A DNA stretch of 64,000 bases. Source: Siphonodentalium dalli. Taxonomy: Eukaryota > Mollusca > Scaphopoda > Gadilida > Siphonodentaliidae. The translations under genes and the position numbers were made by a program. Location: the NCBI GenBank assembly GCA_032622095.1, contig CP136066.1, positions 93,951,319-94,015,318 of the forward strand. Reading direction: 5' to 3'. Shown piece by piece: positions 1-64,000 of the stretch (the first letter of the stretch is position 1; each line of letters starts with the position of its first letter). The notes under the pieces were generated by a model. That model was given only the letters and a program-made list of their open reading frames with translations. It did not search any database and was not told the origin of the DNA.

Positions 1-94
1 GAATTGCTATGATACTGTTGGGGCAAACTGATGCTGTTAACAAAAAGTACCGTTATTTTTTTATTTTTTATTTTTCGCGGTATTCCGATAATCT

Positions 95-321
95 GAACTA
101 TTTGAACTTACTATGCGATTAGTGATGTTTGTTAAGAAATCACTGTTAAAGTTTTGTTTACATAACAATGGTTTCAACTTGTGAAATTTCATTATTGGTG
201 ATTTATCAATAATTAATATAAGAGCAAAATTTACCAATTTTTCCATGTTCTTCTTGGTGGTGATGTTTTTATAGACTTATCGTTTTTGCACATTTACCCA
301 CTGCGAAGGCCTTGATTTATT
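95..321. repeat. TTAA-KL family MITE, right part
   Basis: The right end reads CACTGCGAAGGCCTTGATTT and abuts TTAA at 322-325. The interior matches copies near 20.1-20.3 and 29.1-29.3 kb, including TCCATGTTCTTCTTGG followed by TGATGTTTTT. Here the internal site reads GGTGGTGATG, whereas the other two copies carry a long G run at that position. Confidence 0.6.
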
Positions 322-325
322 TTAA

Positions 326-685
326 CAGATAGTAGCTTTGGATAAAAAGATTTCATATCAGCTTATTGCATTTACAGTCGAAAAAGGATTTCATTGCAAC
401 AAATCTTGTCCAATGCTTCATCATAAGTGATCACTGCTTTCATTGAAAAGTTCATAACCTCAACTGATCACAGCTATTGGCAAAAAATAATTTCTTCACA
501 ACTGTTTCTGCAAAAGGACGTCATTTCAACTGATTGCATTCATAGTTGAAGAAGGAATCATCACAACTAATCGCAGCCAATCACAAATAATCTAAGGGCC
601 TGAAAATTATATGACGATGGCCATGCAAAATATATTTTCCAGTTCTCAGGCCAAAACATTTTGAAAAGAATGCCCACATATTCAC
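326..685. other. Unassigned spacer with degenerate direct repeats
   Basis: No gene or splice-supported exon seen. Short degenerate repeats of the type TCATTTCAACTGATTGCA recur between about 350 and 585. Confidence 0.4.
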
Positions 686-792
686 TGAGAGCTTTCTGAT
701 GAATGGCAACAAGCCATATTTTCGACTAAATCCTGAAAAATTACCCATATTTCTGCTGTGGTTAAGGAGTCGATTATTTAGGGAATTACTGT
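686..792. mobile_element. TA-A MITE, one arm only
   Basis: Right arm of the TA-A palindrome (CTTTCTGATGAATGGCAACA through GGGAATTACTG, followed by TA). The left arm is missing or replaced by unrelated sequence. Confidence 0.75.
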
Positions 793-980
793 ATCTAAAC
801 ATGGCTGTTCTGCACGATTCATGAATCAGTTTCATCCCAATTGAAGTTTACACTGATTTGCAGCTGTTATAATGCGAAAATTAATTATTTTCAAATTAGA
901 TAATCATTTTTCGTTCTGTCTTCACCAGGCTCAGCTGGAAAACCTTCCTCGTTCCTATCACATGCACAATTTTATAGCTT

Positions 981-1138
981 GAATATATATTATTAATGAG
1001 AGACAGTCAAACTTTGATATAGAATATATATTATTAATGAGAGACAGTCAAACTTTGATAGAATATATATTATTAATGAGAGACAGTCAAACTTTGATAG
1101 AATATATATTATTAATGAGAGACAGTCAAACTTTGATA
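981..1138. repeat. Minisatellite, 39-bp unit, four copies
   Basis: Four near-identical units begin with GAATATATATTATTAATGAG at 981, 1022, 1061 and 1100. The first unit is 41 bp, the others 39 bp. Confidence 0.95.
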
Positions 1139-1278
1139 AAAGTTAATTTGTTAGATTTCATGATTTGTTTTAACACAAATTGAGAACTTTTGTATCCGAA
1201 GTTTGACTGCATACATGAATTATACCCTGCTTCAACATTCCACTGTAGACTACCCTGGTAAGTTTCTACTACTCTTGG

Positions 1279-1503
1279 ATTGAACCCTTTGTATACTAAA
1301 TACTTATTGACAAGTAGTTCCTTTAGGAAATGTTCAGATAATAAGTTCAACAAACGACTGTAGGTATAGGTCATTTGTTGAACTTATTATCTGTAAATTT
1401 CTCTCCAATAAATATGATTCCATCTGCACTTGTATTTGTATTGTCTGTTGTCTGCTTATGTTTTCTGAAAACCCCTGCAATGTATACTTTTTATATGCCC
1501 GTT
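1279..1503. mobile_element. TTAA-E MITE, diverged
   Basis: Contains the family motifs TACTAAATACTTATTGAC, AATGTTCAGATAATAAGTTC and its inverted counterpart GAACTTATTATCTG around a short loop. Left flank is TTGA rather than TTAA. The right end runs into TTAA-B at 1504. Confidence 0.7.
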
Positions 1504-1507
1504 TTAA

Positions 1508-2282
1508 CCCTTTACCCAACAAAGCGGCCAAAAACGCCCAAATAAAGCTTCAACAACCTAAAATATCTTCGGTCTGTCTCAATAACACCATACAAATATG
1601 GATATCATTGGAACCGGTTCATTGACCACATTGTGATGGTTACAGTTATGCCCTGTGCCAATGCATTCTCTTATATATGCGAGTCGACCATAGGTCGCTC
1701 GCATATATAAGAGAATGCATTGGCCTAAAAAAGACTTTTTACCATTTTTTCTTACATTCTTTAACAATTTTATAATTTTTTCTTACATTTAAAAAAAAAA
1801 TTATATAGAGGATCTCACATGAGTTCCTATTTTATACGGAATTTATCAACCGAGTTCACTAAATTCGATTTGAGCCGAGGTTTACCGAGGCTCAAATAGA
1901 ATTTAGAGGACGAGGTTGATAAATTACGTATAAAATAGGACGAGTGTGAGATACCTTTTATCACATGATCAAATAAACCCGAAGCAACGCGAAATATTCA
2001 TCGAAAACAACAATCATAAACTACAGCGATCGCAAGTTATCTGAAGAACGCCGTGACGTCATCGCACGCGCTGATATTAAACGTGTCTATTACCGATAAT
2101 TATGAAACTGCTTTTATGGCCAAATTATGTGATAAAATATTTTTCTACATTCTTTGACAATTTTATCATTTTTAATATGTGTTAAGCCAATGCATTCTCT
2201 TATATATGCGAGGCGACCTATGGTCGACTCGCATATATAAGATAATGCATTGGCACAGGGCCGCGTTCTGTTGGGTAAAGGG
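1508..2282. mobile_element. TTAA-B MITE with a nested insertion
   Basis: Flanked by TTAA at 1504-1507 and 2283-2286, ends CCCTTTACCCAAC and GTTGGGTAAAGGG. Two inverted palindromic cores (AATGCATTCTCTTATATATG) lie at about 1660-1725 and 2190-2255. The copy is about twice the usual 360-390 bp because another element sits between the cores. Confidence 0.85.
1795..2145. mobile_element. Foldback element nested in TTAA-B
   Basis: Inverted arms GAGGATCTCACATGAG...CCTATTTTATACG and CGTATAAAATAGG...GTGTGAGATACC flank a centre with its own palindrome around CCGAGGTTTACCGAGG. The right part is less AT-rich and contains GTGACGTCATCGCACGCG. Ends are imprecise because the host MITE is duplicated around TTTTTTCTTACATT. 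Confidence 0.6.
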
Positions 2283-2287
2283 TTAAA

Positions 2288-2632
2288 AAATGTTATTGGT
2301 CTTTCATGTCCATCCATTCGCTTTTTTTGGTTTCCTGATGATAACTTTGTAAGTCTGTACCGAATGGAATGAAATTTGGTATATGGGTTTTACTATCACA
2401 AAATAGAGGTCAAGTTTGAATTTGGGTTCCGACTGCCAATTTTCAGAATTTTGTCCCTTTTTGTTGGAAACTCAATTTTCAGTTCCAGATGATAAGTTTT
2501 AAAGTCTGAACTGAATGGAATGAATTTTGAGCCCTGTGTTTGCACCATCACATCGGATGGTCCTTTGTTCAGGTCTACATTTTGGACAAACCACGGGTGT
2601 CTTGCCATGCCCTAGCGATGCTCTTGTTTCAA
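2288..2632. repeat. I-type interspersed repeat
   Basis: Shares AATGTTATTGGTC, GAATGGAATGAAATTTGGTA and the end GCGATGCTCTTGTT with copies at 11.56-11.88 kb and, inverted, 34.08-34.55 kb. No coding capacity. Confidence 0.7.
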
Positions 2633-2635
2633 GAT

Positions 2636-2790
2636 ACGGGCGGCCATTGTGATGGGTATAGCTGTTAAAATAGTCACATCCGCTAAAACCGCCATAAATA
2701 GAAAGAATATTATATAATAGACAGATGTTCTTATACAAATCATACATATTGCGTAGATTGCATGTTATTGTCATGTTTGTATGTTTTGTT
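2636..2790. mobile_element. TTAA-KL element fragment
   Basis: GTTAAAATAGTCACATCCGC and ACCGCCATAAATAGAAAG match the left part of the intact copy nested at 50574-50926. Confidence 0.6.
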
Positions 2791-3002
2791 ATCAACAAAC
2801 ATCAAAACCATTTGTTTATAGACAAACACTCTGAACTATCGGATCGTCCAATGAAAATGTTCCGTTGCTCTGTGGAAGGCCAAGATAAAATTATTGGCGC
2901 AATCAACAATCGCATTCAAATCGGGCCAAATTTTATATTAATCGACACCTTTTACCTGCTGTCTGTTCAAAATCCAGCTAATCCATGTTATTTCATGAAT
3001 GG

Positions 3003-3549
3003 GAAATGATCAGACAGAAAATGTGTACATAATATAATTGTTCTTGCAAAGAGATGAATAGACGACAGCCAGACGAAATGATAATACAAGTGCAGAAGAA
3101 TTCATATGGTCGTTTGTTTAACCCTTTACCCAACAGAACGGTCCTGTGCCAATGCATTCTCTTATATATGCGAGTCGACCATAGGTCGCCTCGCATATAT
3201 AAGAGAATGCATTGGCTTAACACATATTAAAGAAAAAATGGTAAAAAGTGTTAAAAAAAAGTTTTTTTTAGGCCAATGCATTCTCTTATATATGCGAGGC
3301 GACCTATGGTCGACTCGCATATATAAGAGAATGCATTGGCACAGGGCATAACTGTAACTATCACAATGTGCTCAATGAGCCGGTTCCAATGATACCCATA
3401 TTTCCATGGTTTTATTGAGACAGACCGAAGATAATTTAGGCTGTTAGGGCGTTTCTGGGCGTTCTGTTGGGTAAAGGGTTAACTTATTATCTGAACATTT
3501 CCTATGGAATAACTACTCATCAATGATTAGTTAGTATAGAAAGGGTTAA
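3003..3549. mobile_element. TTAA-E MITE interrupted by TTAA-B
   Basis: E sequence before 3118 (GATAATACAAGTGCAGAAG...GGTCGTTTG) continues after 3482 (ACTTATTATCTGAACATTTC...AGAAAGGG). A B element occupies the middle, at a TTAA inside the E palindrome. Confidence 0.8.
3122..3478. mobile_element. TTAA-B MITE, complete, nested in E
   Basis: TTAA at 3118-3121 and 3479-3482. Ends CCCTTTACCCAACAGAACGG and GTTCTGTTGGGTAAAGGG. Two palindromic cores with centre GTCGACCATAGGTCG in opposite orientation, separated by an A/T-rich spacer. The open frames here read through the cores and are not genes. Confidence 0.93.
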
Positions 3550-3650
3550 GAAAATTTTGTTTTAGGTTCCTTTATGATGCCACTATCTATAATGAGGGTC
3601 AATACTGGCAGATCATGAATCTAATTTCTTTGATGCTAGATGTTGCTTAA

Positions 3651-3915
3651 CCCTTTCATGACGGGAGCTGCGTTGGTGCAGCATTAAAGATCCTGTGCCA
3701 GTGCATTCTCGTATATATGCGAGTCTCCCATAGGGAGCCTCGCATATACAAGAGATTGCACTGACTTACAAGGTCAAGGTAAATATTGTTAGGCCAATGC
3801 ATTCTATTATATGTGCGAGACTCCCTATGGGAATAATTATTCAATTATTTTTCAATAAGAATGCATTGGCACAGTGTTTTCGCTAAATTTCAGGACGCTC
3901 CAGTCATGGAAGGGT
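3651..3915. mobile_element. TTAA-C MITE
   Basis: Left TTAA at 3647-3650 then CCCTTTCATGACGGGAGCTG. Two cores with the C-type centre CTCCCATAGGGAG. Right end CCAGTCATGGAAGGG lacks TTAA (followed by TTTT), so the right target site has mutated. Confidence 0.85.
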
Positions 3916-4521
3916 TTTGTAATATCTGAGAGAGAAATCATGACAAAATATCCATTAGTACTAGCAATAAAATCCATTATTATGTCGATCAAACATACTG
4001 CTTCATTCACTTCATCAAAGATTGATGCAGGTCAGTGAATTTTATGGACATAATACAGTAACTATTCTACCGGTACATCAACAAACATGGTGATCTTATC
4101 AGCTAGGAGGTTTGATAAATTCATCTTAAGAAATGAACTGTGGGATTGTGAGTTATAACGTTATGTTCTGTGTTGATGTAGATGTTATGATTATGACGTT
4201 GATTATATTGTTCCTTTACCTCTCCCGTCTGTCTAACTGCACACTGTCACACCCACCTCTTCATTCAGAAGGACTCGTCAAAAGATTGTGAGAGACATTA
4301 ACCAGATTCAAATTATATCACACGTAACTTCTTATGTCTATAGTGAGGAATATAATCCAATGAGTTATCCAATGCTTTGTGTGAATACTGGGTCCTAATT
4401 TCAAGCAACAAATATAAATACTGTTCTGAAGCACCTCCCTTATCACCAAAAAGAGGACCTTCATTTTTTTCCAAAATTTTCAGAGTTCAAAATTCATTCT
4501 CAAATTTATCTATACTAGTTA
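3916..4521. other. Unassigned spacer
   Basis: No repeat family or supported exon recognised. Confidence 0.4.
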
Positions 4522-4721
4522 CAGTAATGCCCTCAAATAATCAACTCCTTAACCACAGCAGAACTATGGTCATTTTTCAGGATTTAGTCAGAAATATGGC
4601 TTGCTGCCATTCATCTGAGAGCTTTCCGATGAATGGCAACAAGCCATATTTCCGACTAAATCCTGAAAAATTACCCATAATTCTGCTGTGGTTAAGGAGT
4701 CGATTATTTAGGGAATTACTG
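4522..4721. mobile_element. TA-A MITE
   Basis: CAGTAATGCCC...GGGAATTACTG between TA dinucleotides, two complementary arms meeting at CATCTGAGAGCTTTCC. Confidence 0.92.
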
Positions 4722-5227
4722 TATTTGAAATTGAGATAGGTTTCTGTTTAAGAATTATTGGTTGAAAGGCATTGGAGGATTTATTCTATACATTGCTTGG
4801 AAAATTTTAGGATTTTTGACATCCATTAATTTCTAGAAATAAAAATAAATAGCCTCCAACCTTCATCCAATTTCCCATATGTAATTGCCTGAGAACACAT
4901 TTATTTAATTTTAATGGCCTTATTCTCCTGTGTTGGTAGACCGAACTTGGATATGGACTTAGCGACTATGAAATAGAGTATATGGAGGCATGTTTTCCCT
5001 TTGGAGGCTTTTCACAAGGATTGTTTGGGGAGATCTCATAACTACTTTAGAGTTTCTCAAAAAGAAAAAATTCCTAATAAATCATGAAAATTATCCTTAT
5101 TTTCAAAAAAATTTCAGATAAGTTTTGAGATCATTCCTCATGGTCTATAGACTCACATGTAAATGACTCTGGGTAATGACTCAAAAACAGAGAGCGACTT
5201 CAGACTCCCCCCACACAGCTACTGTAT
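4722..5227. other. Unassigned AT-rich spacer
   Basis: Nothing recognised apart from A/T-rich runs. Confidence 0.4.
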
Positions 5228-5346
5228 CCCACCCCTCACAGCAACTCCATGCCACACCGATGCCCATCCCACCCCTCACAACAACTCCATGCCACACCGA
5301 TGCCCATCCCACCCTTACAGGAACTCCATGCCACACCGATGCCCAT
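5228..5346. repeat. Minisatellite, 40-bp unit, three copies
   Basis: Units starting CCCACCCCTCACA and ending CACACCGATGCCCAT at 5228, 5268 and 5308. The unit length is not a multiple of three, so the reading frames over it shift and are not evidence of a gene. Confidence 0.95.
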
Positions 5347-5523
5347 TTGACTGATTAAACTTATAAATTATCACCATCACAAATTAATTTGTTCTTTTTA
5401 CCTCGATCATGAACTTCCTGAAATTGTTACAGTACATAGATTAAACAGCATCTGCTAGTTTGTGTGGTATCATTGCTTTTGAATTGTAATCACTCAATTA
5501 ACAACAGTTTATTTTCTTTTTAC

Positions 5524-5732
5524 AAAACCCTGTGCCAATGCATTCTCTTATATATGCGAGTCTCCCATAGGGACCCTCGCATATATAAGAGATTACATTG
5601 GCAAACCTTGACCTTGTAAGCCAGTGCATTCTCATATATACGAGGCTCTCTATGGGGGGACTCGCATATATTAGAAAATGCACTGGCACAGGATCTTAAA
5701 TGCTGCACCAGCGCAGCTCCCATCATGAAAGG
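5524..5732. mobile_element. TTAA-C MITE, inverted orientation
   Basis: Two cores with the CCCATAGGG-type centre, then GCTGCACCAGCGCAGCTCCC and ATCATGAAAGGG next to TTAA at 5733-5736. The left outer end is truncated at the core. Confidence 0.82.
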
Positions 5733-5787
5733 GTTAAATTTAAATTGCTAGAGTTGTTAATCTTAGACAATAGTGTCAACTTCTTAA

Positions 5788-6021
5788 CCCTTTGAGTGCC
5801 AGGGGCCGATCTTATCGGCTCTAAACCTACAAAATAGAGTCTGTTAAAGAATATAAGAATAAATTATTAAAATTGTGAAAGAAAAAAAATAAACAAAAAT
5901 TGTTAGGCCAATGCATTCTCTTATATATGCGAGGCGACCTATGGTCGACTCGCATATATAAGAGAATGCATTGGCACAGGGTCTATGGGTTGATACAAAA
6001 ATTGACCTGGCACTCAAAGGG
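5788..6021. mobile_element. TTAA-D MITE
   Basis: TTAA at 5784-5787 and 6022-6025, ends CCCTTTGAGTGCCAGGGG and CCTGGCACTCAAAGGG, a terminal hairpin GCCGATCTTATCGGC, and one palindromic core identical in type to that of TTAA-B (centre GACCTATGGTC). Confidence 0.9.
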
Positions 6022-6201
6022 TTAAAGGGAGACTGACAAACTGTACATAAATCCAGCCATTTATGGGGCCGTCTCTTACTCTATACAATATGCAACAAAT
6101 GAATGAATTTGAGTCGGGGATGAGTGCAAAATACACTCATGTACTCTATGAGTGATGTAAAACAACATGGTAATTATGATGAAAATTAGTAAATGGCTTA
6201 A

Positions 6202-6630
6202 CCCTTTACCCAACAGAACGGCCCTGTGCCAATAGAAAATTAGTAAATGGCTTAACCCTTTACCCAACAGAACGGCCCTGTGCCAATGCATTCTCTTATA
6301 TATGCGAGTCGACCATAGGTCGCCTCGCATATATAAGAGAATGCATTGGCTTAACACATATTAAAAATGATAAAATTGTCAAAAGAATGTAGAAAAATAT
6401 TATAAAAATTGTTAAAAACTAAGAAAGGCCAATGCATTCTCTTATATATGCAAGGCGACCTATGGTCGACTCGCATATATAAGAGAATGCATTGGCACAG
6501 GGCATAACTGTAACCATCACAATGTAGTCAATGAACCGGTTCCAATGATATCCATATTTGTATGGTGTTATTGAGACAGACCGGGCTGTTGAAGCTTTAT
6601 TTGGGCGTTTTTGGCCGTTTTGTTTTGTTT
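6202..6630. mobile_element. TTAA-B MITE with a duplicated left end
   Basis: Left TTAA at 6198-6201. A 54-bp segment spanning flank and left end (GAAAATTAGTAAATGGC through CTGTGCCAAT) occurs twice, at 6181-6234 and 6235-6288. The right end decays into GGCCGTTTTGTTTTG without the usual GGGTAAAGGGTTAA. Confidence 0.85.
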
Positions 6631-7144
6631 TGGCCTTTTACTTATTTTCATTCAGGTTGTAAATATACATGGTTCTTTGTGAATGCGAGTGTGTTTAACT
6701 CTCATTCTTGACTGATTAATTCTTTTATTGGATATGTTCTGTTGAGTATAGTAGATGTCCCCATTAATGGCTGGATGTAGGTACAGTATCCCTTTAATGA
6801 GACTGTTTTATTAGATAGTTGTTTTTTTTTATTCAGCCTTTTTTTCTGCAATGCATTAATATTACATTGATTTTTGAATTGTCTTGAATCACATATCCTT
6901 TCCAGGGCATACTTATTTCCACCCACCCTTATTTTACATGTTTTATATTATATGTGGTTCCATGCTTTGTGAAGTATAAACAATTTTGTGATATGGGAAT
7001 TAAAATGTGCACCAGATATGTCGATTATTAAAACAGGTCTTGCTGACTGAAATTAATGTCTTTTTATTCCACCCTTGGGATTTGGTTTGTCAAAAATTTA
7101 TTAGAAGTGGAAGTTTTTACATGGCAGTTTAATCCTTTCTTTAG
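6631..7144. other. Unassigned spacer
   Basis: No recognised repeat or supported exon. Confidence 0.4.
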
Positions 7145-8095
7145 GGCGTGCCAAAAAGTTAAATCCAAGATGGCTGCCAGTGGCCATGTTTTATGGCTGA
7201 ATTACCCCAAAATGACTCGTTCCCATCTACATACCAATGTTAACACCCATGACAAATTTCATGATCCGACCAAAGGTACGACCTGTAGCCCATGCCAAAG
7301 GATTTAGTCATGCAAAGATTAAGATCCAAGATGGCTGCCGCTGAACATGTTTTATGGCCGAATGACCCCAAAATGACTCGTTCCCATCTACATGTCAATA
7401 TTAACGTCCATGACAAATTTCATGATCCGACCAAAGGTACGACATGTAGCCGTTGCTCATGTATAGAGTAAAATCCAAGATGGCTGCTGGCGGCCATGTT
7501 TTTTGGCCGAATGACCCCAGAATGACTCTTTCCCATCTACATGTCAATATTAACATAATCTACAAATTTCATGATGATCAGACAAACAGTACGGCTTGTA
7601 GCCTGTGCTGATGGATTGAATTTTGAAATCCAAGATGGCCACTGACAGCCATGTTTTATTGCCGGATGACCTCAAAATGACTCGTTCCCATTTACATGTC
7701 AATGTTGACAACCATGACAAATTTCATAATGATCCGACCAAATGTACGACCTGTAGCCCATGCCACAGGATTTAGTCATGCAAAGAGTAAAATCCAAGAT
7801 GGCTGCTGGTGGCCATGTTTGTTTGACGAATGACCCCAAAATGACTCGTTTCCCATCTACATGTCATTGTTAACAACCATGACAAATTTCATAATGATGA
7901 GACATACAATACCACCTGTAGCATGTGCTAATCTATTGAATTTTGAAATCCAAGATGGCCACTGTCAGCCATGTTTTTTTGCCGAATGACCCCCAAAATG
8001 ACTAGTTCCCATCTACATGTCAATGTCAACAGCTATGACAAATTTCATAATGATCTGACCAAAGGTACGACCTGTAGCCCGTGCTAAAGAAAATT
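7145..8095 (+). repeat. G tandem array, about six units
   Basis: Units of roughly 155-160 bp, each with ATCCAAGATGGC, GGCCATGTTTTATGGCCGAA, ATGACCCCAAAATGACTCG and GTACGACCTGTAGCCC-like blocks. Units alternate between a TGGCTGCTGG form and a TTGAATTTTGAAATCC...TGGCCACTG form. Confidence 0.9.
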
Positions 8096-8311
8096 GTTGA
8101 AAGACATACGGAAGACGGATACCAAGCCATGGCAATATTGAGCTAAAAACGGCCTTATTATATGAGTGTTTCTGTCTGTCCATCCATTAGCAGTTTTGAT
8201 TTCCAAATGATAACTTTAGTTTGGGTTATTTTATCGGAACCAAATTTGGTATGTTGAGTTATCCAGACCAATATTAAGGCCAAGTTCGATTATGGGTTCG
8301 GTCCGAATATT

Positions 8312-8700
8312 TTTAGCTCACCTGAGACAAAGTCTCAGGTGGAGCTATAGTCATCACTCCTCATCCGTTGTCCGTCCGTCAATCCGTCAACAATTCTTTA
8401 AACTTCTTCTCCTCTGGAACCATAAGACCGAATGGGTTCATATTTGGTGTGGATGTTCCCCAGGTGACTCGCATTCAGATTTTTCAAATGAGTTTACTGG
8501 GTCTAATAGTTGCGAAGCCAGGGCCATAACTCTTTCCCTCCATAGTAATTCTTTTAAACATCTTCTCAAATACCATCAGGCCAAATGGATTCATATTTGG
8601 TATGAAGGATCCTTGGGTGACTGGGGTTCAGATTTGTTCAAATGAGGTCACTGGGTCAAATGTGGGCGAGGCCAGGGACATAACTCCAAAAAATATTTAA
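8312..8700 (+). repeat. H-type repeat with terminal hairpin
   Basis: Starts with the inverted repeat AGCTCACCTGAGACAAAG/TCTCAGGTGGAGCT and the CCGTTGTCCGTCCGTC tract, then two units of CATATTTGGT...GTGACT...CAGATTTGTTCAAATG. No gene. Confidence 0.7.
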
Positions 8701-8744
8701 AAAAAAGAAAGTTATTATTTAACTCCATGGTCAATTATATATAT

Positions 8745-9640
8745 ATACTAGCAGGTGACCCGACTTCGTCCGGGCTTTGACCTTGAATTGACCATTTTGA
8801 AGGTCAAGGTCAGGTTGGGGTAACGATTTGACCCGTCCAAAACACTCCCCCGACAAAAGTATCCCCAGGTATCAAATTTCGTCGAAATCCGTTAATTTTT
8901 AAATTAAATTTGAGTTAATTCTGCCTTTTTAATCAAGAGAAATGATGGTACCCGTCCCGTGATGGTACCCATCCCTAAAAGAGGTACGTTTGTGGGTACC
9001 CGTTTCAAGGTGAAGATCACCTCGGGCGGAAAACTTACCGGATGAAAATTTCCCCCGTTCCTTGGAACACCTAGGAAAATTTCGTCGAAATCCGCCAGTT
9101 TTACCCGATTTGACCTTGAATTGATCATTTTCAAGGTCGGTCGGGGTCACAATTTAACCCATCCATGAGACTTCCCGTGTGTAGCAAGTTTGAGCTCAAT
9201 CGTTTCAGGTCTATAAAGGACACACACATATATATCATTTGTGGGTACCCGTTTCAAGGTGAAGATCACCTCGGGCAATTCCTAGGAAGCCCTAAGTACG
9301 TAAGAATGACACAACACGCTCATGTCTGGATACAGTCACGCTCACGTGTGGACCCAGACGTAAGAATCACATTAGACGCATACACTCTTTATCAACGACA
9401 CTGCGGATACGAACGCTCTTTAACTATCAACGCGATTAACCCCACCGTGCCAATGGCGGTCATTTTTGTGACTGGGAGTGGAGAATGGGTGCTCTGAGCT
9501 TCTCCAAAACGGCGGTAAACACTGCCTGTGGCTTTTTAACCTTAGATTGGAAGTTTGAGCTCAATCGGTCCAGCCGTTTTCCTGGCCATAGCTAACAGAC
9601 AAACAACAAACAGACAGACAGAAGTCCCAAAATATATAGT

Positions 9641-9673
<33 letters not shown>
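8745..9673. repeat. J-type interspersed repeat ending in an AT microsatellite
   Basis: Begins ACTAGCAGGTGACCCGACTT and repeats CGGGCTTTGACCTTGAATTG-type and AAGGTGAAGATCACCTCGGG blocks. Ends CAGACAGACAGAAGTCCC with an (AT)n tract at about 9643-9673. The layout is like a non-LTR-type or other nonautonomous element in invertebrates; class not determined. Confidence 0.5.
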
Positions 9674-9675
<2 letters not shown>

Positions 9676-9984
9676 AGTGACCCCTGGCCCTTTACTCAAG
9701 TTTACTGCTTCTGCCACCTGGTCCCAAAAACAGAGAATCATTAATAAGAAGCATTTACTTTGGCTCTAACTGTATGCCGGGTATGCCTACAGATGTCAAG
9801 CGAAATCTGACATTTTTATAAACATTCCCTGGAGATCTGCTAGAGGTCATTAATTCCCAATTACAACAACAATCTATCATGTGTATTGTTCAAATCTTTC
9901 AACAGGACATTTAACACTCACACATCCACCACTTCACTAGAACATATTTGGCAAACTTGAAAAGTGTTTTTTTAAAGAACCACC

Positions 9985-10795
9985 AGCTCTATTTAGCTCA
10001 TATTTAATATTGAGGCTCTTTTGGTGATTGTGATTCAGATTTGTTCAATCAGGGTCACCAGGTCAAGTAGGTGCAAGGCCAGCTACATTACTCTTTCTCT
10101 CCATAGTAATTCATGATATGTCTTCTATGCAAGAATCAAATGGCCTATTTTGCTTATATTTGGTATGAAATTACCTTGGGTGACAGATTTGTGAAAATGG
10201 GATCACAAAGTCGAATAAGGGCAGAGCCAGAGATATAACTATTTCACCACATAGTAATTCTTAAAATATGTTTGCAAGAGCCAAGAACTAGTTGGCTTAT
10301 TTAGCATGGAATATTCTTGTTTGACTGCAATTCAGATTTTTTTTTAATGGGGTCACCTGGTCAAATAGGGGCCAAGCGAAGGACAGTTTTCCTCTTAATA
10401 TGCTTCCTTCACAAGGACCATCAGGTCTATTTTACTGATATTTAGTATGAAGGGTCCTTTGGTGTCTGGGATTCAAATTTATTCAGATGGGGTCACCGGG
10501 TTAAATAGGGTGGGACCAGGGACATAACTGTATGTCTCTATAGTAATACTTAAAATGTCTTCTCAAGAGAGGGTGGACTATTTAGCTTACATATAGTATG
10601 GAGGATCCTTTAGTGGATTCAGATTTGTTAACATGAGGTCAACCTGTTAAGAAATGACGGGGCTATGGGGACTTAACACTTTTGTGTCCAATAAAATCAT
10701 TAAAATACAAAATTCATTAAAACATCTACCTGGGAACTACCTGACTGATTAATCTGACATACATGTATGGGGTTTGGGTCCATGGATAATTGGGC
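9985..10795 (+). repeat. H-type tandem units
   Basis: About five diverged units of 150-170 bp with the blocks GTGATTCAGATTTGTTCAA, GGGTCACCAGGTCAA and CTCCATAGTAATTC, as in the 8.3-8.7 kb block. Confidence 0.65.
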
Positions 10796-10952
10796 TTCAA
10801 ACATGTCTAAATGGTTTTATATAAAGGCGCTTGTGAGATTGGAAATTTCTAACAATTGAGAAAGTTTGAGATGTCGGTTGTGAAATTCCAACCTAAGACT
10901 TGGGAGTCTGGAGCCCGGTCGGGAGGGGACTTGTTGAGCTGGAGGAGGGGAG

Positions 10953-10955
<3 letters not shown>

Positions 10956-11001
<46 letters not shown>
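10956..11001. repeat. Poly-G tract of 46 bases
   Basis: Uninterrupted G run after GGAGGAGGGGAGGGA. On the minus strand it produces a spurious polyproline reading frame. The length is likely to be unreliable in an assembly. Confidence 0.9.
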
Positions 11002-11002
<1 letters not shown>

Positions 11003-11239
11003 GATCAGTAGTGTACAGTTGGTAATTTCAAGGTAGATATTCAGCGATCTACATGCATGAAGCCTCTCCAGCCACATATTCTGTTTAGATCTACTTCTTT
11101 TAAAGTGATTATGAAAAGTTCTGACTGTTGTGGTCTCCAGTCCCAGTCTTATCAGTCTTTGCAGTCTGGTGAGCGACCCCACAGTCTTTGACTGTCTTGT
11201 TTAGTGTGACTTATGGCTCTTTTCGAATTAGAATTTTCA

Positions 11240-11330
11240 ATAATTGAGGTTTCCGGATGATAACTTTAGTTTGGGTCATTTTATCGAAACCAAATTTGGT
11301 ATGTGAGTTTTACAGACCATTGTTTTTTTG
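11240..11330. repeat. I-type repeat fragment
   Basis: CCGGATGATAACTTTAGTTT and ACCAAATTTGGTATG blocks of the I repeat only. A similar stub lies at about 8160-8310. Confidence 0.5.
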
Positions 11331-11554
11331 TGTACAGTCCATAAAAGCACACCGGGCGTATTTTCCCACGCACAGTGTAGCTCTTGTTTTTCCAAGCAAT
11401 TCGGTGAAGCATTATACCATTGTCGGAAAATTTGACACTAAAACACGCATTCTGGTTAGTGAGCTGCAATAGTTTATGATTCACCACTACCGTCTGCTGA
11501 AGCATTCACAAATTTGTAATAGTCAAGGGACCTCAATTAGAAGCATTTCTATAC

Positions 11555-11882
11555 GCCCGTTTTGAAAATGTTATTGGTCTGTCCGTCTGTTCTATTTTAT
11601 CGTTTCTGGATGATAACTTTAGTAAGTTTGAACTGAATGGACTGAAATTTGGTATGTGGGTTTACCAGAATAAAATACAGGTCGTATTCGGGTTCCGCCT
11701 CCCCCCCCCATTTTTGGCCCTTTGTTGGAAATTGCACTTGTAAGTCTGATCTGAATGGAATGAAATTTGGTATAAGTTCTTGTTCTAATTTGGGTTCTGT
11801 CTGCCAATTTTCACCTGAGTTATGGCCCTTTGTTGAAATTACCACGGGTATATTTTGCCATGCCCAAGCGATGCTCTTGTTA
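11555..11882. repeat. I-type interspersed repeat
   Basis: Near-complete copy from CGCCCGTTTTGAAAATG to GCGATGCTCTTGTTATG, with two internal GAATGGAATGAAATTTGGTA-like blocks. Confidence 0.7.
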
Positions 11883-12135
11883 TGTAACATTTACAATTAA
11901 AGCACACAAGTTGGCCCATCTGTAAGACACGCAGAAAAAAAACATTGTAGGTGGCAAATGTATGAGTGATTCACTGTAAACATGCGCTCAGACTAAACAT
12001 TCAAATAATTATCAAATTTGCTATTCTTCCACTAAATTTATTACCCATTCAGCCACTGATTCAGCAGTGGTGATACAGCAAGTGAGTAAAACAAATATAT
12101 TTGCTTCATGAAAAATACATGTTTTGCAGCATATA

Positions 12136-12342
12136 CAGTAATGCTCTAAGTAACTCCTTAACCACAGTAGAATTATGGTTAATTTTTCAGGATTTAGTCG
12201 GAAATATGGCTTGTTGCCATTCATCGGAAAGCTCTCACAGAGATTTCCGATGAATGGCAACAATCCATATTTCCAATTAAATCCTGAAAAATTACCCATA
12301 ATTCTGCTGTGGTTAAGGAGTTGATTACTTAGAGCATTACTG
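12136..12342. mobile_element. TA-A MITE
   Basis: Palindrome CAGTAATGCTCT...AGAGCATTACTG with TA on both sides. The centre is the hairpin turn GGAAAGCTCTCACAGAGA. Confidence 0.92.
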
Positions 12343-12937
12343 TAATTTCAAGTTGCGTATTCTCATGGTAAACATGTGGTTCTGATCAGGCCAAGTGAGG
12401 TCCCCTGATCGTTAATATAGCATACCGCAATTGACAATGCACATGTATGTCACAGCGCAGCCAAGACTCGCATAATCAACTTCAACAGGAAAGTTCATGG
12501 TATATAATGCCGATAAAAATTCTGTTGGTGCAGTTTCTTTTTAATTTTTTGGTGGATTGAATTATAACACGCCCTGTTTCGTTGGATATTCAGATATTTG
12601 AGCATGAAAACGGTTGCCGTTGAGTTCTCAAACTGTTTTCATGGTCTAATCCCCAGATTATTCAACTGGACAAAGTACGTTTATCTCCTAAATATGACTA
12701 GTATGTATCATGGTTAATGTTATGTCATGAGTTTGTTGCAATGTGATGAAGGAACTCGCAGCACGACAAACAGCAGAAAGTTGATGTAGCAGAACGCCGT
12801 CAATGTAATAATTCTGTATTGTCCAAGGACAAGTCGGATTCTTTTATTGAAAGTTTTGAATTCTATGGTATTTTGCCAAAAATAAGGCCATGGGTGGTAA
12901 ATAAATTACTAACTTATCCAGCTGACTTATCACTCAT
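12343..12937. other. Unassigned spacer
   Basis: No gene seen. TTTCTTTTTAATTTTTTGGTGGATTGA recurs in similar form near 21.73 kb, so part of this is a dispersed repeat of unknown class. Confidence 0.4.
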
Positions 12938-12941
12938 TTAA

Positions 12942-13191
12942 CCCTTTCCGTACTGAATGGATTCTCCCGTTCAGTTACAAAGTTATACATTGGGAATGGT
13001 CTTATTATTCATTTGGAGTGGTGACAGACAGAAAAAAACAGATAATACAATAGCAGAATGATTCATATTCATTGGTGGGAAATGTTCAGATAATAAGTTC
13101 AATAAACGACTTTTGGTTGTTTGTTGAACTTAATATCTGAACATTCCCTAAGAGACAAATACTCATCAATGAATTTTTGGTTTAGAAAGGT
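12942..13191. mobile_element. TTAA-E MITE, complete
   Basis: TTAA at 12938-12941 and 13192-13195. Ends CCCTTTCCGTACTGAATGG and TTTAGAAAGG. Central palindrome AATGTTCAGATAATAAGTTC / GAACTTAATATCTGAACATT. Confidence 0.88.
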
Positions 13192-13238
13192 TTAACAACA
13201 TATTTAGACCGGATTTTACTTTAAATGCTCAGGCTTTA

Positions 13239-13259
13239 GGGGGGGGGGGGGGGGGGGGG
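13239..13259. repeat. Poly-G tract of 21 bases
   Basis: G run ending in CAACACACA. Confidence 0.9.
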
Positions 13260-13388
13260 CAACACACATTCTTCTTCAAAATTTTATTTATATTTAACAA
13301 AACTTATTAACAAACAACATGAGAACAAACAAATGAAAACAGATGGATACAAATCATTTAATTGATACAGCTCCAAGAATTTACTTAA

Positions 13389-13500
13389 AGATGGTCTCTC
13401 TCTTCCTATAACAAGTTTTATTTAGGTTCTGGGGTATAAAATAATAAATATTAGTCAAAGAGAAATGCTACTATCAATTACTATTTATTTTATTTCATAC
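13389..13500. mobile_element. TTAA-N family left part
   Basis: After TTAA at 13385-13388, AGATGGTCTCTCTCTTCC and TATAACAAGTTTTATTTAG match the left end of the copy at 16552. A stub of the opposite end occurs near 14.92 kb (GAGATAGACCATCTTTAA). Confidence 0.6.
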
Positions 13501-13544
13501 AACTTTTCAGGACAATTTTTACAGGCTATTCTAATACTGTATAC

Positions 13545-13720
13545 ACTGGTCAGTAAGCCCATCCTTGAAGATAAGCCCAGTCTGGGTTTTTTACCCTAAA
13601 CAAAACATGGGGTGGTCCTCGTAGATAAGCCCACCCCCATTTCTGAGCATTTGGAAGGTTTCTAGAGACATGATTGTATTCTGAATACAATCATGTCTCT
13701 ATCCTGTAGCATGGGAGAAG
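13545..13720. repeat. Foldback segment with GATAAGCCCA motifs
   Basis: CACTGGTCAGTAAGCCCATC and GATAAGCCCACCCCC resemble the ends of the TA-flanked element at 25757-27173. Inside, 13663-13680 and 13684-13701 are perfect 18-bp inverted arms. Confidence 0.5.
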
Positions 13721-14141
13721 ATACTCAAGCACATCTTTTATTATTTTTTCCAGTTGTTTTTCTTAAATAATAAAGATGTATAATAGTATACACTTCTGTT
13801 AATATTGTTGTGAATTATACACATCTTATTCTATTCTTAGTTGTTGGATCAATCAAAGAGGTATCAATTCAATAAAATCAAAGGTGTCACTTATTGTTGA
13901 CACCTCTATCATAGTAAATCCAATGGGATGTGGAGCAATGACTTGGTGTTTTTGTAGGATCCTTTGATAATGCAGAAGAGTGACCTGTTTACTGGGCTAC
14001 TAAAAAAATAATAGATTTCAAAAATCGATATCTAATTACTCTGAGCTTTGATAGGTGGGTTCCTCGACTCGAATCAAATATTTTTTACCCCCGAATCCAA
14101 ATAAATAGTAATTGAGGCACGCTTAATTGGATTATGCATCT
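13721..14141. other. Unassigned spacer with a dispersed block
   Basis: The stretch from about 14035 to 14140 (AGCTTTGATAGGTGGG, ACTCGAATCAAATATTTTTT) recurs inverted at about 49.77-49.89 kb. Confidence 0.4.
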
Positions 14142-14145
14142 TTAA

Positions 14146-14393
14146 CCCTTTCATGACGGGAGCAGCGCTGGTGCAGCATTAAAGATCCTGTGTCAGTGCA
14201 TTCTCTTATATATGTGAGTCTCCCATAGGAAGCCTCGCATATATAAGAGAATGCACTGGCTTACAAGGACAAGGTAAATATTGTTAGGCCAATGTATACT
14301 CTTATATATGGGAGTCTCCTGACTTGCAATATATAAGAGAATGCATTGCCACAGGGTTTCTGCAAATTTCACGAATATCCAGTCATGGAAGGG
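14146..14393. mobile_element. TTAA-C MITE, complete
   Basis: TTAA at 14142-14145 and 14394-14397, ends CCCTTTCATGACGGGAGC and CCAGTCATGGAAGGG. The first core is intact, the second has decayed (GAGTCTCCTGACTTGC). The right TTAA is shared with the adjacent TTAA-B element. Confidence 0.9.
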
Positions 14394-14397
14394 TTAA

Positions 14398-14789
14398 CCC
14401 TTTACCCAACAAACCGGCCAAAACTGGCCAAATAAAGCTGCAACAGCCTAAATTATCTTGGGTCTGTCTCAATAAAACCATACAAATATGGATATCATTG
14501 GAACCGGCTCATTGACCACATTGTGATGGTTACAGTTATGCCCTGTGCCAATGCATTCTCTTATATATGCGAGTCGACCATAGGTCGCCTCGCATATATA
14601 AGAGAATGCATTGGCCTAAAAAAAACTTTTTTAAAACACTTTTTACTATTTTTTCTTACATTCTTTGACCATTTTATAATTTTTAATGTGTTAAGCCAAT
14701 GCATTCTCTTATATATGCGAGGCGACCTATGGTCGACTCGCATATATAAGAGAATGCATTGGCACAGGGCCCTTCTGTTGGGTAAAGGG
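14398..14789. mobile_element. TTAA-B MITE, complete
   Basis: TTAA at 14394-14397 and 14790-14793. Contains CCGAAGATA-like, GGTCTGTCTCAATAAAACC and TGGTTACAGTTATGCCCTGT on the left side, then two cores around a T-rich spacer. Confidence 0.93.
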
Positions 14790-14959
14790 TTAAAAGACAA
14801 ATAATATACCCAACCTTCAGTTTTTTTCTGTTTTATTCACAGAAAAAAGGTATTTGTATAATACCTGGTACTTGAAATCGTGTTTCATAAAACTTATTTT
14901 GTTGTAATTGTGGCCCAGAAGAGATAGACCATCTTTAAGCACTTTGAAAAGCCCACATT

Positions 14960-15181
14960 ATTCCTCATGGATGTAGGCCGAAGCAGAATGAGGTTCCCAG
15001 AGGTTGAATTTGGTGACGGTAATCCGCCGTGCGGGATACCATCACTAAATTCACCCTTTGGGGACTTCATTCTGCAAATTTCAGACAGAATATTTCCAGG
15101 CATGGACTCACTTCTTTGTTAGAACCAATGATCATGTCCTAACCAACAGCATGCTCCTGATGCTCTGCTCAGAAACACATA
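14960..15181 (-). mobile_element. Partial hAT-F plus link segment (composite copy 1)
   Basis: Starts abruptly inside a hAT-F foldback (GGCCGAAGCAGAATGAGG), runs to its end (AGAATATTTCCAGGCATG), then a 75-bp link (TTGTTAGAACCAATGATCA to CTCTGCTCAGAAACACAT) that meets a TA-A MITE at 15182. The same order is found at 18.17-19.08 kb and, inverted, at 42.44-43.32 kb. Confidence 0.8.
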
Positions 15182-15390
15182 CAGTAATGCCCTAAATAAT
15201 CGACTCCTTAACCACATCAGAATTATTGGTAAGTTTTCAGGATTTAGTCGAAAATATGGCTTTTGCCATTCATCGGAAAGCTCTCGGGGAGAGCTTTCCG
15301 ATGAACAACAAGCCATATTTTCGACTAAATCCTGAAAAGTTACCCATAACTCTGCTGTGGTTATGGAGTCGATTAATTAGGGCATTACTG
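15182..15390. mobile_element. TA-A MITE (composite copy 1)
   Basis: Carries the variant AACCACATCAG in its left arm where most copies have AACCACAGCAG. That variant is shared only with the MITEs at 18872 and, as the complement, the right arm at 42440-42612. Confidence 0.92.
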
Positions 15391-16210
15391 TACATTTCTA
15401 GATATGTCCATTATATTTCATTTCTACAATAATGCGGCATTCCCAACATGATGTAATAAACCATTTCCAAATATGGAGTGCATTCCTGGCATAGTAAATG
15501 TTTGTGAGAATCGTAGTATTTAAAAATAGCAATATATACAACAAGATGCGAAAGAATAATCAGTCACGAATATTGTTGACTGATAAAAACTTAAGATGAT
15601 GTCTCCTATATTGCGATGAGTAAAATGAATTATGGATATATCACCTGTATTCAGTTTCCAACAATAGTTGAGTTTGACATTGCATGAGAAACTTTACAAG
15701 ACGTCATTGTCCTCTGATCTGTGAAGTGATATGTTATGCCATAAACCAATGAAATCACGCGCGTGGTTCACCACTCTCCAATGAAATGAAGGGAATACCA
15801 TCAATGCAGTAACTGATTATGAATGAGATATCCAGAGATGTAAATATTGTCAAATTTTCATCGGCTTTTTAAAGAAACTGAGCACCACCAAGGTAAAAGC
15901 AGAGAGAAAATTTTTTAAGCAATAATATTGTGATATTAATGTACCGGTAACCACTCACCCGGAGTATAGCCTCATGACATAATACCAAAGTGTAACCACC
16001 CATAATATCAAAATGAAACCACACACAATCACAGGCATATGTGGAACAATTAGCTTGGCATTTTTTACACCACTAATGGTGCTGGTAATGCGTGAATTGC
16101 GACATTGTCTGTAGCAAATTTAACAGAATAAATTGTAAGATGAGAAGAAGAACATATAAAAAAAACAAGAAAATATTATGCTTTCATGTATATTCTTAAT
16201 TTTTTAGATA
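15391..16210. other. Unassigned spacer
   Basis: No recognised repeat or exon. Confidence 0.4.
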
Positions 16211-16421
16211 CAATAATGCCCTAAATAATCGGCTCCTTAACCACAGCAGAATTATGGGTAATTTTTCAGGATTTAGTCCGAAATATGGCTTGTTGCCATT
16301 CATAGGAAAGCTCTCACTGAGCTTTCTGATGAATGGCAACAAGCCATATTTCTGACTAAATCCTGAAAAATTTCCCATAATTCTGCTGTGGTTAAGGAGT
16401 CGATTATTTAGGGGATTACTG
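16211..16421. mobile_element. TA-A MITE
   Basis: TA-flanked palindrome; first bases CAATAATGCCC, last GGGGATTACTG. Confidence 0.9.
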
Positions 16422-16435
16422 TAGAGTATATATAA

Positions 16436-16551
16436 AGGGACTCAAGGCCTTCGCAGTGGGTACACGTGAAACAAAGTCCATCTATTTTCCGACGTTCTTC
16501 TTTGTGATGACGGATTTACAGACTTTGATAAATTCTTGCATCTATCCACTA
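16436..16551. mobile_element. TTAA-KL left part
   Basis: AAAGGGACTCAAGGCCTTCG, CAGTGGGTACACGTG and GACGTTCTTCTTTGTGATGA are diagnostic. It runs into TTAA-N. Confidence 0.55.
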
Positions 16552-16893
16552 CAAAAGATGGTCTATCTCTTTCTATAACAAGTTTTATATAGTTTCCTGA
16601 GTATAAAATAATAAATATGAATCAAAGACCCCTGTCTCTGGAAACGCTTCTATCAATTAATACTGATTTTAAATTTTCTGGTATAACATCAATAATAATC
16701 AATTTGGGACATTTTACAGCTCACGTTCGTTGGAGTCGCATAAAAATTCAACCAATAGTAATGAAAAATTCTCCCAATTGATTATTGGTTTTTATAAGAA
16801 AATATAAATAAAAATAAATATTAATTCAACTCATATCAGTTATTTTATATCCCTGAATCTATATAAAAAGTACTTTGGAAGAGATAGACCATC
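16552..16893. mobile_element. TTAA-N MITE
   Basis: Inverted ends AAAAGATGGTCTATCTCTTT and GAAGAGATAGACCATCTTTT, followed by TTAA-like TTTTAATAACC. Inner arms TATAACAAGTTTTATATAG / CTATATAAAAAGTACTT. Confidence 0.7.
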
Positions 16894-18165
16894 TTTTAAT
16901 AACCTCTTTGCTGCTATGACGTCCGCAACTATCATGGACGTAACTACTTCAATGCACTAGTAGGTGTTCATCATTTGAAATGCAGAAATTAGTGCAACTG
17001 GATAAGTGTATCCCAAAATTTCTAAAAATGTAATAATGTTCAAGGATTGTTTATGATAATAGTCTTAGCACAAAGTCAGTTGTATGGTTTTTGTGACATT
17101 TCCATTATATATTTCCACTGCAAAATATTAAGAATGTCAATGGCCCAGGACAAGATGTTAAGGTATCATCTAAAAATATTTATCTGCATGCAAAGGCGTC
17201 TGGTGATCCATAGTATATTAAGAGGGAGCTCAAGTGACCAATTTTGGAAGGGGAATTTCAATGAAAATCTACAGAGCACAGTGGTGAGTGGTCCTGCATG
17301 TGACTTGAAACAATATGGAAGAATATACATATCTATTATATGCTCAACATTGGTTTATTTAAAAAAATACCTGTAAAATAAATTTTGATATCCCCCAGAA
17401 GGGGGTGGGGAGGGAAAGATGTTTTTACTTTCACCCTAGCTCGCGCGTGTGACCGACTCACTTGCATGCACCAATGCGCAACCGGAATATTTCACAATCC
17501 TCGCAAATAAGTAGAGGTATCCATTACTGCTAATATTATAGTTATATGTTGAAATTCAACACAATTATGAGGGATATATTATCTGAAGAATACAGGAACT
17601 ATATTTCTCTATTCTTCGAATGGTGAAGTGAATAGGCAGCGATCAGCTTTGATAGGCCTACGCTGATTGAAGGCGATGACATGCAAGAACATTTATCACA
17701 CAAAATGGTGAATTTCTTTGGAAACGTGCAGGCTGAAACGCGTATAATAAAAAGATTATCTTGTGTTTTTGATTGGATACCAAAATTATGTTATTTGTGA
17801 ATGAGACATATGTTTATTTTCGCTCATGGCAAGCCGCACGCTCACTCATGATATAATTTTTGAAGATATCCTCTATTTATCTGGCTGGTGGGCTCAGAAC
17901 ATGCTTCGTTGGCATGTTCATAGATTTAGTTTTTAATTTTATATTGATTTTTCAAAAGAGATTCAAGTGTTGCAATTCCACAAACAAATTCTTAAAAATA
18001 AATTTAGAGTGAGAATTGATAATTTACCTAGCCGATTAAATGTTATGATTATTGAATGATACACATGTAACTGAATAATTCTTCATAAAATTTACATGCA
18101 CAAAACTATTTTCTCATAAAAAAGAATATTTTAAAATAATTTATTTGCATATACTTTTGCTTCTG
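16894..18165. other. Unassigned low-copy stretch
   Basis: The longest stretch of this part of the window without a recognised family. The reading frame on the plus strand at 17047-17376 has no splice signals or recognisable motifs. GACGTCCGC...GGACGTAAC around 16.92 kb is a small inverted repeat. Confidence 0.4.
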
Positions 18166-18169
18166 TTCA

Positions 18170-18871
18170 TATATAACTTTTGATCTGCATGCAATTCCCT
18201 ATCTATAATTGGTCACTTTATAACCTCCCTCTTATAGGCTGAATAAGTTGACTGCTCAAATCAAGATAAGTAAATTATCAGTCTCTCAACTTTGAACAAA
18301 AATTTAAATAATATTGATGATGTATGAAATTGATATGTATGCAATGAATACGAATGACTCACTCAAACCTGGATATAGTATGTCTGACATTTGCAGAATG
18401 AGGTCCCCAGAGGGTGAATTTAGTGACACTATCCCACACAGCAGGCTAGCATCACCAACCAAACTCACCCTATGGGGACTTCATTCTGTTTAGGCCTAAT
18501 CTTCTGGGAAGTAATATCGTTTTTAGTTATTTTTTCCCTTCTGCTCAGTTTCTATGTCCCCTAATTTGCAGAAGATAAATTTGCATAATCCCAATGCCCA
18601 ATGGGTGCACATCACCAACTTGAACTGCGGAATTTCAATCTGATCCCGGGTCTCTCATAGCAGTTGAGGCCGAAGCAGAATGAGGTTCCCAGAGGGTGAA
18701 TTTGGTGACGGTAACCAGCAGTGGGATACAATCACTAAATTCACCCTTTGGGGACCTCATTCTACAAATGTCAGACAGAATATTTCCAGGCATGGACTCA
18801 CTTCTTTGTTAGAACCAATGATCAAGCCCATACCAACAGCATGCTCCTGATGCTCTGCTCAGAAACACATT
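18170..18871 (-). repeat. Composite repeat copy 2 in the 3' flank of the host gene
   Basis: Inverted copy of 42613-43320. In plus-strand order: a flank segment (ACTTTTGATCTGCATGC to CGAATGACTCACT), a hAT-F element, then the 75-bp link ending CAGAAACACAT. Together with the following TA-A MITE it lies directly downstream of the host gene stop codon, so it may be transcribed as 3' UTR. Confidence 0.85.
18364..18794. mobile_element. hAT-F foldback element, complete
   Basis: Perfect 8-bp target duplication GACTCACT at 18356-18363 and 18795-18802. Ends CAAACCTGGATATAG and TATTTCCAGGCATG, each followed by an internal foldback (GCAGAATGAGG...CCTCATTCTGC). 431 bp. Confidence 0.9.
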
Positions 18872-19084
18872 CAGTAATGCCCTAAATAATCGACTCCTTA
18901 ACCACATCAGAATTATGGGTAACTTTTCAGGATTTAGTCGGAAATATGGCTTGTTGCCATTCATCGGAAAGCTCTCACTGAGAGCTTTCCGATGAATGGC
19001 AACAAGTCATATTTCCGACTAAATCCTGAAAAGTTACCCATAATTATGCTGTGGTTAAGGAGTCGATTATTTAGGGCATTACTG
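18872..19084. mobile_element. TA-A MITE abutting the host gene stop codon
   Basis: Nearly perfect palindrome, GGGCATTACTG at its right end followed by TA. Its edge is 7 bp from the stop codon complement at 19092-19094. Carries the AACCACATCAG variant. Confidence 0.92.
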
Positions 19085-19091
19085 TAAGAAC

Positions 19092-19611
19092 CTAGTTGTC
19101 GGAGGATCTCTCGTTCCCATCTGAGCTCTCTTGTTTAGCACTATCTATGACATCCTCAGTATATGCCACATTGGAATATCCCACCATGTCACCACTCTCC
19201 ACTCCAATAATGTTATGTTTTAGTATTACTGGCAGATTTCTCATCCTTACTGGAGGCAATGGCTCTGGTGTAAGTTTGGACGAACTGATGTCGCCAATTT
19301 TGTTTTTGAAAGGACTGCCCCTTGATGACTGGTCAAGGTCATTCTGTTTGACTCTCTCCACTGGAATGTTTTTCGGTTTATAGTCCTTTGATTCGTCCAG
19401 TCCATCGATATTTTTGCTATCAACATAGCTGGATTTGTCCGCTAAAGTTGTGATAGCTGAACTGTTCCGATTTGATCCAATGAGATGCTTTCCTGATGAT
19501 GTGCTGTGACTTGGAGATTTTCCTTTGTCTCCTTCCCACTTCTCTTTTTTCTCCGCCTTTGAATGTAAATAGTTGTATGATTGATAGAGGGAAATGTCTA
19601 AAGGTGGCTTC
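19092..19611 (-). CDS. Terminal coding exon: cytoplasmic tail of a putative single-pass membrane protein
   Basis: Minus-strand exon starting after the acceptor CTTATAATTCCAG (AG at 19613-19612) and ending at TAG (19094-19092). It encodes about 172 residues after a split Arg codon, starting KPPLDISLYQSYNYL. The upstream part of the same open frame (above 19612) is intron read-through and TTAA-KL repeat. The tail is Ser/Lys/Asp-rich, has a basic block EKKEKWEGDKGK, a PLPPVR motif fitting the class II SH3 ligand PxxPx(R/K), and YSNV fitting the GRB2-type SH2 ligand YxNx 28 residues from the C-terminus. These are motif matches only. It begins in phase 2, exactly as needed after the membrane exon at 33819-33714. 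No family recognised. Confidence 0.72.
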
Positions 19612-19694
19612 CTGGAATTATAAGATGATAGTTGTGAGATTGGTAAAGTGAAGAAATATTTATAACAGCACATAATTTTAAGGTCTTGAATTAA

Positions 19695-19860
19695 AGGGAC
19701 TGAAGGTCTTCGAATGCAAAATAAATTAAATTTGATAAAAGTCTGTAAAACATCAATTATAATAAGAACATGTAAAAATAGATCGACTTTGTTCTTAATT
19801 TCATTATTAATAACGAGATTTTGCATAACCTTACCATTGTTATGTAAACATTACTGTTAC
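19695..19860. mobile_element. TTAA-KL element in the last intron
   Basis: TTAA at 19691-19694 then AGGGACTGAAGGTCTTCGAA, AAAGTCTGTAAAACATCAA and AATAAGAACATG. No clean right end. Confidence 0.55.
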
Positions 19861-20016
19861 GGTGGCATTACTGATCAAAGTTAAATTAGTCCAATAGCTA
19901 GGATACCAAAGTTTAAACAAAACTTGATGGTAAACACTGGAAAAGGTCGAAGTATTAGAAAATATTTTTAAAATCATGTTTAGACTAAAATATTATAAAT
20001 GACTCGGAGACAAGTG

Positions 20017-20070
20017 CAGTAATGCCCTCATAATTCTGCTGTGGTTAAGGAGTTGATTATTTAGGGCATT
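20017..20070. mobile_element. TA-A MITE, internally deleted
   Basis: CAGTAATGCCCTCATAATTC joined directly to CTGCTGTGGTTAAGGAG...GGGCATTA: both tips with almost all of the palindrome lost. Confidence 0.75.
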
Positions 20071-20099
20071 AGCTGGCATTTCTGTACATATAACATGTA

Positions 20100-20300
20100 G
20101 CTGAGCCAAAAATCACCATAAATTATTTTAACTTACTATGAGATTTTGTTGACAAATCACTGTAAAAGTTTTGTTTCAATAGTGATTGGACATTTGTCAG
20201 TATTTAATATAAGAACAGTTTATCTATTTCTCCATGTTCTTCTTGGGGGGGGGGGGGGGGGGGGGGTGATGTTTTTACAGACTTTTATAATTTTTGCAGA
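20100..20300. mobile_element. TTAA-KL element with a 22-base poly-G tract
   Basis: Matches the copies at 95-321 and 29.1-29.3 kb. The G run at 20245-20266 replaces the short GGTGGTGATG seen at 255-265. Confidence 0.65.
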
Positions 20301-20307
20301 TTTACCG

Positions 20308-20530
20308 TTCAACCTTTTCTTAATTAAATACTCATTGACAAGTAGTTATTCCTTATGAAATGTTCAGATAATAAGTTCAACAAATGACCATAGGTCCCTG
20401 AGTCCACAGGTCATTTGTTTAACTTATTATATGAACATTTCCTGCCAATAAATAGGACTCCTTCTGCACTTGTACCTGTCGTCTGCCTATGGAAAACAAC
20501 TCCAGATGAATGATAGACCTTTCTAATCTA
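20308..20530. mobile_element. TTAA-E MITE, partial
   Basis: ACTCATTGACAAGTAGTTAT, the AATGTTCAGATAATAAGTTC palindrome arm and its partner, and CCAATAAATAGGACTCCTT. Right end decayed. Confidence 0.75.
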
Positions 20531-20749
20531 TACTTTTATAAATGAGAATAACTAGAATTTATTACACTTCTATGAACGATTTCCATAGAAAATGCTGTTA
20601 ATTAAAAATGGTAATGTCACTAGTGAATTGACACCTGGTATCTCATACAAAACTTTGCCTTTGCTCAAACTGAAATACGGAACCCTACAATTTCAACAAT
20701 TACATCATTTCTGACCAGATATGGTTGGCACTGACACCAAAAGGGTTAA

Positions 20750-21005
20750 CCCTTCCATGACTGGAGCTTCCTGAAATTTTGTGAAAACCCTGTGCCAATT
20801 CAATCTCTTATTATTATATATGCGAGTCTCCCATAGGGAGCCTCACATATATACTAGTAAGAGAATACATTGGTCTAACAATATTTACCTAGTAAGCCAG
20901 TGTATTCTCTTTTATATGAGAGGTTTCCTATGGAAGACTCGCATATATAAGATAATGCACTATGATCTTTAATGCTGCACCAACACAGCTCCCGTCATGA
21001 AAGGG
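20750..21005. mobile_element. TTAA-C MITE, complete
   Basis: TTAA at 20746-20749 and 21006-21009. Ends CCCTTCCATGACTGGAGC and GCTCCCGTCATGAAAGGG. Two C-type cores, the first with an inserted TTATTA. The left TTAA is preceded by GGCACTGACACCAAAAGGG, which looks like the end of another TTAA element. Confidence 0.88.
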
Positions 21006-21009
21006 TTAA

Positions 21010-21492
21010 GCTAACATTCAATCAAAAGCAACACAGAAGAATTAAAATTGCGAGAGAACTAGGTTTTGAAATATCTGGCCTGCCATGGTCATCATCAGGC
21101 TGAAACCTCCCAAAATGTCATATTATGTCCGGCTGATATCTATTGCTACCTGTGATTGTAACCGAAATAATCAGTTATGAGCATTGGAAATTTAATCACA
21201 AATATCTTTGAAAACAATTATGATTAATTTACAATTGTAATTAAAGTTGAATATTTGTCACTAAAATATGCATTCTGATTGGTCGAGAGGTGCTAGCTTT
21301 AGTATTTGTTTCACCAGCATCGGCCGCTGAAGTGTGCACAAATTTTGAATAGCGCACACTGTTATTCAAAATGAGTCACAGCGCAGACAGGGGTCGCATA
21401 ATCAGGTTCAACCTTAAAGTTGTTTTGCAATAGATACGATTAGCAGGAAGTTGTTAGAGCGCTGTATAATAATGAATAATACCTCATGGAAT
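21010..21492. other. Unassigned intronic sequence
   Basis: Within the large last intron. ACTAAAATATGCATTCTGATTGG and CATAATCAGGTTCAAC resemble sequence near 11.45 and 12.47 kb, so a dispersed repeat of unknown class is likely. Confidence 0.35.
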
Positions 21493-21665
21493 GTAATGCC
21501 TAAATAATTGACTCCTTAACCACAGCATAATTATGGGTAATTTTTCAGGATTTAGTCGGAAATATGGCTTGTTGCCATTCATCGGAAAGCTCTCACCGAC
21601 TAAATCCTGAAAAATTACCCATAATTCTGCTGTGGTTAAGGAGTTGATTATTTAGGACATTACTG
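21493..21665. mobile_element. TA-A MITE, one arm shortened
   Basis: Left arm complete to GGAAAGCTCTC, right arm begins only at CCGACTAAATCCTG, so about 35 bp of the right arm is deleted. Confidence 0.88.
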
Positions 21666-22135
21666 TACACAGTGGTTTGATCACCACAAAAAGGATATCT
21701 CACTTCACAGTACTCAGTACTTCATGCAGTTTCTTTTTAAACTTTTGGTTGATTGATTTACAACGGAGATAAAAAGTAAACTGTTTTATTATCCAACTCA
21801 ACATTTATCTCCTAAATGTAAACTTGTCAGGCAACGAGAGAGTTCAAAATTTTTGTACGTTTGTCAACTCTTTAAGGGCTGCAATGGCCTTTTATACTGA
21901 AGATGATTGTCTTGACAGAAGAAATGAACCAAAATACAAACTACTAATATGAACATGAGTGTGAGTTAATCAATGGAAAAGTTCTTTATTTAATAGAGAT
22001 ATCCTGTCTCTATTTTTGAAGTGTAGATTCCAATACAACTGACTGATGAAATATTAACGCCAGTATCATAAAAGATTGCCAAATGAGTGTGTGGCTAAAT
22101 AATGGCAGGGTACATATTATAGCCTGCTGTGTGTT
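21666..22135. other. Unassigned intronic sequence
   Basis: Nothing recognised except a block similar to 12.53 kb near 21.73 kb. Confidence 0.35.
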
Positions 22136-22343
22136 TCTTTACCAAATACTTATTGACGAGTAGTTACCTCAGGAAATGTTCAGATAATATGTTCAACAAA
22201 CGGCCATACACCATTTGTTGAACTTATTATCTGAACATTTCCCTCCAATGCAGCTCTTGTGAACTTACCTCCAAATGAATAATAGACCATTCCAATCTAT
22301 ACTATCATGACTGAATGGGAGAATCCATTCAATAATGAAAGGG
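22136..22343. mobile_element. TTAA-E MITE
   Basis: TTTCTTTACCAAATACTTAT to CCATTCAATAATGAAAGGG with right TTAA at 22344-22347. The left flank is TGTG rather than TTAA. Confidence 0.82.
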
Positions 22344-22671
22344 TTAACTAAGAAAGCATGTCTATATTTGAATTTAAGAAGATCCCAATTCAAAACTGGT
22401 CACTAAGAACAGTGGATTTGGAACAGATCTGTCTAAAAAGTATGGAAATAAAAGAAAAGAATTACATTCATTCTAAATAGGGAGTACATGTAACATGTGT
22501 ATTTTATTTTATGCAAAATGACTTTTATTCTTGATTCATCAACTAAAAAATGTTTGTCATCAAAATGGGAATTAAAATGGAAACTTTCATAATTTTAACT
22601 TGGAAATCACTATATTGACATATATACATAAAATCATTAACAAAAAGTTTTTTTCCAACAAACGTCAAGTA

Positions 22672-22884
22672 CAGTAATGCCCTAAATAATCGACTCCTTA
22701 ACCACAGCAGAATTATGGGTAATTTTTCGGGATTTAGTCAGAAATATGGCTTGTTGCCATTCATCGGAAAGCTCTCAGTGAGAGCTTTCCGAAGAATGGC
22801 AACAAGCCATATTTCCGACTAAATCCTGAAAAGTTACCCATAATTCTGCTGTGGTTAAACAGTCAATTATTTAGGGCATTACTG
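22672..22884. mobile_element. TA-A MITE
   Basis: Complete palindrome between TA dinucleotides; right arm has GGTTAAACAGTCAATT. Confidence 0.93.
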
Positions 22885-22901
22885 TATCTTCATGATTGGA
22901 G

Positions 22902-23252
22902 ACAGGGTCGTGAACCTACGTCATAATTTGCTTGAAATTGGCCTTAAAAAAATTTATATTAAAACTCATCTTAGATACAGCAAAAAAACGGATATTAAAC
23001 AGATTTGATTTGAAGATGATTTTGGCGTTCAAATTTTACAACCTTGAAAAATGGTGACCGAAATCACTTTAACACTTTAATATATCTTCTCAACAGTTAT
23101 ATTTATATTCTGACAGAATTCATAGTGAGCTAGTAAAAAATGATACATAGCTCATTAACTATTATTTTTGATAGAAAAAGATGAATACTTTCTTCAATGT
23201 GAGACATTTTCTGCCATTTTTCGAGCAAATTATGATGTAGGTTTCTGGCCCA
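22902..23252. mobile_element. Inverted-repeat element of unassigned class
   Basis: Left GGGTCGTGAACCTACGTCAT and right ATGATGTAGGTTTCTGGCCC are imperfect inverted ends, extended inward by AATTTGCTTGAAATTGGCC / GCCATTTTTCGAGCAAATT. No convincing target duplication. Confidence 0.55.
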
Positions 23253-23993
23253 GGGAGAGGGGCGGAAGGAAAAAGATACATGTACATCTCTGTTGCTGAG
23301 TAGATCGTTCTAAACATTCCCCATTTCAATACAGAAGGTTTTATGTACCTTCAATATTCATTTTGGTGCATGTTTGGTTCCGTTTACTTAGATTGGTATC
23401 ATGCACCACTAAACAAGTATGTAGGGTACTTCGTGCAGTGTTAGCACTACAATTTGGATTTACAACAGACCCTGACAGTAAATTATGTTGCATTTAATAT
23501 CTACAGTTTATACCTTCAATGAACTTAAAAGGGCACTATTATAAATAACTAATTAACTACATTAGTAATTATCTATATACAGGTACCCAACATGCTTGGA
23601 ATCTGGTCATACAAATTATATTAACACAGATGATCAATGAAGAGCATTTATTATCAGCTCAGAAGATATGTGGGAAATCGGCACACATAGGTTATTTGAC
23701 ACGGGGAGTGTCATGGGATAGGTGCCATTGCCCTCAGCAATAAAGAGTGTTTATTATCAACTTAAAATATACAGGTAACTTTATCTGGAGAGTGTCATGT
23801 AATAAGTGATATTTACCTCAGGTGACCAATAATTAACTTAAATGACTTGAGTGGCACTAATAATTTACTCATTCTTTACCCGAGCAACACCGGGTATCCC
23901 AGCTAGTACTCAATATATCTGAAATGTCAACTACATCTAACTACAGACAAGTGAATGGAGTGTGCTTCTGGTTAAAGGACCAGTTAAAGGGAA
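23253..23993. other. Intronic sequence with a J-like stub
   Basis: Mostly unassigned. At about 23870-23910, CCGAGCAACACCGGGTATCC followed by CAGCTAGT is, inverted, like the ACTAGC start of the J repeat. Confidence 0.4.
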
Positions 23994-23997
23994 TCAA

Positions 23998-24290
23998 GGC
24001 CTTCTAAGTACAGTAATGCCCTAAGTAATCGACTCCTTAACCACAGCAGAATTATGGGTAACTTTTCAGGATGTAGTTGGAAACATGGCTTGTTGTAATT
24101 CATCGGAAAGCTCTCGGGGAGAGCTTTCCGATGAATGGCAACAAGCCATATTTCCGACTAAATCCTGAAAAGTTACCCATAATTCTGCTGTGGTTAAGGA
24201 GTCGATTACTTAGGGCATTACTGTAGATACATGCAAAATAACATAAAAGTCTGTAAAGTCATCATTATCTGAAGAATGTGAAATATAGCT
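23998..24290. mobile_element. TTAA-KL element interrupted by a TA-A MITE
   Basis: TTAA at 23994-23997, then AGGGAATCAAGGCCTTC, the MITE at 24011-24223, then KL interior AAGTCTGTAAAGTCATCATT. Confidence 0.6.
24011..24223. mobile_element. TA-A MITE nested in TTAA-KL
   Basis: Complete palindrome, CAGTAATGCCCTAAGTAATC and mirror, flanked by TA. Confidence 0.93.
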
Positions 24291-24294
24291 AACA

Positions 24295-24355
24295 ATATTT
24301 ACATTGACCTTGTAAGCCAGTGCATTCTCTTATATATGCGAGGCTCCCTATGTAG
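24295..24355. mobile_element. TTAA-C core fragment
   Basis: TGACCTTGTAAGCCAGTGCA and half of a C-type core, ending at CTCCCTATG. Confidence 0.6.
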
Positions 24356-24541
24356 TGTTTTCACTACACTTGCTGTGATGAGCACTAATGTTTTCAGATT
24401 TAAAGATGATTAAATTACGAAATCAACATTAGAAGCGGTTGAACCATTGAAAAATATTCTGCAAAACACAGATTTGCAACTAAATATTTTAATCACAATT
24501 GCCATTGGTGATGTATGTTCTCGTTATTGAGCAAACATTAA

Positions 24542-24766
24542 CCCTTCCTGAATTTTTTATGAAAACCTGTGCCAATGCATTCTCTTCCATATAGGGAGCC
24601 TCACATATATAAGAGAATACATTGGCCTAACAATATTTACCATAACCTTGTAAGCCAGTACATTCTTATATATGTGAGGCTCCCTGCGGGCGACTCGCAT
24701 ATATAAGAGAATGCACTGGCACAGAGTCTTTAATGCAGCACCAGTGCAGCTCCCATCATGAAAGGG
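24542..24766. mobile_element. TTAA-C MITE
   Basis: TTAA at 24538-24541 and 24767-24770. The first core has lost its left arm; the second core is complete. Right end GCTCCCATCATGAAAGGG. Confidence 0.87.
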
Positions 24767-24770
24767 TTAA

Positions 24771-24882
24771 TAATGAAATAAGAACACAGTCTATCTATTT
24801 TTTAAAGGACTTCTCGATAAGGATGAATTTAGAGAGTTTTATGATTTTTTACAGGTATCTACTGAGAAGGCCTTGAATCTCT
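24771..24882. mobile_element. TTAA-KL element
   Basis: ATAAGAACACAGTCTATC to GAGAAGGCCTTGAATCTC, right TTAA at 24883-24886; the left TTAA is that of the adjacent TTAA-C element. Confidence 0.65.
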
Positions 24883-24886
24883 TTAA

Positions 24887-25754
24887 AACAAGAAGAATCT
24901 ACAAGCCTACAAAAAACAATAACACCTGCTTCCAGACAATGTCGGGGGCTCATTTGGTTCCAGTTAAAACAGTGTTGGGAAAGTTATGTACAGTGACAGT
25001 CTGTGCTAACTTTGTATTAAAGCCATATGGCGATTCGCGCTCCAAAATATATTTAATAATAATAATTTTAAATTTTGCCCGGTATTGAGTTTTACTTGTT
25101 AAAATTATTGATTCCTAATCAGATAGAATCATAACAAAATATTACTGAATCGTCACAAAGCAGTAATAGAATGTTACACTGTAGGAATGTAACAGTTCCT
25201 ACAGTGAACACCAGCTTTTTAATGAGACTGTGATCTGCCATTTTCTCATAAGAAAATGTTCTTTAACTGTACCTCCTTCAAACAGATACAGATGGAATTG
25301 TGAAATTTATGGTGATACCACGAGGTCGAAAAGATAAAACACTGTTTCAATAGTTTTTCACTTATGAAAACAAACAAGCCCCTGGACATCCAAGCCATGA
25401 TGAGTGGGATGGTCAGAGTGTATTTTACTAAGATCACTTATACATGCACCTTCCCATTTCAAATAAACAGACTAAAAGATGGGACTCCATGTCTCTCCCT
25501 GCTCTCTTTTTAGAGATTCTGTTACCATATCTATTTTTAGTTTTTAGACTTCTAAGGTGGAGTGAAATAACTAATCTGTGTAAATAATACTTGATTGTAT
25601 GTGCACTGCATAAGTTACGAATTTCATGCAATATGTTTGTCAACATAATTTTCCAGAGAAACGAGGCTGATGGTAGTGGGAATATATTAAAATATGTAGA
25701 GTTTTGTTGTAACCATTATCTTTGAAAAGACACTATAAAGTCCATGGCTGGATA
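24887..25754. other. Unassigned intronic sequence
   Basis: No exon with a sound acceptor and donor and no known repeat seen. Confidence 0.35.
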
Positions 25755-25756
25755 TA

Positions 25757-27173
25757 CCGTACTGACCCGGTTCAAAGCCCATGCCCGTGTTTAAGCCCAC
25801 CCATATATTTTGGCCAAATTCCATGCACAGGGGTATATTCGTGTTTAAGCCCACCCCAAATTTTGTTCAATTTCAGCGGTGGTAAGTAAGTATTTGCTAA
25901 TGATACTTCCCAAATAAATAATTCCAATATAACGGGAAGTATATTCACAAACGATCGGTGACGGCGAGAATGCCACGAAAAATGGAAAGTTATACTTCGT
26001 AGGTATTAGCGATAATAAATAAAATAAAATAAAGTGAATCTTAAAATCTCATTTGTTTATTCAATTATACTTCCTGGGGGAAATCAAATACAAAAGAACG
26101 CACTCGCAAACGGCCCAATATCTGAGAACGCGGTAAACATCAGTCACTTAAAAGTCACGTGCGTCCATCGTGCACATGTCAACAACAGTACTGTAAAAAC
26201 ATATTCTTTGTATGTTGGTATGTTCCTACATGTGGCCAAACACAAAAAGAACTCTTTCCCTGGTTGTGTAAACACACGGTGGGTATAATAATGGGGCAGA
26301 AGGGGGACTTGTCATCCACAACAGCACAAGATGCCTTCAAAAAAAGAGATACCGATGTCGTATTGGTACCCGGTAAATAATCATTATTAAAAAAACTTCT
26401 ATTTTTCACGTTTTACGATATAGACTATAGTATAAATATTAATCTGTGTCAACGGTTTGGAAGCGATAGGCTAACTCCAAACATTCAAACACGTGTTTTT
26501 TTTGTATACGTATTTACATCGTAATTTCGTTAATTAACTAGACTCACTAGACTTGTATTGTAACTCTTTGTAGACAACGGGCCATGAATAGAGCACTGGG
26601 TAACAGTGGGTTCATTGTTATCCTAATCGGATTAAGTCACTCTCTTATATGTTGCATAATATTCCCCTGTACAATTTTCAGACCTTTTTGAATTATTATC
26701 TTTGGCTTCGATGACGACGGCAAAGTTGTGTTTTAATTATATTGTTGTGGGGATCACGTACCGGTACATCTGAACATTGATATAAACTATAGATATAGAC
26801 TATAGATAGTGGATTTACCCAGCTGTCTGAAATGGCAGAAATGCGATGACCCATGATGCTTACAAACTGTCATTTATGGGAATTTTGGGCAATAAAACAA
26901 GACAAGAAGTAATATTTTAATATACACATCAAAATGAAAAAAATACTTTCTCAAAGTAACTTATACTTAACTTTATTTAATCTGGAAGCCGTGTATATTT
27001 CCCCGAATCTCTGTTGGATCGACTTTATTTTTTGGATCCATTTCTTCAGTTTTACTCTCCCGATTTCTTGGGATTTTTGGTTTGCAAAGGGTCATATTCG
27101 AGTTTAAGCCCACTTGGATTTTTGAGCTCAAATAAAACAAAGGCCCCCTGGGCCTAAACGCGGGTCAGTACGG
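25757..27173. mobile_element. TA-flanked element with TAAGCCCAC termini, internally degenerate
   Basis: Perfect 13-bp ends CCGTACTGACCCG and CGGGTCAGTACGG with TA at 25755-25756 and 27174-27175. Subterminal GTTTAAGCCCACCC is mirrored by GAGTTTAAGCCCACTT in inverted or direct arrangement. 1417 bp, too short for an intact transposase. It contains ATGCCACGAAAA near 25970, similar to how pogo-type transposases begin, but a stop follows within about ten codons. A plus-strand frame at 26291-26379 begins MGQKGDLSSTTAQDAF and is followed by GTAAAT; it is unexplained. Confidence 0.6.
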
Positions 27174-27905
27174 TAACATAATAAATAATGCAAGTTTCAT
27201 CATTTGACTTTATACCCCCCCCCCCCCAATAAACCACACCATAAAACATCTTATAGACTTACACATGACTAAACATGCAATTGGTAGAATAATTGGTCAT
27301 GCATTTTAAATGCGGAGCTTTTGATTTATTCATCAATAATTTACAGGCAGAGTTACAGTGCTTGGCGGAATTTTCTATAATAAAAAAAATATTTCAGCCG
27401 ATTTAAAAATATATAAAATAAGCACCAGCTATATAAATATATGAAATACATGTAGTTTGGGCATGTTTTATTGCCAGATATGGCGATGTGGCCATAAATT
27501 ACAGCAAATTTAGCATGAACAGCGAATATGCCCAATGACTGCAGAATGTATTATTTATATAATATTTGTTTATTGTGATCATTACGGACACTCTGAACAA
27601 ACCCTCAGCACCCCAAGGATTCTCTAAAGACAGTCTGGATTACATGTTACCTTGGAAACAACCAACCATTTCATGCAACACCTAACTACCTCACTAACGA
27701 GAGTTTGAGGAGTATTCTGCATAAATCCTGTAAGGCACAAATCGGAGATTGGCATACATGTAACTATAATCTATTACCAGTGTTGTATAAAATACTGAAT
27801 GAGAAAATTCATTGACAAAGCCAAAAAAACATCCTACCAAAATAGTGTAATTTTTCATTCAATCCATAGGCACATTTAATATTTAGAAACAATTTGGAAA
27901 ACTTA
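27174..27905. other. Unassigned intronic sequence
   Basis: A C tract at about 27216-27228 and AT-rich DNA. No exon supported. Confidence 0.35.
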
Positions 27906-28122
27906 CAGTAATGCCCTAATTAATCAAATCCTTAACCACAGCAGAATTATGGGTAACTTTTCAGGATTTAGTCAGAAATATGGCTTGTTGCCATTCATCG
28001 GAAAGCTCACCCCAAGAGCATTCCGATGAATGGCAACAAGCCATATTTCCGACTAAATCCTGAAAAGTTACCCATAATTCTGCTGTGGTTAAGGAGTCGA
28101 TTTAATAATTAGGGCATTACTG
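27906..28122. mobile_element. TA-A MITE
   Basis: Complete palindrome with TA flanks. The right tip carries an extra TAATAA (GATTTAATAATTAGGGC). Confidence 0.93.
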
Positions 28123-28147
28123 TAGTGTTCTAGAATTGAAGCTACAT

Positions 28148-28274
28148 CAGGCCTGTGTATATGGTGCCGGACATTTGCAGAATGAGATCCACAGAATGTG
28201 AATTTAGTGAATTACTAAATTTACCCTCTGGGGACCTCATTCTGCAAATGTCCGGTACCATATACACAGGCCTG
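28148..28274. mobile_element. hAT-F element, minimal 127-bp form
   Basis: Target duplication AGCTACAT (28140-28147) / AGCTACAG (28275-28282), 7 of 8 identical. Ends CAGGCCTGTGTATATGGTG and its complement; the interior is just the two GCAGAATGAG foldback arms. Confidence 0.85.
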
Positions 28275-28525
28275 AGCTACAGACTTACAGATTCATCAAA
28301 ATGCTGGACCACTTATTAGTGCAAATGTTGGTTTATTTTGTGGAAAATATACCATTAAAGCAATTTTTGACACTTCCAGACATTTCCTGTAGACATGTGC
28401 AATTCCTGTTTTTCAAAAGAAAATTCATGTTCTCTACCAAGGTGAATCTATTGGAACTAATAAACCATTGAGTTTACCAAATCGCACTGTTATTAGCTTC
28501 CTTATCATTACTTTCGCTCTCTTTA

Positions 28526-28700
28526 CAGTAATGCCCTAAATAATAGACTCCTTAACCACAGCAGAATTATGGGTAATTTTTCAGGATTTAGTCGGAAATA
28601 TGGCTTGTTGCCATTCATCGGAAAGCTCTCACCGAGAGCTTTCCGATGAATGGCAGCAAGCCATATTTCTGACTAAATCCTGAATATTAAAGCATTACTG
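28526..28700. mobile_element. TA-A MITE, right arm shortened
   Basis: Right arm jumps from CTAAATCCTGAATA to AAAGCATTACTG, losing about 40 bp. Confidence 0.88.
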
Positions 28701-28840
28701 TATGATAAATCTGTCTCTGACGCTACAATATAATGGGACACAGCTGGTATGATATGACATTCCGAATCATCCATATCCTAAATAGTGATCCAGATGATGA
28801 GTATAGCACACCTTTCCGGGAAAATCATTGGATTAATCTA

Positions 28841-29068
28841 CAGCAATGCCCAAAGTATTTGACCCTTTCAGCACCGCAGAATTATGGGAAATTTTTCAGG
28901 ATTGAGTCGGAAATATGGCTTGTTGCCATTCATCGGAAAGCTCTCACCGAGAGCTTTCCGACCGAGAGCTTTCCGATGAATGGCAACAAGCCATATTTCT
29001 GACTAAATCCTGAATAATTACCCATAATTCTGCTGTGGTTAAGGAGTCAATTATTTAGGTCATTACTG
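28841..29068. mobile_element. TA-A MITE with a duplicated centre
   Basis: Starts CAGCAATGCCCAAAG. At the centre, CCGAGAGCTTTCC is repeated in tandem. Ends GGTCATTACTG-TA. Confidence 0.88.
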
Positions 29069-29089
29069 TACATATAAGTAAATAACATG

Positions 29090-29310
29090 CAGCTAAGCCA
29101 AAAATCTACCATAAAATATTTTAACTTACTATGCGATTAGAGATGTTTGTCGACAAATCACTGTAAAAGTTTTGTTTCAATAGTTATTGGACAGTTATCA
29201 GTATTTAATATAAGAACAAAGTTTACCTATTTCTCCATGTTCTTCTTGGGGGGGGGGGGGGGGGGGTAATGTTTTTACAGATTTTTATAATTTTTGCACA
29301 TTTACCATTC
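29090..29310. mobile_element. TTAA-KL element with a 19-base poly-G tract
   Basis: Same interior as 20.1 kb and 95-321; the G run at 29248-29266 sits at the same position of the element. Confidence 0.65.
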
Positions 29311-29315
29311 AACCT

Positions 29316-29530
29316 TTTCTTAACTAAATACTCATTGATGAGTAGTTATTCCTTATGAAATGTTCAGATAATAAGTTCAATAAACGACCAGGTCCCTGAG
29401 GCCATATGTCATTTGCTGAACTTATTATCTGAACATTTTGAATGGCAACAAGCCATATTTCCGACTAAATCCTGAAAAATTACCCATAATTCTGCTGTGG
29501 TTAAGGAGTCGATTATTTAGGGCATTACTG
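29316..29530. mobile_element. TTAA-E half element joined to a TA-A half element
   Basis: E sequence to CTTATTATCTGAACATTTT, then at about 29438 the right arm of TA-A (GAATGGCAACAAGCC to GGGCATTACTG-TA). Both elements are truncated at their palindrome centres. Confidence 0.8.
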
Positions 29531-29984
29531 TACTTCAAGCTTTCAGCCCGATCTGGACCTTCATCAGGAAAAATCAAATTTCAGAAAACAACTGCATCTT
29601 GTCAGATTAAGATAAATTCACATAATATGTCAATGAGTCAACACACTTCCATTAAACCACGTCGTGACGTTGCTTAATACGGCGTGGGCCTATGGTATAG
29701 TTGTCACATCGTATCTGGTAATCTAATTCTATATATCGGTGTGGAATGGCTTGTTTTCGTGTTGAAACTGTTAACAAGCAACGACATGCCACGTCGTATT
29801 AATTTTTTTCCACTCATGTTTATACATACTAGTATATAGAGCCTCACTGGAGTCTATCACATGAGAGCAGTTAGTATCGGGATACTAACCCAAATTTACC
29901 AATACCAGTCAGTAGTGTAGGAATCGAATCGGGAACAGTATTTATTACCTACCCAAAACATAAACAAAAGCTATATTATTCATA
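29531..29984. other. Unassigned intronic sequence
   Basis: No known repeat. ACCACGTCGTGACGTTGC and GACATGCCACGTCGTATTA hint at a decayed inverted repeat. Confidence 0.35.
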
Positions 29985-30660
29985 TCATATCATATATCAC
30001 ACATTTCTTGTATAGCGCACATATCACAGAGGTTTCAAAGCGCTTGACAACATTAAAATATATTCACAAATTTACGGTTCAAACATGCGATAATTATGTA
30101 GCCCGTATTGAAAGCTGGTTCATTAGTTCAACGCCAAAATGTTCGGAATAATATTCCGTGAATAAATGAGTTTTCAAAAGACCTTTGAATTCATAATATC
30201 CAGGACAGTTGCAGATGATCAACGGTAGACTCCAGAGAGTCGGTCCTGCTATGGAAAACGATATGTCACCGAAACTTCTATCAACCTTTGGGTACGCTAA
30301 GAGCATTAAGTCCTCGGATCTGAGATGCCTCGGTGGTACATACAGTAATGCCCTAAATAATCGACTCCTCAACCACAGCAGAATTATGGGTAACTTTTCA
30401 GGATTTATTTGGAAATATGACTTGTTGCCATTCATCGGAAAGCTCTCGGTGAGAGCTTTCCGATGAATGGCAGCAAGCCATATTTCCGACTAAATCCTGA
30501 AAAATTTCCCATAACTCTGCTGTGGTTAAAGGGTCATATACTTTTGGCATTACTGTATATGGCTGAATGATATATAGTACCCACATGAAACCTCGATTTC
30601 GTTCACTCATTTACTTTGCTCGTATCTTATCCTTGAGGTATTGTGGTGCACAGTTTTCCG
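29985..30660 (-). pseudogene. 5'-truncated LINE: C-terminal end of a CR1/L2-type reverse transcriptase ORF and 3' tail
   Basis: The minus-strand translation of about 30100-30342 has PPRHLRSEDL, FGDISFSIAGPTLWSLP and FKGLLKTHLFTEYY. This matches the conserved C-terminal end of CR1/L2-like LINE proteins (LRSS...GDRAFSVAAPTLWNSLP...FKxxLKTHLF). The 3' part has AGCGCTTTGAAACC, GCGCTATACAAG and a short ATATG-type microsatellite tail, typical of these elements. A TA-A MITE at 30343-30555 splits it; the other side continues with LYIIQPY. Upstream of about 30660 no RT homology is visible, so only the end of the ORF is present. Confidence 0.8.
30343..30555. mobile_element. TA-A MITE inserted into the LINE ORF
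   Basis: Complete palindrome. The flanks read ...GGTACA-TA and TA-TATGGCTG; the LINE frame is continuous across the site if the MITE and one TA are ignored. Confidence 0.93.
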
Positions 30661-30774
30661 ATCGATATTTGTTGTTTTTTATTATGACATTTCATGATCT
30701 GCTGAAACTATCGTTTAGCAACGTAACTTATGTCGGGTGTCTCCGCATGGAGTCCAGGATTGCCCTAGAGTGAA

Positions 30775-31211
30775 CAAGCCAGAAAATAGTGTGTCTGTCA
30801 TTTGCAGAGAGAGATCCTCAGAGGGTCAATTTAGTGATGCCATCCTGAACAGTGGGCTAGCATCATCAAATTATCCTTTTAGGACCTCATTCTGCTTAGG
30901 CCTCATCTTCTGGGAAGTGTCTATATTAAATTAAATTGTATTAGTTAATTTTTCTCTTCTGGGAAGTTTCTTTAAACTATTTTGCAGAAGATCAAATGCA
31001 TAATCGAGGTGACTAATGAGTGAACATCACCAACTTCAACTGGGGAACTTCAATCTGATCCTAGGTCTCCCATAGCAGTTGAGATGTAAGCAGAATGAGG
31101 TTCCCAGAGGGTGAATTTAGTGATGCTAACCCACTGTGTGGGATAGCATCACTAAATTCACCCTCCAGGGACCTCATTCTGCAAATGACAGACACACTAT
31201 TTGGAGGCTTG
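30775..31211. mobile_element. hAT-F foldback element, complete
   Basis: Perfect 8-bp duplication AGAGTGAA at 30767-30774 and 31212-31219. Ends CAAGCCAGAAAATAGTGTG and CACACTATTTGGAGGCTTG. 437 bp with two internal foldbacks. Confidence 0.9.
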
Positions 31212-31367
31212 AGAGTGAACTGTTTACTGAGAACAGTAGAAAATTATCACACAGTCTAGAATCAGTAGGCTATATTAAATTAAAATACAACAGATTATAT
31301 AATTATAATTACATGTAATAGTGACTTTGATTCAACTCCAAATTCCAAACAAGGTCTTCCATTTTAA

Positions 31368-33309
31368 CACATTGAGTGCCGGCTATGAGTTATCTTGTAC
31401 TACACTATATTCCAGGGTGCCACTTTGAGTTATCTCATACTTTATATGGGGTCTAGATGTTCTGCTGTAGAAATTTTAGAAATTCAGTTCCCCATGTAAA
31501 CATGATTTCAAACATCTTAGGAAGCTCAAATTTATATTGGATGTGAGTGATACCACTGCATCTCTGTAATGAAGCAACCTACATGTAATTGAGACCAAAA
31601 GTACGGTTATATGGACGCATTTGCTCCCAACTCCGTTGTGCCATCTGAATTGGCATTTTCTGATATTAGATTCACAAAAGACCCTAACATTCTGCACTCC
31701 AGAATAACAAGTTAGTTTGTGTATTTGAATAGTAGACATCAATTTTGAAGTAGCATGATCACACATGTAAAATTGTATTTGTCCAAATTTAGGTACGAGA
31801 TAACTTGGAGTTGGAACCCAGCACCGCCTATCTAAACCCGGAATGTGGGATATGATATTCCACGGCTGTGTCAAGGAGTTATGTCATAACCAGAACTTGT
31901 CCAGGCTACTCCAAAAGGTCAAATCAGCACCTGTTTATTATTTACAACATCGAACATGATCATCTGATGAAGTACTCATGAGAAAAACGTGGCAAAGTGT
32001 GGGTATGAGATAACTCGTAGTCGGCACCCAGCAAAAATACCATGAGATGGCCTTGCTCTGACCGACTACGAGTTATCTCGTAGTGCGTTTATGGCATGTT
32101 CGTATGTGAATCACAGACCTGTTAAGTTTTGAAAATGTCAATCCGTGAGATTTTTGCGGGAGGTATGCCCAAATATGTTCATGTTCCAAAAATAATTTTT
32201 ATGATGAAGATTGCATAGTTTTTATGAGTTTCTATTTTATAAATATATAGACCTAAATAAAATGGCAATGAATGTCCTGTTGGTAATTGTAATAGAGCTG
32301 CTCTGTGTGGGAGATACCACCATTTATTAAAAAGAAAGAAGCAGATCACACTTCGTAAAAATACTCAGAATTCCACCGGAAACAGCCGGATATGCGCGAA
32401 ACCGAAAGTACAACATCGTAATAAACGACAAAATTGACTCGTCTTACGGTTTAACCCACAAATGAAATGCACACATTCCACCATTTATTAACAAATTTTA
32501 AGAAGCAGAAACTTTGTTTAAAGTTAGTCAAAACGAATCCGAGTTACACAGGTTATAACCGGACATGTATGCGTGAAACCGAAAGTACAAAATGACCCGT
32601 CTTAAAAGTTTTACCCGCAAAATAAAAGACACATTCCGTTCTCAATGCATACCACTATCAGTGAACTTAAATCATAAAGTATCCATTACTTATGTTCATC
32701 AATGAGGCCTCACAATACAGCTGCACACTTGTGATTAAACGTATTGTTTTATTTCGTTTGCAATGCATGCCACTAATCCGTTACTAAGAAATGTTCATCA
32801 ATGCGGCCTAACAATACAGAACTTTGCACACTTGTGATTATACGTATTGTTTACTAAAACAACACCCTCCATACGTGTGGCTTCACCAGAGTGTGAAAAT
32901 CAATTAATATCAGTCACAGTTCACCACAACTTGAGTCTTCAATCAAAAGTTACCGACGATACATTCTGTGAATGTTAATGTGTGGGTATTTACGGTACCG
33001 GAAATAAGGAAGTCACTGTCATTTGGGGAATTCCCGCAAATGCACGAATTTAAAAAATAAAAAAAACTTCGTTTTGGGATTTTCAATGTGGGGTTTTGAC
33101 GAATCCGTGAGAAATTGGGGGTTATCCGTGTTTGCGGAATTGCCATGGAAATCCGTGAGTCTCACGGACAATCCGTGGAACTTAACAGCTCTGTATGTGA
33201 TCCAAGCTGATACATGCCCAGTTTTGCAGTTTGATGGTTATTATATGGTGCAATCTACCTATTTAATACTTAATCTAAAGTTGACAAAAGGGTTCTGGCA
33301 CTCAACGTG
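31368..33309. mobile_element. 1.94-kb TTAA-flanked element
   Basis: TTAA at 31364-31367 and 33310-33313. Ends CACATTGAGTGCCGG and TTCTGGCACTCAACGTG are inverted and related to TTAA-D ends (CCCTTTGAGTGCC). It contains a strong internal palindrome near 32.01-32.09 kb (GAGATAACTCGTAGTCGG / CCGACTACGAGTTATCTC) and two related blocks near 32.30-32.90 kb (GAAACCGAAAGTACAA, CACACTTGTGATTA). No transposase motif was recognised; the minus-strand frame at 31476-31874 looks like chance. Confidence 0.65.
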
Positions 33310-33477
33310 TTAAGAATTGTATTTAGTTTGAAAATATTTTATTGCCATATATACATGCAAGTATTACATACAACAATTGGGAGTGGACACAAGTGTTGCC
33401 ACTTAATGATATCTCGCTCCCTGCAAGGATTATATGGAAACATGCATACAGAAGCAGGGGGCGGGTACAGTAATTCC

Positions 33478-33680
33478 CTAAGTAATCAACCCATTAACCA
33501 CAGCAGAATTATGGGTAACTTTTCAGGATTTAGTCGGAAATATGACTTGTTGTCATTCATCGGAAAGCTCTCGGCGAGAGCTTTCCGTTGAATGGCAACA
33601 AGCCATATTTCCAACTAAATCCTGAAAAGTTACCCATAATTCTGCTGTGGTTAAGGGGTCGATTACTTAGGGAATTACTG
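33478..33680. mobile_element. TA-A MITE
   Basis: CAGTAATTCCCTAAG...CTTAGGGAATTACTG with TA flanks, 34 bp from the donor of the transmembrane exon. Confidence 0.93.
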
Positions 33681-33713
33681 TATATATTGGTACAATACTT
33701 GGTATGAACCCAC

Positions 33714-33819
33714 CTTTTGTGTTTGATGTAGTAATAAATAGCAATTCCAACTGCTACACAGACGGCTACTATACCAAAAGCCACACCTATCAGCCAAAGG
33801 TTATCACCACCGGCATTCG
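33714..33819 (-). CDS. Transmembrane exon of the putative membrane protein
   Basis: 106-bp minus-strand exon between acceptor TTACGATTCACAG (AG at 33821-33820) and donor AAAAG|GTGGGT (GT at 33713-33712... read on the complement). Frame: two bases complete the previous codon (Ala with the upstream exon), then NAGGDNLWLIGVAFG, a hydrophobic run IVAVCVAVGIAIYYY of a single-pass helix, and the stop-transfer KHKR. It ends with two bases of an Arg/Ser codon, which the terminal exon (first base G) completes as AGG. The translation of the neighbouring TA-A MITE continues the same open frame but lies beyond the donor. Orientation (stalk outside, tail inside) follows from the basic residues after the helix. 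Confidence 0.72.
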
Positions 33820-33974
33820 CTGTGAATCGTAAAATGTAACAATATAAGTATTGTCATTGCTACCTGCAATCTCAAGAAATTAGACAAAAGCACTACCAGG
33901 TATGGCATAATATGCCCATTGGCTTGTTTAACATTGAATTTCAGAAATATATCATTTGGAAACCAAAATGTTGA
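33820..33974. other. Intron between stalk and membrane exons, left part
   Basis: Unique-looking intron sequence. Confidence 0.4.
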
Positions 33975-33978
33975 TTAA

Positions 33979-34062
33979 CCCTTTCTGATGGGAGTTGCAC
34001 TGGTGCAGCATTAAAGACCTGTGCCAGTGCATTATCTTATATACATGTATAAGAGTGTCTCA
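33979..34062. mobile_element. TTAA-C left end
   Basis: TTAA at 33975-33978, CCCTTTCTGATGGGAGTTGC, GCAGCATTAAAGACCTGTGC and half a core; truncated. Confidence 0.75.
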
Positions 34063-34082
34063 TATACAAATATAATACACAA

Positions 34083-34545
34083 GAGCATCGCTTGGGTGTG
34101 GCAAAATATGCCAATGGTAATTCCAACAAAGGGCCATATCTCTGGTGAAAATTGGCAGGCAAAACCCAAATTCGAAAATTGAGTGCAAATTCCAACAAAA
34201 TGGGCCATAGCTCTGGTGAAAATTGGTGGGCGGAACCCAAATTCGAACTTGACCTGTATTTTGGGCTAGAAAACTCACATACCAAATTTCATTTAATTCA
34301 GTTCAGACTTACTAAAGTTATCATCAAGAAATGAAAATTGTGTGCAAATTCCAAAAAAATGGACCATAGATTCTGCTGAAAATTTGCAGGGTGGAATCCA
34401 AATTCAAATTTTACCTTTATTTTGGGTTAGTAAACTCATACTAAATTGCATTCCATTCAATTCAGACTTCCTAAAGTTATCATTCGGAAACGAAAAAAAG
34501 CGAATGGACCGATGGACCAATAACATAATACAAACGAAGAACATG
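34083..34545 (-). repeat. I-type interspersed repeat, inverted
   Basis: From ACAAGAGCATCGCTTGGG to GGACCGATGGACCAATAAC. ATAATAC occurs just before and just after and may be a target duplication. Contains three AAATTCCAA...ATGGGCCATA-type units. Confidence 0.7.
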
Positions 34546-34834
34546 TCATAAATTCATTAGAAAGTCATTCTCATCACATTTTCTGGAATCAGATATAGTA
34601 TTACAGAGGTTAGCCATTTATATTATTGGATTGACAACGATAGTTTTTTTTCTTTATTTGAATGAATTACAAATTATTCTAAAACTGAAACGAATAAAAA
34701 TGTATACACTGCATTTCTCTCAAGATTTGGAGCTTCTGGGAACTCTAGTCAATAGTTTGTAGATCTGGGCACCCTAAACTATGTTGCCATGCAAACTACA
34801 CCAAATTAGGCTATGTATAAACTACGCCACTTAC

Positions 34835-34855
34835 CAACTTTGCTGGCACCAACAT
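34835..34855 (-). CDS. 21-bp micro-exon, juxtamembrane stalk
   Basis: Minus strand: acceptor GCCTTTTCAG (AG at 34857-34856), exon of 21 bp, donor GTAAGTGG (GT at 34834-34833). Phase 1 on both sides, encoding VGASKV between split codons; joined to the next exon it gives Ala and then NAGGDN. Both splice sites are close to consensus, which is the main evidence for so small an exon. The phase agrees with all other stalk exons. Confidence 0.65.
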
Positions 34856-34860
34856 CTGAA

Positions 34861-35099
34861 AAGGCAAAACATAAAAATTAGAAAGAGAATTAACTCAAGT
34901 TCTCCAAAATTATCACCTGAGTTCTAGAAGTTTATATATCAGATTTATGGAGGCACGGACTCAGTATGAGTGTTCATTGCTTCAAATACGCTTGCTTCAA
35001 GGAGTGCGACAAATTCTCAATTCTTATCGAAATTGCCACGTATCAATCGGAATGGCACATTGATATGTCCCTCAAGTTGGGCTCAATTCAAATCAAGCT
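34861..35099. other. Intronic sequence
   Basis: No repeat recognised before the SINE. Confidence 0.35.
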
Positions 35100-35215
35100 T
35101 GCAAATCGGCCATGATTTTCGCCCATGTCAGGGTTCGAGCCTGCGCCTACCTCCTCTATCCCAGACTGTGATGATCTTATCCACGACCGAACCACCTTGG
35201 CTACAGGGACATCAT
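35100..35215 (-). repeat. tRNA-derived SINE head
   Basis: On the minus strand, TAGCCAAGGTGG (complement of 35192-35203) fits a pol III A box and GGCTCGAACCC (complement of 35130-35140) fits a B box, about 60 bp apart, with GATAAGATCATCACAGTCTG between. That arrangement is usual in invertebrate tRNA-derived SINEs. It does not fold as a tRNA gene as far as I can see. Confidence 0.65.
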
Positions 35216-35488
35216 TAAGAACAACGCAGGCATATGTAGGACATTGTTCTGGAATGGTTGGGATTTGAGACAAGAAAAGGTGATTTATAACCGCAGCTAT
35301 GGGAACCTCTAAAACATACCATTCCCACACTAACCTTTATCATATTATAACATAGACGCAAGACAAAATTCTCACTTACTCCAGAAACATCTAACGGAGT
35401 GACTCCAGAAACATCTAACGGAGTGGTCAAGAACTAAGAAGAGGAATTTATATGCATAAACATTTACCCGAGAAGAGGATTATATACA
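35216..35488. other. Intronic sequence with a short direct repeat
   Basis: CTCCAGAAACATCTAACGGA occurs twice in a row at about 35379-35422. Confidence 0.5.
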
Positions 35489-35492
35489 TTTA

Positions 35493-35665
35493 ACCCTTTT
35501 AGTGCCAGGGGCCGATCTCATCGGCCCTAAACCTACAAAATAAGTCTGTTAAAGAATATAAGAATAAATTATTTAAAATTGTAAAAAATTGTAACAATAA
35601 AAAAAGAGAATGGATTGGCACAGGGTATATGGGTTGATAGAAAAATCGACCTGGCACTCAAAGGG
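35493..35665. mobile_element. TTAA-D MITE, core deleted
   Basis: TTAA at 35489-35492 and 35666-35669. Ends CCCTTTTAGTGCCAGGGG and CCTGGCACTCAAAGGG. Only a remnant of the palindromic core remains (GAGAATGGATTGGCACAGGG). Confidence 0.9.
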
Positions 35666-35669
35666 TTAA

Positions 35670-35960
35670 ACTATGTAAACCTAAGAAGAGGATTATCTAC
35701 AGTGTTATACCTATCAGGAGAACATTTTATACGAGGAACAGTTTTATACCAATCAGGAGAATAATTTAACTCAGGCCAAATGCCATATTAACATCTTCTA
35801 CACTCTCCATCTGTATATATATAAATATCATCAAAATATAATAATTTGGTCAAAGCATTTAATATACCAAATCAGGGATCACATCCATTGATCAAAAATA
35901 TGAGCAAAGTATTAAAATGAGCTAATGAAATAGAGGTTTCATGTTTCATGTGGGTATATA
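35670..35960. other. Intronic sequence
   Basis: Nothing recognised. Confidence 0.35.
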
Positions 35961-36165
35961 CAGTAATGTCCTAAATAATCGACCCCCAAACCACAGCAGA
36001 ATTACGGGAAATTTTTCAGGATTTAGTCGGAAATATGGCTTGCTGCCATTCATCGGAAAGCTCTCACTGAGTGCTTTCCGATGAATGGCAACAAACCATA
36101 TTTCCGATTTAAATCCTGAAAAATTTCCCATAATTCTGCTGTGGTTAAAGGGTCATATACTTCTG
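35961..36165. mobile_element. TA-A MITE, right tip altered
   Basis: Left end CAGTAATGTCCTAAATAATC. The right tip has GGTTAAAGGGTCATATACTT instead of the usual GGAGTCGATTATTTAGGGC; the same variant tip is seen at 30.53 and 58.25 kb, defining a subfamily. Confidence 0.88.
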
Positions 36166-36283
36166 TATATCATTTATCCATATATTTTTCATTCTAAGCA
36201 CCATAACTTCAGAAAAATTGAATGGACAGTAGCTGTTGTATGCAGATATTGTTTCCTCGTTTTCACTGCCTCATTTGCATATA

Positions 36284-36430
36284 TTAACCCCTTCTTTACT
36301 AAATGAATTCTCTCACCAGTTATAAAAGTATATTTTGGAATGATGAGCATAAAAACAGACTGCCTAAAAGATAATACAAATTCAGGAGGGATTCCTATTC
36401 ATTGGAGAGAAATGTTCAATCTATTATCTA
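36284..36430. mobile_element. TTAA-E left half
   Basis: TTAACCCCTTCTTTACTAAA to GAGAAATGTTCAATCTATTA. Confidence 0.7.
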
Positions 36431-36665
36431 TTAAGGGACATAACTCAGTAAAAAATTGATGGACATAACCCATTCTATGGGGCTATCTCTTCTCCCATGA
36501 TGTTACATGAACATACCAAAGTCAAACAATCAAATTTTGTCTATGATGACTCAGATAGCGTGTTCCAAAGTTATTGATGGACAACCAGACACACTGTCCG
36601 GACTGACTGAATCCATTTCTATATCCCTGCAAACCAATAGCAGGAAAAGTTCACTTGTCTTGCTA

Positions 36666-36910
36666 CAGTAATTCTCTAAATTATCAACTCCTTAACCACA
36701 GCAGAATTATGGGTAACTTTTCAGGATTTAGTCGGAAATATGGCTTGTTGCCATTCATCGGAAAGCTCTCTGTGGCTTGTTGTCATTTATCGGAAAGCTC
36801 TCAGTGACAGCTTTCCGATGAATGGCAACAAGTCATATTTCCGACTAAATCCTGAAAAATTACCCATAATTCTGCTTTGGTTAAGGAGTCGATTATTTAG
36901 GGCATTACTG
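36666..36910. mobile_element. TA-A MITE with a duplicated centre
   Basis: The segment GGCTTGTTGCCATTCATCGG is followed by a second copy GGCTTGTTGTCATTTATCGG, making this copy about 245 bp. Confidence 0.9.
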
Positions 36911-37242
36911 TAATTGCTCTCATTTATAGTACTGCTTTCTCAATGAACAAATTGTATGCATGATTAAGATTGTTCTAAAATTCAAATACCTTTATAGATA
37001 TGCGCATGTCATATATGGCATGCTTTTAAGTGAACAATAGTAACAAAACTTTCTCTTCTGAAGGCAATTTATATTGATTTTATTCAAAACCTTGCCAGAG
37101 CACTCAATAGAAATATTCCAACAATATCAATTTTGTATTGCAATCATTGTCTAATCAAGAAATCAATTGTGATTTGGCCATTATGTTGCAACTGCACACT
37201 ACGTGCTTAGGTCAAAAGAAAGAGCAGAGCACAGACGGCAAT
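36911..37242. other. Intronic sequence
   Basis: Nothing recognised. Confidence 0.35.
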
Positions 37243-37694
37243 CAAACCTGATTATAGTGTGTCTGTCATTTGCAGAATGAGGTCCCCAGAGGGTGAATTT
37301 AGTGATGCTATCCCACACAAGGGGCTAGCATCACCAAATTCACCCTCTGGGGACCTCATGCTGCTTATGCCTCATCTTCTCTGGAAAGTTTCTTTATTAT
37401 CAAATTTCTATAGAAACTTAGATTCTATTTTTTTTTTAGTTTAGTTTCTGTATATCACCAAATTGGCAGACGACACATTGCATAATCGAGGTTCCCAATG
37501 GGTGTACATCACAATATTCACAATTTGGGAACTTCAATCTGAGTCTATATCTCCCATAGCAGATGAGGCCATGCAGAATGAGGTCCCCAGAGGGAGAATT
37601 TGGTGATGCTAGCCTGCTATGCGGGATAGCATCACTAAATTCACCCTCTGAGGACCTCATTCTGCAAACGACAGGCACACTAAACTCAGACTTG
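37243..37694. mobile_element. hAT-F foldback element
   Basis: Ends CAAACCTGATTATAGTGTG and CACACTAAACTCAGACTTG. Flanks ACGGCAAT and ACTGCGAT agree at 6 of 8 positions, an aged target duplication. Confidence 0.82.
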
Positions 37695-37790
37695 ACTGCG
37701 ATGCAATTATAATCTACTTACCGGTACTAGTAATGAGATTTCTATTTAAGATTCAGTCGTGGTCCACTTTTTGCAGCATTTTTTAGTTAA

Positions 37791-38017
37791 CCCGTTCTAG
37801 ACTGAATAGATTCTGCCATTCAGTTATAAAAGTATACATTGGAACAGTCTATTATTCATTTAGAAGGGTGTTCAGACAACAGATAATACAAGTGAAGAAC
37901 GATTGATATCCATTGGTGGGAAATCTTCATTTAATAAGTTCAACAAACGAGCTATAACATATGATCTGAACATTTCCTAAGGAATCACTTGTCAATGAGT
38001 ATCTAGTATAAAAACGG
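37791..38017. mobile_element. TTAA-E MITE, complete
   Basis: TTAA at 37787-37790 and 38018-38021, ends CCCGTTCTAGACTGAATAG and AGTATAAAAACGG. Confidence 0.82.
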
Positions 38018-38021
38018 TTAA

Positions 38022-39371
38022 AGATATATCCTCAAGTTAGTAACAAACTCATAAGTTAATTTTCAACTGAAAAGACACCTGAATTTTTTTTAATTATTTC
38101 CAAGATTATCAATATACAGACATTGAAAATTCAAAGAAGCATATAAAATTAATACACTAAAAAAAAATATATAATAAAATGAATAAATGAAGCAAACTAA
38201 ATACATTAGTATCTGACATTAACAAATGGTTTTGTAGTTTAACCATAGAATAAGATATAGATAAAATAGAAAGAATAATCATATCAAATCAAAGATAGTC
38301 ACATCAGTCTATAGATATTTTTATGGATTCAGAAATGAGATTTGTTTCACGGGGATTCATAACTTCCCTGTTAGAACAAGAAAGTTTTTAATGGAGAATG
38401 GAACCTGACATGCTGTTTAGTTAGTGTTTGGTTAGACATGCCAAAGAGAAAACAGGTGAACAATGGGTTTACTATTTTTCACAAGTCACAAGCAGAAGGC
38501 TTTTTGTAGATAAAATGTTTGATAATACGAAAAAAGAAATAGTGTACCACTTCAGCACGTGATGCTAAGGACATATTGCAGCACTTCAACACTCAATGCA
38601 AAAGAGATCATAATATATACAATCGAATTTACAGTACGCAGTCAACATAGTTTCTGATGAATATCTAGGCATATAGAGTGTCAGATTTCAAACAACGTCA
38701 TGTTACCTGTATAATTTTGGTAAGCGAAATTATACCAAGTTTTTTTGTTCAGCATCTGACATTTCTATACCCCAGAGATTTATCGAAAACAATGTTGATT
38801 AGTTAAAATATGCCAACAAAACATTATTTTCGGCTATCTAGTTTGAATCCTGCTAAAAAAAATAATTGAAAGGCGTTCTTTTCCATTGGGACATACTAGT
38901 AGCTGAATTCGAATGACAGGCCAAAACTATATTGGTCAAATTTGACAATGATGAAGAAGTTCATAAAATAAACACACTTTGATTATCTTTTTTCGATAAT
39001 AAATTACACAAAAGTAAGAAACGACACCTGTATTAAAACTATAAATATATTCTTTATGGTGATAAAACTCAAACATTTAAAAATATGATACTAGAAGATC
39101 TATTGTAATAAAAACCCTCAGAGTTAGAATTCAGAAGCAGGGTTCGCACTGAATTTGCAGTCTCGGATGACTGACACTAAATGGAAATAGTAAAACATTC
39201 CTTTATCCCCATCAAAATTATGGCATTTCACCATTCAGTCTTATTCATTAATTTTGTTTTCACACTGTATGGTAACTATGGACGTTGCTTACAAAATGAC
39301 ATCATGATGTGGGGTGCTGATTAGAGTCGCCAAATTTCTTGAAGTATCACTGCGCGTTATAATCAAGTAAT
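38022..39371. other. Unassigned intronic sequence
   Basis: About 1.35 kb without a recognised repeat or exon. The last 8 bp are the target duplication of the following hAT-F element. Confidence 0.4.
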
Positions 39372-40160
39372 CAAGCCTTGAAATAGGGTGTCTGTCATTT
39401 GCAGAATGAGGTCCCCAGAGGGTGAATTTAGTGATGGTATCCCGCACGGCGGGTTACCGTCACCAAATTCACCCTCTGGGAACCTCATTCTGCTTCGGCC
39501 TCGACTGCTATGAGACCCGGGATCAGATTGAAATTCCGCACTTCAAGTTGGTGATGTGCACCCATTGAGCATTGGGATTATGCAAATTTATCTTCTGCAA
39601 ATTAGGGGACATAGAAACTGAGCAGAAGGGAAAAAATAACTAAAAACAATATTACTTCCCAGAAGATTATGCCTAAATAGAATGAAGTCCCCATAGGGTG
39701 AGTTTGGTTGGTGATGCTAGCCTGCTGTGTGGGATAGTGTCACTAAATTCACCCTCTGGGGACCTCATTCTGCAAATGTCAGACATACTATATCCAGGTT
39801 TGAGTGAGTCATTCGTATTCATTGCATACATATCAATTTCATACATCATCAATTATTATTTAAATTTTCTGTTCAAAGTTAAGAGACTGATAATTTACTT
39901 ATCTTGATTTGAGCAGTCAACTTATTCAGCCTATAAGAGGGAGGTTATAAAGTGACCAATTATAGATAGGGATTTGCATGCAGATCAAAAGTTATCACCA
40001 AATTCACCCTCTGGGGACCTCATTCTGCTTACACCTCAGCAGAATGAGGTTCCCAGAGGGTGAATTTGGTGATGCTAGCCCGCTATGCAGGGTAGCATCA
40101 CTAAATTCACCCTCTGGGGACCTCATTCTGCAAATGACAGACACCCTATTTCAAGGCTTG
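39372..40160. mobile_element. Chimeric hAT-F element at the start of the tandem duplication
   Basis: Outer ends CAAGCCTTGAAATAGGGTG and its complement, flanked by a perfect 8-bp duplication CAAGTAAT (39364-39371 and 40161-40168). From about 39.40 kb the interior switches to a second hAT-F element (its right end at 39802 followed by AGTGAGTC) and its flank, then returns to the first element at about 39.99 kb. Confidence 0.82.
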
Positions 40161-40710
40161 CAAGTAATAGAGATTGTTGCTGCCAAGCATATCCAAGTGC
40201 CTTGACCAATCAGATGCACGCGTTTAAGCGAAATCAAAAGTAGGTGTAATTATGATAATGTAATGTCCTCATTTCATTCACACCTTGCCCGATATTCCGA
40301 AAATAAAAACATTGGTCAATAAGAAATTTAATTGAAAATTACGCCACACCATTCTTATGTATGTTAAAAACAAAATGAAAGATGTGGCACAGTGACAGTT
40401 AAGCCCGTCTGTCAACGGTGAATATATTTTAATATTTATCACCAAAGAAAGTTAACTGTCAGATGCAGGCAAAATGTTCAAATCCGCATAAAGGTCAAAT
40501 GAATTATGTAGAAAACATAAAAATGGAAATGTGGTAAATCGCAGTTTTGAAAAGATTCTGCAATCTTACTTAAAATAATGGAGAATTTATCTTTGAAGGC
40601 AGTTTGTGAGGTAACAGTAAGTTAGTAAATAAAATATGCATGGTAATTCAGGTAAAGGTCATCTACTGAGCTAACATTACTAAGAAAGATTATAACTACT
40701 GCAAGACATA

Positions 40711-40899
40711 CAGTAACGCTCTAAATAATCGACTCCTTAACCAAAGCAGAATTATGGGTAATTTTTCAGGATTTAGTCGGAAATATGACTTGTTGCCATT
40801 CATCGGAAAGCTCTCAACAAGCCATATTTCCGACTAAATCCTGAAAAATTACCCATAATTCTGCTGTGGTTAAGAAGTCGATTATTTAGAGCATTACTG
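40711..40899. mobile_element. TA-A MITE in duplication copy 1
   Basis: CAGTAACGCTCT...AGAGCATTACTG, right arm short at the centre; 58 bp from the stalk exon. Absent from the older exon relative at 46.1 kb. Confidence 0.93.
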
Positions 40900-40956
40900 T
40901 AGGATGATACATGGTTCAGCAGGACGAACATTGGTAATTTTATTAAATCAACTCAC

Positions 40957-40992
40957 TAGTGCCGATCGTTGTACTGATTGTTTCCACATATT
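40957..40992 (-). CDS. 36-bp stalk exon, duplication copy 1
   Basis: Minus strand: acceptor TTTTAGCTCCAG (AG at 40994-40993), exon of 36 bp, donor GTGAGT (GT at 40956-40955). Phase 1 at both ends, so inclusion or skipping keeps frame. Encodes YVETISTTIGT between split codons (Lys before when joined to a sibling exon, Asn after when joined to the 34.8 kb micro-exon). Thr/Ser-rich, consistent with an O-glycosylated stalk (inference). Identical to the copy at 44284-44319. Confidence 0.68.
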
Positions 40993-40999
40993 CTGGAGC

Positions 41000-42439
41000 T
41001 AAAAGAAATCATACACAGTTGTTTTGCAAATTTTTTTACATTTAGGGTGGATACACACATGCATGAAATCTCTGTAATTATCGTGTATTTGGCGTTTTAC
41101 ATGGATCATACAGACAATGTAATATGTGTCCACTGACAACCCAATCATTGTCAACGTGTTGACCGCACTGATTTGTAGTTCCAATTAAGTCGGAATGTAG
41201 AAAAGCCGTTATCTTGAACCGAGTCGCCAGGCCACTTAAAATAATTGTTCGTGGGATAACCCATATGGTGGGCGTTCTATATGTAAATAATTACCAGTCC
41301 TCTTTTGATATTTATAGCAGTGGTGGATCAGGATTCCCCCGACTTGTGCCTATAATGTGATCCCCGACTTGTGGCTATATATGATCCCGAAAGCTACCAG
41401 GCGGGGTGACTAAATCTGAGCTACTTAAGTAAAACATATTATATTGTACCTTCTTGCCAAGATTATTCCGACCGATATACATGTATTCAACTAAGTCCCT
41501 TACCGATTTGAAGCTTTCGAGACCCCACGCCAAACAAGCATCATGGTCGAACATGTTCTATATGTCAGACATGTCGCATCTCGTGTTCGTGCATTAATAA
41601 AATGCCAGATATCACACAGACTTGACTAATTTCCGCAGAGAAGATATGTTTTTGACTGGCCTTAAATGTCCTGACAGCAGACAGTTTGACTTCGCTTATA
41701 ACTACTCACTTGTCTGGACTGTTAACAATGAACCGCTCGCGCGTAGGTGATTAATGTTGTCAATTATTGGCGTGGCCATGTAAAATACATGTATTTTACA
41801 TACAGAGATTACATGCATGTGTGTATCCACCCTTAGTAGATGAAAGAAGTGTTGTTGTTATAGTTTCGAAGACAAGAAAACCAGTTGATACTTCTTGAAA
41901 TTGTATTTGATTTCCAGTGGGCACATTTTCAGTGATTGAGTAACTTTCCGGTACATGTACCAGTTTATGCACATAATCAACTAGAGCGATTTGGGACTGA
42001 AATAAAACTGAGAATATACTAATTTATGTCTCCGATATAATGTACTAGTAGAACATGATATTTAATGTAATTTGATACTTCAATCATTATGTGGGTCTTA
42101 AAACCTTTCTTTGCTAAATTGATTTTCCTATCAATGTTATAAAATTATTCATTGGAAAGTTCAATTATTTATTCATCTGGTAGGATTAACTCGTTCACTG
42201 CTAAATATCCTACATACACATAATAAAATGCATATATATGTTTCAATAAACAGAAAATCATTGAATTTTATGCTCGGAGTAGGTAATTTTCACCATTTTC
42301 TCAAATTTGACCCCCAGCAACAGCTCATAACTGCAGCCTCATAATTACACCTTCAGGTTTTACACAAGTTATGACCACTTACCTCACAGTTACATCTCCA
42401 TAAAAACAGTCCACATGACAGTTAATCCTTATATATGTA
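41000..42439. other. Intron segment shared by both duplicate copies
   Basis: Mostly unassigned. Includes a partial TTAA-E left end at about 42097-42190 (CCTTTCTTTGCTAAATTG) and a palindrome ATGTAAAATACATGTATTTT near 41.78 kb. Confidence 0.5.
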
Positions 42440-42612
42440 CAGTAATGCTCTAATTAATCAACCTCTTAACCACAGCAGAATTATAGGTAACTTTTCAGGA
42501 TTTAGTCGGAAATATGGCTTGTTGCAAAAACAAGCCATATTTCCGACTAAATCCTGAAAAGTTACCCATAATTCTGATGTGGTTAAGGAGTCGATTATTT
42601 AGGGCATTACTG
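42440..42612. mobile_element. Chimeric TA-A MITE at the duplication junction
   Basis: Left arm matches the MITE at 45767 (GCTCTAATTAATCAACCTC, TTATAGGTAAC). Right arm matches the composite-type MITE at 18872 (CTGATGTGGTTAAGG, the complement of AACCACATCAG). About 40 bp around the hairpin turn is missing (GGCTTGTTGCAAAAACAAGCC). Confidence 0.9.
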
Positions 42613-43320
42613 TATGTGTTTCTGAGCAGAGCATCAGGAGCATGCTGTTGGTACGGACTTGATCATTGGTTCTAACAAAGAAGTGAGTCTATGTCTGGAA
42701 ATATTCTGTCTGAAATTTGCAGAATGAGGTCCCCAAAGGGTGAATTTAGTGATGGTATCCTGCACGGCGGGTTACCGTCACCAAATTCACCCTCTGGGAA
42801 CCTCATTCTGCTTCGGCCTCGACTGCTATGAGAGACCCGGGATCAGATTGAAATTCCGCAGTTCAAGTTGGTGATGTGCACGGTGCACCCATTGGGCATT
42901 GGGATTATGCAAATTTATCTTCTGCAAATTAGGGGACATAGAAACTGAGCAGAAGGGAAAAAATAACTAAAAACAATATTACTTCCCAGAAGATTATGCC
43001 TAAATAGAATGAAGTCCCCATAGGGTGAGTTTGGTTGGTGATGCTAGCCTGCTGTGTGGGATAGTGTCACTAAATTCACCCTCTGGGGACCTCATTCTGC
43101 AAATGTCAGACATACTATATCCAGGTTTGAGTGAGTCATTCGTATTCATTGCATACATATCAATTTCATACATCATCAATTATTATTTAAATTTTCTGTT
43201 CAAAGTTAAGAGACTGATAATTTACTTATCTTGATTTGAGCAGTCAACTTATTCAGCCTATAAGAGGGAGGTTATAAAGTGACCAATTATAGATAGGGAT
43301 TTGCATGCAGATCAAAAGTT
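42613..43320 (+). repeat. Composite repeat copy 3 at the junction
   Basis: Link of about 75 bp, intact hAT-F (42690-43129) and about 190 bp of flank. The same order, inverted, is found at 18170-18871. Confidence 0.85.
42690..43129. mobile_element. hAT-F foldback element, intact in copy 2
   Basis: AGTGAGTC at 42682-42689 and 43130-43137 is a perfect 8-bp target duplication. In copy 1 only the right part of this element survives. Confidence 0.88.
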
Positions 43321-44037
43321 ATCACCAAATTCACCCTCTGGGGACCTCATTCTGCTTGCACCTCAGCAGAATGAGGTTCCCAGAGGGTGAATTTGGTGAT
43401 GCTAGCCCGCTATGCAGGGTAGCATCACTAAATTCACCCTCTGGGGACCTCATTCTGCAAATGACAGACACCCTATTTCAAGGCTTGCAAGTAATAGAGA
43501 TTGTTGCTGCCAAGCATATCCAAGTGCCTTGACCAATCAGATGCACGCGTTTAAGCGAAATCAAAAGTAGGTGTAATTATGATAATGTAATGTCCTCATT
43601 TCATTCACACCTTGCCCGATATTCCGAAAATAAAAACATTGGTCAATAAGAAATTTAATTGAAAATTACGCCACACCATTCTTATGTATGTTAAAAACAA
43701 AATGAAAGATGTGGCACAGTGACAGTTAAGCCCGTCTGTCAACGGTGAATATATTTTAATATTTATCACCAAAGAAAGTTAACTGTCAGATGCAGGCAAA
43801 ATGTTCAAATCCGCATAAAGGTCAAATGAATTATGTAGAAAACATAAAAATGGAAATGTGGTAAATCGCAGTTTTGAAAAGATTCTGCAATCTTACTTAA
43901 AATAATGGAGAATTTATCTTTGAAGGCAGTTTGTGAGGTAACAGTAAGTTAGTAAATAAAATATGCATGGTAATTCAGGTAAAGGTCATCTACTGAGCTA
44001 ACATTACTAAGAAAGATTATAACTACTGCAAGACATA

Positions 44038-44226
44038 CAGTAACGCTCTAAATAATCGACTCCTTAACCAAAGCAGAATTATGGGTAATTTTTCAGGATT
44101 TAGTCGGAAATATGACTTGTTGCCATTCATCGGAAAGCTCTCAACAAGCCATATTTCCGACTAAATCCTGAAAAATTACCCATAATTCTGCTGTGGTTAA
44201 GAAGTCGATTATTTAGAGCATTACTG
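44038..44226. mobile_element. TA-A MITE in duplication copy 2
   Basis: Counterpart of 40711-40899. Confidence 0.93.
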
Positions 44227-44283
44227 TAGGATGATACATGGTTCAGCAGGACGAACATTGGTAATTTTATTAAATCAACTCAC

Positions 44284-44319
44284 TAGTGCCGATCGTTGTA
44301 CTGATTGTTTCCACATATT
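44284..44319 (-). CDS. 36-bp stalk exon, duplication copy 2
   Basis: Same sequence and splice sites as 40957-40992 (acceptor AG at 44321-44320, donor GT at 44283-44282). Phase 1 on both sides, so the duplicated exon can be added to the mRNA in frame and lengthen the stalk by 12 residues (KYVETISTTIGT). Confidence 0.68.
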
Positions 44320-45766
44320 CTGGAGCTAAAAGAAATCATACACAGTTGTTTTGCAAATTTTTTTACATTTAGGGTGGATACACACATGCATGAAATCTCT
44401 GTAATTATCGTGTATTTGGCGTTTTACATGGATCATACAGACAATGTAATATGTGTCCACTGACAACCCAATCATTGTCGACGTGTTGACCGCACTGATT
44501 TGTAGTTCCAATTAAGTCGGAATGTAGAAAAGCCGTTATCTTGAACCGAGTCGCCAGGCCACTTAAAATAATTGTTCGTGGGATAACCCATATGGTGGGC
44601 GTTCTATATGTAAATAATTACCAGTCCTCTTTTGATATTTATAGCAGTGGTGGATCAGGATTCCCCCGACTTGTGCCTATAATGTGATCCCCGACTTGTG
44701 GCTATATATGATCCCGAAAGCTACCAGGCGGGGTGACTAAATCTGAGCTACTTAAGTAAAACATATTATATTGTACCTTCTTGCCAAGATTATTCCGACC
44801 GATATACATGTATTCAACTAAGTCCCTTACCGATTTGAAGCTTTCGAGACCCCACGCCAAACAAGCATCATGGTCGAACATGTTCTATATGTCAGACATG
44901 TCGCATCTCGTGTTCGTGCATTAATAAAATGCCAGATATCACACAGACTTGACTAATTTCCGCAGAGAAGATATGTTTTTGACTGGCCTTAAATGTCCTG
45001 ACAGCAGACAGTTTGACTTCGCTTATAACTACTCACTTGTCTGGACTGTTAACAATGAACCGCTCGCGCGTAGGTGATTAATGTTGTCAATTATTGGCGT
45101 GGCCATGTAAAATACATGTATTTTACATACAGAGATTACATGCATGTGTGTATCCACCCTTAGTAGATGAAAGAAGTGTTGTTGTTATAGTTTCGAAGAC
45201 AAGAAAACCAGTTGATACTTCTTGAAATTGTATTTGATTTCCAGTGGGCACATTTTCAGTGATTGAGTAACTTTCCGGTACATGTACCAGTTTATGCACA
45301 TAATCAACTAGAGCGATTTGGGACTGAAATAAAACTGAGAATATACTAATTTATGTCTCCGATATAATGTACTAGTAGAACATGATATTTAATGTAATTT
45401 GATACTTCAATCATTATGTGGGTCTTAAAACCTTTCTTTGCTAAATTGATTTTCCTATCAGTGTTATAAAATTATTCATTGGAAAGTTCAATTATTTATT
45501 CATCTGGTAGGATTAACTCGTTCACTGCTAAATATCCTACATACACATAATAAAATGCATATATATATTTCAATAAACAGAAAATCATTGAATTTTATGC
45601 TCGGAGTAGGTAATTTTCACCATTTTCTCAAATTTGACCCCCAGCAACAGCTCATAACTGCAGCCTCATAATTACACCTTCAGGTTTTACACAAGTTATG
45701 ACCACTTACCTCACAGTTACATCTCCATAAAAACAGTCCACATGACAGTTAATCCTTATATATGTA

Positions 45767-45982
45767 CAGTAATGCTCTAATTAATCAACCTCTTAACCAC
45801 AGCAGAATTATAGGTAACTTTTCAGGAATTAGTCGGAAATATGGCTTGTTGCCATTCATCGTAAAGCTTTCCCCCCGAGAGCTTTCCGATGAATGGCAAC
45901 AAGCCATATTTCCGACTAAATCCTGAAAAGTTACCCATAATTCTGCTGTGGTTAAGGGAGTCGATTAATTAGAGCATTAATG
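45767..45982. mobile_element. TA-A MITE at the right edge of the duplication
   Basis: Full palindrome, right end AGAGCATTAATG-TA. Shares GCTCTAATTAATCAACCTC and TTATAGGTAAC with the left arm at 42440. Confidence 0.92.
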
Positions 45983-46099
45983 TATGGTAACTCAGGTCAA
46001 GGTCATCTCATATGATATATTAACAATAAAGATAACCCATATGAATACAGTATGTGGTTCAGCAGGATTAAGGTTAGTAATATAACCTAATCAACTTAC

Positions 46100-46129
46100 T
46101 TGTACTGATCTTCGTGGTACTAACATATT
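46100..46129 (-). CDS. 30-bp stalk exon, diverged relative of the duplicated exon
   Basis: Minus strand: acceptor TTTTTTAGCTCCAG (AG at 46131-46130), 30-bp exon, donor GTAAGT (GT at 46099-46098). Phase 1 on both sides, encoding YVSTTKIST. Exon, acceptor (TAGCTCCAG|AATATGT) and flanks (CAGGTNAAGGTCATCT, TGGTTCAGCAGGA) align with the 36-bp exon copies, so this is an older duplicate. Confidence 0.65.
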
Positions 46130-46134
46130 CTGGA

Positions 46135-46493
46135 GCTAAAAAATACACAACTGTTTTGCAATCAAACCTTATATATAAGAGATGAAATGGGAGCAAATCT
46201 TCTCAGTATTATTTTTTCTCAAAACCATTCTGCAGTTTCTTGTCGCATCTTATCTAAGGGCAAGCCAAGTTTGAGCCACTGTTCACGTGCGATACGCTAT
46301 GCCTCGGTTAAGGACCGCATTTAGGTCCAGGTTGTATCGGCATTTGGTTTTGATCACACATTGAGCGGGATATATATTAACAGGTTAATCACCTATCGGG
46401 GTGATAGGAAGACAGACAGTCATGACCCCTAACAATATACATGTATAGTCTATTAATAATCCTGAATACCACTTAACAGAGAGTGCATATTAC
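46135..46493. other. Intronic sequence
   Basis: No repeat family recognised. Confidence 0.35.
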
Positions 46494-46497
46494 TTAA

Positions 46498-46735
46498 CTC
46501 TTCTATGACAGAAGCTTCCTGAAATTTTGCGAAAACCCTGTGCCAATGCATTCTCTTATATATTTGAGTCTCCCATAGGGAGCCTTGCATATATAAGAGA
46601 ATACATTGGCATAACAATGTTTACCTTGACCTTGTAAGCCAGTGCATTCTGTTATATATGCGAGGCTCCCTATGGGAGATTCGCATATATAAGAGAAGGC
46701 ATTGGCACAGGATCTTTTATGCTGTACCAGCACCA
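46498..46735. mobile_element. TTAA-C MITE
   Basis: TTAA at 46494-46497, CTCTTCTATGACAGAAGC, two C-type cores, GATCTTTTATGCTGTACCAGC; right TTAA displaced by the minisatellite. Confidence 0.82.
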
Positions 46736-46739
46736 CTTT

Positions 46740-46935
46740 AATAACAGAACAGAGAGGGTGAATCCCGGATACTGTTTAACAGAGAGGGTGAATTGTGCGT
46801 ATCACTTAACAGAGAGGGTGAATTGTGCATATCACTTAACAGAGAAGGTGAATTGTGCGTATCACTTTACAGAGAGGGTGAATCCTGAATACCACTTAAC
46901 AAAGAGGGTGAATCACTTAAGAATATATGGAAAAC
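46740..46935. repeat. Minisatellite, about 30-bp unit, six copies
   Basis: Units AACAGAGAGGGTGAATTGTG followed by CGTATCACTT. A single related unit (ATACCACTTAACAGAGAG) lies on the other side of the TTAA-C element at about 46467, so the MITE inserted into an existing array. Confidence 0.92.
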
Positions 46936-46952
46936 AACACATAGTAATTTAA

Positions 46953-47185
46953 CCCTTTCTTTACCAAATGGATTCTCCCACCTAGTTATAGAATATACAT
47001 TAGAATGTACTATTATTCATTTGAAGGGATGTTCAGGAAATAAAAGCAGATGGCAGACTGAAAAAAAGATGTACAAGTGCAGACGGATTTGGTGGGAAAT
47101 GTTCAGAAAATAAGTTCAACAATTGACCTGTGGGATCCTAAGGGATCTACTGGTCAATAAGTATTTTGTAAAGAAAGGGTTGACA
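46953..47185. mobile_element. TTAA-E MITE
   Basis: TTAACCCTTTCTTTACCAAA to GTAAAGAAAGGGTTGAC, central palindrome decayed. Confidence 0.82.
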
Positions 47186-47336
47186 CTAATGCGATAATTT
47201 CACATATTTGCTGAAGAAATGTTTACAACTTCAGCCTATGAAAATCTATGAGACTGAATTACATGAATTTTTTTTAATGAAAAATAATAAACATTTTAAC
47301 AACTTTAGTGCTATATAGCAGCTGCGTACATGCCTA

Positions 47337-47494
47337 CAGTAATGCCCTAATTAATCGACTCCTTAACCACAGCATAATTATGGGTGATTTTTCAGGATTT
47401 AGTCGGAAGGGAGAGCTTTCCGATAAATGGCAACAAGCCATATTTCCGACTAAATCCTGAAAAATTACCCATAATTCTGCTGTGGTTAAAGGTA
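47337..47494. mobile_element. TA-A MITE, right tip missing
   Basis: Left arm shortened (GTCGGAAGGGAGAGC), right arm ends at CTGTGGTTAAAGG. Confidence 0.85.
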
Positions 47495-47598
47495 CTCAAT
47501 CCGATTCAGAGGGTCCTATATTACTATTTCTTTGGCTTTGGTGGTAAAAAATATTTGATTAAAATCCTCGATGTTACGTTACACACATATATAAAATA
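47495..47598. repeat. Dispersed block shared with 14.1 and 49.8 kb
   Basis: TTTCTTTGGCTTTGGTGGTA and AAAATATTTGATTAAAATCC. Confidence 0.4.
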
Positions 47599-47743
47599 CA
47601 GTAATGCCCTAAATAATCGACTCCTTAACCACAGCAGAATTATGGGTAATTTTTCAGGATTTAGTCAGAAATATGGCTTGTTGCCATTCATCGGAAAGCT
47701 CTCAATGCTGTGGTTAAGGAGTCGATTATTTAGGGCATTACTG
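47599..47743. mobile_element. TA-A MITE, right arm shortened
   Basis: Complete left arm to GGAAAGCTCTC, then directly AATGCTGTGGTTAAGG to GGGCATTACTG-TA. Confidence 0.9.
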
Positions 47744-47853
47744 TAGTTACACAATGCAACAATATAAAACAGTTTCAAACAGATATTCATATTTCAAAGA
47801 AAATTTCAAGCAAAATCAATAATTGTTGTGAAATATGAACAAGTAATACTCAC

Positions 47854-47895
47854 TGAAATTAACAGTCTGATTGGGCCAAACATCGCCACACAATG
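47854..47895 (-). CDS. 42-bp ectodomain exon
   Basis: Minus strand: acceptor TATATGTTACAG (AG at 47897-47896), 42-bp exon, donor GTGAGTATT (GT at 47853-47852). Phase 1 at both ends, encoding LCGDVWPNQTVNF; NQT is an N-glycosylation sequon and the Cys may pair with one in the upstream exon. Splice sites and phase fit the neighbours. No domain family recognised. Confidence 0.62.
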
Positions 47896-47939
47896 CTGTA
47901 ACATATAAACAAATTCTATGTAATTTTACTTTGATAATT

Positions 47940-48036
47940 AAAGGGACCCAATTAGATCTTCGCAGGGGGTAAACGTGCAAAAATTAAAAAAATCTGTAAA
48001 AACATCAACACCAAGAAAAACATGGAGAAATAGATA
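47940..48036. mobile_element. TTAA-KL left part
   Basis: TTAAAGGGACCCAATTAGAT, CTTCGCAGGGGGTAAACGTG, AAGAAAAACATGGAGAAATAG. Confidence 0.6.
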
Positions 48037-48041
48037 TTTAA

Positions 48042-48150
48042 CCCTTCCACCATGACTGCAGCTTCCTGAAATTTTGCAAAAACTCTGTCACAAATCATTC
48101 TCATATATGCGAGTCTCCCTACACATAAAATAATGCATTGGCCTAACGAT
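48042..48150. mobile_element. TTAA-C left part
   Basis: TTAA at 48038-48041, CCCTTCCACCATGACTGCAGC and a collapsed core. Confidence 0.7.
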
Positions 48151-48319
48151 AATTTGATGTATTACGGCACTTTACTTCTTTATATGGTTTTACTATTACA
48201 TATTAATGACAAACAATACGCAAATCAGTATATATTTACGTTGGTTAAATTATTTTGTTTTTGGGAATATCTTTTATTATCTTGCTTTGTATTTTTTATA
48301 TAATTTTTTCTATTGCTTT

Positions 48320-48620
48320 TTTTTTAGTTCTGGTTTTCTCAACAATCCTATTATATTTTGGTTGTTAGATATGGCCAAAGTTTTTGAAAAATGGCCAAAA
48401 AAGTTCAGAAATGGCAAACAAATTGCTGAAAATAATTTTTCAGTCAGTCTGCTTTGCATTTTTTAAAGAATCTTTTTTTATTTTTTTGTTTTGTTTTGTT
48501 AGTTTTCTCAACAATCCTATTATATTTTGGTTGTTATATTTGGCCAAAGTTTCTGAAAAATGGTAAAAAAAAGTTCCGAAATGGCAAACAAATTGCCAAA
48601 AATAATTTTTCTGCCATTGT
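48320..48620. repeat. 169-bp tandem duplication
   Basis: TTTTCTCAACAATCCTATTA through GGCAAACAAATTGC occurs at about 48334 and 48503. Both copies include AAATGGCCAAA-type blocks. Confidence 0.88.
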
Positions 48621-48721
48621 GAACCCTGACTGTATCACTGTATTCATCACTTTGTATTAGTGAACATATAATAATTTCTTAGCAAAATGGTCTCAATCAA
48701 AAAATTAGAATTTCTACTTAC

Positions 48722-48855
48722 CAAGACCCTCCTTATAGACACTGTAGCTATCTCGTATTCTATTTACTACATCAGCTGACAACCATGGCGGCGGTCGTGG
48801 AGGTTGAAGATCACATAGACAATGATAATCACACCGTGAAGGATCCCTCGGCATT
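48722..48855 (-). CDS. Ectodomain exon, most upstream piece of the gene found
   Basis: Minus strand: donor TCTTG|GTAAGTAG (GT at 48721-48720) is strong. The long version starts after ACCTCTGAG (AG at 48857-48856) with one base completing the previous codon and 44 codons; features are RCDYHCLCD (three Cys), a proline-rich PPRPPPW and DVVNRIRDSYSVYKEGL. A shorter alternative starts after GGTTGTCAG at 48775 and gives a 54-bp phase 1 exon with only the last part. The end phase (1) joins the 47.9 kb exon as Ala-Leu-Cys. In-frame stop just upstream of the acceptor means the exon cannot extend further. The start of the gene was not found. Confidence 0.5.
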
Positions 48856-49000
48856 CTCAGAGGTCACATGATATGCTACAAAACATGACAGAAATGAACA
48901 TCAGATTGAGGAACAAACAAGGGGGTCGGAGAGAAGGATGGCAGTGGAAAACAACAGGGGTCGGTGGAGGCGTTATGGAGTGTTCCACAAACTTTATCTC

Positions 49001-49586
49001 TTTCTTTACTAAATACTCATTGACGAGTAGTTCCCTTGGAAAATGTTCAGATAATAAGTTCAACAAATGACCAGACCAGGTCGTTTGTTGAACTTACTAT
49101 CTGAACATTTCTCACCAAAGAATAGGAATCCTTCTTAACCCTTTACCCAACAGAACGCCCAGAAACGCCCTAACAGCCTAAATTATCTTCGGTCTGTCTC
49201 AATAAAACCATGGAAATATGGGTATCATTGGAACCGGCTCATTGAGCACATTGTGATGGTTACAGTTATGCCCTGTGCCAATGCATTCTCTTATATATGC
49301 GAGTCGACCATAGGTCGCCTCGCATATATAAGAGAATGCATTGGCCTAAAAAAAACTTTTTTTTAACACTTTTTACCATTTTTTCTTTAATATGTGTTAA
49401 GCCAATGCATTCTCTTATATATGCGAGGCGACCTATGGTCGACTCACATATATAAGAGAATGCATTGGCACAGGGCCCTTCTGTTGGGTAAAGGGTTAAC
49501 TTACATTATATATTCTACTGTCTCTTATCTGCTTATATTTCCTGAACATTGCACCAGATGAATAATAGATCTCAGTAAAGAAAGGG
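49001..49586. mobile_element. TTAA-E MITE interrupted by TTAA-B
   Basis: TTTCTTTACTAAATACTCAT through AATAGGAATCCTTC, then a B element, then CTTACATTATATATTCTACT to AGTAAAGAAAGGG. Right TTAA at 49587-49590. Confidence 0.85.
49139..49495. mobile_element. TTAA-B MITE, complete, nested in E
   Basis: TTAA at 49135-49138 and 49496-49499. Orientation opposite to the copy at 3122-3478 and inserted at a different E site. Confidence 0.93.
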
Positions 49587-49590
49587 TTAA

Positions 49591-49770
49591 CCCTTCCATG
49601 ACTGGAGCTTTGTGAAAACCCTGTGCCAATGCATTCTCTTGTATATGCGAGTCACCCATAGGGAGCCTCGCATATATAAGAGAATGCATTGGCCTAACAA
49701 TATTTACCATGACCTTGTAAGCTAATGCATTCTCTAACATTATATATGCGAGGCTCCCTATGGGAGACTA
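49591..49770. mobile_element. TTAA-C MITE, right end missing
   Basis: TTAA at 49587-49590 shared with the E element, CCCTTCCATGACTGGAGC, one full core and half of the second. Confidence 0.82.
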
Positions 49771-50533
49771 AAATAAGATGCATTATCCGAATTAACGCTC
49801 TTAAATTACTAATTCTTTGGCTTCGGGGGTAAAAATATTTGACTCGAGTCGAGGTACCCACCCATCAAAGCTCAGAGTGATCAGATATTAATTTTTTAAG
49901 TTTGTTATTTCTTGAGATGTGCAATTATTTGTGGCCCAGAAACACGTCTTCAAACGGATGGTCTATATATATATAATACGGCCAAACTTTGTGATACTCA
50001 AGTGATAATACAGCCATATTTATTTGAACAAAATGTTGCTAAATAACATGTTTTGGGAAATTTGATACCATAGTTGACAGTGGTTAGCATTATTTTGTTT
50101 CAATTAATCGATTCTGATAACTAAAGCATATTTTGAAGAAATGTTGTTGTTGTTGTAACTTGATGATATGGGGACCGTCTGATCGGATTGAGTACCTTTA
50201 AAACCCAACTCCTTTGTTCTAAATCAACTTCCTATTTCTTCAAATGGGCACTTTATACTATGCTTTATACCACAAGTCGACATTTGTATTAAATTTGGAA
50301 TGGTCATGTCTCCCAATGTATGCACAATGAACTCCCACGGGGACCTCTATTGGAGAAATAGTTCACTTCTAACAGCCACCCACAATAACAAACATCTGCA
50401 TAGGGCTTATAAACCCCTCGTAATACAAATCCTTGTCAGAAAAGGCAGCATGTTAATTTGCTTACCAGTTACATCATATGTTTGCGTATATCAAAGTTTA
50501 ATTTGAAACAAATCTGTACTGGACAACTATATA
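49771..50533. other. Unassigned sequence with one dispersed block
   Basis: 49.77-49.89 kb repeats, inverted, the block at 14.04-14.14 kb. A donor-like CTG|GTAAGC on the minus strand near 50.47 kb has no usable acceptor. Confidence 0.4.
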
Positions 50534-50977
50534 CAGTAATGCCCTAAATAATCAACTCCTTAAAGACATGAATGGCCTCTGTGGTGGGTAATGTTGTTAA
50601 AATAGTCACTTCTGTTTAAACCGCCATAAACGGAAATAATATTAAAATATAGACAGACTTTCTTATACCAATCATAAATATCATGGTATGTTATTGTCAA
50701 GTTCATACACTTTGTTATGTAAACAAAAGCCAAAAATGTTACAAACCCGGCTTTTGTTTACATAACAAAGTGTAAAAACTTGACAATAACATACTATTAA
50801 CAGGATATTTATGATCGGTATAAGAATAAAGTATGTCTATATTTTAATATATTCTTTCTGTTTATGGCGGTCTAATTGGAAGTGACTATTTTAACAGCAT
50901 ACCCACTGCGAAGGCCATCTGTGCCTTTAACCACAGCAGAATTATGGGCAATGAGTTGATTATTTAGGGCATTACTG
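50534..50977. mobile_element. TA-A MITE, internally deleted and split by TTAA-KL
   Basis: CAGTAATGCCCTAAATAATC...CTCC before the insert; CCACAGCAGAATTATGGGC...GGGCATTACTG-TA after it. Confidence 0.9.
50574..50926. mobile_element. TTAA-KL element nested in TA-A
   Basis: TTAA at 50570-50573 and 50927-50930. Long inverted arms: AGACATGAATGGCC, GTTAAAATAGTCACTTC, AACCGCCATAAACGG and mirror; the central hairpin is GCTTTTGTTTACATAACAAA with its complement. Confidence 0.9.
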
Positions 50978-51039
50978 TAGGTGACATGTTTCTGAACAGC
51001 AAAATTATTTCTGAAAAGTAAATTAAATAAGAAGTACGA

Positions 51040-51595
51040 AAAGATAATACAAGTACAGAAGGATTCGTATTCATGTTGAAATAATAAGTTCAGCAAACAA
51101 CCTATGGTCTCAGGGACCTACAGTAATGCCCTAAGTAATCGACCTATTAACCACAGCAGAATTATGGGTAACTTTTCAGGATTTAGTCGGAAATATGTCT
51201 TGTTGCCATTCATCGGAAAGCTCTAGGGGAGAGCTTTCTGATGAATGGCAACAAGCCATATTTCCGACTAAATCCTGAAAAGTTACCCATAATTCTGCTG
51301 TGGTTAAGAGGTCAATTACTTAGGGCATTACTGTATGGACCTATGGTCGTTTGTTGAACTTATTATCTGAACATTTCCTGAGAGATAATTAACCTAAGGT
51401 TATTGTTGTACCATCGCGTCACAACAAACTCATTATCTGAACATTTCCCTCCAATAATAAAGTAGAACTCCTTTTGCACTTTCATTATTTGTCATCTGTT
51501 TATTTTTCTGGAACACCCCTTTAGATGAATAATAGACCATTCCCATGTATACTTTTATTTGAATGGGAGGAATCCATTCAGTATAGAAAGGGTTA
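51040..51595. mobile_element. TTAA-E MITE with a TA-A insertion in its palindrome
   Basis: GATAATACAAGTACAGAAGG to CTCAGGGACCTA, MITE, then TGGACCTATGGTCGTTTG, TTATTATCTGAACATTTCC, a partly repeated arm and CCATTCAGTATAGAAAGGG-TTAA. Confidence 0.85.
51121..51333. mobile_element. TA-A MITE nested in TTAA-E
   Basis: Complete palindrome, TA at 51119-51120 and 51334-51335. Confidence 0.93.
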
Positions 51596-51720
51596 ACCAG
51601 ACCATACACTTGTGCCATTCTCTCTATACATATTTCTATGGTTTTGCAGTCCCAAGCTTCTTTAAAGTGGTGCAGAATATATGTACAATATAATTTAGGC
51701 TGGAAGGTTATAAATCCTTT

Positions 51721-51845
51721 AAACACATTCTTTATTAAATGGATTCTCCCATCAACTGCAAAAGTATACATTGGAATGGTCTATTATTCATTTAAAGGGA
51801 TGATCAGCAAATATAAGCAGACAACAGATAATAAAAAGGAAAGTA
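51721..51845. mobile_element. TTAA-E left half
   Basis: ACACATTCTTTATTAAATGG to AGACAACAGATAATAAAAAG. Confidence 0.7.
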
Positions 51846-51961
51846 TCAATGACACTGTAGCTCAACTTGGAAAGGGAATAATTTAATGTATTACAGTCAA
51901 TGGAGCGATTAGGAATGTGGAAAGTTGAATGTCCAATACTAGTTTATAGACATGAAGAGAA

Positions 51962-53690
51962 AAGTAAAATCCAAGATGGCTGCTGGCGACCATGTTTTCG
52001 GCCGAATGACCCCAAAATGATTGTATCCCATCTACATGTCATCGTTAACATCCATGACAAATTTTATGACGATCAGACTAAACGTACGACCTGTAGCCCA
52101 TGCTAAAGAATTTAGTCATACAAAGAGTAAAATCCAAGATGGCTGCTGGCGGCCATGTTTTTGGCCGTATGACCCCAAAATGATTGTATCCCATCTACAT
52201 GTCATCGTTAACATCCATGACAAATTTTATGACAATCAGACTAAACGTACGACCTGTAGCCCATGCTAAAGAATTTAGTCATACAAAGAGTAAATTCCAA
52301 GATGGCTGCTGGCGGCCATGTTTTCGGCCGAATGACCCCAAAATGAGTCGTTCCCATCTACATGTCATCGTTAACATCCATGACAAATTTTATGACGATC
52401 AGACTAAAGGTACGACCTGTAGCCCATGCTAAAGAATTTAGTCATACAAAGAGTAAAATCCAAGATGGCTGCTGGTGGCCATGTTTTTTGGCCAAATGAC
52501 CCCAAAATTACTAGTTCCCATGTCAATATTAACATCCATGACAAATTTTATGATGATCAGACTAAAGGCACGACATGTAGCCCGTGCTAAAGAATTTAGT
52601 CATACAAAGAGTAAAATCCAAAATGGCTGCTGGAGGCCATGTGTTTTGGCCAAATGACCCCAAAATTACTAGTTCCCATCTACATGTCAATATTAACATC
52701 CATGACAAATTTCATGATGATCAGACGAACAGTACGACCTGTGGCCCATGCTAATGGATTAAATTTTGAAATCCAAGATGGCCGCTGGTGGCCATGTTTT
52801 TGTCCGAATGACCCCAAAATGAGTCGTTTCCCATCTACATGTCATCGTTAACATCCATGACAAATTTTATGACGATCAGACTAAAGGTACGACCTGTAGC
52901 CCATGCTAAAGAATTTAGTCATACAAATAGTAAAATCCAAGATGGCTGCTGGAGGCCATGTGTTTTGGCCAAATGACCCCAAAATTACTAGTTCCCATCT
53001 ACATGTGAATATTAACATCCATGACAAATTTCATGATGATCAGACGAACAGTACGACCTGTGGCCCATGCTAATGGATTAAATTTTGAAATCCAAGATGG
53101 CCGCTGGTGGCCATGTTTTTGTCCGAATGACCCCAAAATGACTCGTTCCCATTTACATGCCAATTTCAACAGCCATGACAAATTTTATGATGATCAGACT
53201 AAAGGTACGACCTGTAGCCCGTGCTAAAGGATTTAGTCATACAAAGAGTAAAATCCAAGATGGCTGCTGGCGACCATGTTTTTTGGCCGAATGACGCCAA
53301 AATTACTCGTTCCCATCTGCATGTCATTTTTAACATCCATGACAAATTTTATGATGATCAGACTAAAGGTACGACCTGTAGCCCGTGCTAAAGGATTTAG
53401 TCATACAAAGAGTAAAATCCAAGATGGCTGCTGGCGACCATGTTTTTTGGCCCAATGACCCCATAATTACTCGTTCCCATCTACATGTCAATATTAACAT
53501 CCATAACAAATTTCATGATGATCAGACAAACAGTACGGCCTGTAGCCTTGCTAATGGATTGAATTTTGAAATCCAAGATGGCCACTGGCATGAATGACCC
53601 CAAAATTAATCAATCTGGTCTAAATGTTGATGTCAACAGCTATGACAAATTTCATAATGATCCGTCCAAAGGTACGACCTGTAGCCTGCA
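51962..53690 (+). repeat. G tandem array, about eleven units
   Basis: Unit starts (AATCCAAGATGGC) at about 51968, 52132, 52295, 52459, 52615, 52770, 52935, 53088, 53252, 53416 and 53567. Within it 52613-52932 and 52933-53250 form a two-unit higher-order repeat. Ends with TGGACGACGGACGACAAAGCC and the hairpin AACTTTACAAAGTAAAGTT near 53.76 kb. Confidence 0.93.
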
Positions 53691-53794
53691 TTGTTGACGC
53701 CTTACACACACACGTACACATGGACGACGGACGACAAAGCCATGGCAATAGCTCAAACTTTACAAAGTAAAGTTGAGCTAATAAAAATTGCAGA

Positions 53795-53925
53795 AGGATT
53801 CCTATTCATTGGTGAGAAATGTTAAGATTATAAGACCAACAAACAGCCTATGGTCATTTGTTGAACTTATTATCTGAACATTTCCTAAGGGAACTAGACG
53901 TCAATGAAATTTCTGTATTAATTCA
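53795..53925. mobile_element. TTAA-E fragment
   Basis: GCAGAAGGATTCCTATTCAT to CATTTCCTAAGGGAACTAG. Confidence 0.7.
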
Positions 53926-54705
53926 GATGCGTAAAATAATAAATTTGATTCAGAGAGACCATGCAGTCAACAGGGACTTCTGTCACTATTCAGTTAATTA
54001 TTTTCTTCATTTTATTTCACAAACTAGGACAAGAAATTATCTGTCATCTTTTTGATACTAGCTAGTTTTACATAAGTTTGGAATGGAATTCTATCCTTCA
54101 GAAACACTTTTTTAGTGAAATATATGTAAAACCGGATGTTTTTTTTCTCTTGTTTGGAGAAAATGCAAAAAGAGTTGCATAAAAAATGTTGTTGTTGGAC
54201 GTGTTGCAAGGGAAGAGATAAAGCATCTCTAAGTAAGATTAACTTGCTTAAAAGACGCAATAGCTAAGATAAATACCTTACAGACGGAAGCCTAGTAATT
54301 GACACACATCCATTGCAATATGCACAAATGAATACATGAAAGAAACATTTAGCATTGAAATAAGAGGATAAAGTTTAACTTCCTGTTCTGCTGTCCTCAG
54401 GCGAACAATGCAGAGCGAGTCTTAGTTATTATTAAAATACCTATTATACATACATGCCCTGGTGCACTCACACAGGTAACAAACATCCCATGATTTAGTC
54501 TCAGTGGCTCATAAAGGCTGGAGCAAGGAGGTAAAATACCATGGCAAATTAACAACAGCATTCAGTTATCAAACCTACCACATCCATTAGGGGGTAGAGA
54601 AACATCAAAGGGAAATCAGGGAAAATTCATTCTTCTGGTTAATTGAATTATATTGTTTGTTCCCTGGTTGGGGAATTTCAGATTGAATAATCTGAACATC
54701 AATAT
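53926..54705. other. Unassigned spacer
   Basis: No repeat or supported exon recognised. Confidence 0.35.
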
Positions 54706-54709
54706 TTAA

Positions 54710-55101
54710 CCCTTTACCCAACAAAGCGGCCAAAACCGGCCAAATAAAGCTTCAACAGCCTAAAATATCTTCGGTCTGTCTCAATAGAACCATACAAATA
54801 TGGGTATCATTGGAACCGGCTCCTTGACCACATTGTGATAGTTACAGTTATGCCCTGTGCCAATGCATTCTCTTATATATGCGAGTCGACCATAGGTCGC
54901 CTCGCATATATAAGAGAATGCATTGGCCTAAAAAAAATCTTTTTTTAACACTTTTTACCATTTTTTCTTACATTCTTTAACAATTTTATAATTTTTAATG
55001 TGTTAAGCCAATGCATTCTCTTATATATGCGAGGCGACCTATGGTCGACTCGCATATATAAGAGAATGCATTGGCACAGGGCCCTTCTGTTGGGTAAAGG
55101 G
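54710..55101. mobile_element. TTAA-B MITE, complete
   Basis: TTAA at 54706-54709 and 55102-55105. The right TTAA is followed by CCCTTTCACGGTGGTGAG, which looks like the start of yet another TTAA element. Confidence 0.93.
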
Positions 55102-55105
55102 TTAA

Positions 55106-55445
55106 CCCTTTCACGGTGGTGAGTACCATGCAATGAATGTGGCAGAGGTGAGCGCAAACGTACACAAACATAATATATGACGAACTGGAACCTTTGCATT
55201 TTGACTGTTACGAGCATATGCTAAATTATTTTTTTTAAAACAAGTTGCTACTTATTTGTTTCGTACTACTCAGCAGTTTTCTATAACATTCTGACCAAAT
55301 ATGCCAGTCGGAGGTGCATGTAATACGCCAGTCCATACATCTAGGAAAATCAGAATGTTAGAGCAAACAATTGAGTTTGGACACAAATGAGGTATCAGCT
55401 AGTTTGAAAAATAGAATAGCATATGCTCGTAGCTGCCAAAATACT
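55106..55445. repeat. Foldback region
   Basis: TTACGAGCATATGCTAAATT and GAATAGCATATGCTCGTA are inverted, as are CATTCTGACC-type and ATCAGAATG blocks between them. Confidence 0.6.
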
Positions 55446-55473
55446 ATGTATTATTATCCATCCCTTAGCTAAC

Positions 55474-55590
55474 ACCTTTTCTGATTGGGCAAAAGCCGCC
55501 ACATGATAATCCGGGAAAAAGTCTTATTGTAAAACCTTTTCTGATTGGGCAAAAGCCGCCACGTGATAATCCGGGAAAAAGTCTTATTGG
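55474..55590. repeat. 60-bp tandem duplication
   Basis: ACCTTTTCTGATTGGGCAAA and AAGCCGCCAC(A/G)TGATAATC occur at 55475 and 55535, with one visible difference. Confidence 0.93.
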
Positions 55591-55904
55591 ACTCCCGAAT
55601 GTCATATATTGGACTCCCAAGTGTGCAATATGATTTTTTTATCGGCACTCTGTGACGTCCGAATTAATTCGATTGTGAAAAGAATCGGTGAAATTGCGAT
55701 GCGAGCGCAAAACTGGTGGATTTAGCAGATGTTTCACTTCTGCATTGAGTTTTTTTTCACTTCCGTGTTTACTGTTCCAAATCATGCTTTCTGGTGATCA
55801 AATACAAGCTTTTATAGAGAATTAAGTGCCGACAAATTCCAAAAATAACCACAAAAGTTTTATTCCCAAAATTTTGATAAACATACAGATGGATAATAAA
55901 AATA

Positions 55905-56045
55905 TCATTGTATAATGTTGTGTACAGTATGTGTTTTTCTGGTACTCATTCAGGTTGTGGTGAATAAGTCATATTGGACTCGACACAACCAGGACTTGTA
56001 CAAGAAAAACATACTGTACACAACATTGTATAATAACATTATAAT
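55905..56045. repeat. Foldback with arms over 30 bp
   Basis: TATAATGTTGTGTACAGTAT plus GTGTTTTTCT near 55.91 kb is mirrored by AGAAAAACATACTGTACACA plus ACATTGTATAAT near 56.0 kb. Confidence 0.8.
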
Positions 56046-56159
56046 ATGTCATATCCTAGTTTATTACCTTTTCCCTAGTTTCTGATCGTGTTTGCGATCG
56101 CCTCGGCCATTTTGAATGGGTGATACTCATCAACTCAAAATCATGTGATTCCCCACCAT

Positions 56160-56375
56160 GGCATTCATAACTGTATACCTGTTGATGAGTAGTAACCTGA
56201 TTGCTATTGATTCATTCCTTAGGTTAACTGGTCAATTTATTAGCTGAATAGCCTTATGTACGATTGAATCCTTGTATTGTTTCTATGTATGCTGTTTGCA
56301 TATATGAGGAGAACATCCATACAAATGAATAATGGACCATTCCAAATGTAAATCCGTCCATATATATATATATAT
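56160..56375. mobile_element. TTAA-E MITE, degenerate, with AT microsatellite
   Basis: GATGAGTAGTAACC, CAAATGAATAATGGACCATTCC; then (AT)n near 56.36 kb. Confidence 0.55.
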
Positions 56376-56455
56376 ATATAACATAGCCCCACCCCATGTC
56401 AATGTCTTTATAAGCAATTTTCAGTCCCATGACCATCATCAGCTTTATCAACGAG

Positions 56456-56475
56456 AGGCCGATCACGATCGGCAG
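56456..56475. repeat. Palindromic motif shared with 60.39 kb
   Basis: GAGAGGCCGATCACGATCGG followed by CAGATG and TTAACCCAT also occurs at about 60386-60420, probably the tip of another TTAA family. Confidence 0.6.
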
Positions 56476-56599
56476 ATGTTAACCCATCCATTGGCGATAA
56501 AAATTTAATATGATCGGATAAATGAGAGTTTTGGTGTTGAATTATAGAGTATACTGTTATGTACTATTATAGACAAATGTACATAACACAAATTATTGG

Positions 56600-56675
56600 A
56601 ATTTATGGGTCACTGGCATTTATATAAGAGAATGCACTGGTACAGGATCTGTAATGCTAAACCGCCACAGCCAGC
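56600..56675. mobile_element. TTAA-C fragment
   Basis: TTATATAAGAGAATGCACTGG and ACAGGATCTGTAATGCTAAA. Confidence 0.6.
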
Positions 56676-57369
56676 AAGTCCGTGGGTTAAATGTGTAGGT
56701 GTGCCCTGGACATGGAATACTTGGGTTAAGAGAGTCCAATTTAAGTTTACAATAATAATGTGTCCTAGTATACAGATAAGCAACCTCACCACTGACCCAT
56801 TAATATCAATTATATAGCACAGCTGTCAAAAAATCACAGGAATTGTTTATGTTGAACACTGACCTCTATTAAACCAATAACAATTATAATGATATCAGAC
56901 CATCTGAAGATATAACTCTGCAGCACAGATGTCCAAGTCTACTGTTAATATCATGTGATGTTTATTGTTGAATCTTTATTTTAAATTAGATACCACAGGC
57001 TTCTTTATCAGATTATTTGCACATTGGCATAAGAGACATCAGAAAATAATATAGCTTTATCAATAGCTAAGTAGTCCAAATGCAATTGGTGAATTGGATT
57101 TAATGTTGCTCCAAACAGATTTAACAGTACATAACACAAGATTTTGGACCGATTTAATCAAATTTGGTGTGGTGATTCGGGGTACCCTTGGCAGAGTTAT
57201 AATGGTTATAATTGTTTTTAATTATTTTAAAAAATTAAAGGGACACATTGGAAATCTTTTTATCAACTTGTATCATAATCATCAATATCTAAATGAAAAA
57301 AAATGACAATGTCAATGACATTTTTTTTATTATTATTATAAAAGTTAAAAATAAATATTTTTTTTCTAT
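56676..57369. other. Unassigned spacer
   Basis: AT-rich; no exon or known repeat. Confidence 0.35.
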
Positions 57370-57770
57370 TTTTTTCTTCGAAAAAGGGTCATAACTCCTT
57401 TAAAATAAATCGGATCAAACCCATATTACAACTAGATCTGTATTTTGGGCTGTGAAACTCACATACCAAATTTAGTTCCAATCAGATAAAAAATGTTTGA
57501 GTTATGGCAGAATGTGTGAATTCTAAGTAGAAAAAGGGCCATAATTCTGTAACAAAAACTCGGATCAAACCCAAATTCGAACTCGATCTGTATTTTGTGC
57601 TGATATACCCATATACAAAATTTGCTTCTGATTGGATAGAAAATGTTTGAGTTATCGCATTACACGTGAAGTGTCTACGGGCGGACAGACGGACGGACGG
57701 ACGGACGAACGACGAGTGGTCAATCCGGACAACGACACTATGTTTACCATACATGGTATGGGTAAACATA
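57370..57770. repeat. I-related repeat with GGACGG tail
   Basis: Two units of AGGGTCATAACTCCTTTAAA...CGGATCAAACCCAAATTCGA...GTTTGAGTTAT, then GACAGACGGACGGACGGACG and CGAGTGGTCAATCCGGAC. Also at 60.91-61.74 kb. Confidence 0.8.
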
Positions 57771-57902
57771 AAAAGGCAGTCAATTACATTTTCAGAATAT
57801 TATCATAAAATATAGTGGAATAGGCAGAAAGTCTAGGTCCCTCTGAATCCTCAGAATTTCTTCAACTTGTAAAATAAAATGTCTTTGATTCTGACTATTT
57901 AA

Positions 57903-58120
57903 CCCTTTCTATACTAAATACTCATCGACGAGTAGTTCCCTTATTAAATGCTTGGACAATAAGTTCAAAAAACATTTTCCACCAATGAATAGGATTAATT
58001 TTGCTATTTCTATTATCTGTCTTCTGCTTATATTTCCTCAACATCCCTCCTGATAATAATAGACCATTCCAATGTAAACTTTTATAACTGAATGGGAGAA
58101 TTCATTTAGCATAGACATGG
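57903..58120. mobile_element. TTAA-E MITE, complete but lacking most of the palindrome
   Basis: TTAA at 57899-57902 and 58121-58124; ends CCCTTTCTATACTAAATAC and TTAGCATAGACATGG. Confidence 0.88.
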
Positions 58121-58134
58121 TTAAAAACAGCATA

Positions 58135-58281
58135 CAGTGATGTCCTAAATAATCGACCCCTAAACCACAACAGAATATGGGCTTTCCAATGAATGGCAAC
58201 AAGCCATATTTCCGACTAAATCCTGAAAAATTTCCCATAATTCTTCTGTGTTTAAAGGGTCATATACTTGGGGCATTACTG
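58135..58281. mobile_element. TA-A MITE, short variant-tip form
   Basis: CAGTGATGTCCTAAATAATC, left arm cut short at CAGAATATGGGC, right tip with GGGTCATATACTTGGGGC. Confidence 0.88.
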
Positions 58282-58934
58282 TATGTCATAAAACAGTATG
58301 AATAAATACTTACCGATGACATCATGACATGATGCATATTTGTTTATGTGTCACATGAAACTGGCAATTATTATCGGACACAATCATAGACACACTTTGA
58401 ACTGTGTGAAATTTTACCATAAATATATCCTCTCAGAAAATTTAACACAATTCCTTCAAATCGAATCCAAATTATTGAAAAATCATTCTTCCCCTCAATA
58501 GTGTTTAATCTCAATCAGACTTCTATTTAGATAGAACACCATGTTGCCAGAACGATAACAGTATGACACTGATAGGAAAATAACTTATTCTAGCACATAA
58601 AATCAATGCGACCAGGTATTGATTAAATTTGTCTCATTGGCTCTCGGCATAATCCACATTGGTACATGGGGCTGAACATCTGTTGTTCCATCATCCATGT
58701 ATCAGAGCTTATGTCAATAGACTAATCGTCATTCAAGCATATCACTGGGCTCTTCTGTTTCAAACTAAACATGTGATCAGGCAGGAATCGGTAGGGAGTT
58801 TAGGGACAGTGTCTCACAAATCCCAAAGAAATTTTTCATGGCTGGAATAATGAAAGTGTCAATGACACTGTAGCTAAACTCGGAATACGGAAAGTTGAAA
58901 TGTCTAAGATGACAACATGTAGAGATATAATTAT
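58282..58934. other. Unassigned spacer
   Basis: A minus-strand donor-like CATCG|GTAAGT near 58.31 kb lacks an acceptor giving an open exon. Confidence 0.35.
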
Positions 58935-60290
58935 ACCGGATAATATAAAATCCAAGATGGCCACCAGTGGCCATGTTCTTCAACAAAATTCAGAAATATT
59001 TTATGGCTCCTATCAAGTGGTCACGCCAAAGATCCATACAAAGTTTTATGATGATCAAATGAGGGATGTGGTCTGTATGGTGTTCCAAATAATTTGTCAT
59101 GCAAAGAGTAAAAGCGAAGATGGCTGCCGGTGGCCATGTATTTTAAAGTGATGTGAAACACGGCGGTAGGGTGATAAAATATAGATGGAGAATAATCTTG
59201 TTCAAAGTAGTTATTTGTTCAAATATTATGTCTAAATTGATAACACACACCGTCATTCTTATATATTAATTAAATGCAGTGACTGCCGATGGCGAAATGG
59301 TTTTCATTTGTTTATCGCCGATAGAAGCGTCCTGATTCGAGTAGTAAATATTTACAATTTAGCGTAGTTCAGACAATGTTTTCTATGGAGTGGTATGGTC
59401 AATTTGCTTGAGATTTTGGGTGATGTTAGTAGAATGCTATATTCCTCCAGTTGACATGGCACCTGAATACTAACTTATCAGTTTCATTCACCCGAACAAG
59501 TACATAATATGTCTTTAACAAAATTGAATGACTCCCATCTAGTGGTCACTCAAAAGATCCTTATGAAATCTGGTGACGATAGGATGAGGGATGTGGTCTG
59601 TAGAGCGTGCCAAAGGATTTAGTCATGCAAAGAGTAAAATCAAAGATGGCTGCCGGCAACCATGTTTTTTATCGAAAATTGTGCAAATTTGATAGCTCCC
59701 ATCTGGATGTGATCTTAAACATGCTTATAAATTTTCAAAACAATTCTCCAATAAATGCGGGTTGCAGGGTGTGCCGATGGATTCAAATTTAGATGTCTGC
59801 AGGTTGTCAATTTATTTAACAAATTTCAGAAAAAATTTATGGCTCCCATCTGGAGGTCACCCAGAAGATACGTATGAAGTTTGGTGATGATCAGATGAGG
59901 GAGGCATGTAGGGTATGCCGAATGATTTAGTTGTACAATGAGAAAAATCTAAAATGGCCATTGGCGGCCATGTTCTTCAACGAAATTCAGAAAAATTTAT
60001 TGCTCCCATCAAGAGGCCACTCTGAAGATTCATATGAAGTTTGGTGATTATCAGATGAGGGATGTGGTTTGTAGTGTGTGCCAACAGATTTAGTCATGTA
60101 TAGAGTAAAATCCAAGGTGGCTCTCGGCGGCCATGTATTTCATCGAAATTGCTCGATGTGACAGCTCCCATTTAGAGGTGATCCTGAACATGCTGTAAAT
60201 TTTCACAACAATTCTCTAAATAAATGCGGGCTGCAGGTTGTGCCAAGGGATTCAAATTTCATCAAAATAGACTGATTAATGGGTCTTCGA
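58935..60290 (+). repeat. G array, diverged subtype
   Basis: Repeated AAATCCAAGATGGCC, TTCAGAAATATTTTATGGCTCC, GGTCACCCAGAAGAT and GATGAGGGATGTGGTCTGTA blocks. Interrupted at about 59.16-59.55 kb by unrelated sequence. Confidence 0.82.
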
Positions 60291-60914
60291 AACATAATTT
60301 GACAGTTAAGCCAACTGAAGGAATGACAAAATGTTTACACAAAAATTAATGTAAATACAAATAAATTGAAGGGGACATAAAAACGAGAGGCCGATCACGA
60401 TCGGCAGATGTTTAACCCATACCTTGACGATAGCGATTAGCTATTTTTATAAATCTTTACACCAACCTTTCGTGAGTGCAAAAGTTTCAACAATTCACAC
60501 TTTATATAGTGATCATGTGAAAAATATTTACTTATCACATTGTGTCAACAGGATTGGTGGAGGATGTTAATATTTTTAAGCAAATAAACCAAATGAACCT
60601 CATTTGCAGGTTAGGGGTGTGTTATCATAAACTATGCCAAGAACTATAAACATAATCAATGGAAATATTTGAGTTATCAAATGGGATAGTATGGGGTTAA
60701 TCTTATCCAAACAGAAAACAGAACTGGACCAGAGAGCCATCAATCACAGTTTGACATATGATAAACAAAGCCTGCCAGCCACCAGTCAGGTGTAGCATGT
60801 AGTATCTAATGTCCATAGCAATAAATAACTCATTTCAATAACACACCTGGTCTGTGTGATATGTTCTCTTCAAATTCACAGCAGCAAACAGGTATCAATT
60901 ACTTGAATTATAAA
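60291..60914. other. Unassigned spacer
   Basis: Holds only the GGCCGATCACGATCGGC motif near 60.39 kb. Confidence 0.35.
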
Positions 60915-61735
60915 GGACAATAACTCTGTTCAAATATATCGGATCAAACCCATATTCGAACTCGATCTGTATTTAGGGGTGATAAATTCATATACCAAAT
61001 TTGGTGTTGATCAGATGAAAAATGTTTGAGTCATAGCAGCTTGGGTGAATTCTAAGTAAACATAAAAGTGAAAAGGGTTAATTAAATAATACCAAAAACA
61101 TACAGATGAAGAACATGCTAAGAAAAACCTAGGTAAGAAATATGAGGCAGATCAGAAGAAATATGTTTAACTTATTGCATTGGATAGCATGTGTGTGAAG
61201 GGTTAATTATTTTCTAAACCGATCAACCAATCAATACCAAAAACTATACAGGTGAGGGGTGTGTCATCATAAACCTACATATAAAATATGAACATAATCG
61301 GACAAAAAATACTTCGGTTATAGCATCGGATGTAATTTTTTTAAATTATATTTTCTAAAAAAGGGTCATAACTCCTTTAAATAAATCGGATCAAACCCAT
61401 TTTTTGGGTTGAGAAACTCACATACCAATTTTTTTTACAATCAGATACAAAATGTTTGAGTTATGGCAGAATGTGTGAATTCTAAGTCGAAAAAGGGCCA
61501 TAACTCTGTAAAAAAAAAGTCGGATGAAACCCATATTTGAACTCGATCTGTATTTTGGCCTGAGAAACCCATATACAAAATTTGGTTCCGATCGGTTTGA
61601 AAATATTTGAGTTATCACATTATGCATAAAGTGTCTACGGACAGACAGACAGATGGACGGACAAACGACGAGTGGTCAATCTGGACATCGACACTATGTG
61701 TACCATTCTATGGTATGGGTACACATAACAAGGGT
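60915..61735. repeat. I-related repeat with GGACGG tail
   Basis: Several diverged units with CGGATCAAACCCATATTCGA and AAATGTTTGAGT, tail GACAGACAGACAGATGGACG, then GGTATGGGTACACATAACA. Confidence 0.78.
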
Positions 61736-62161
61736 CGGAAGGGGATGTAAAACTAGCATTTGATTTTATATTTGCCTAAAATACTTAATTTTTTATTCAC
61801 CTTTAAATGTGCCAGTGTATAATTATAAAAGCACAACTGTGTAGTTACCTCGCTTCTTCAAGTACTCCCATTATGAATAGTGATGTAAAGGGTCCAATAT
61901 CATAAATTATATAATAATCAAAATAGAAATAACACACAATGAAAGTTTGTAGTCAAACACACCTGTCTGCTTTACAAGTCCCCACCTAGATGGAATGAGA
62001 AATTATCAGAAACAGATGAGCACCTGGTATTAAAGCTATTGTCATGGCAGCCAGGTAGGAACCTGATACCTCCCATGTCTGATTAATTTGATGAAGTAAT
62101 AGGTGGTGTCTATTGATTTTCTCTCATGCTGCTGCTGTTTGTTTTTAAGTTCAAACACATA
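61736..62161. other. Unassigned spacer
   Basis: Contains a minus-strand start-codon-plus-donor candidate at 61871-61849, discussed under rejected items. Confidence 0.35.
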
Positions 62162-62349
62162 CAGTTATGCCCTAAGTACCCCTTAACCACAGGAGAATTA
62201 TGGGTAACTTTTCAGGATTTAGTCGGAAATATGGCTTGTTGCCCGAGAGCTTTCCGATGAATGGCAACAAGCCATATTTCCGACTAAATCCTGAAAAGTT
62301 ACCCATAATTCTGCTGTGGTTAAGGGGTTGATTACTTAGGGCATTACTG
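62162..62349. mobile_element. TA-A MITE, left arm shortened
   Basis: CAGTTATGCCCTAAGTACCC, left arm ends at GGCTTGTTGCC, right arm complete, TA flanks. Confidence 0.9.
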
Positions 62350-62589
62350 TATGGAGAATAGCCTGAATTTATGATCAAGAGATACCGATCGGTCCATGCA
62401 TGACTTGTGTATTGCTTTAATACCATTAGGCAATAGCAATTTAAAGATACGGAAGGTGTTCGCGGTCGGTACAGCTAGCCGGGAAAATGATATATAGATG
62501 TTTTTGATCGAATATAGTTCAAATTTGATAGCTACAATCTGAAAGTAATCCTGAACATGCCTGTAAAGTTTAAAAACATTTCTCCAATA

Positions 62590-63245
62590 AATGTCGATGG
62601 ATTCACTTGTGAAATCCAAGATGAAATTTGGAAATATTTTATGGATCCCATCTAGTGGTCACCCTGAAGATCCATATGAAGTTTAGTGACTATCAGATGA
62701 GGGATGTGGCCTGCAGGGTGCGCTAATGGAAATTGTTGATGAATGAATGCGCACACATGGACGGACGGATGACAAGCCATGGCAATCAATAGCTCAAACT
62801 TTACAAAGTAAAGTTGAGCTAAAAAGTAAAATCCAAGATGGCTGCTGGTAACCCAGAAGATACATATGAAGTTTGGTGATGACCGGATGAGGGATTTCAA
62901 AATCGAAAGCTCCGTTCTAGAGGTGATTCTATAAAACATTGCCTATTTTAATTTTCGAAACAATTCTCCAATAAATAGGGGCTGCAGACTGTGCCGATGG
63001 ATTCAAATTTGAAATCCAAGATGGCCGCTGGTGGCCATGATTTTTAAAGAATTTGGGAAAAAAAATGATGGCTCCCATCTAGAGGTCACCCTGAAGATCC
63101 ATATGAAGTTTGGTGACGATCGGATGAGCGACGTTATCTGTAGGGACCTGCTAAAGGAAATTGTTGTTGAAACACGCATGGACAGAACCCAACACATGGT
63201 ACATAGTAGCTCAAACTTGACTTTGTAATGTTGATCTAAGTTGAG
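62590..63245 (+). repeat. G-array units, diverged subtype
   Basis: GAAATCCAAGATG, GGATCCCATCTAGTGGTCAC, two GCTCAAACTTTACAAAG / GTTGAGCTAAA hairpin-type ends near 62.80 and 63.24 kb, and GGACGGACGGATGACAAGCC. Confidence 0.8.
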
Positions 63246-63775
63246 CTAAAATAGAAGGAATTTGATGTTTTTCTCATCAATAACAATCCATGAGAGCCGA
63301 TTCCACATTTTGAAGTCATTGTTTACACACATTATTGTAACAGGGAAGCCAGTGTTGTGTTTTGAGCAACGAACAATAACACTAAAATACAAATAGGATT
63401 GATCATGATCAGTTGTTAATTTCTTGGTATTAAAACACAACAAAACATTAATATTGTAGCACTTGAATAAATATTCTGGTAAATATCGTAATGAGTAAAA
63501 TTTTGACAACTCGAGGTATGATTTTAGGTGATATCATACGTAGACGCTAGTTGTTATTTGTCAGTTAATCGACAAAATTCCAATAACTGGATATTGAAAT
63601 TGTGAATGCCTTGTAGATATTTCAATGTCATTCCATCATGGTCAGTCACTTGGGAGTTGAAATTTAATGCCGAAAATAGGTCAAAATTATTATACTAGTT
63701 TTCCCACCAATATCTATTACAAAATATGTTTTTATACCAATATTAGAATATTTTTAACTTCCAAATGGGTCTTCT
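63246..63775. other. Unassigned spacer
   Basis: Nothing recognised. Confidence 0.35.
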
Positions 63776-63831
63776 AAAGGTTAGAAGATGGGTTCGCAAA
63801 CCCTGGTTTGCGAACCCATCTTCTAACCTTT
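63776..63831. repeat. Perfect inverted repeat, 27-bp arms
   Basis: Arms 63776-63802 and 63805-63831 are exact complements around a CT loop; motif TTAGAAGATGGGTTCGCAAA. A poly-A tract follows near 63.85 kb. Confidence 0.93.
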
Positions 63832-64000
63832 TTTCTCCACATTGAAAAAAAAAAAAAAAAAAATTCTCTTGGTTTCTGGTCATATTGCATGACTAAACTA
63901 TGAAGCATGTAGTGACTAGAAATAATGATAGCGAGTTTTCTATTTTTTCCACTTTCTAAACTGTTTTATGAGAAGAAATAACTGTTTATTTTTATATGAA
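63832..64000. other. Unassigned end of window
   Basis: Poly-A tract then AT-rich DNA. Confidence 0.35.

Follow-up and report, generated by a model that had tools for sequence, protein, structure and literature searches.

A 3.3-kb segment of a predicted minus-strand gene of Siphonodentalium dalli stands in two nearly identical tandem copies, and on balance this duplication was probably produced by a two-join event acting through inverted palindromic mobile elements. Within the assembly this local rearrangement is well resolved; in outline it is of a known kind, and its seam is unusual. That seam runs in order from a MITE arm through a 77-bp spacer into a composite element, here called Comp', and the rearrangement as a whole displays a chimeric MITE, a foreign bridge with a retained inverted relative, an intact target duplication at copy 1, a short private tip and uneven divergence. 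The window analysed is a repeat-rich stretch of 64,000 nt of contig CP136066.1, to which all coordinates refer, within a genome of 2.23 Gb assembled in nine contigs.

Comparison of the window with itself aligned 39377-42616 to 42695-45986 at 97.84% identity over 3292 columns with five gap openings, so that the near-identical 3.3-kb tandem copies noticed in an earlier, sequence-only reading are indeed present in the assembly. Their outer flanks are single, with recurrence in the window for 0 of 302 and 0 of 294 20-mers. The self-comparison and the full list of differences place copy 1 at 39372-42528 (+), ending at the tip of the junction MITE, and the remainder of copy 2 at 43323-45982 (+), ending in a second MITE, MITE_R. 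The start of the unit coincides with an element terminus at 39372, and the type of element found there differs between the copies. The differences themselves are unevenly spread. The left ~190 bp of the copies hold ten substituted bases and two indels, and the body from 39569 to the junction MITE tip shows five substitutions in 2,956 columns, or 0.17% (at 40031, 41153, 42134, 42240 and 42501). Within 39440-39568 there are three substitutions in 129 columns together with two indels, an excess of substitutions relative to the bodies (p=0.0034, substitutions counted).

The hybrid junction MITE spans 42440-42612 (+), with the 9-bp tip TTGCAAAAA at 42522-42530, and MITE_R, the palindromic MITE that closes copy 2, spans 45767-45982 (+) around a 51-bp centre. 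Two left-arm variants are shared by this pair alone in a scan of the window, GCTCTAATTAATCAACCTC at 42447 and 45774 and TTATAGGTAAC at 42481 and 45808. The right-arm variant CTGATGTGG occurs in the window at 15212(-), 18902(-) and 42574(+) and nowhere else; ATTCTGCTGTGG is found at 32 sites. Among the 40 other window arms of 75 nt or more, the length to which the comparison was confined, the left junction arm lies nearest to the left arm at 45767, with one mismatch in 82 positions and a next best of four, and the right junction arm equals the left arm at 18872, with no mismatch in 82 and a next best of two, or of one with four gap columns. The corresponding 15-kb arm is absent among the seven nearest to the right junction arm. 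The comparison of arms thereby confirms the junction MITE as a chimera, its left arm from the unit's own MITE and its right arm of the 18872 type, with the private left variants and the right variant placed just as the sequence-only reading had them. That reading had further proposed an alignment of the MITEs at 18872, 42440 and 45767 to place the crossover; the informative sites confine the join to about 42484-42576, around the palindrome centre and including the 9-bp tip. An exchange inside two palindromic MITEs, also part of that proposal, is upheld by the arm assignments and fails as the sole event, since a second join is needed.

These MITEs belong to one palindromic family, presumably mariner-like, of which several copies show TA flanks when inspected by eye. 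The 64 kb hold 24 two-armed members with centres of 9-81 bp. The 9-bp centre of the junction MITE is the shortest of the 24, the others measuring 18-81 bp, in a set that includes the tandem-copy pair at 40711 and 44038 and in which some arms were shortened by local alignment. Short centres are frequent in this family, with 36 bp or less in 9 of the 24. The 21-base junction tip has a single genome match at up to one mismatch, namely the junction itself, in a type of search where absence of a match does not prove rarity.

Beyond the MITE arm, the seam continues into the spacer (42613-42689, +), a copy of the sequence just past the gene's stop codon that ends in AGTGAGTC at 42682-42689, and then into Comp' (42690-43129, +), whose left terminus is of the 18.8/15.1 kb type and whose right duplication AGTGAGTC lies at 43130-43137. 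This seam block of copy 2 matches the minus strand at two other places in the window. One is block B18 (18173-19086, -), the probable donor type, comprising a MITE at 18872-19084, the spacer, Comp' at 18364-18794 and flanking sequence; the other is block B15 (14975-15395, -), where MITE, spacer and first Comp' stem-loop occur for the third time, in truncated form. In copy 2, and likewise in B18, Comp' lies between two copies of AGTGAGTC, which indicates that it inserted into what had been one continuous stretch of spacer and flank. Relative to the unit, B18 is inverted; its MITE starts seven bases past the stop codon of the predicted terminal exon, and for this reason B18 is treated as the likely original place of the block. 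The bridge, 42529-42895, corresponds to the minus strand of 18.7-19.0 kb at 347 of 358 sites, an inverted retained match of the sort expected from template switching, although B18 need not itself be the immediate donor. Seven of the 11 differences fall in the first Comp' stem-loop, and all 82 bases of the MITE arm agree; the block that follows differs from B18 at 5 of 425 sites. B15 lies 3.5 kb from the 18-kb copy in the same orientation, with different sequence outside its MITE, as if it too had been joined through its MITE.

Genome searches place this material locally. The 89-bp spacer region gave three matches from three candidates, all in the window, and the two besides the seam are inverted relative to the unit. 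A search with 42560-42960 scored 40 of 7414 candidates, so that its repeat counts are lower bounds: three of the 40 carry MITE arm, spacer and Comp' together, and the rest are the composite element of copy 1 (93%) and 36 other members of the Comp family at 82-85%. Another repeat search scored 40 of 4175 candidates, and its counts are likewise lower bounds. Among the three spacer candidates and the 40 of 7414 scored, no MITE-spacer-Comp' block in direct orientation was found in the assembly. A dispersed compound transposon is not supported as the source of the seam, the spacer being found in this window alone.

The left edge of copy 1 is of another kind. Element comparison identifies there a composite palindromic element (39372-40160, +), which we take to be hAT-like from the usual target-duplication rules, with 8-bp target duplications CAAGTAAT at 39364-39371 and 40161-40168; the copy-2 partner, by an offset of 3327, lies at 43488-43495. 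Its termini match, reading CAAGCCTTGAAATAG...CTATTTCAAGGCTTG with CAAGTAAT on either side. The outer left arm extends to ~39436, a block of the 18.2-18.8 kb type follows at ~39437-39995, and the outer right part occupies 39996-40160. The inserted block, Comp' plus ~190 bp of flank to 39995, fills the loop of an outer hairpin whose arms, ~39401-39433 and 39996-40028, differ by one mismatch. Another member of the family, at 31.2 kb, is bordered by an 8-bp duplication of its own, TTCACTCT, and 8-bp duplications thus accompany the three composite elements examined (CAAGTAAT, AGTGAGTC and TTCACTCT). Because CAAGTAAT is intact on both sides, copy 1 seems to retain its original insertion context. There is no MITE at this edge, the nearest two-armed MITE leftward being that at 36666-36910, which lacks the spacer. 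The supposition that two MITEs flank the unit is thereby contradicted in this haplotype: what stands at the left end of copy 1 is a composite element whose own duplication is intact.

Seam and bodies also diverge to different degrees. Bridge and B18 show 11 differences in 358 sites, against 5 in 2956 between the copy bodies (p=5e-8), and bridge and following block pooled, at 16 of 783, give the same contrast with the bodies (p=8e-8). A single age for seam and bodies is not supported by these tests, bearing in mind that B18 may not be the immediate donor. An age difference between the bridge and the following block (11/358 versus 5/425 from B18) was rejected as not significant (p=0.077). With body divergence far below that between bridge and B18, the seam looks older than the bodies, either because later exchange between the copies homogenised the latter or because the true donor was another block, since lost. 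Indeed, a bridge 3% distant from B18 suggests that B18 in its present form may not have been the immediate donor. Both copies carry B18-type material up to the join GTTAT/CACC (39995/43322), so this material would either have been in the unit before exchange between the bodies or have been spread by it, and more than one exchange is needed.

Two joins are required, since no MITE lies at the left edge of copy 1 and the B-type block is inverted and at least 20 kb away; a single exchange between flanking direct MITEs is insufficient for a seam that holds MITE arm, spacer and Comp'. The favoured reading is inverted-repeat template switching or breakage at a palindrome centre, followed by homogenisation. 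Repair or replication would have left the unit inside its own MITE_R, continued on the matching arm of a B18-type MITE lying inverted at least 20 kb away just past the stop codon, crossed the spacer into Comp' and re-entered the unit inside the composite element, which would yield the unit's second copy. The bodies, but not the left ends, would then have been homogenised by later exchange between the copies. The MITE join is flanked by homologous arms of 82 bp. Had Comp' been in the unit beforehand, the return join would lie at ~42896-42975 in Comp', where the copies cease to differ, with Comp homology available and away from the hairpin tip; if the return itself made GTTAT/CACC, the outer hairpin's tip would be the site, with ~2 bp (AT) in common. 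This course of events, in its sequence and direction of joins, its point of return, the involvement of B18 itself and the choice between a replicative MITE join and a centre break with end joining, is an interpretation of the features seen.

The alternatives account for some of these features and strain against others. The model of the sequence-only reading, simple NAHR between two MITEs lying immediately on either side of a single-copy unit, explains why the junction MITE is a hybrid with one arm from each parent. However, copy 1 lacks a MITE at its left edge and the element there keeps its own target duplication, the other MITE-plus-spacer blocks found (three of three spacer candidates; 40 of 7414 scored) are all inverted, and no direct-orientation repeat lies at both outer edges of the array; the model is accordingly judged improbable. 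Two successive unequal exchanges through a lost haplotype would relax the geometry. In a deletion allele, recombination in Comp would first have brought a direct MITE-spacer-Comp' block up to the unit; the MITE of this allele would then have exchanged with MITE_R to give the tandem. Ordinary NAHR would suffice for both joins, and the bridge's 3% distance from B18 would be accounted for, yet the direct-orientation block, which was not found in the assembly, must be both postulated and lost, and this route, better placed than simple NAHR, is nonetheless considered rather unlikely.

Least probable of all is an artefact of assembly, whether a false path through repeats or two haplotypes set in tandem. 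The low body divergence of 0.17% and the repeats at the seam would suit it. The outer flanks, however, are not duplicated, each copy has its own differences and the seam tip has no other match in the genome; moreover, long reads, if the assembly was built from them, would presumably span repeats this short.

The favoured two-join reading has partial precedents. Inverted repeats were found to mediate template switches through homology or homeology in the PLP1 study (PMC4352052). The DUP-TRP/INV-DUP cases of that study, from human patients, share with the present seam joins in inverted repeats and an inverted stretch that is copied, and homology or homeology is said to guide their switches (PMC4352052). 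The present rearrangement differs: a few hundred bp are inverted in it, a tandem of 3.3 kb was gained, and palindromic MITEs serve as the repeats. A second likeness is with PATRR translocations, which break at palindrome centres with small losses (PMC4940405). In both, the left half of one palindrome meets the right half of another, and bases may have been lost at the centre here as well. The present case differs in its ~215-bp MITEs, its local scale within one gene, its homologous partners and its age as an old event. End joining may have taken part; since the MITE arms are homologous, crossing over followed by loss of the tip is equally possible. A templated insertion, in which a segment copied from elsewhere lies in a rearrangement junction, resembles the bridge described here. 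Such insertions are the subject of further reports (PMC5120786, PMC7025897); the bridge is distinguished by entry via a homologous palindromic element.

The duplicated segment probably carries an exon. Splice phase predicts an exon of 166 nt, phase 0 to 1, at 41831-41996 (-), with the acceptor TTTTATTTCAG, and an identical exon in copy 2 at 45158-45323 (-); the encoded protein is found at two genome sites only, these two copies. Downstream lie a predicted transmembrane exon of 106 nt, phase 1 to 2, with donor AAG/GTGGGT (33714-33819, -), and a predicted terminal coding exon for a cytoplasmic tail with stop codon TAG (19092-19611, -). One copy of the 166-nt exon joined to these two reads openly for 263 residues to the stop, and the gene probably encodes a single-pass membrane protein. 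The exon is regarded as probable and not as proven, given that its phase would fit by chance about one time in three on our estimate, that no upstream exon was identified, so that its phase-0 start rests on prediction, and that no convincing relative was found in Pfam or PDB. The length of the open frame was rejected as coding evidence because repeats in the window hold many frames of at least 75 aa. With the three exons joined, Pfam offered a single faint match, to PsbJ (E 1.7), and PDB offered three, likewise weak, of which TMEM175 was the best (E 0.85); all of these are taken as chance. A cadherin reading of the motif SITENVPTG was rejected, with no Pfam match at E<=1 and no PDB match at E<=10; among the motif matches listed in 164 kb, none besides the exon copies looked cadherin-like by eye.

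A duplicated exon is easily misread as an extra segment of protein. The exon had been called a second in-frame copy; its length is not a multiple of three, its phases of 0 and 1 are not symmetric, and with the predicted limits the copy 2 exon spliced to the copy 1 exon gives the six residues VPNRSS and then a stop, so that joint use would break the frame. The copies could serve as alternatives, or one could be skipped; together they would not extend the protein. Adjacent related exon copies of which one is usable at a time recall duplicated mutually exclusive exons (PMC5224494), with the difference that the copies here are identical and are known from sequence alone.

The 3' edge of the predicted exon abuts a 788-bp PIF/Harbinger-like MITE (41045-41832, -) with TIR GGGTGGATAC and TSD TAA, and the second copy, at 44372-45159, occupies the corresponding position. 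The best-scoring phase-1 donor, AGG/GTGGAT, which fits the phase of the next exon, appears to come from the first bases of this MITE. The donor score of 4.5 is middling, the 90th percentile of same-strand GT sites being 4.25 and the 95th 5.77. A TWA target duplication, TAA or TTA, accompanies the two window copies (L001, L002) and five of six other loci (L003-L005, L007 and L008), L006 yielding no reading. Elsewhere, tandem arrays at 7161-8087 (~6 copies) and 51963-53554 (~10 copies) consist of related units of ~161-164 bp (AAATCCAAGATGGCTGCTGG...), and similar open frames recur at ~69.6-72.7 kb, beyond the window.

The value of the seam lies in its near base-level record of a natural tandem duplication that was entered via the tip region of a palindromic mobile element. 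It leads to the prediction that MITEs with swapped arms and short private tips should mark rearrangements genome-wide. More tentatively, palindromic MITEs might act as PATRR-like hubs, whose tips break or stall and any two copies of which can be stitched arm to arm in any orientation. Read in this manner, the seam would have been built from an inverted piece that matches the 3' region of the gene itself; the block in question occurs three times in 28 kb. If palindromic MITEs do behave as such hubs, it is MITE density, and not the layout of direct repeats, that would set the rate of exon duplication in genomes of this kind.
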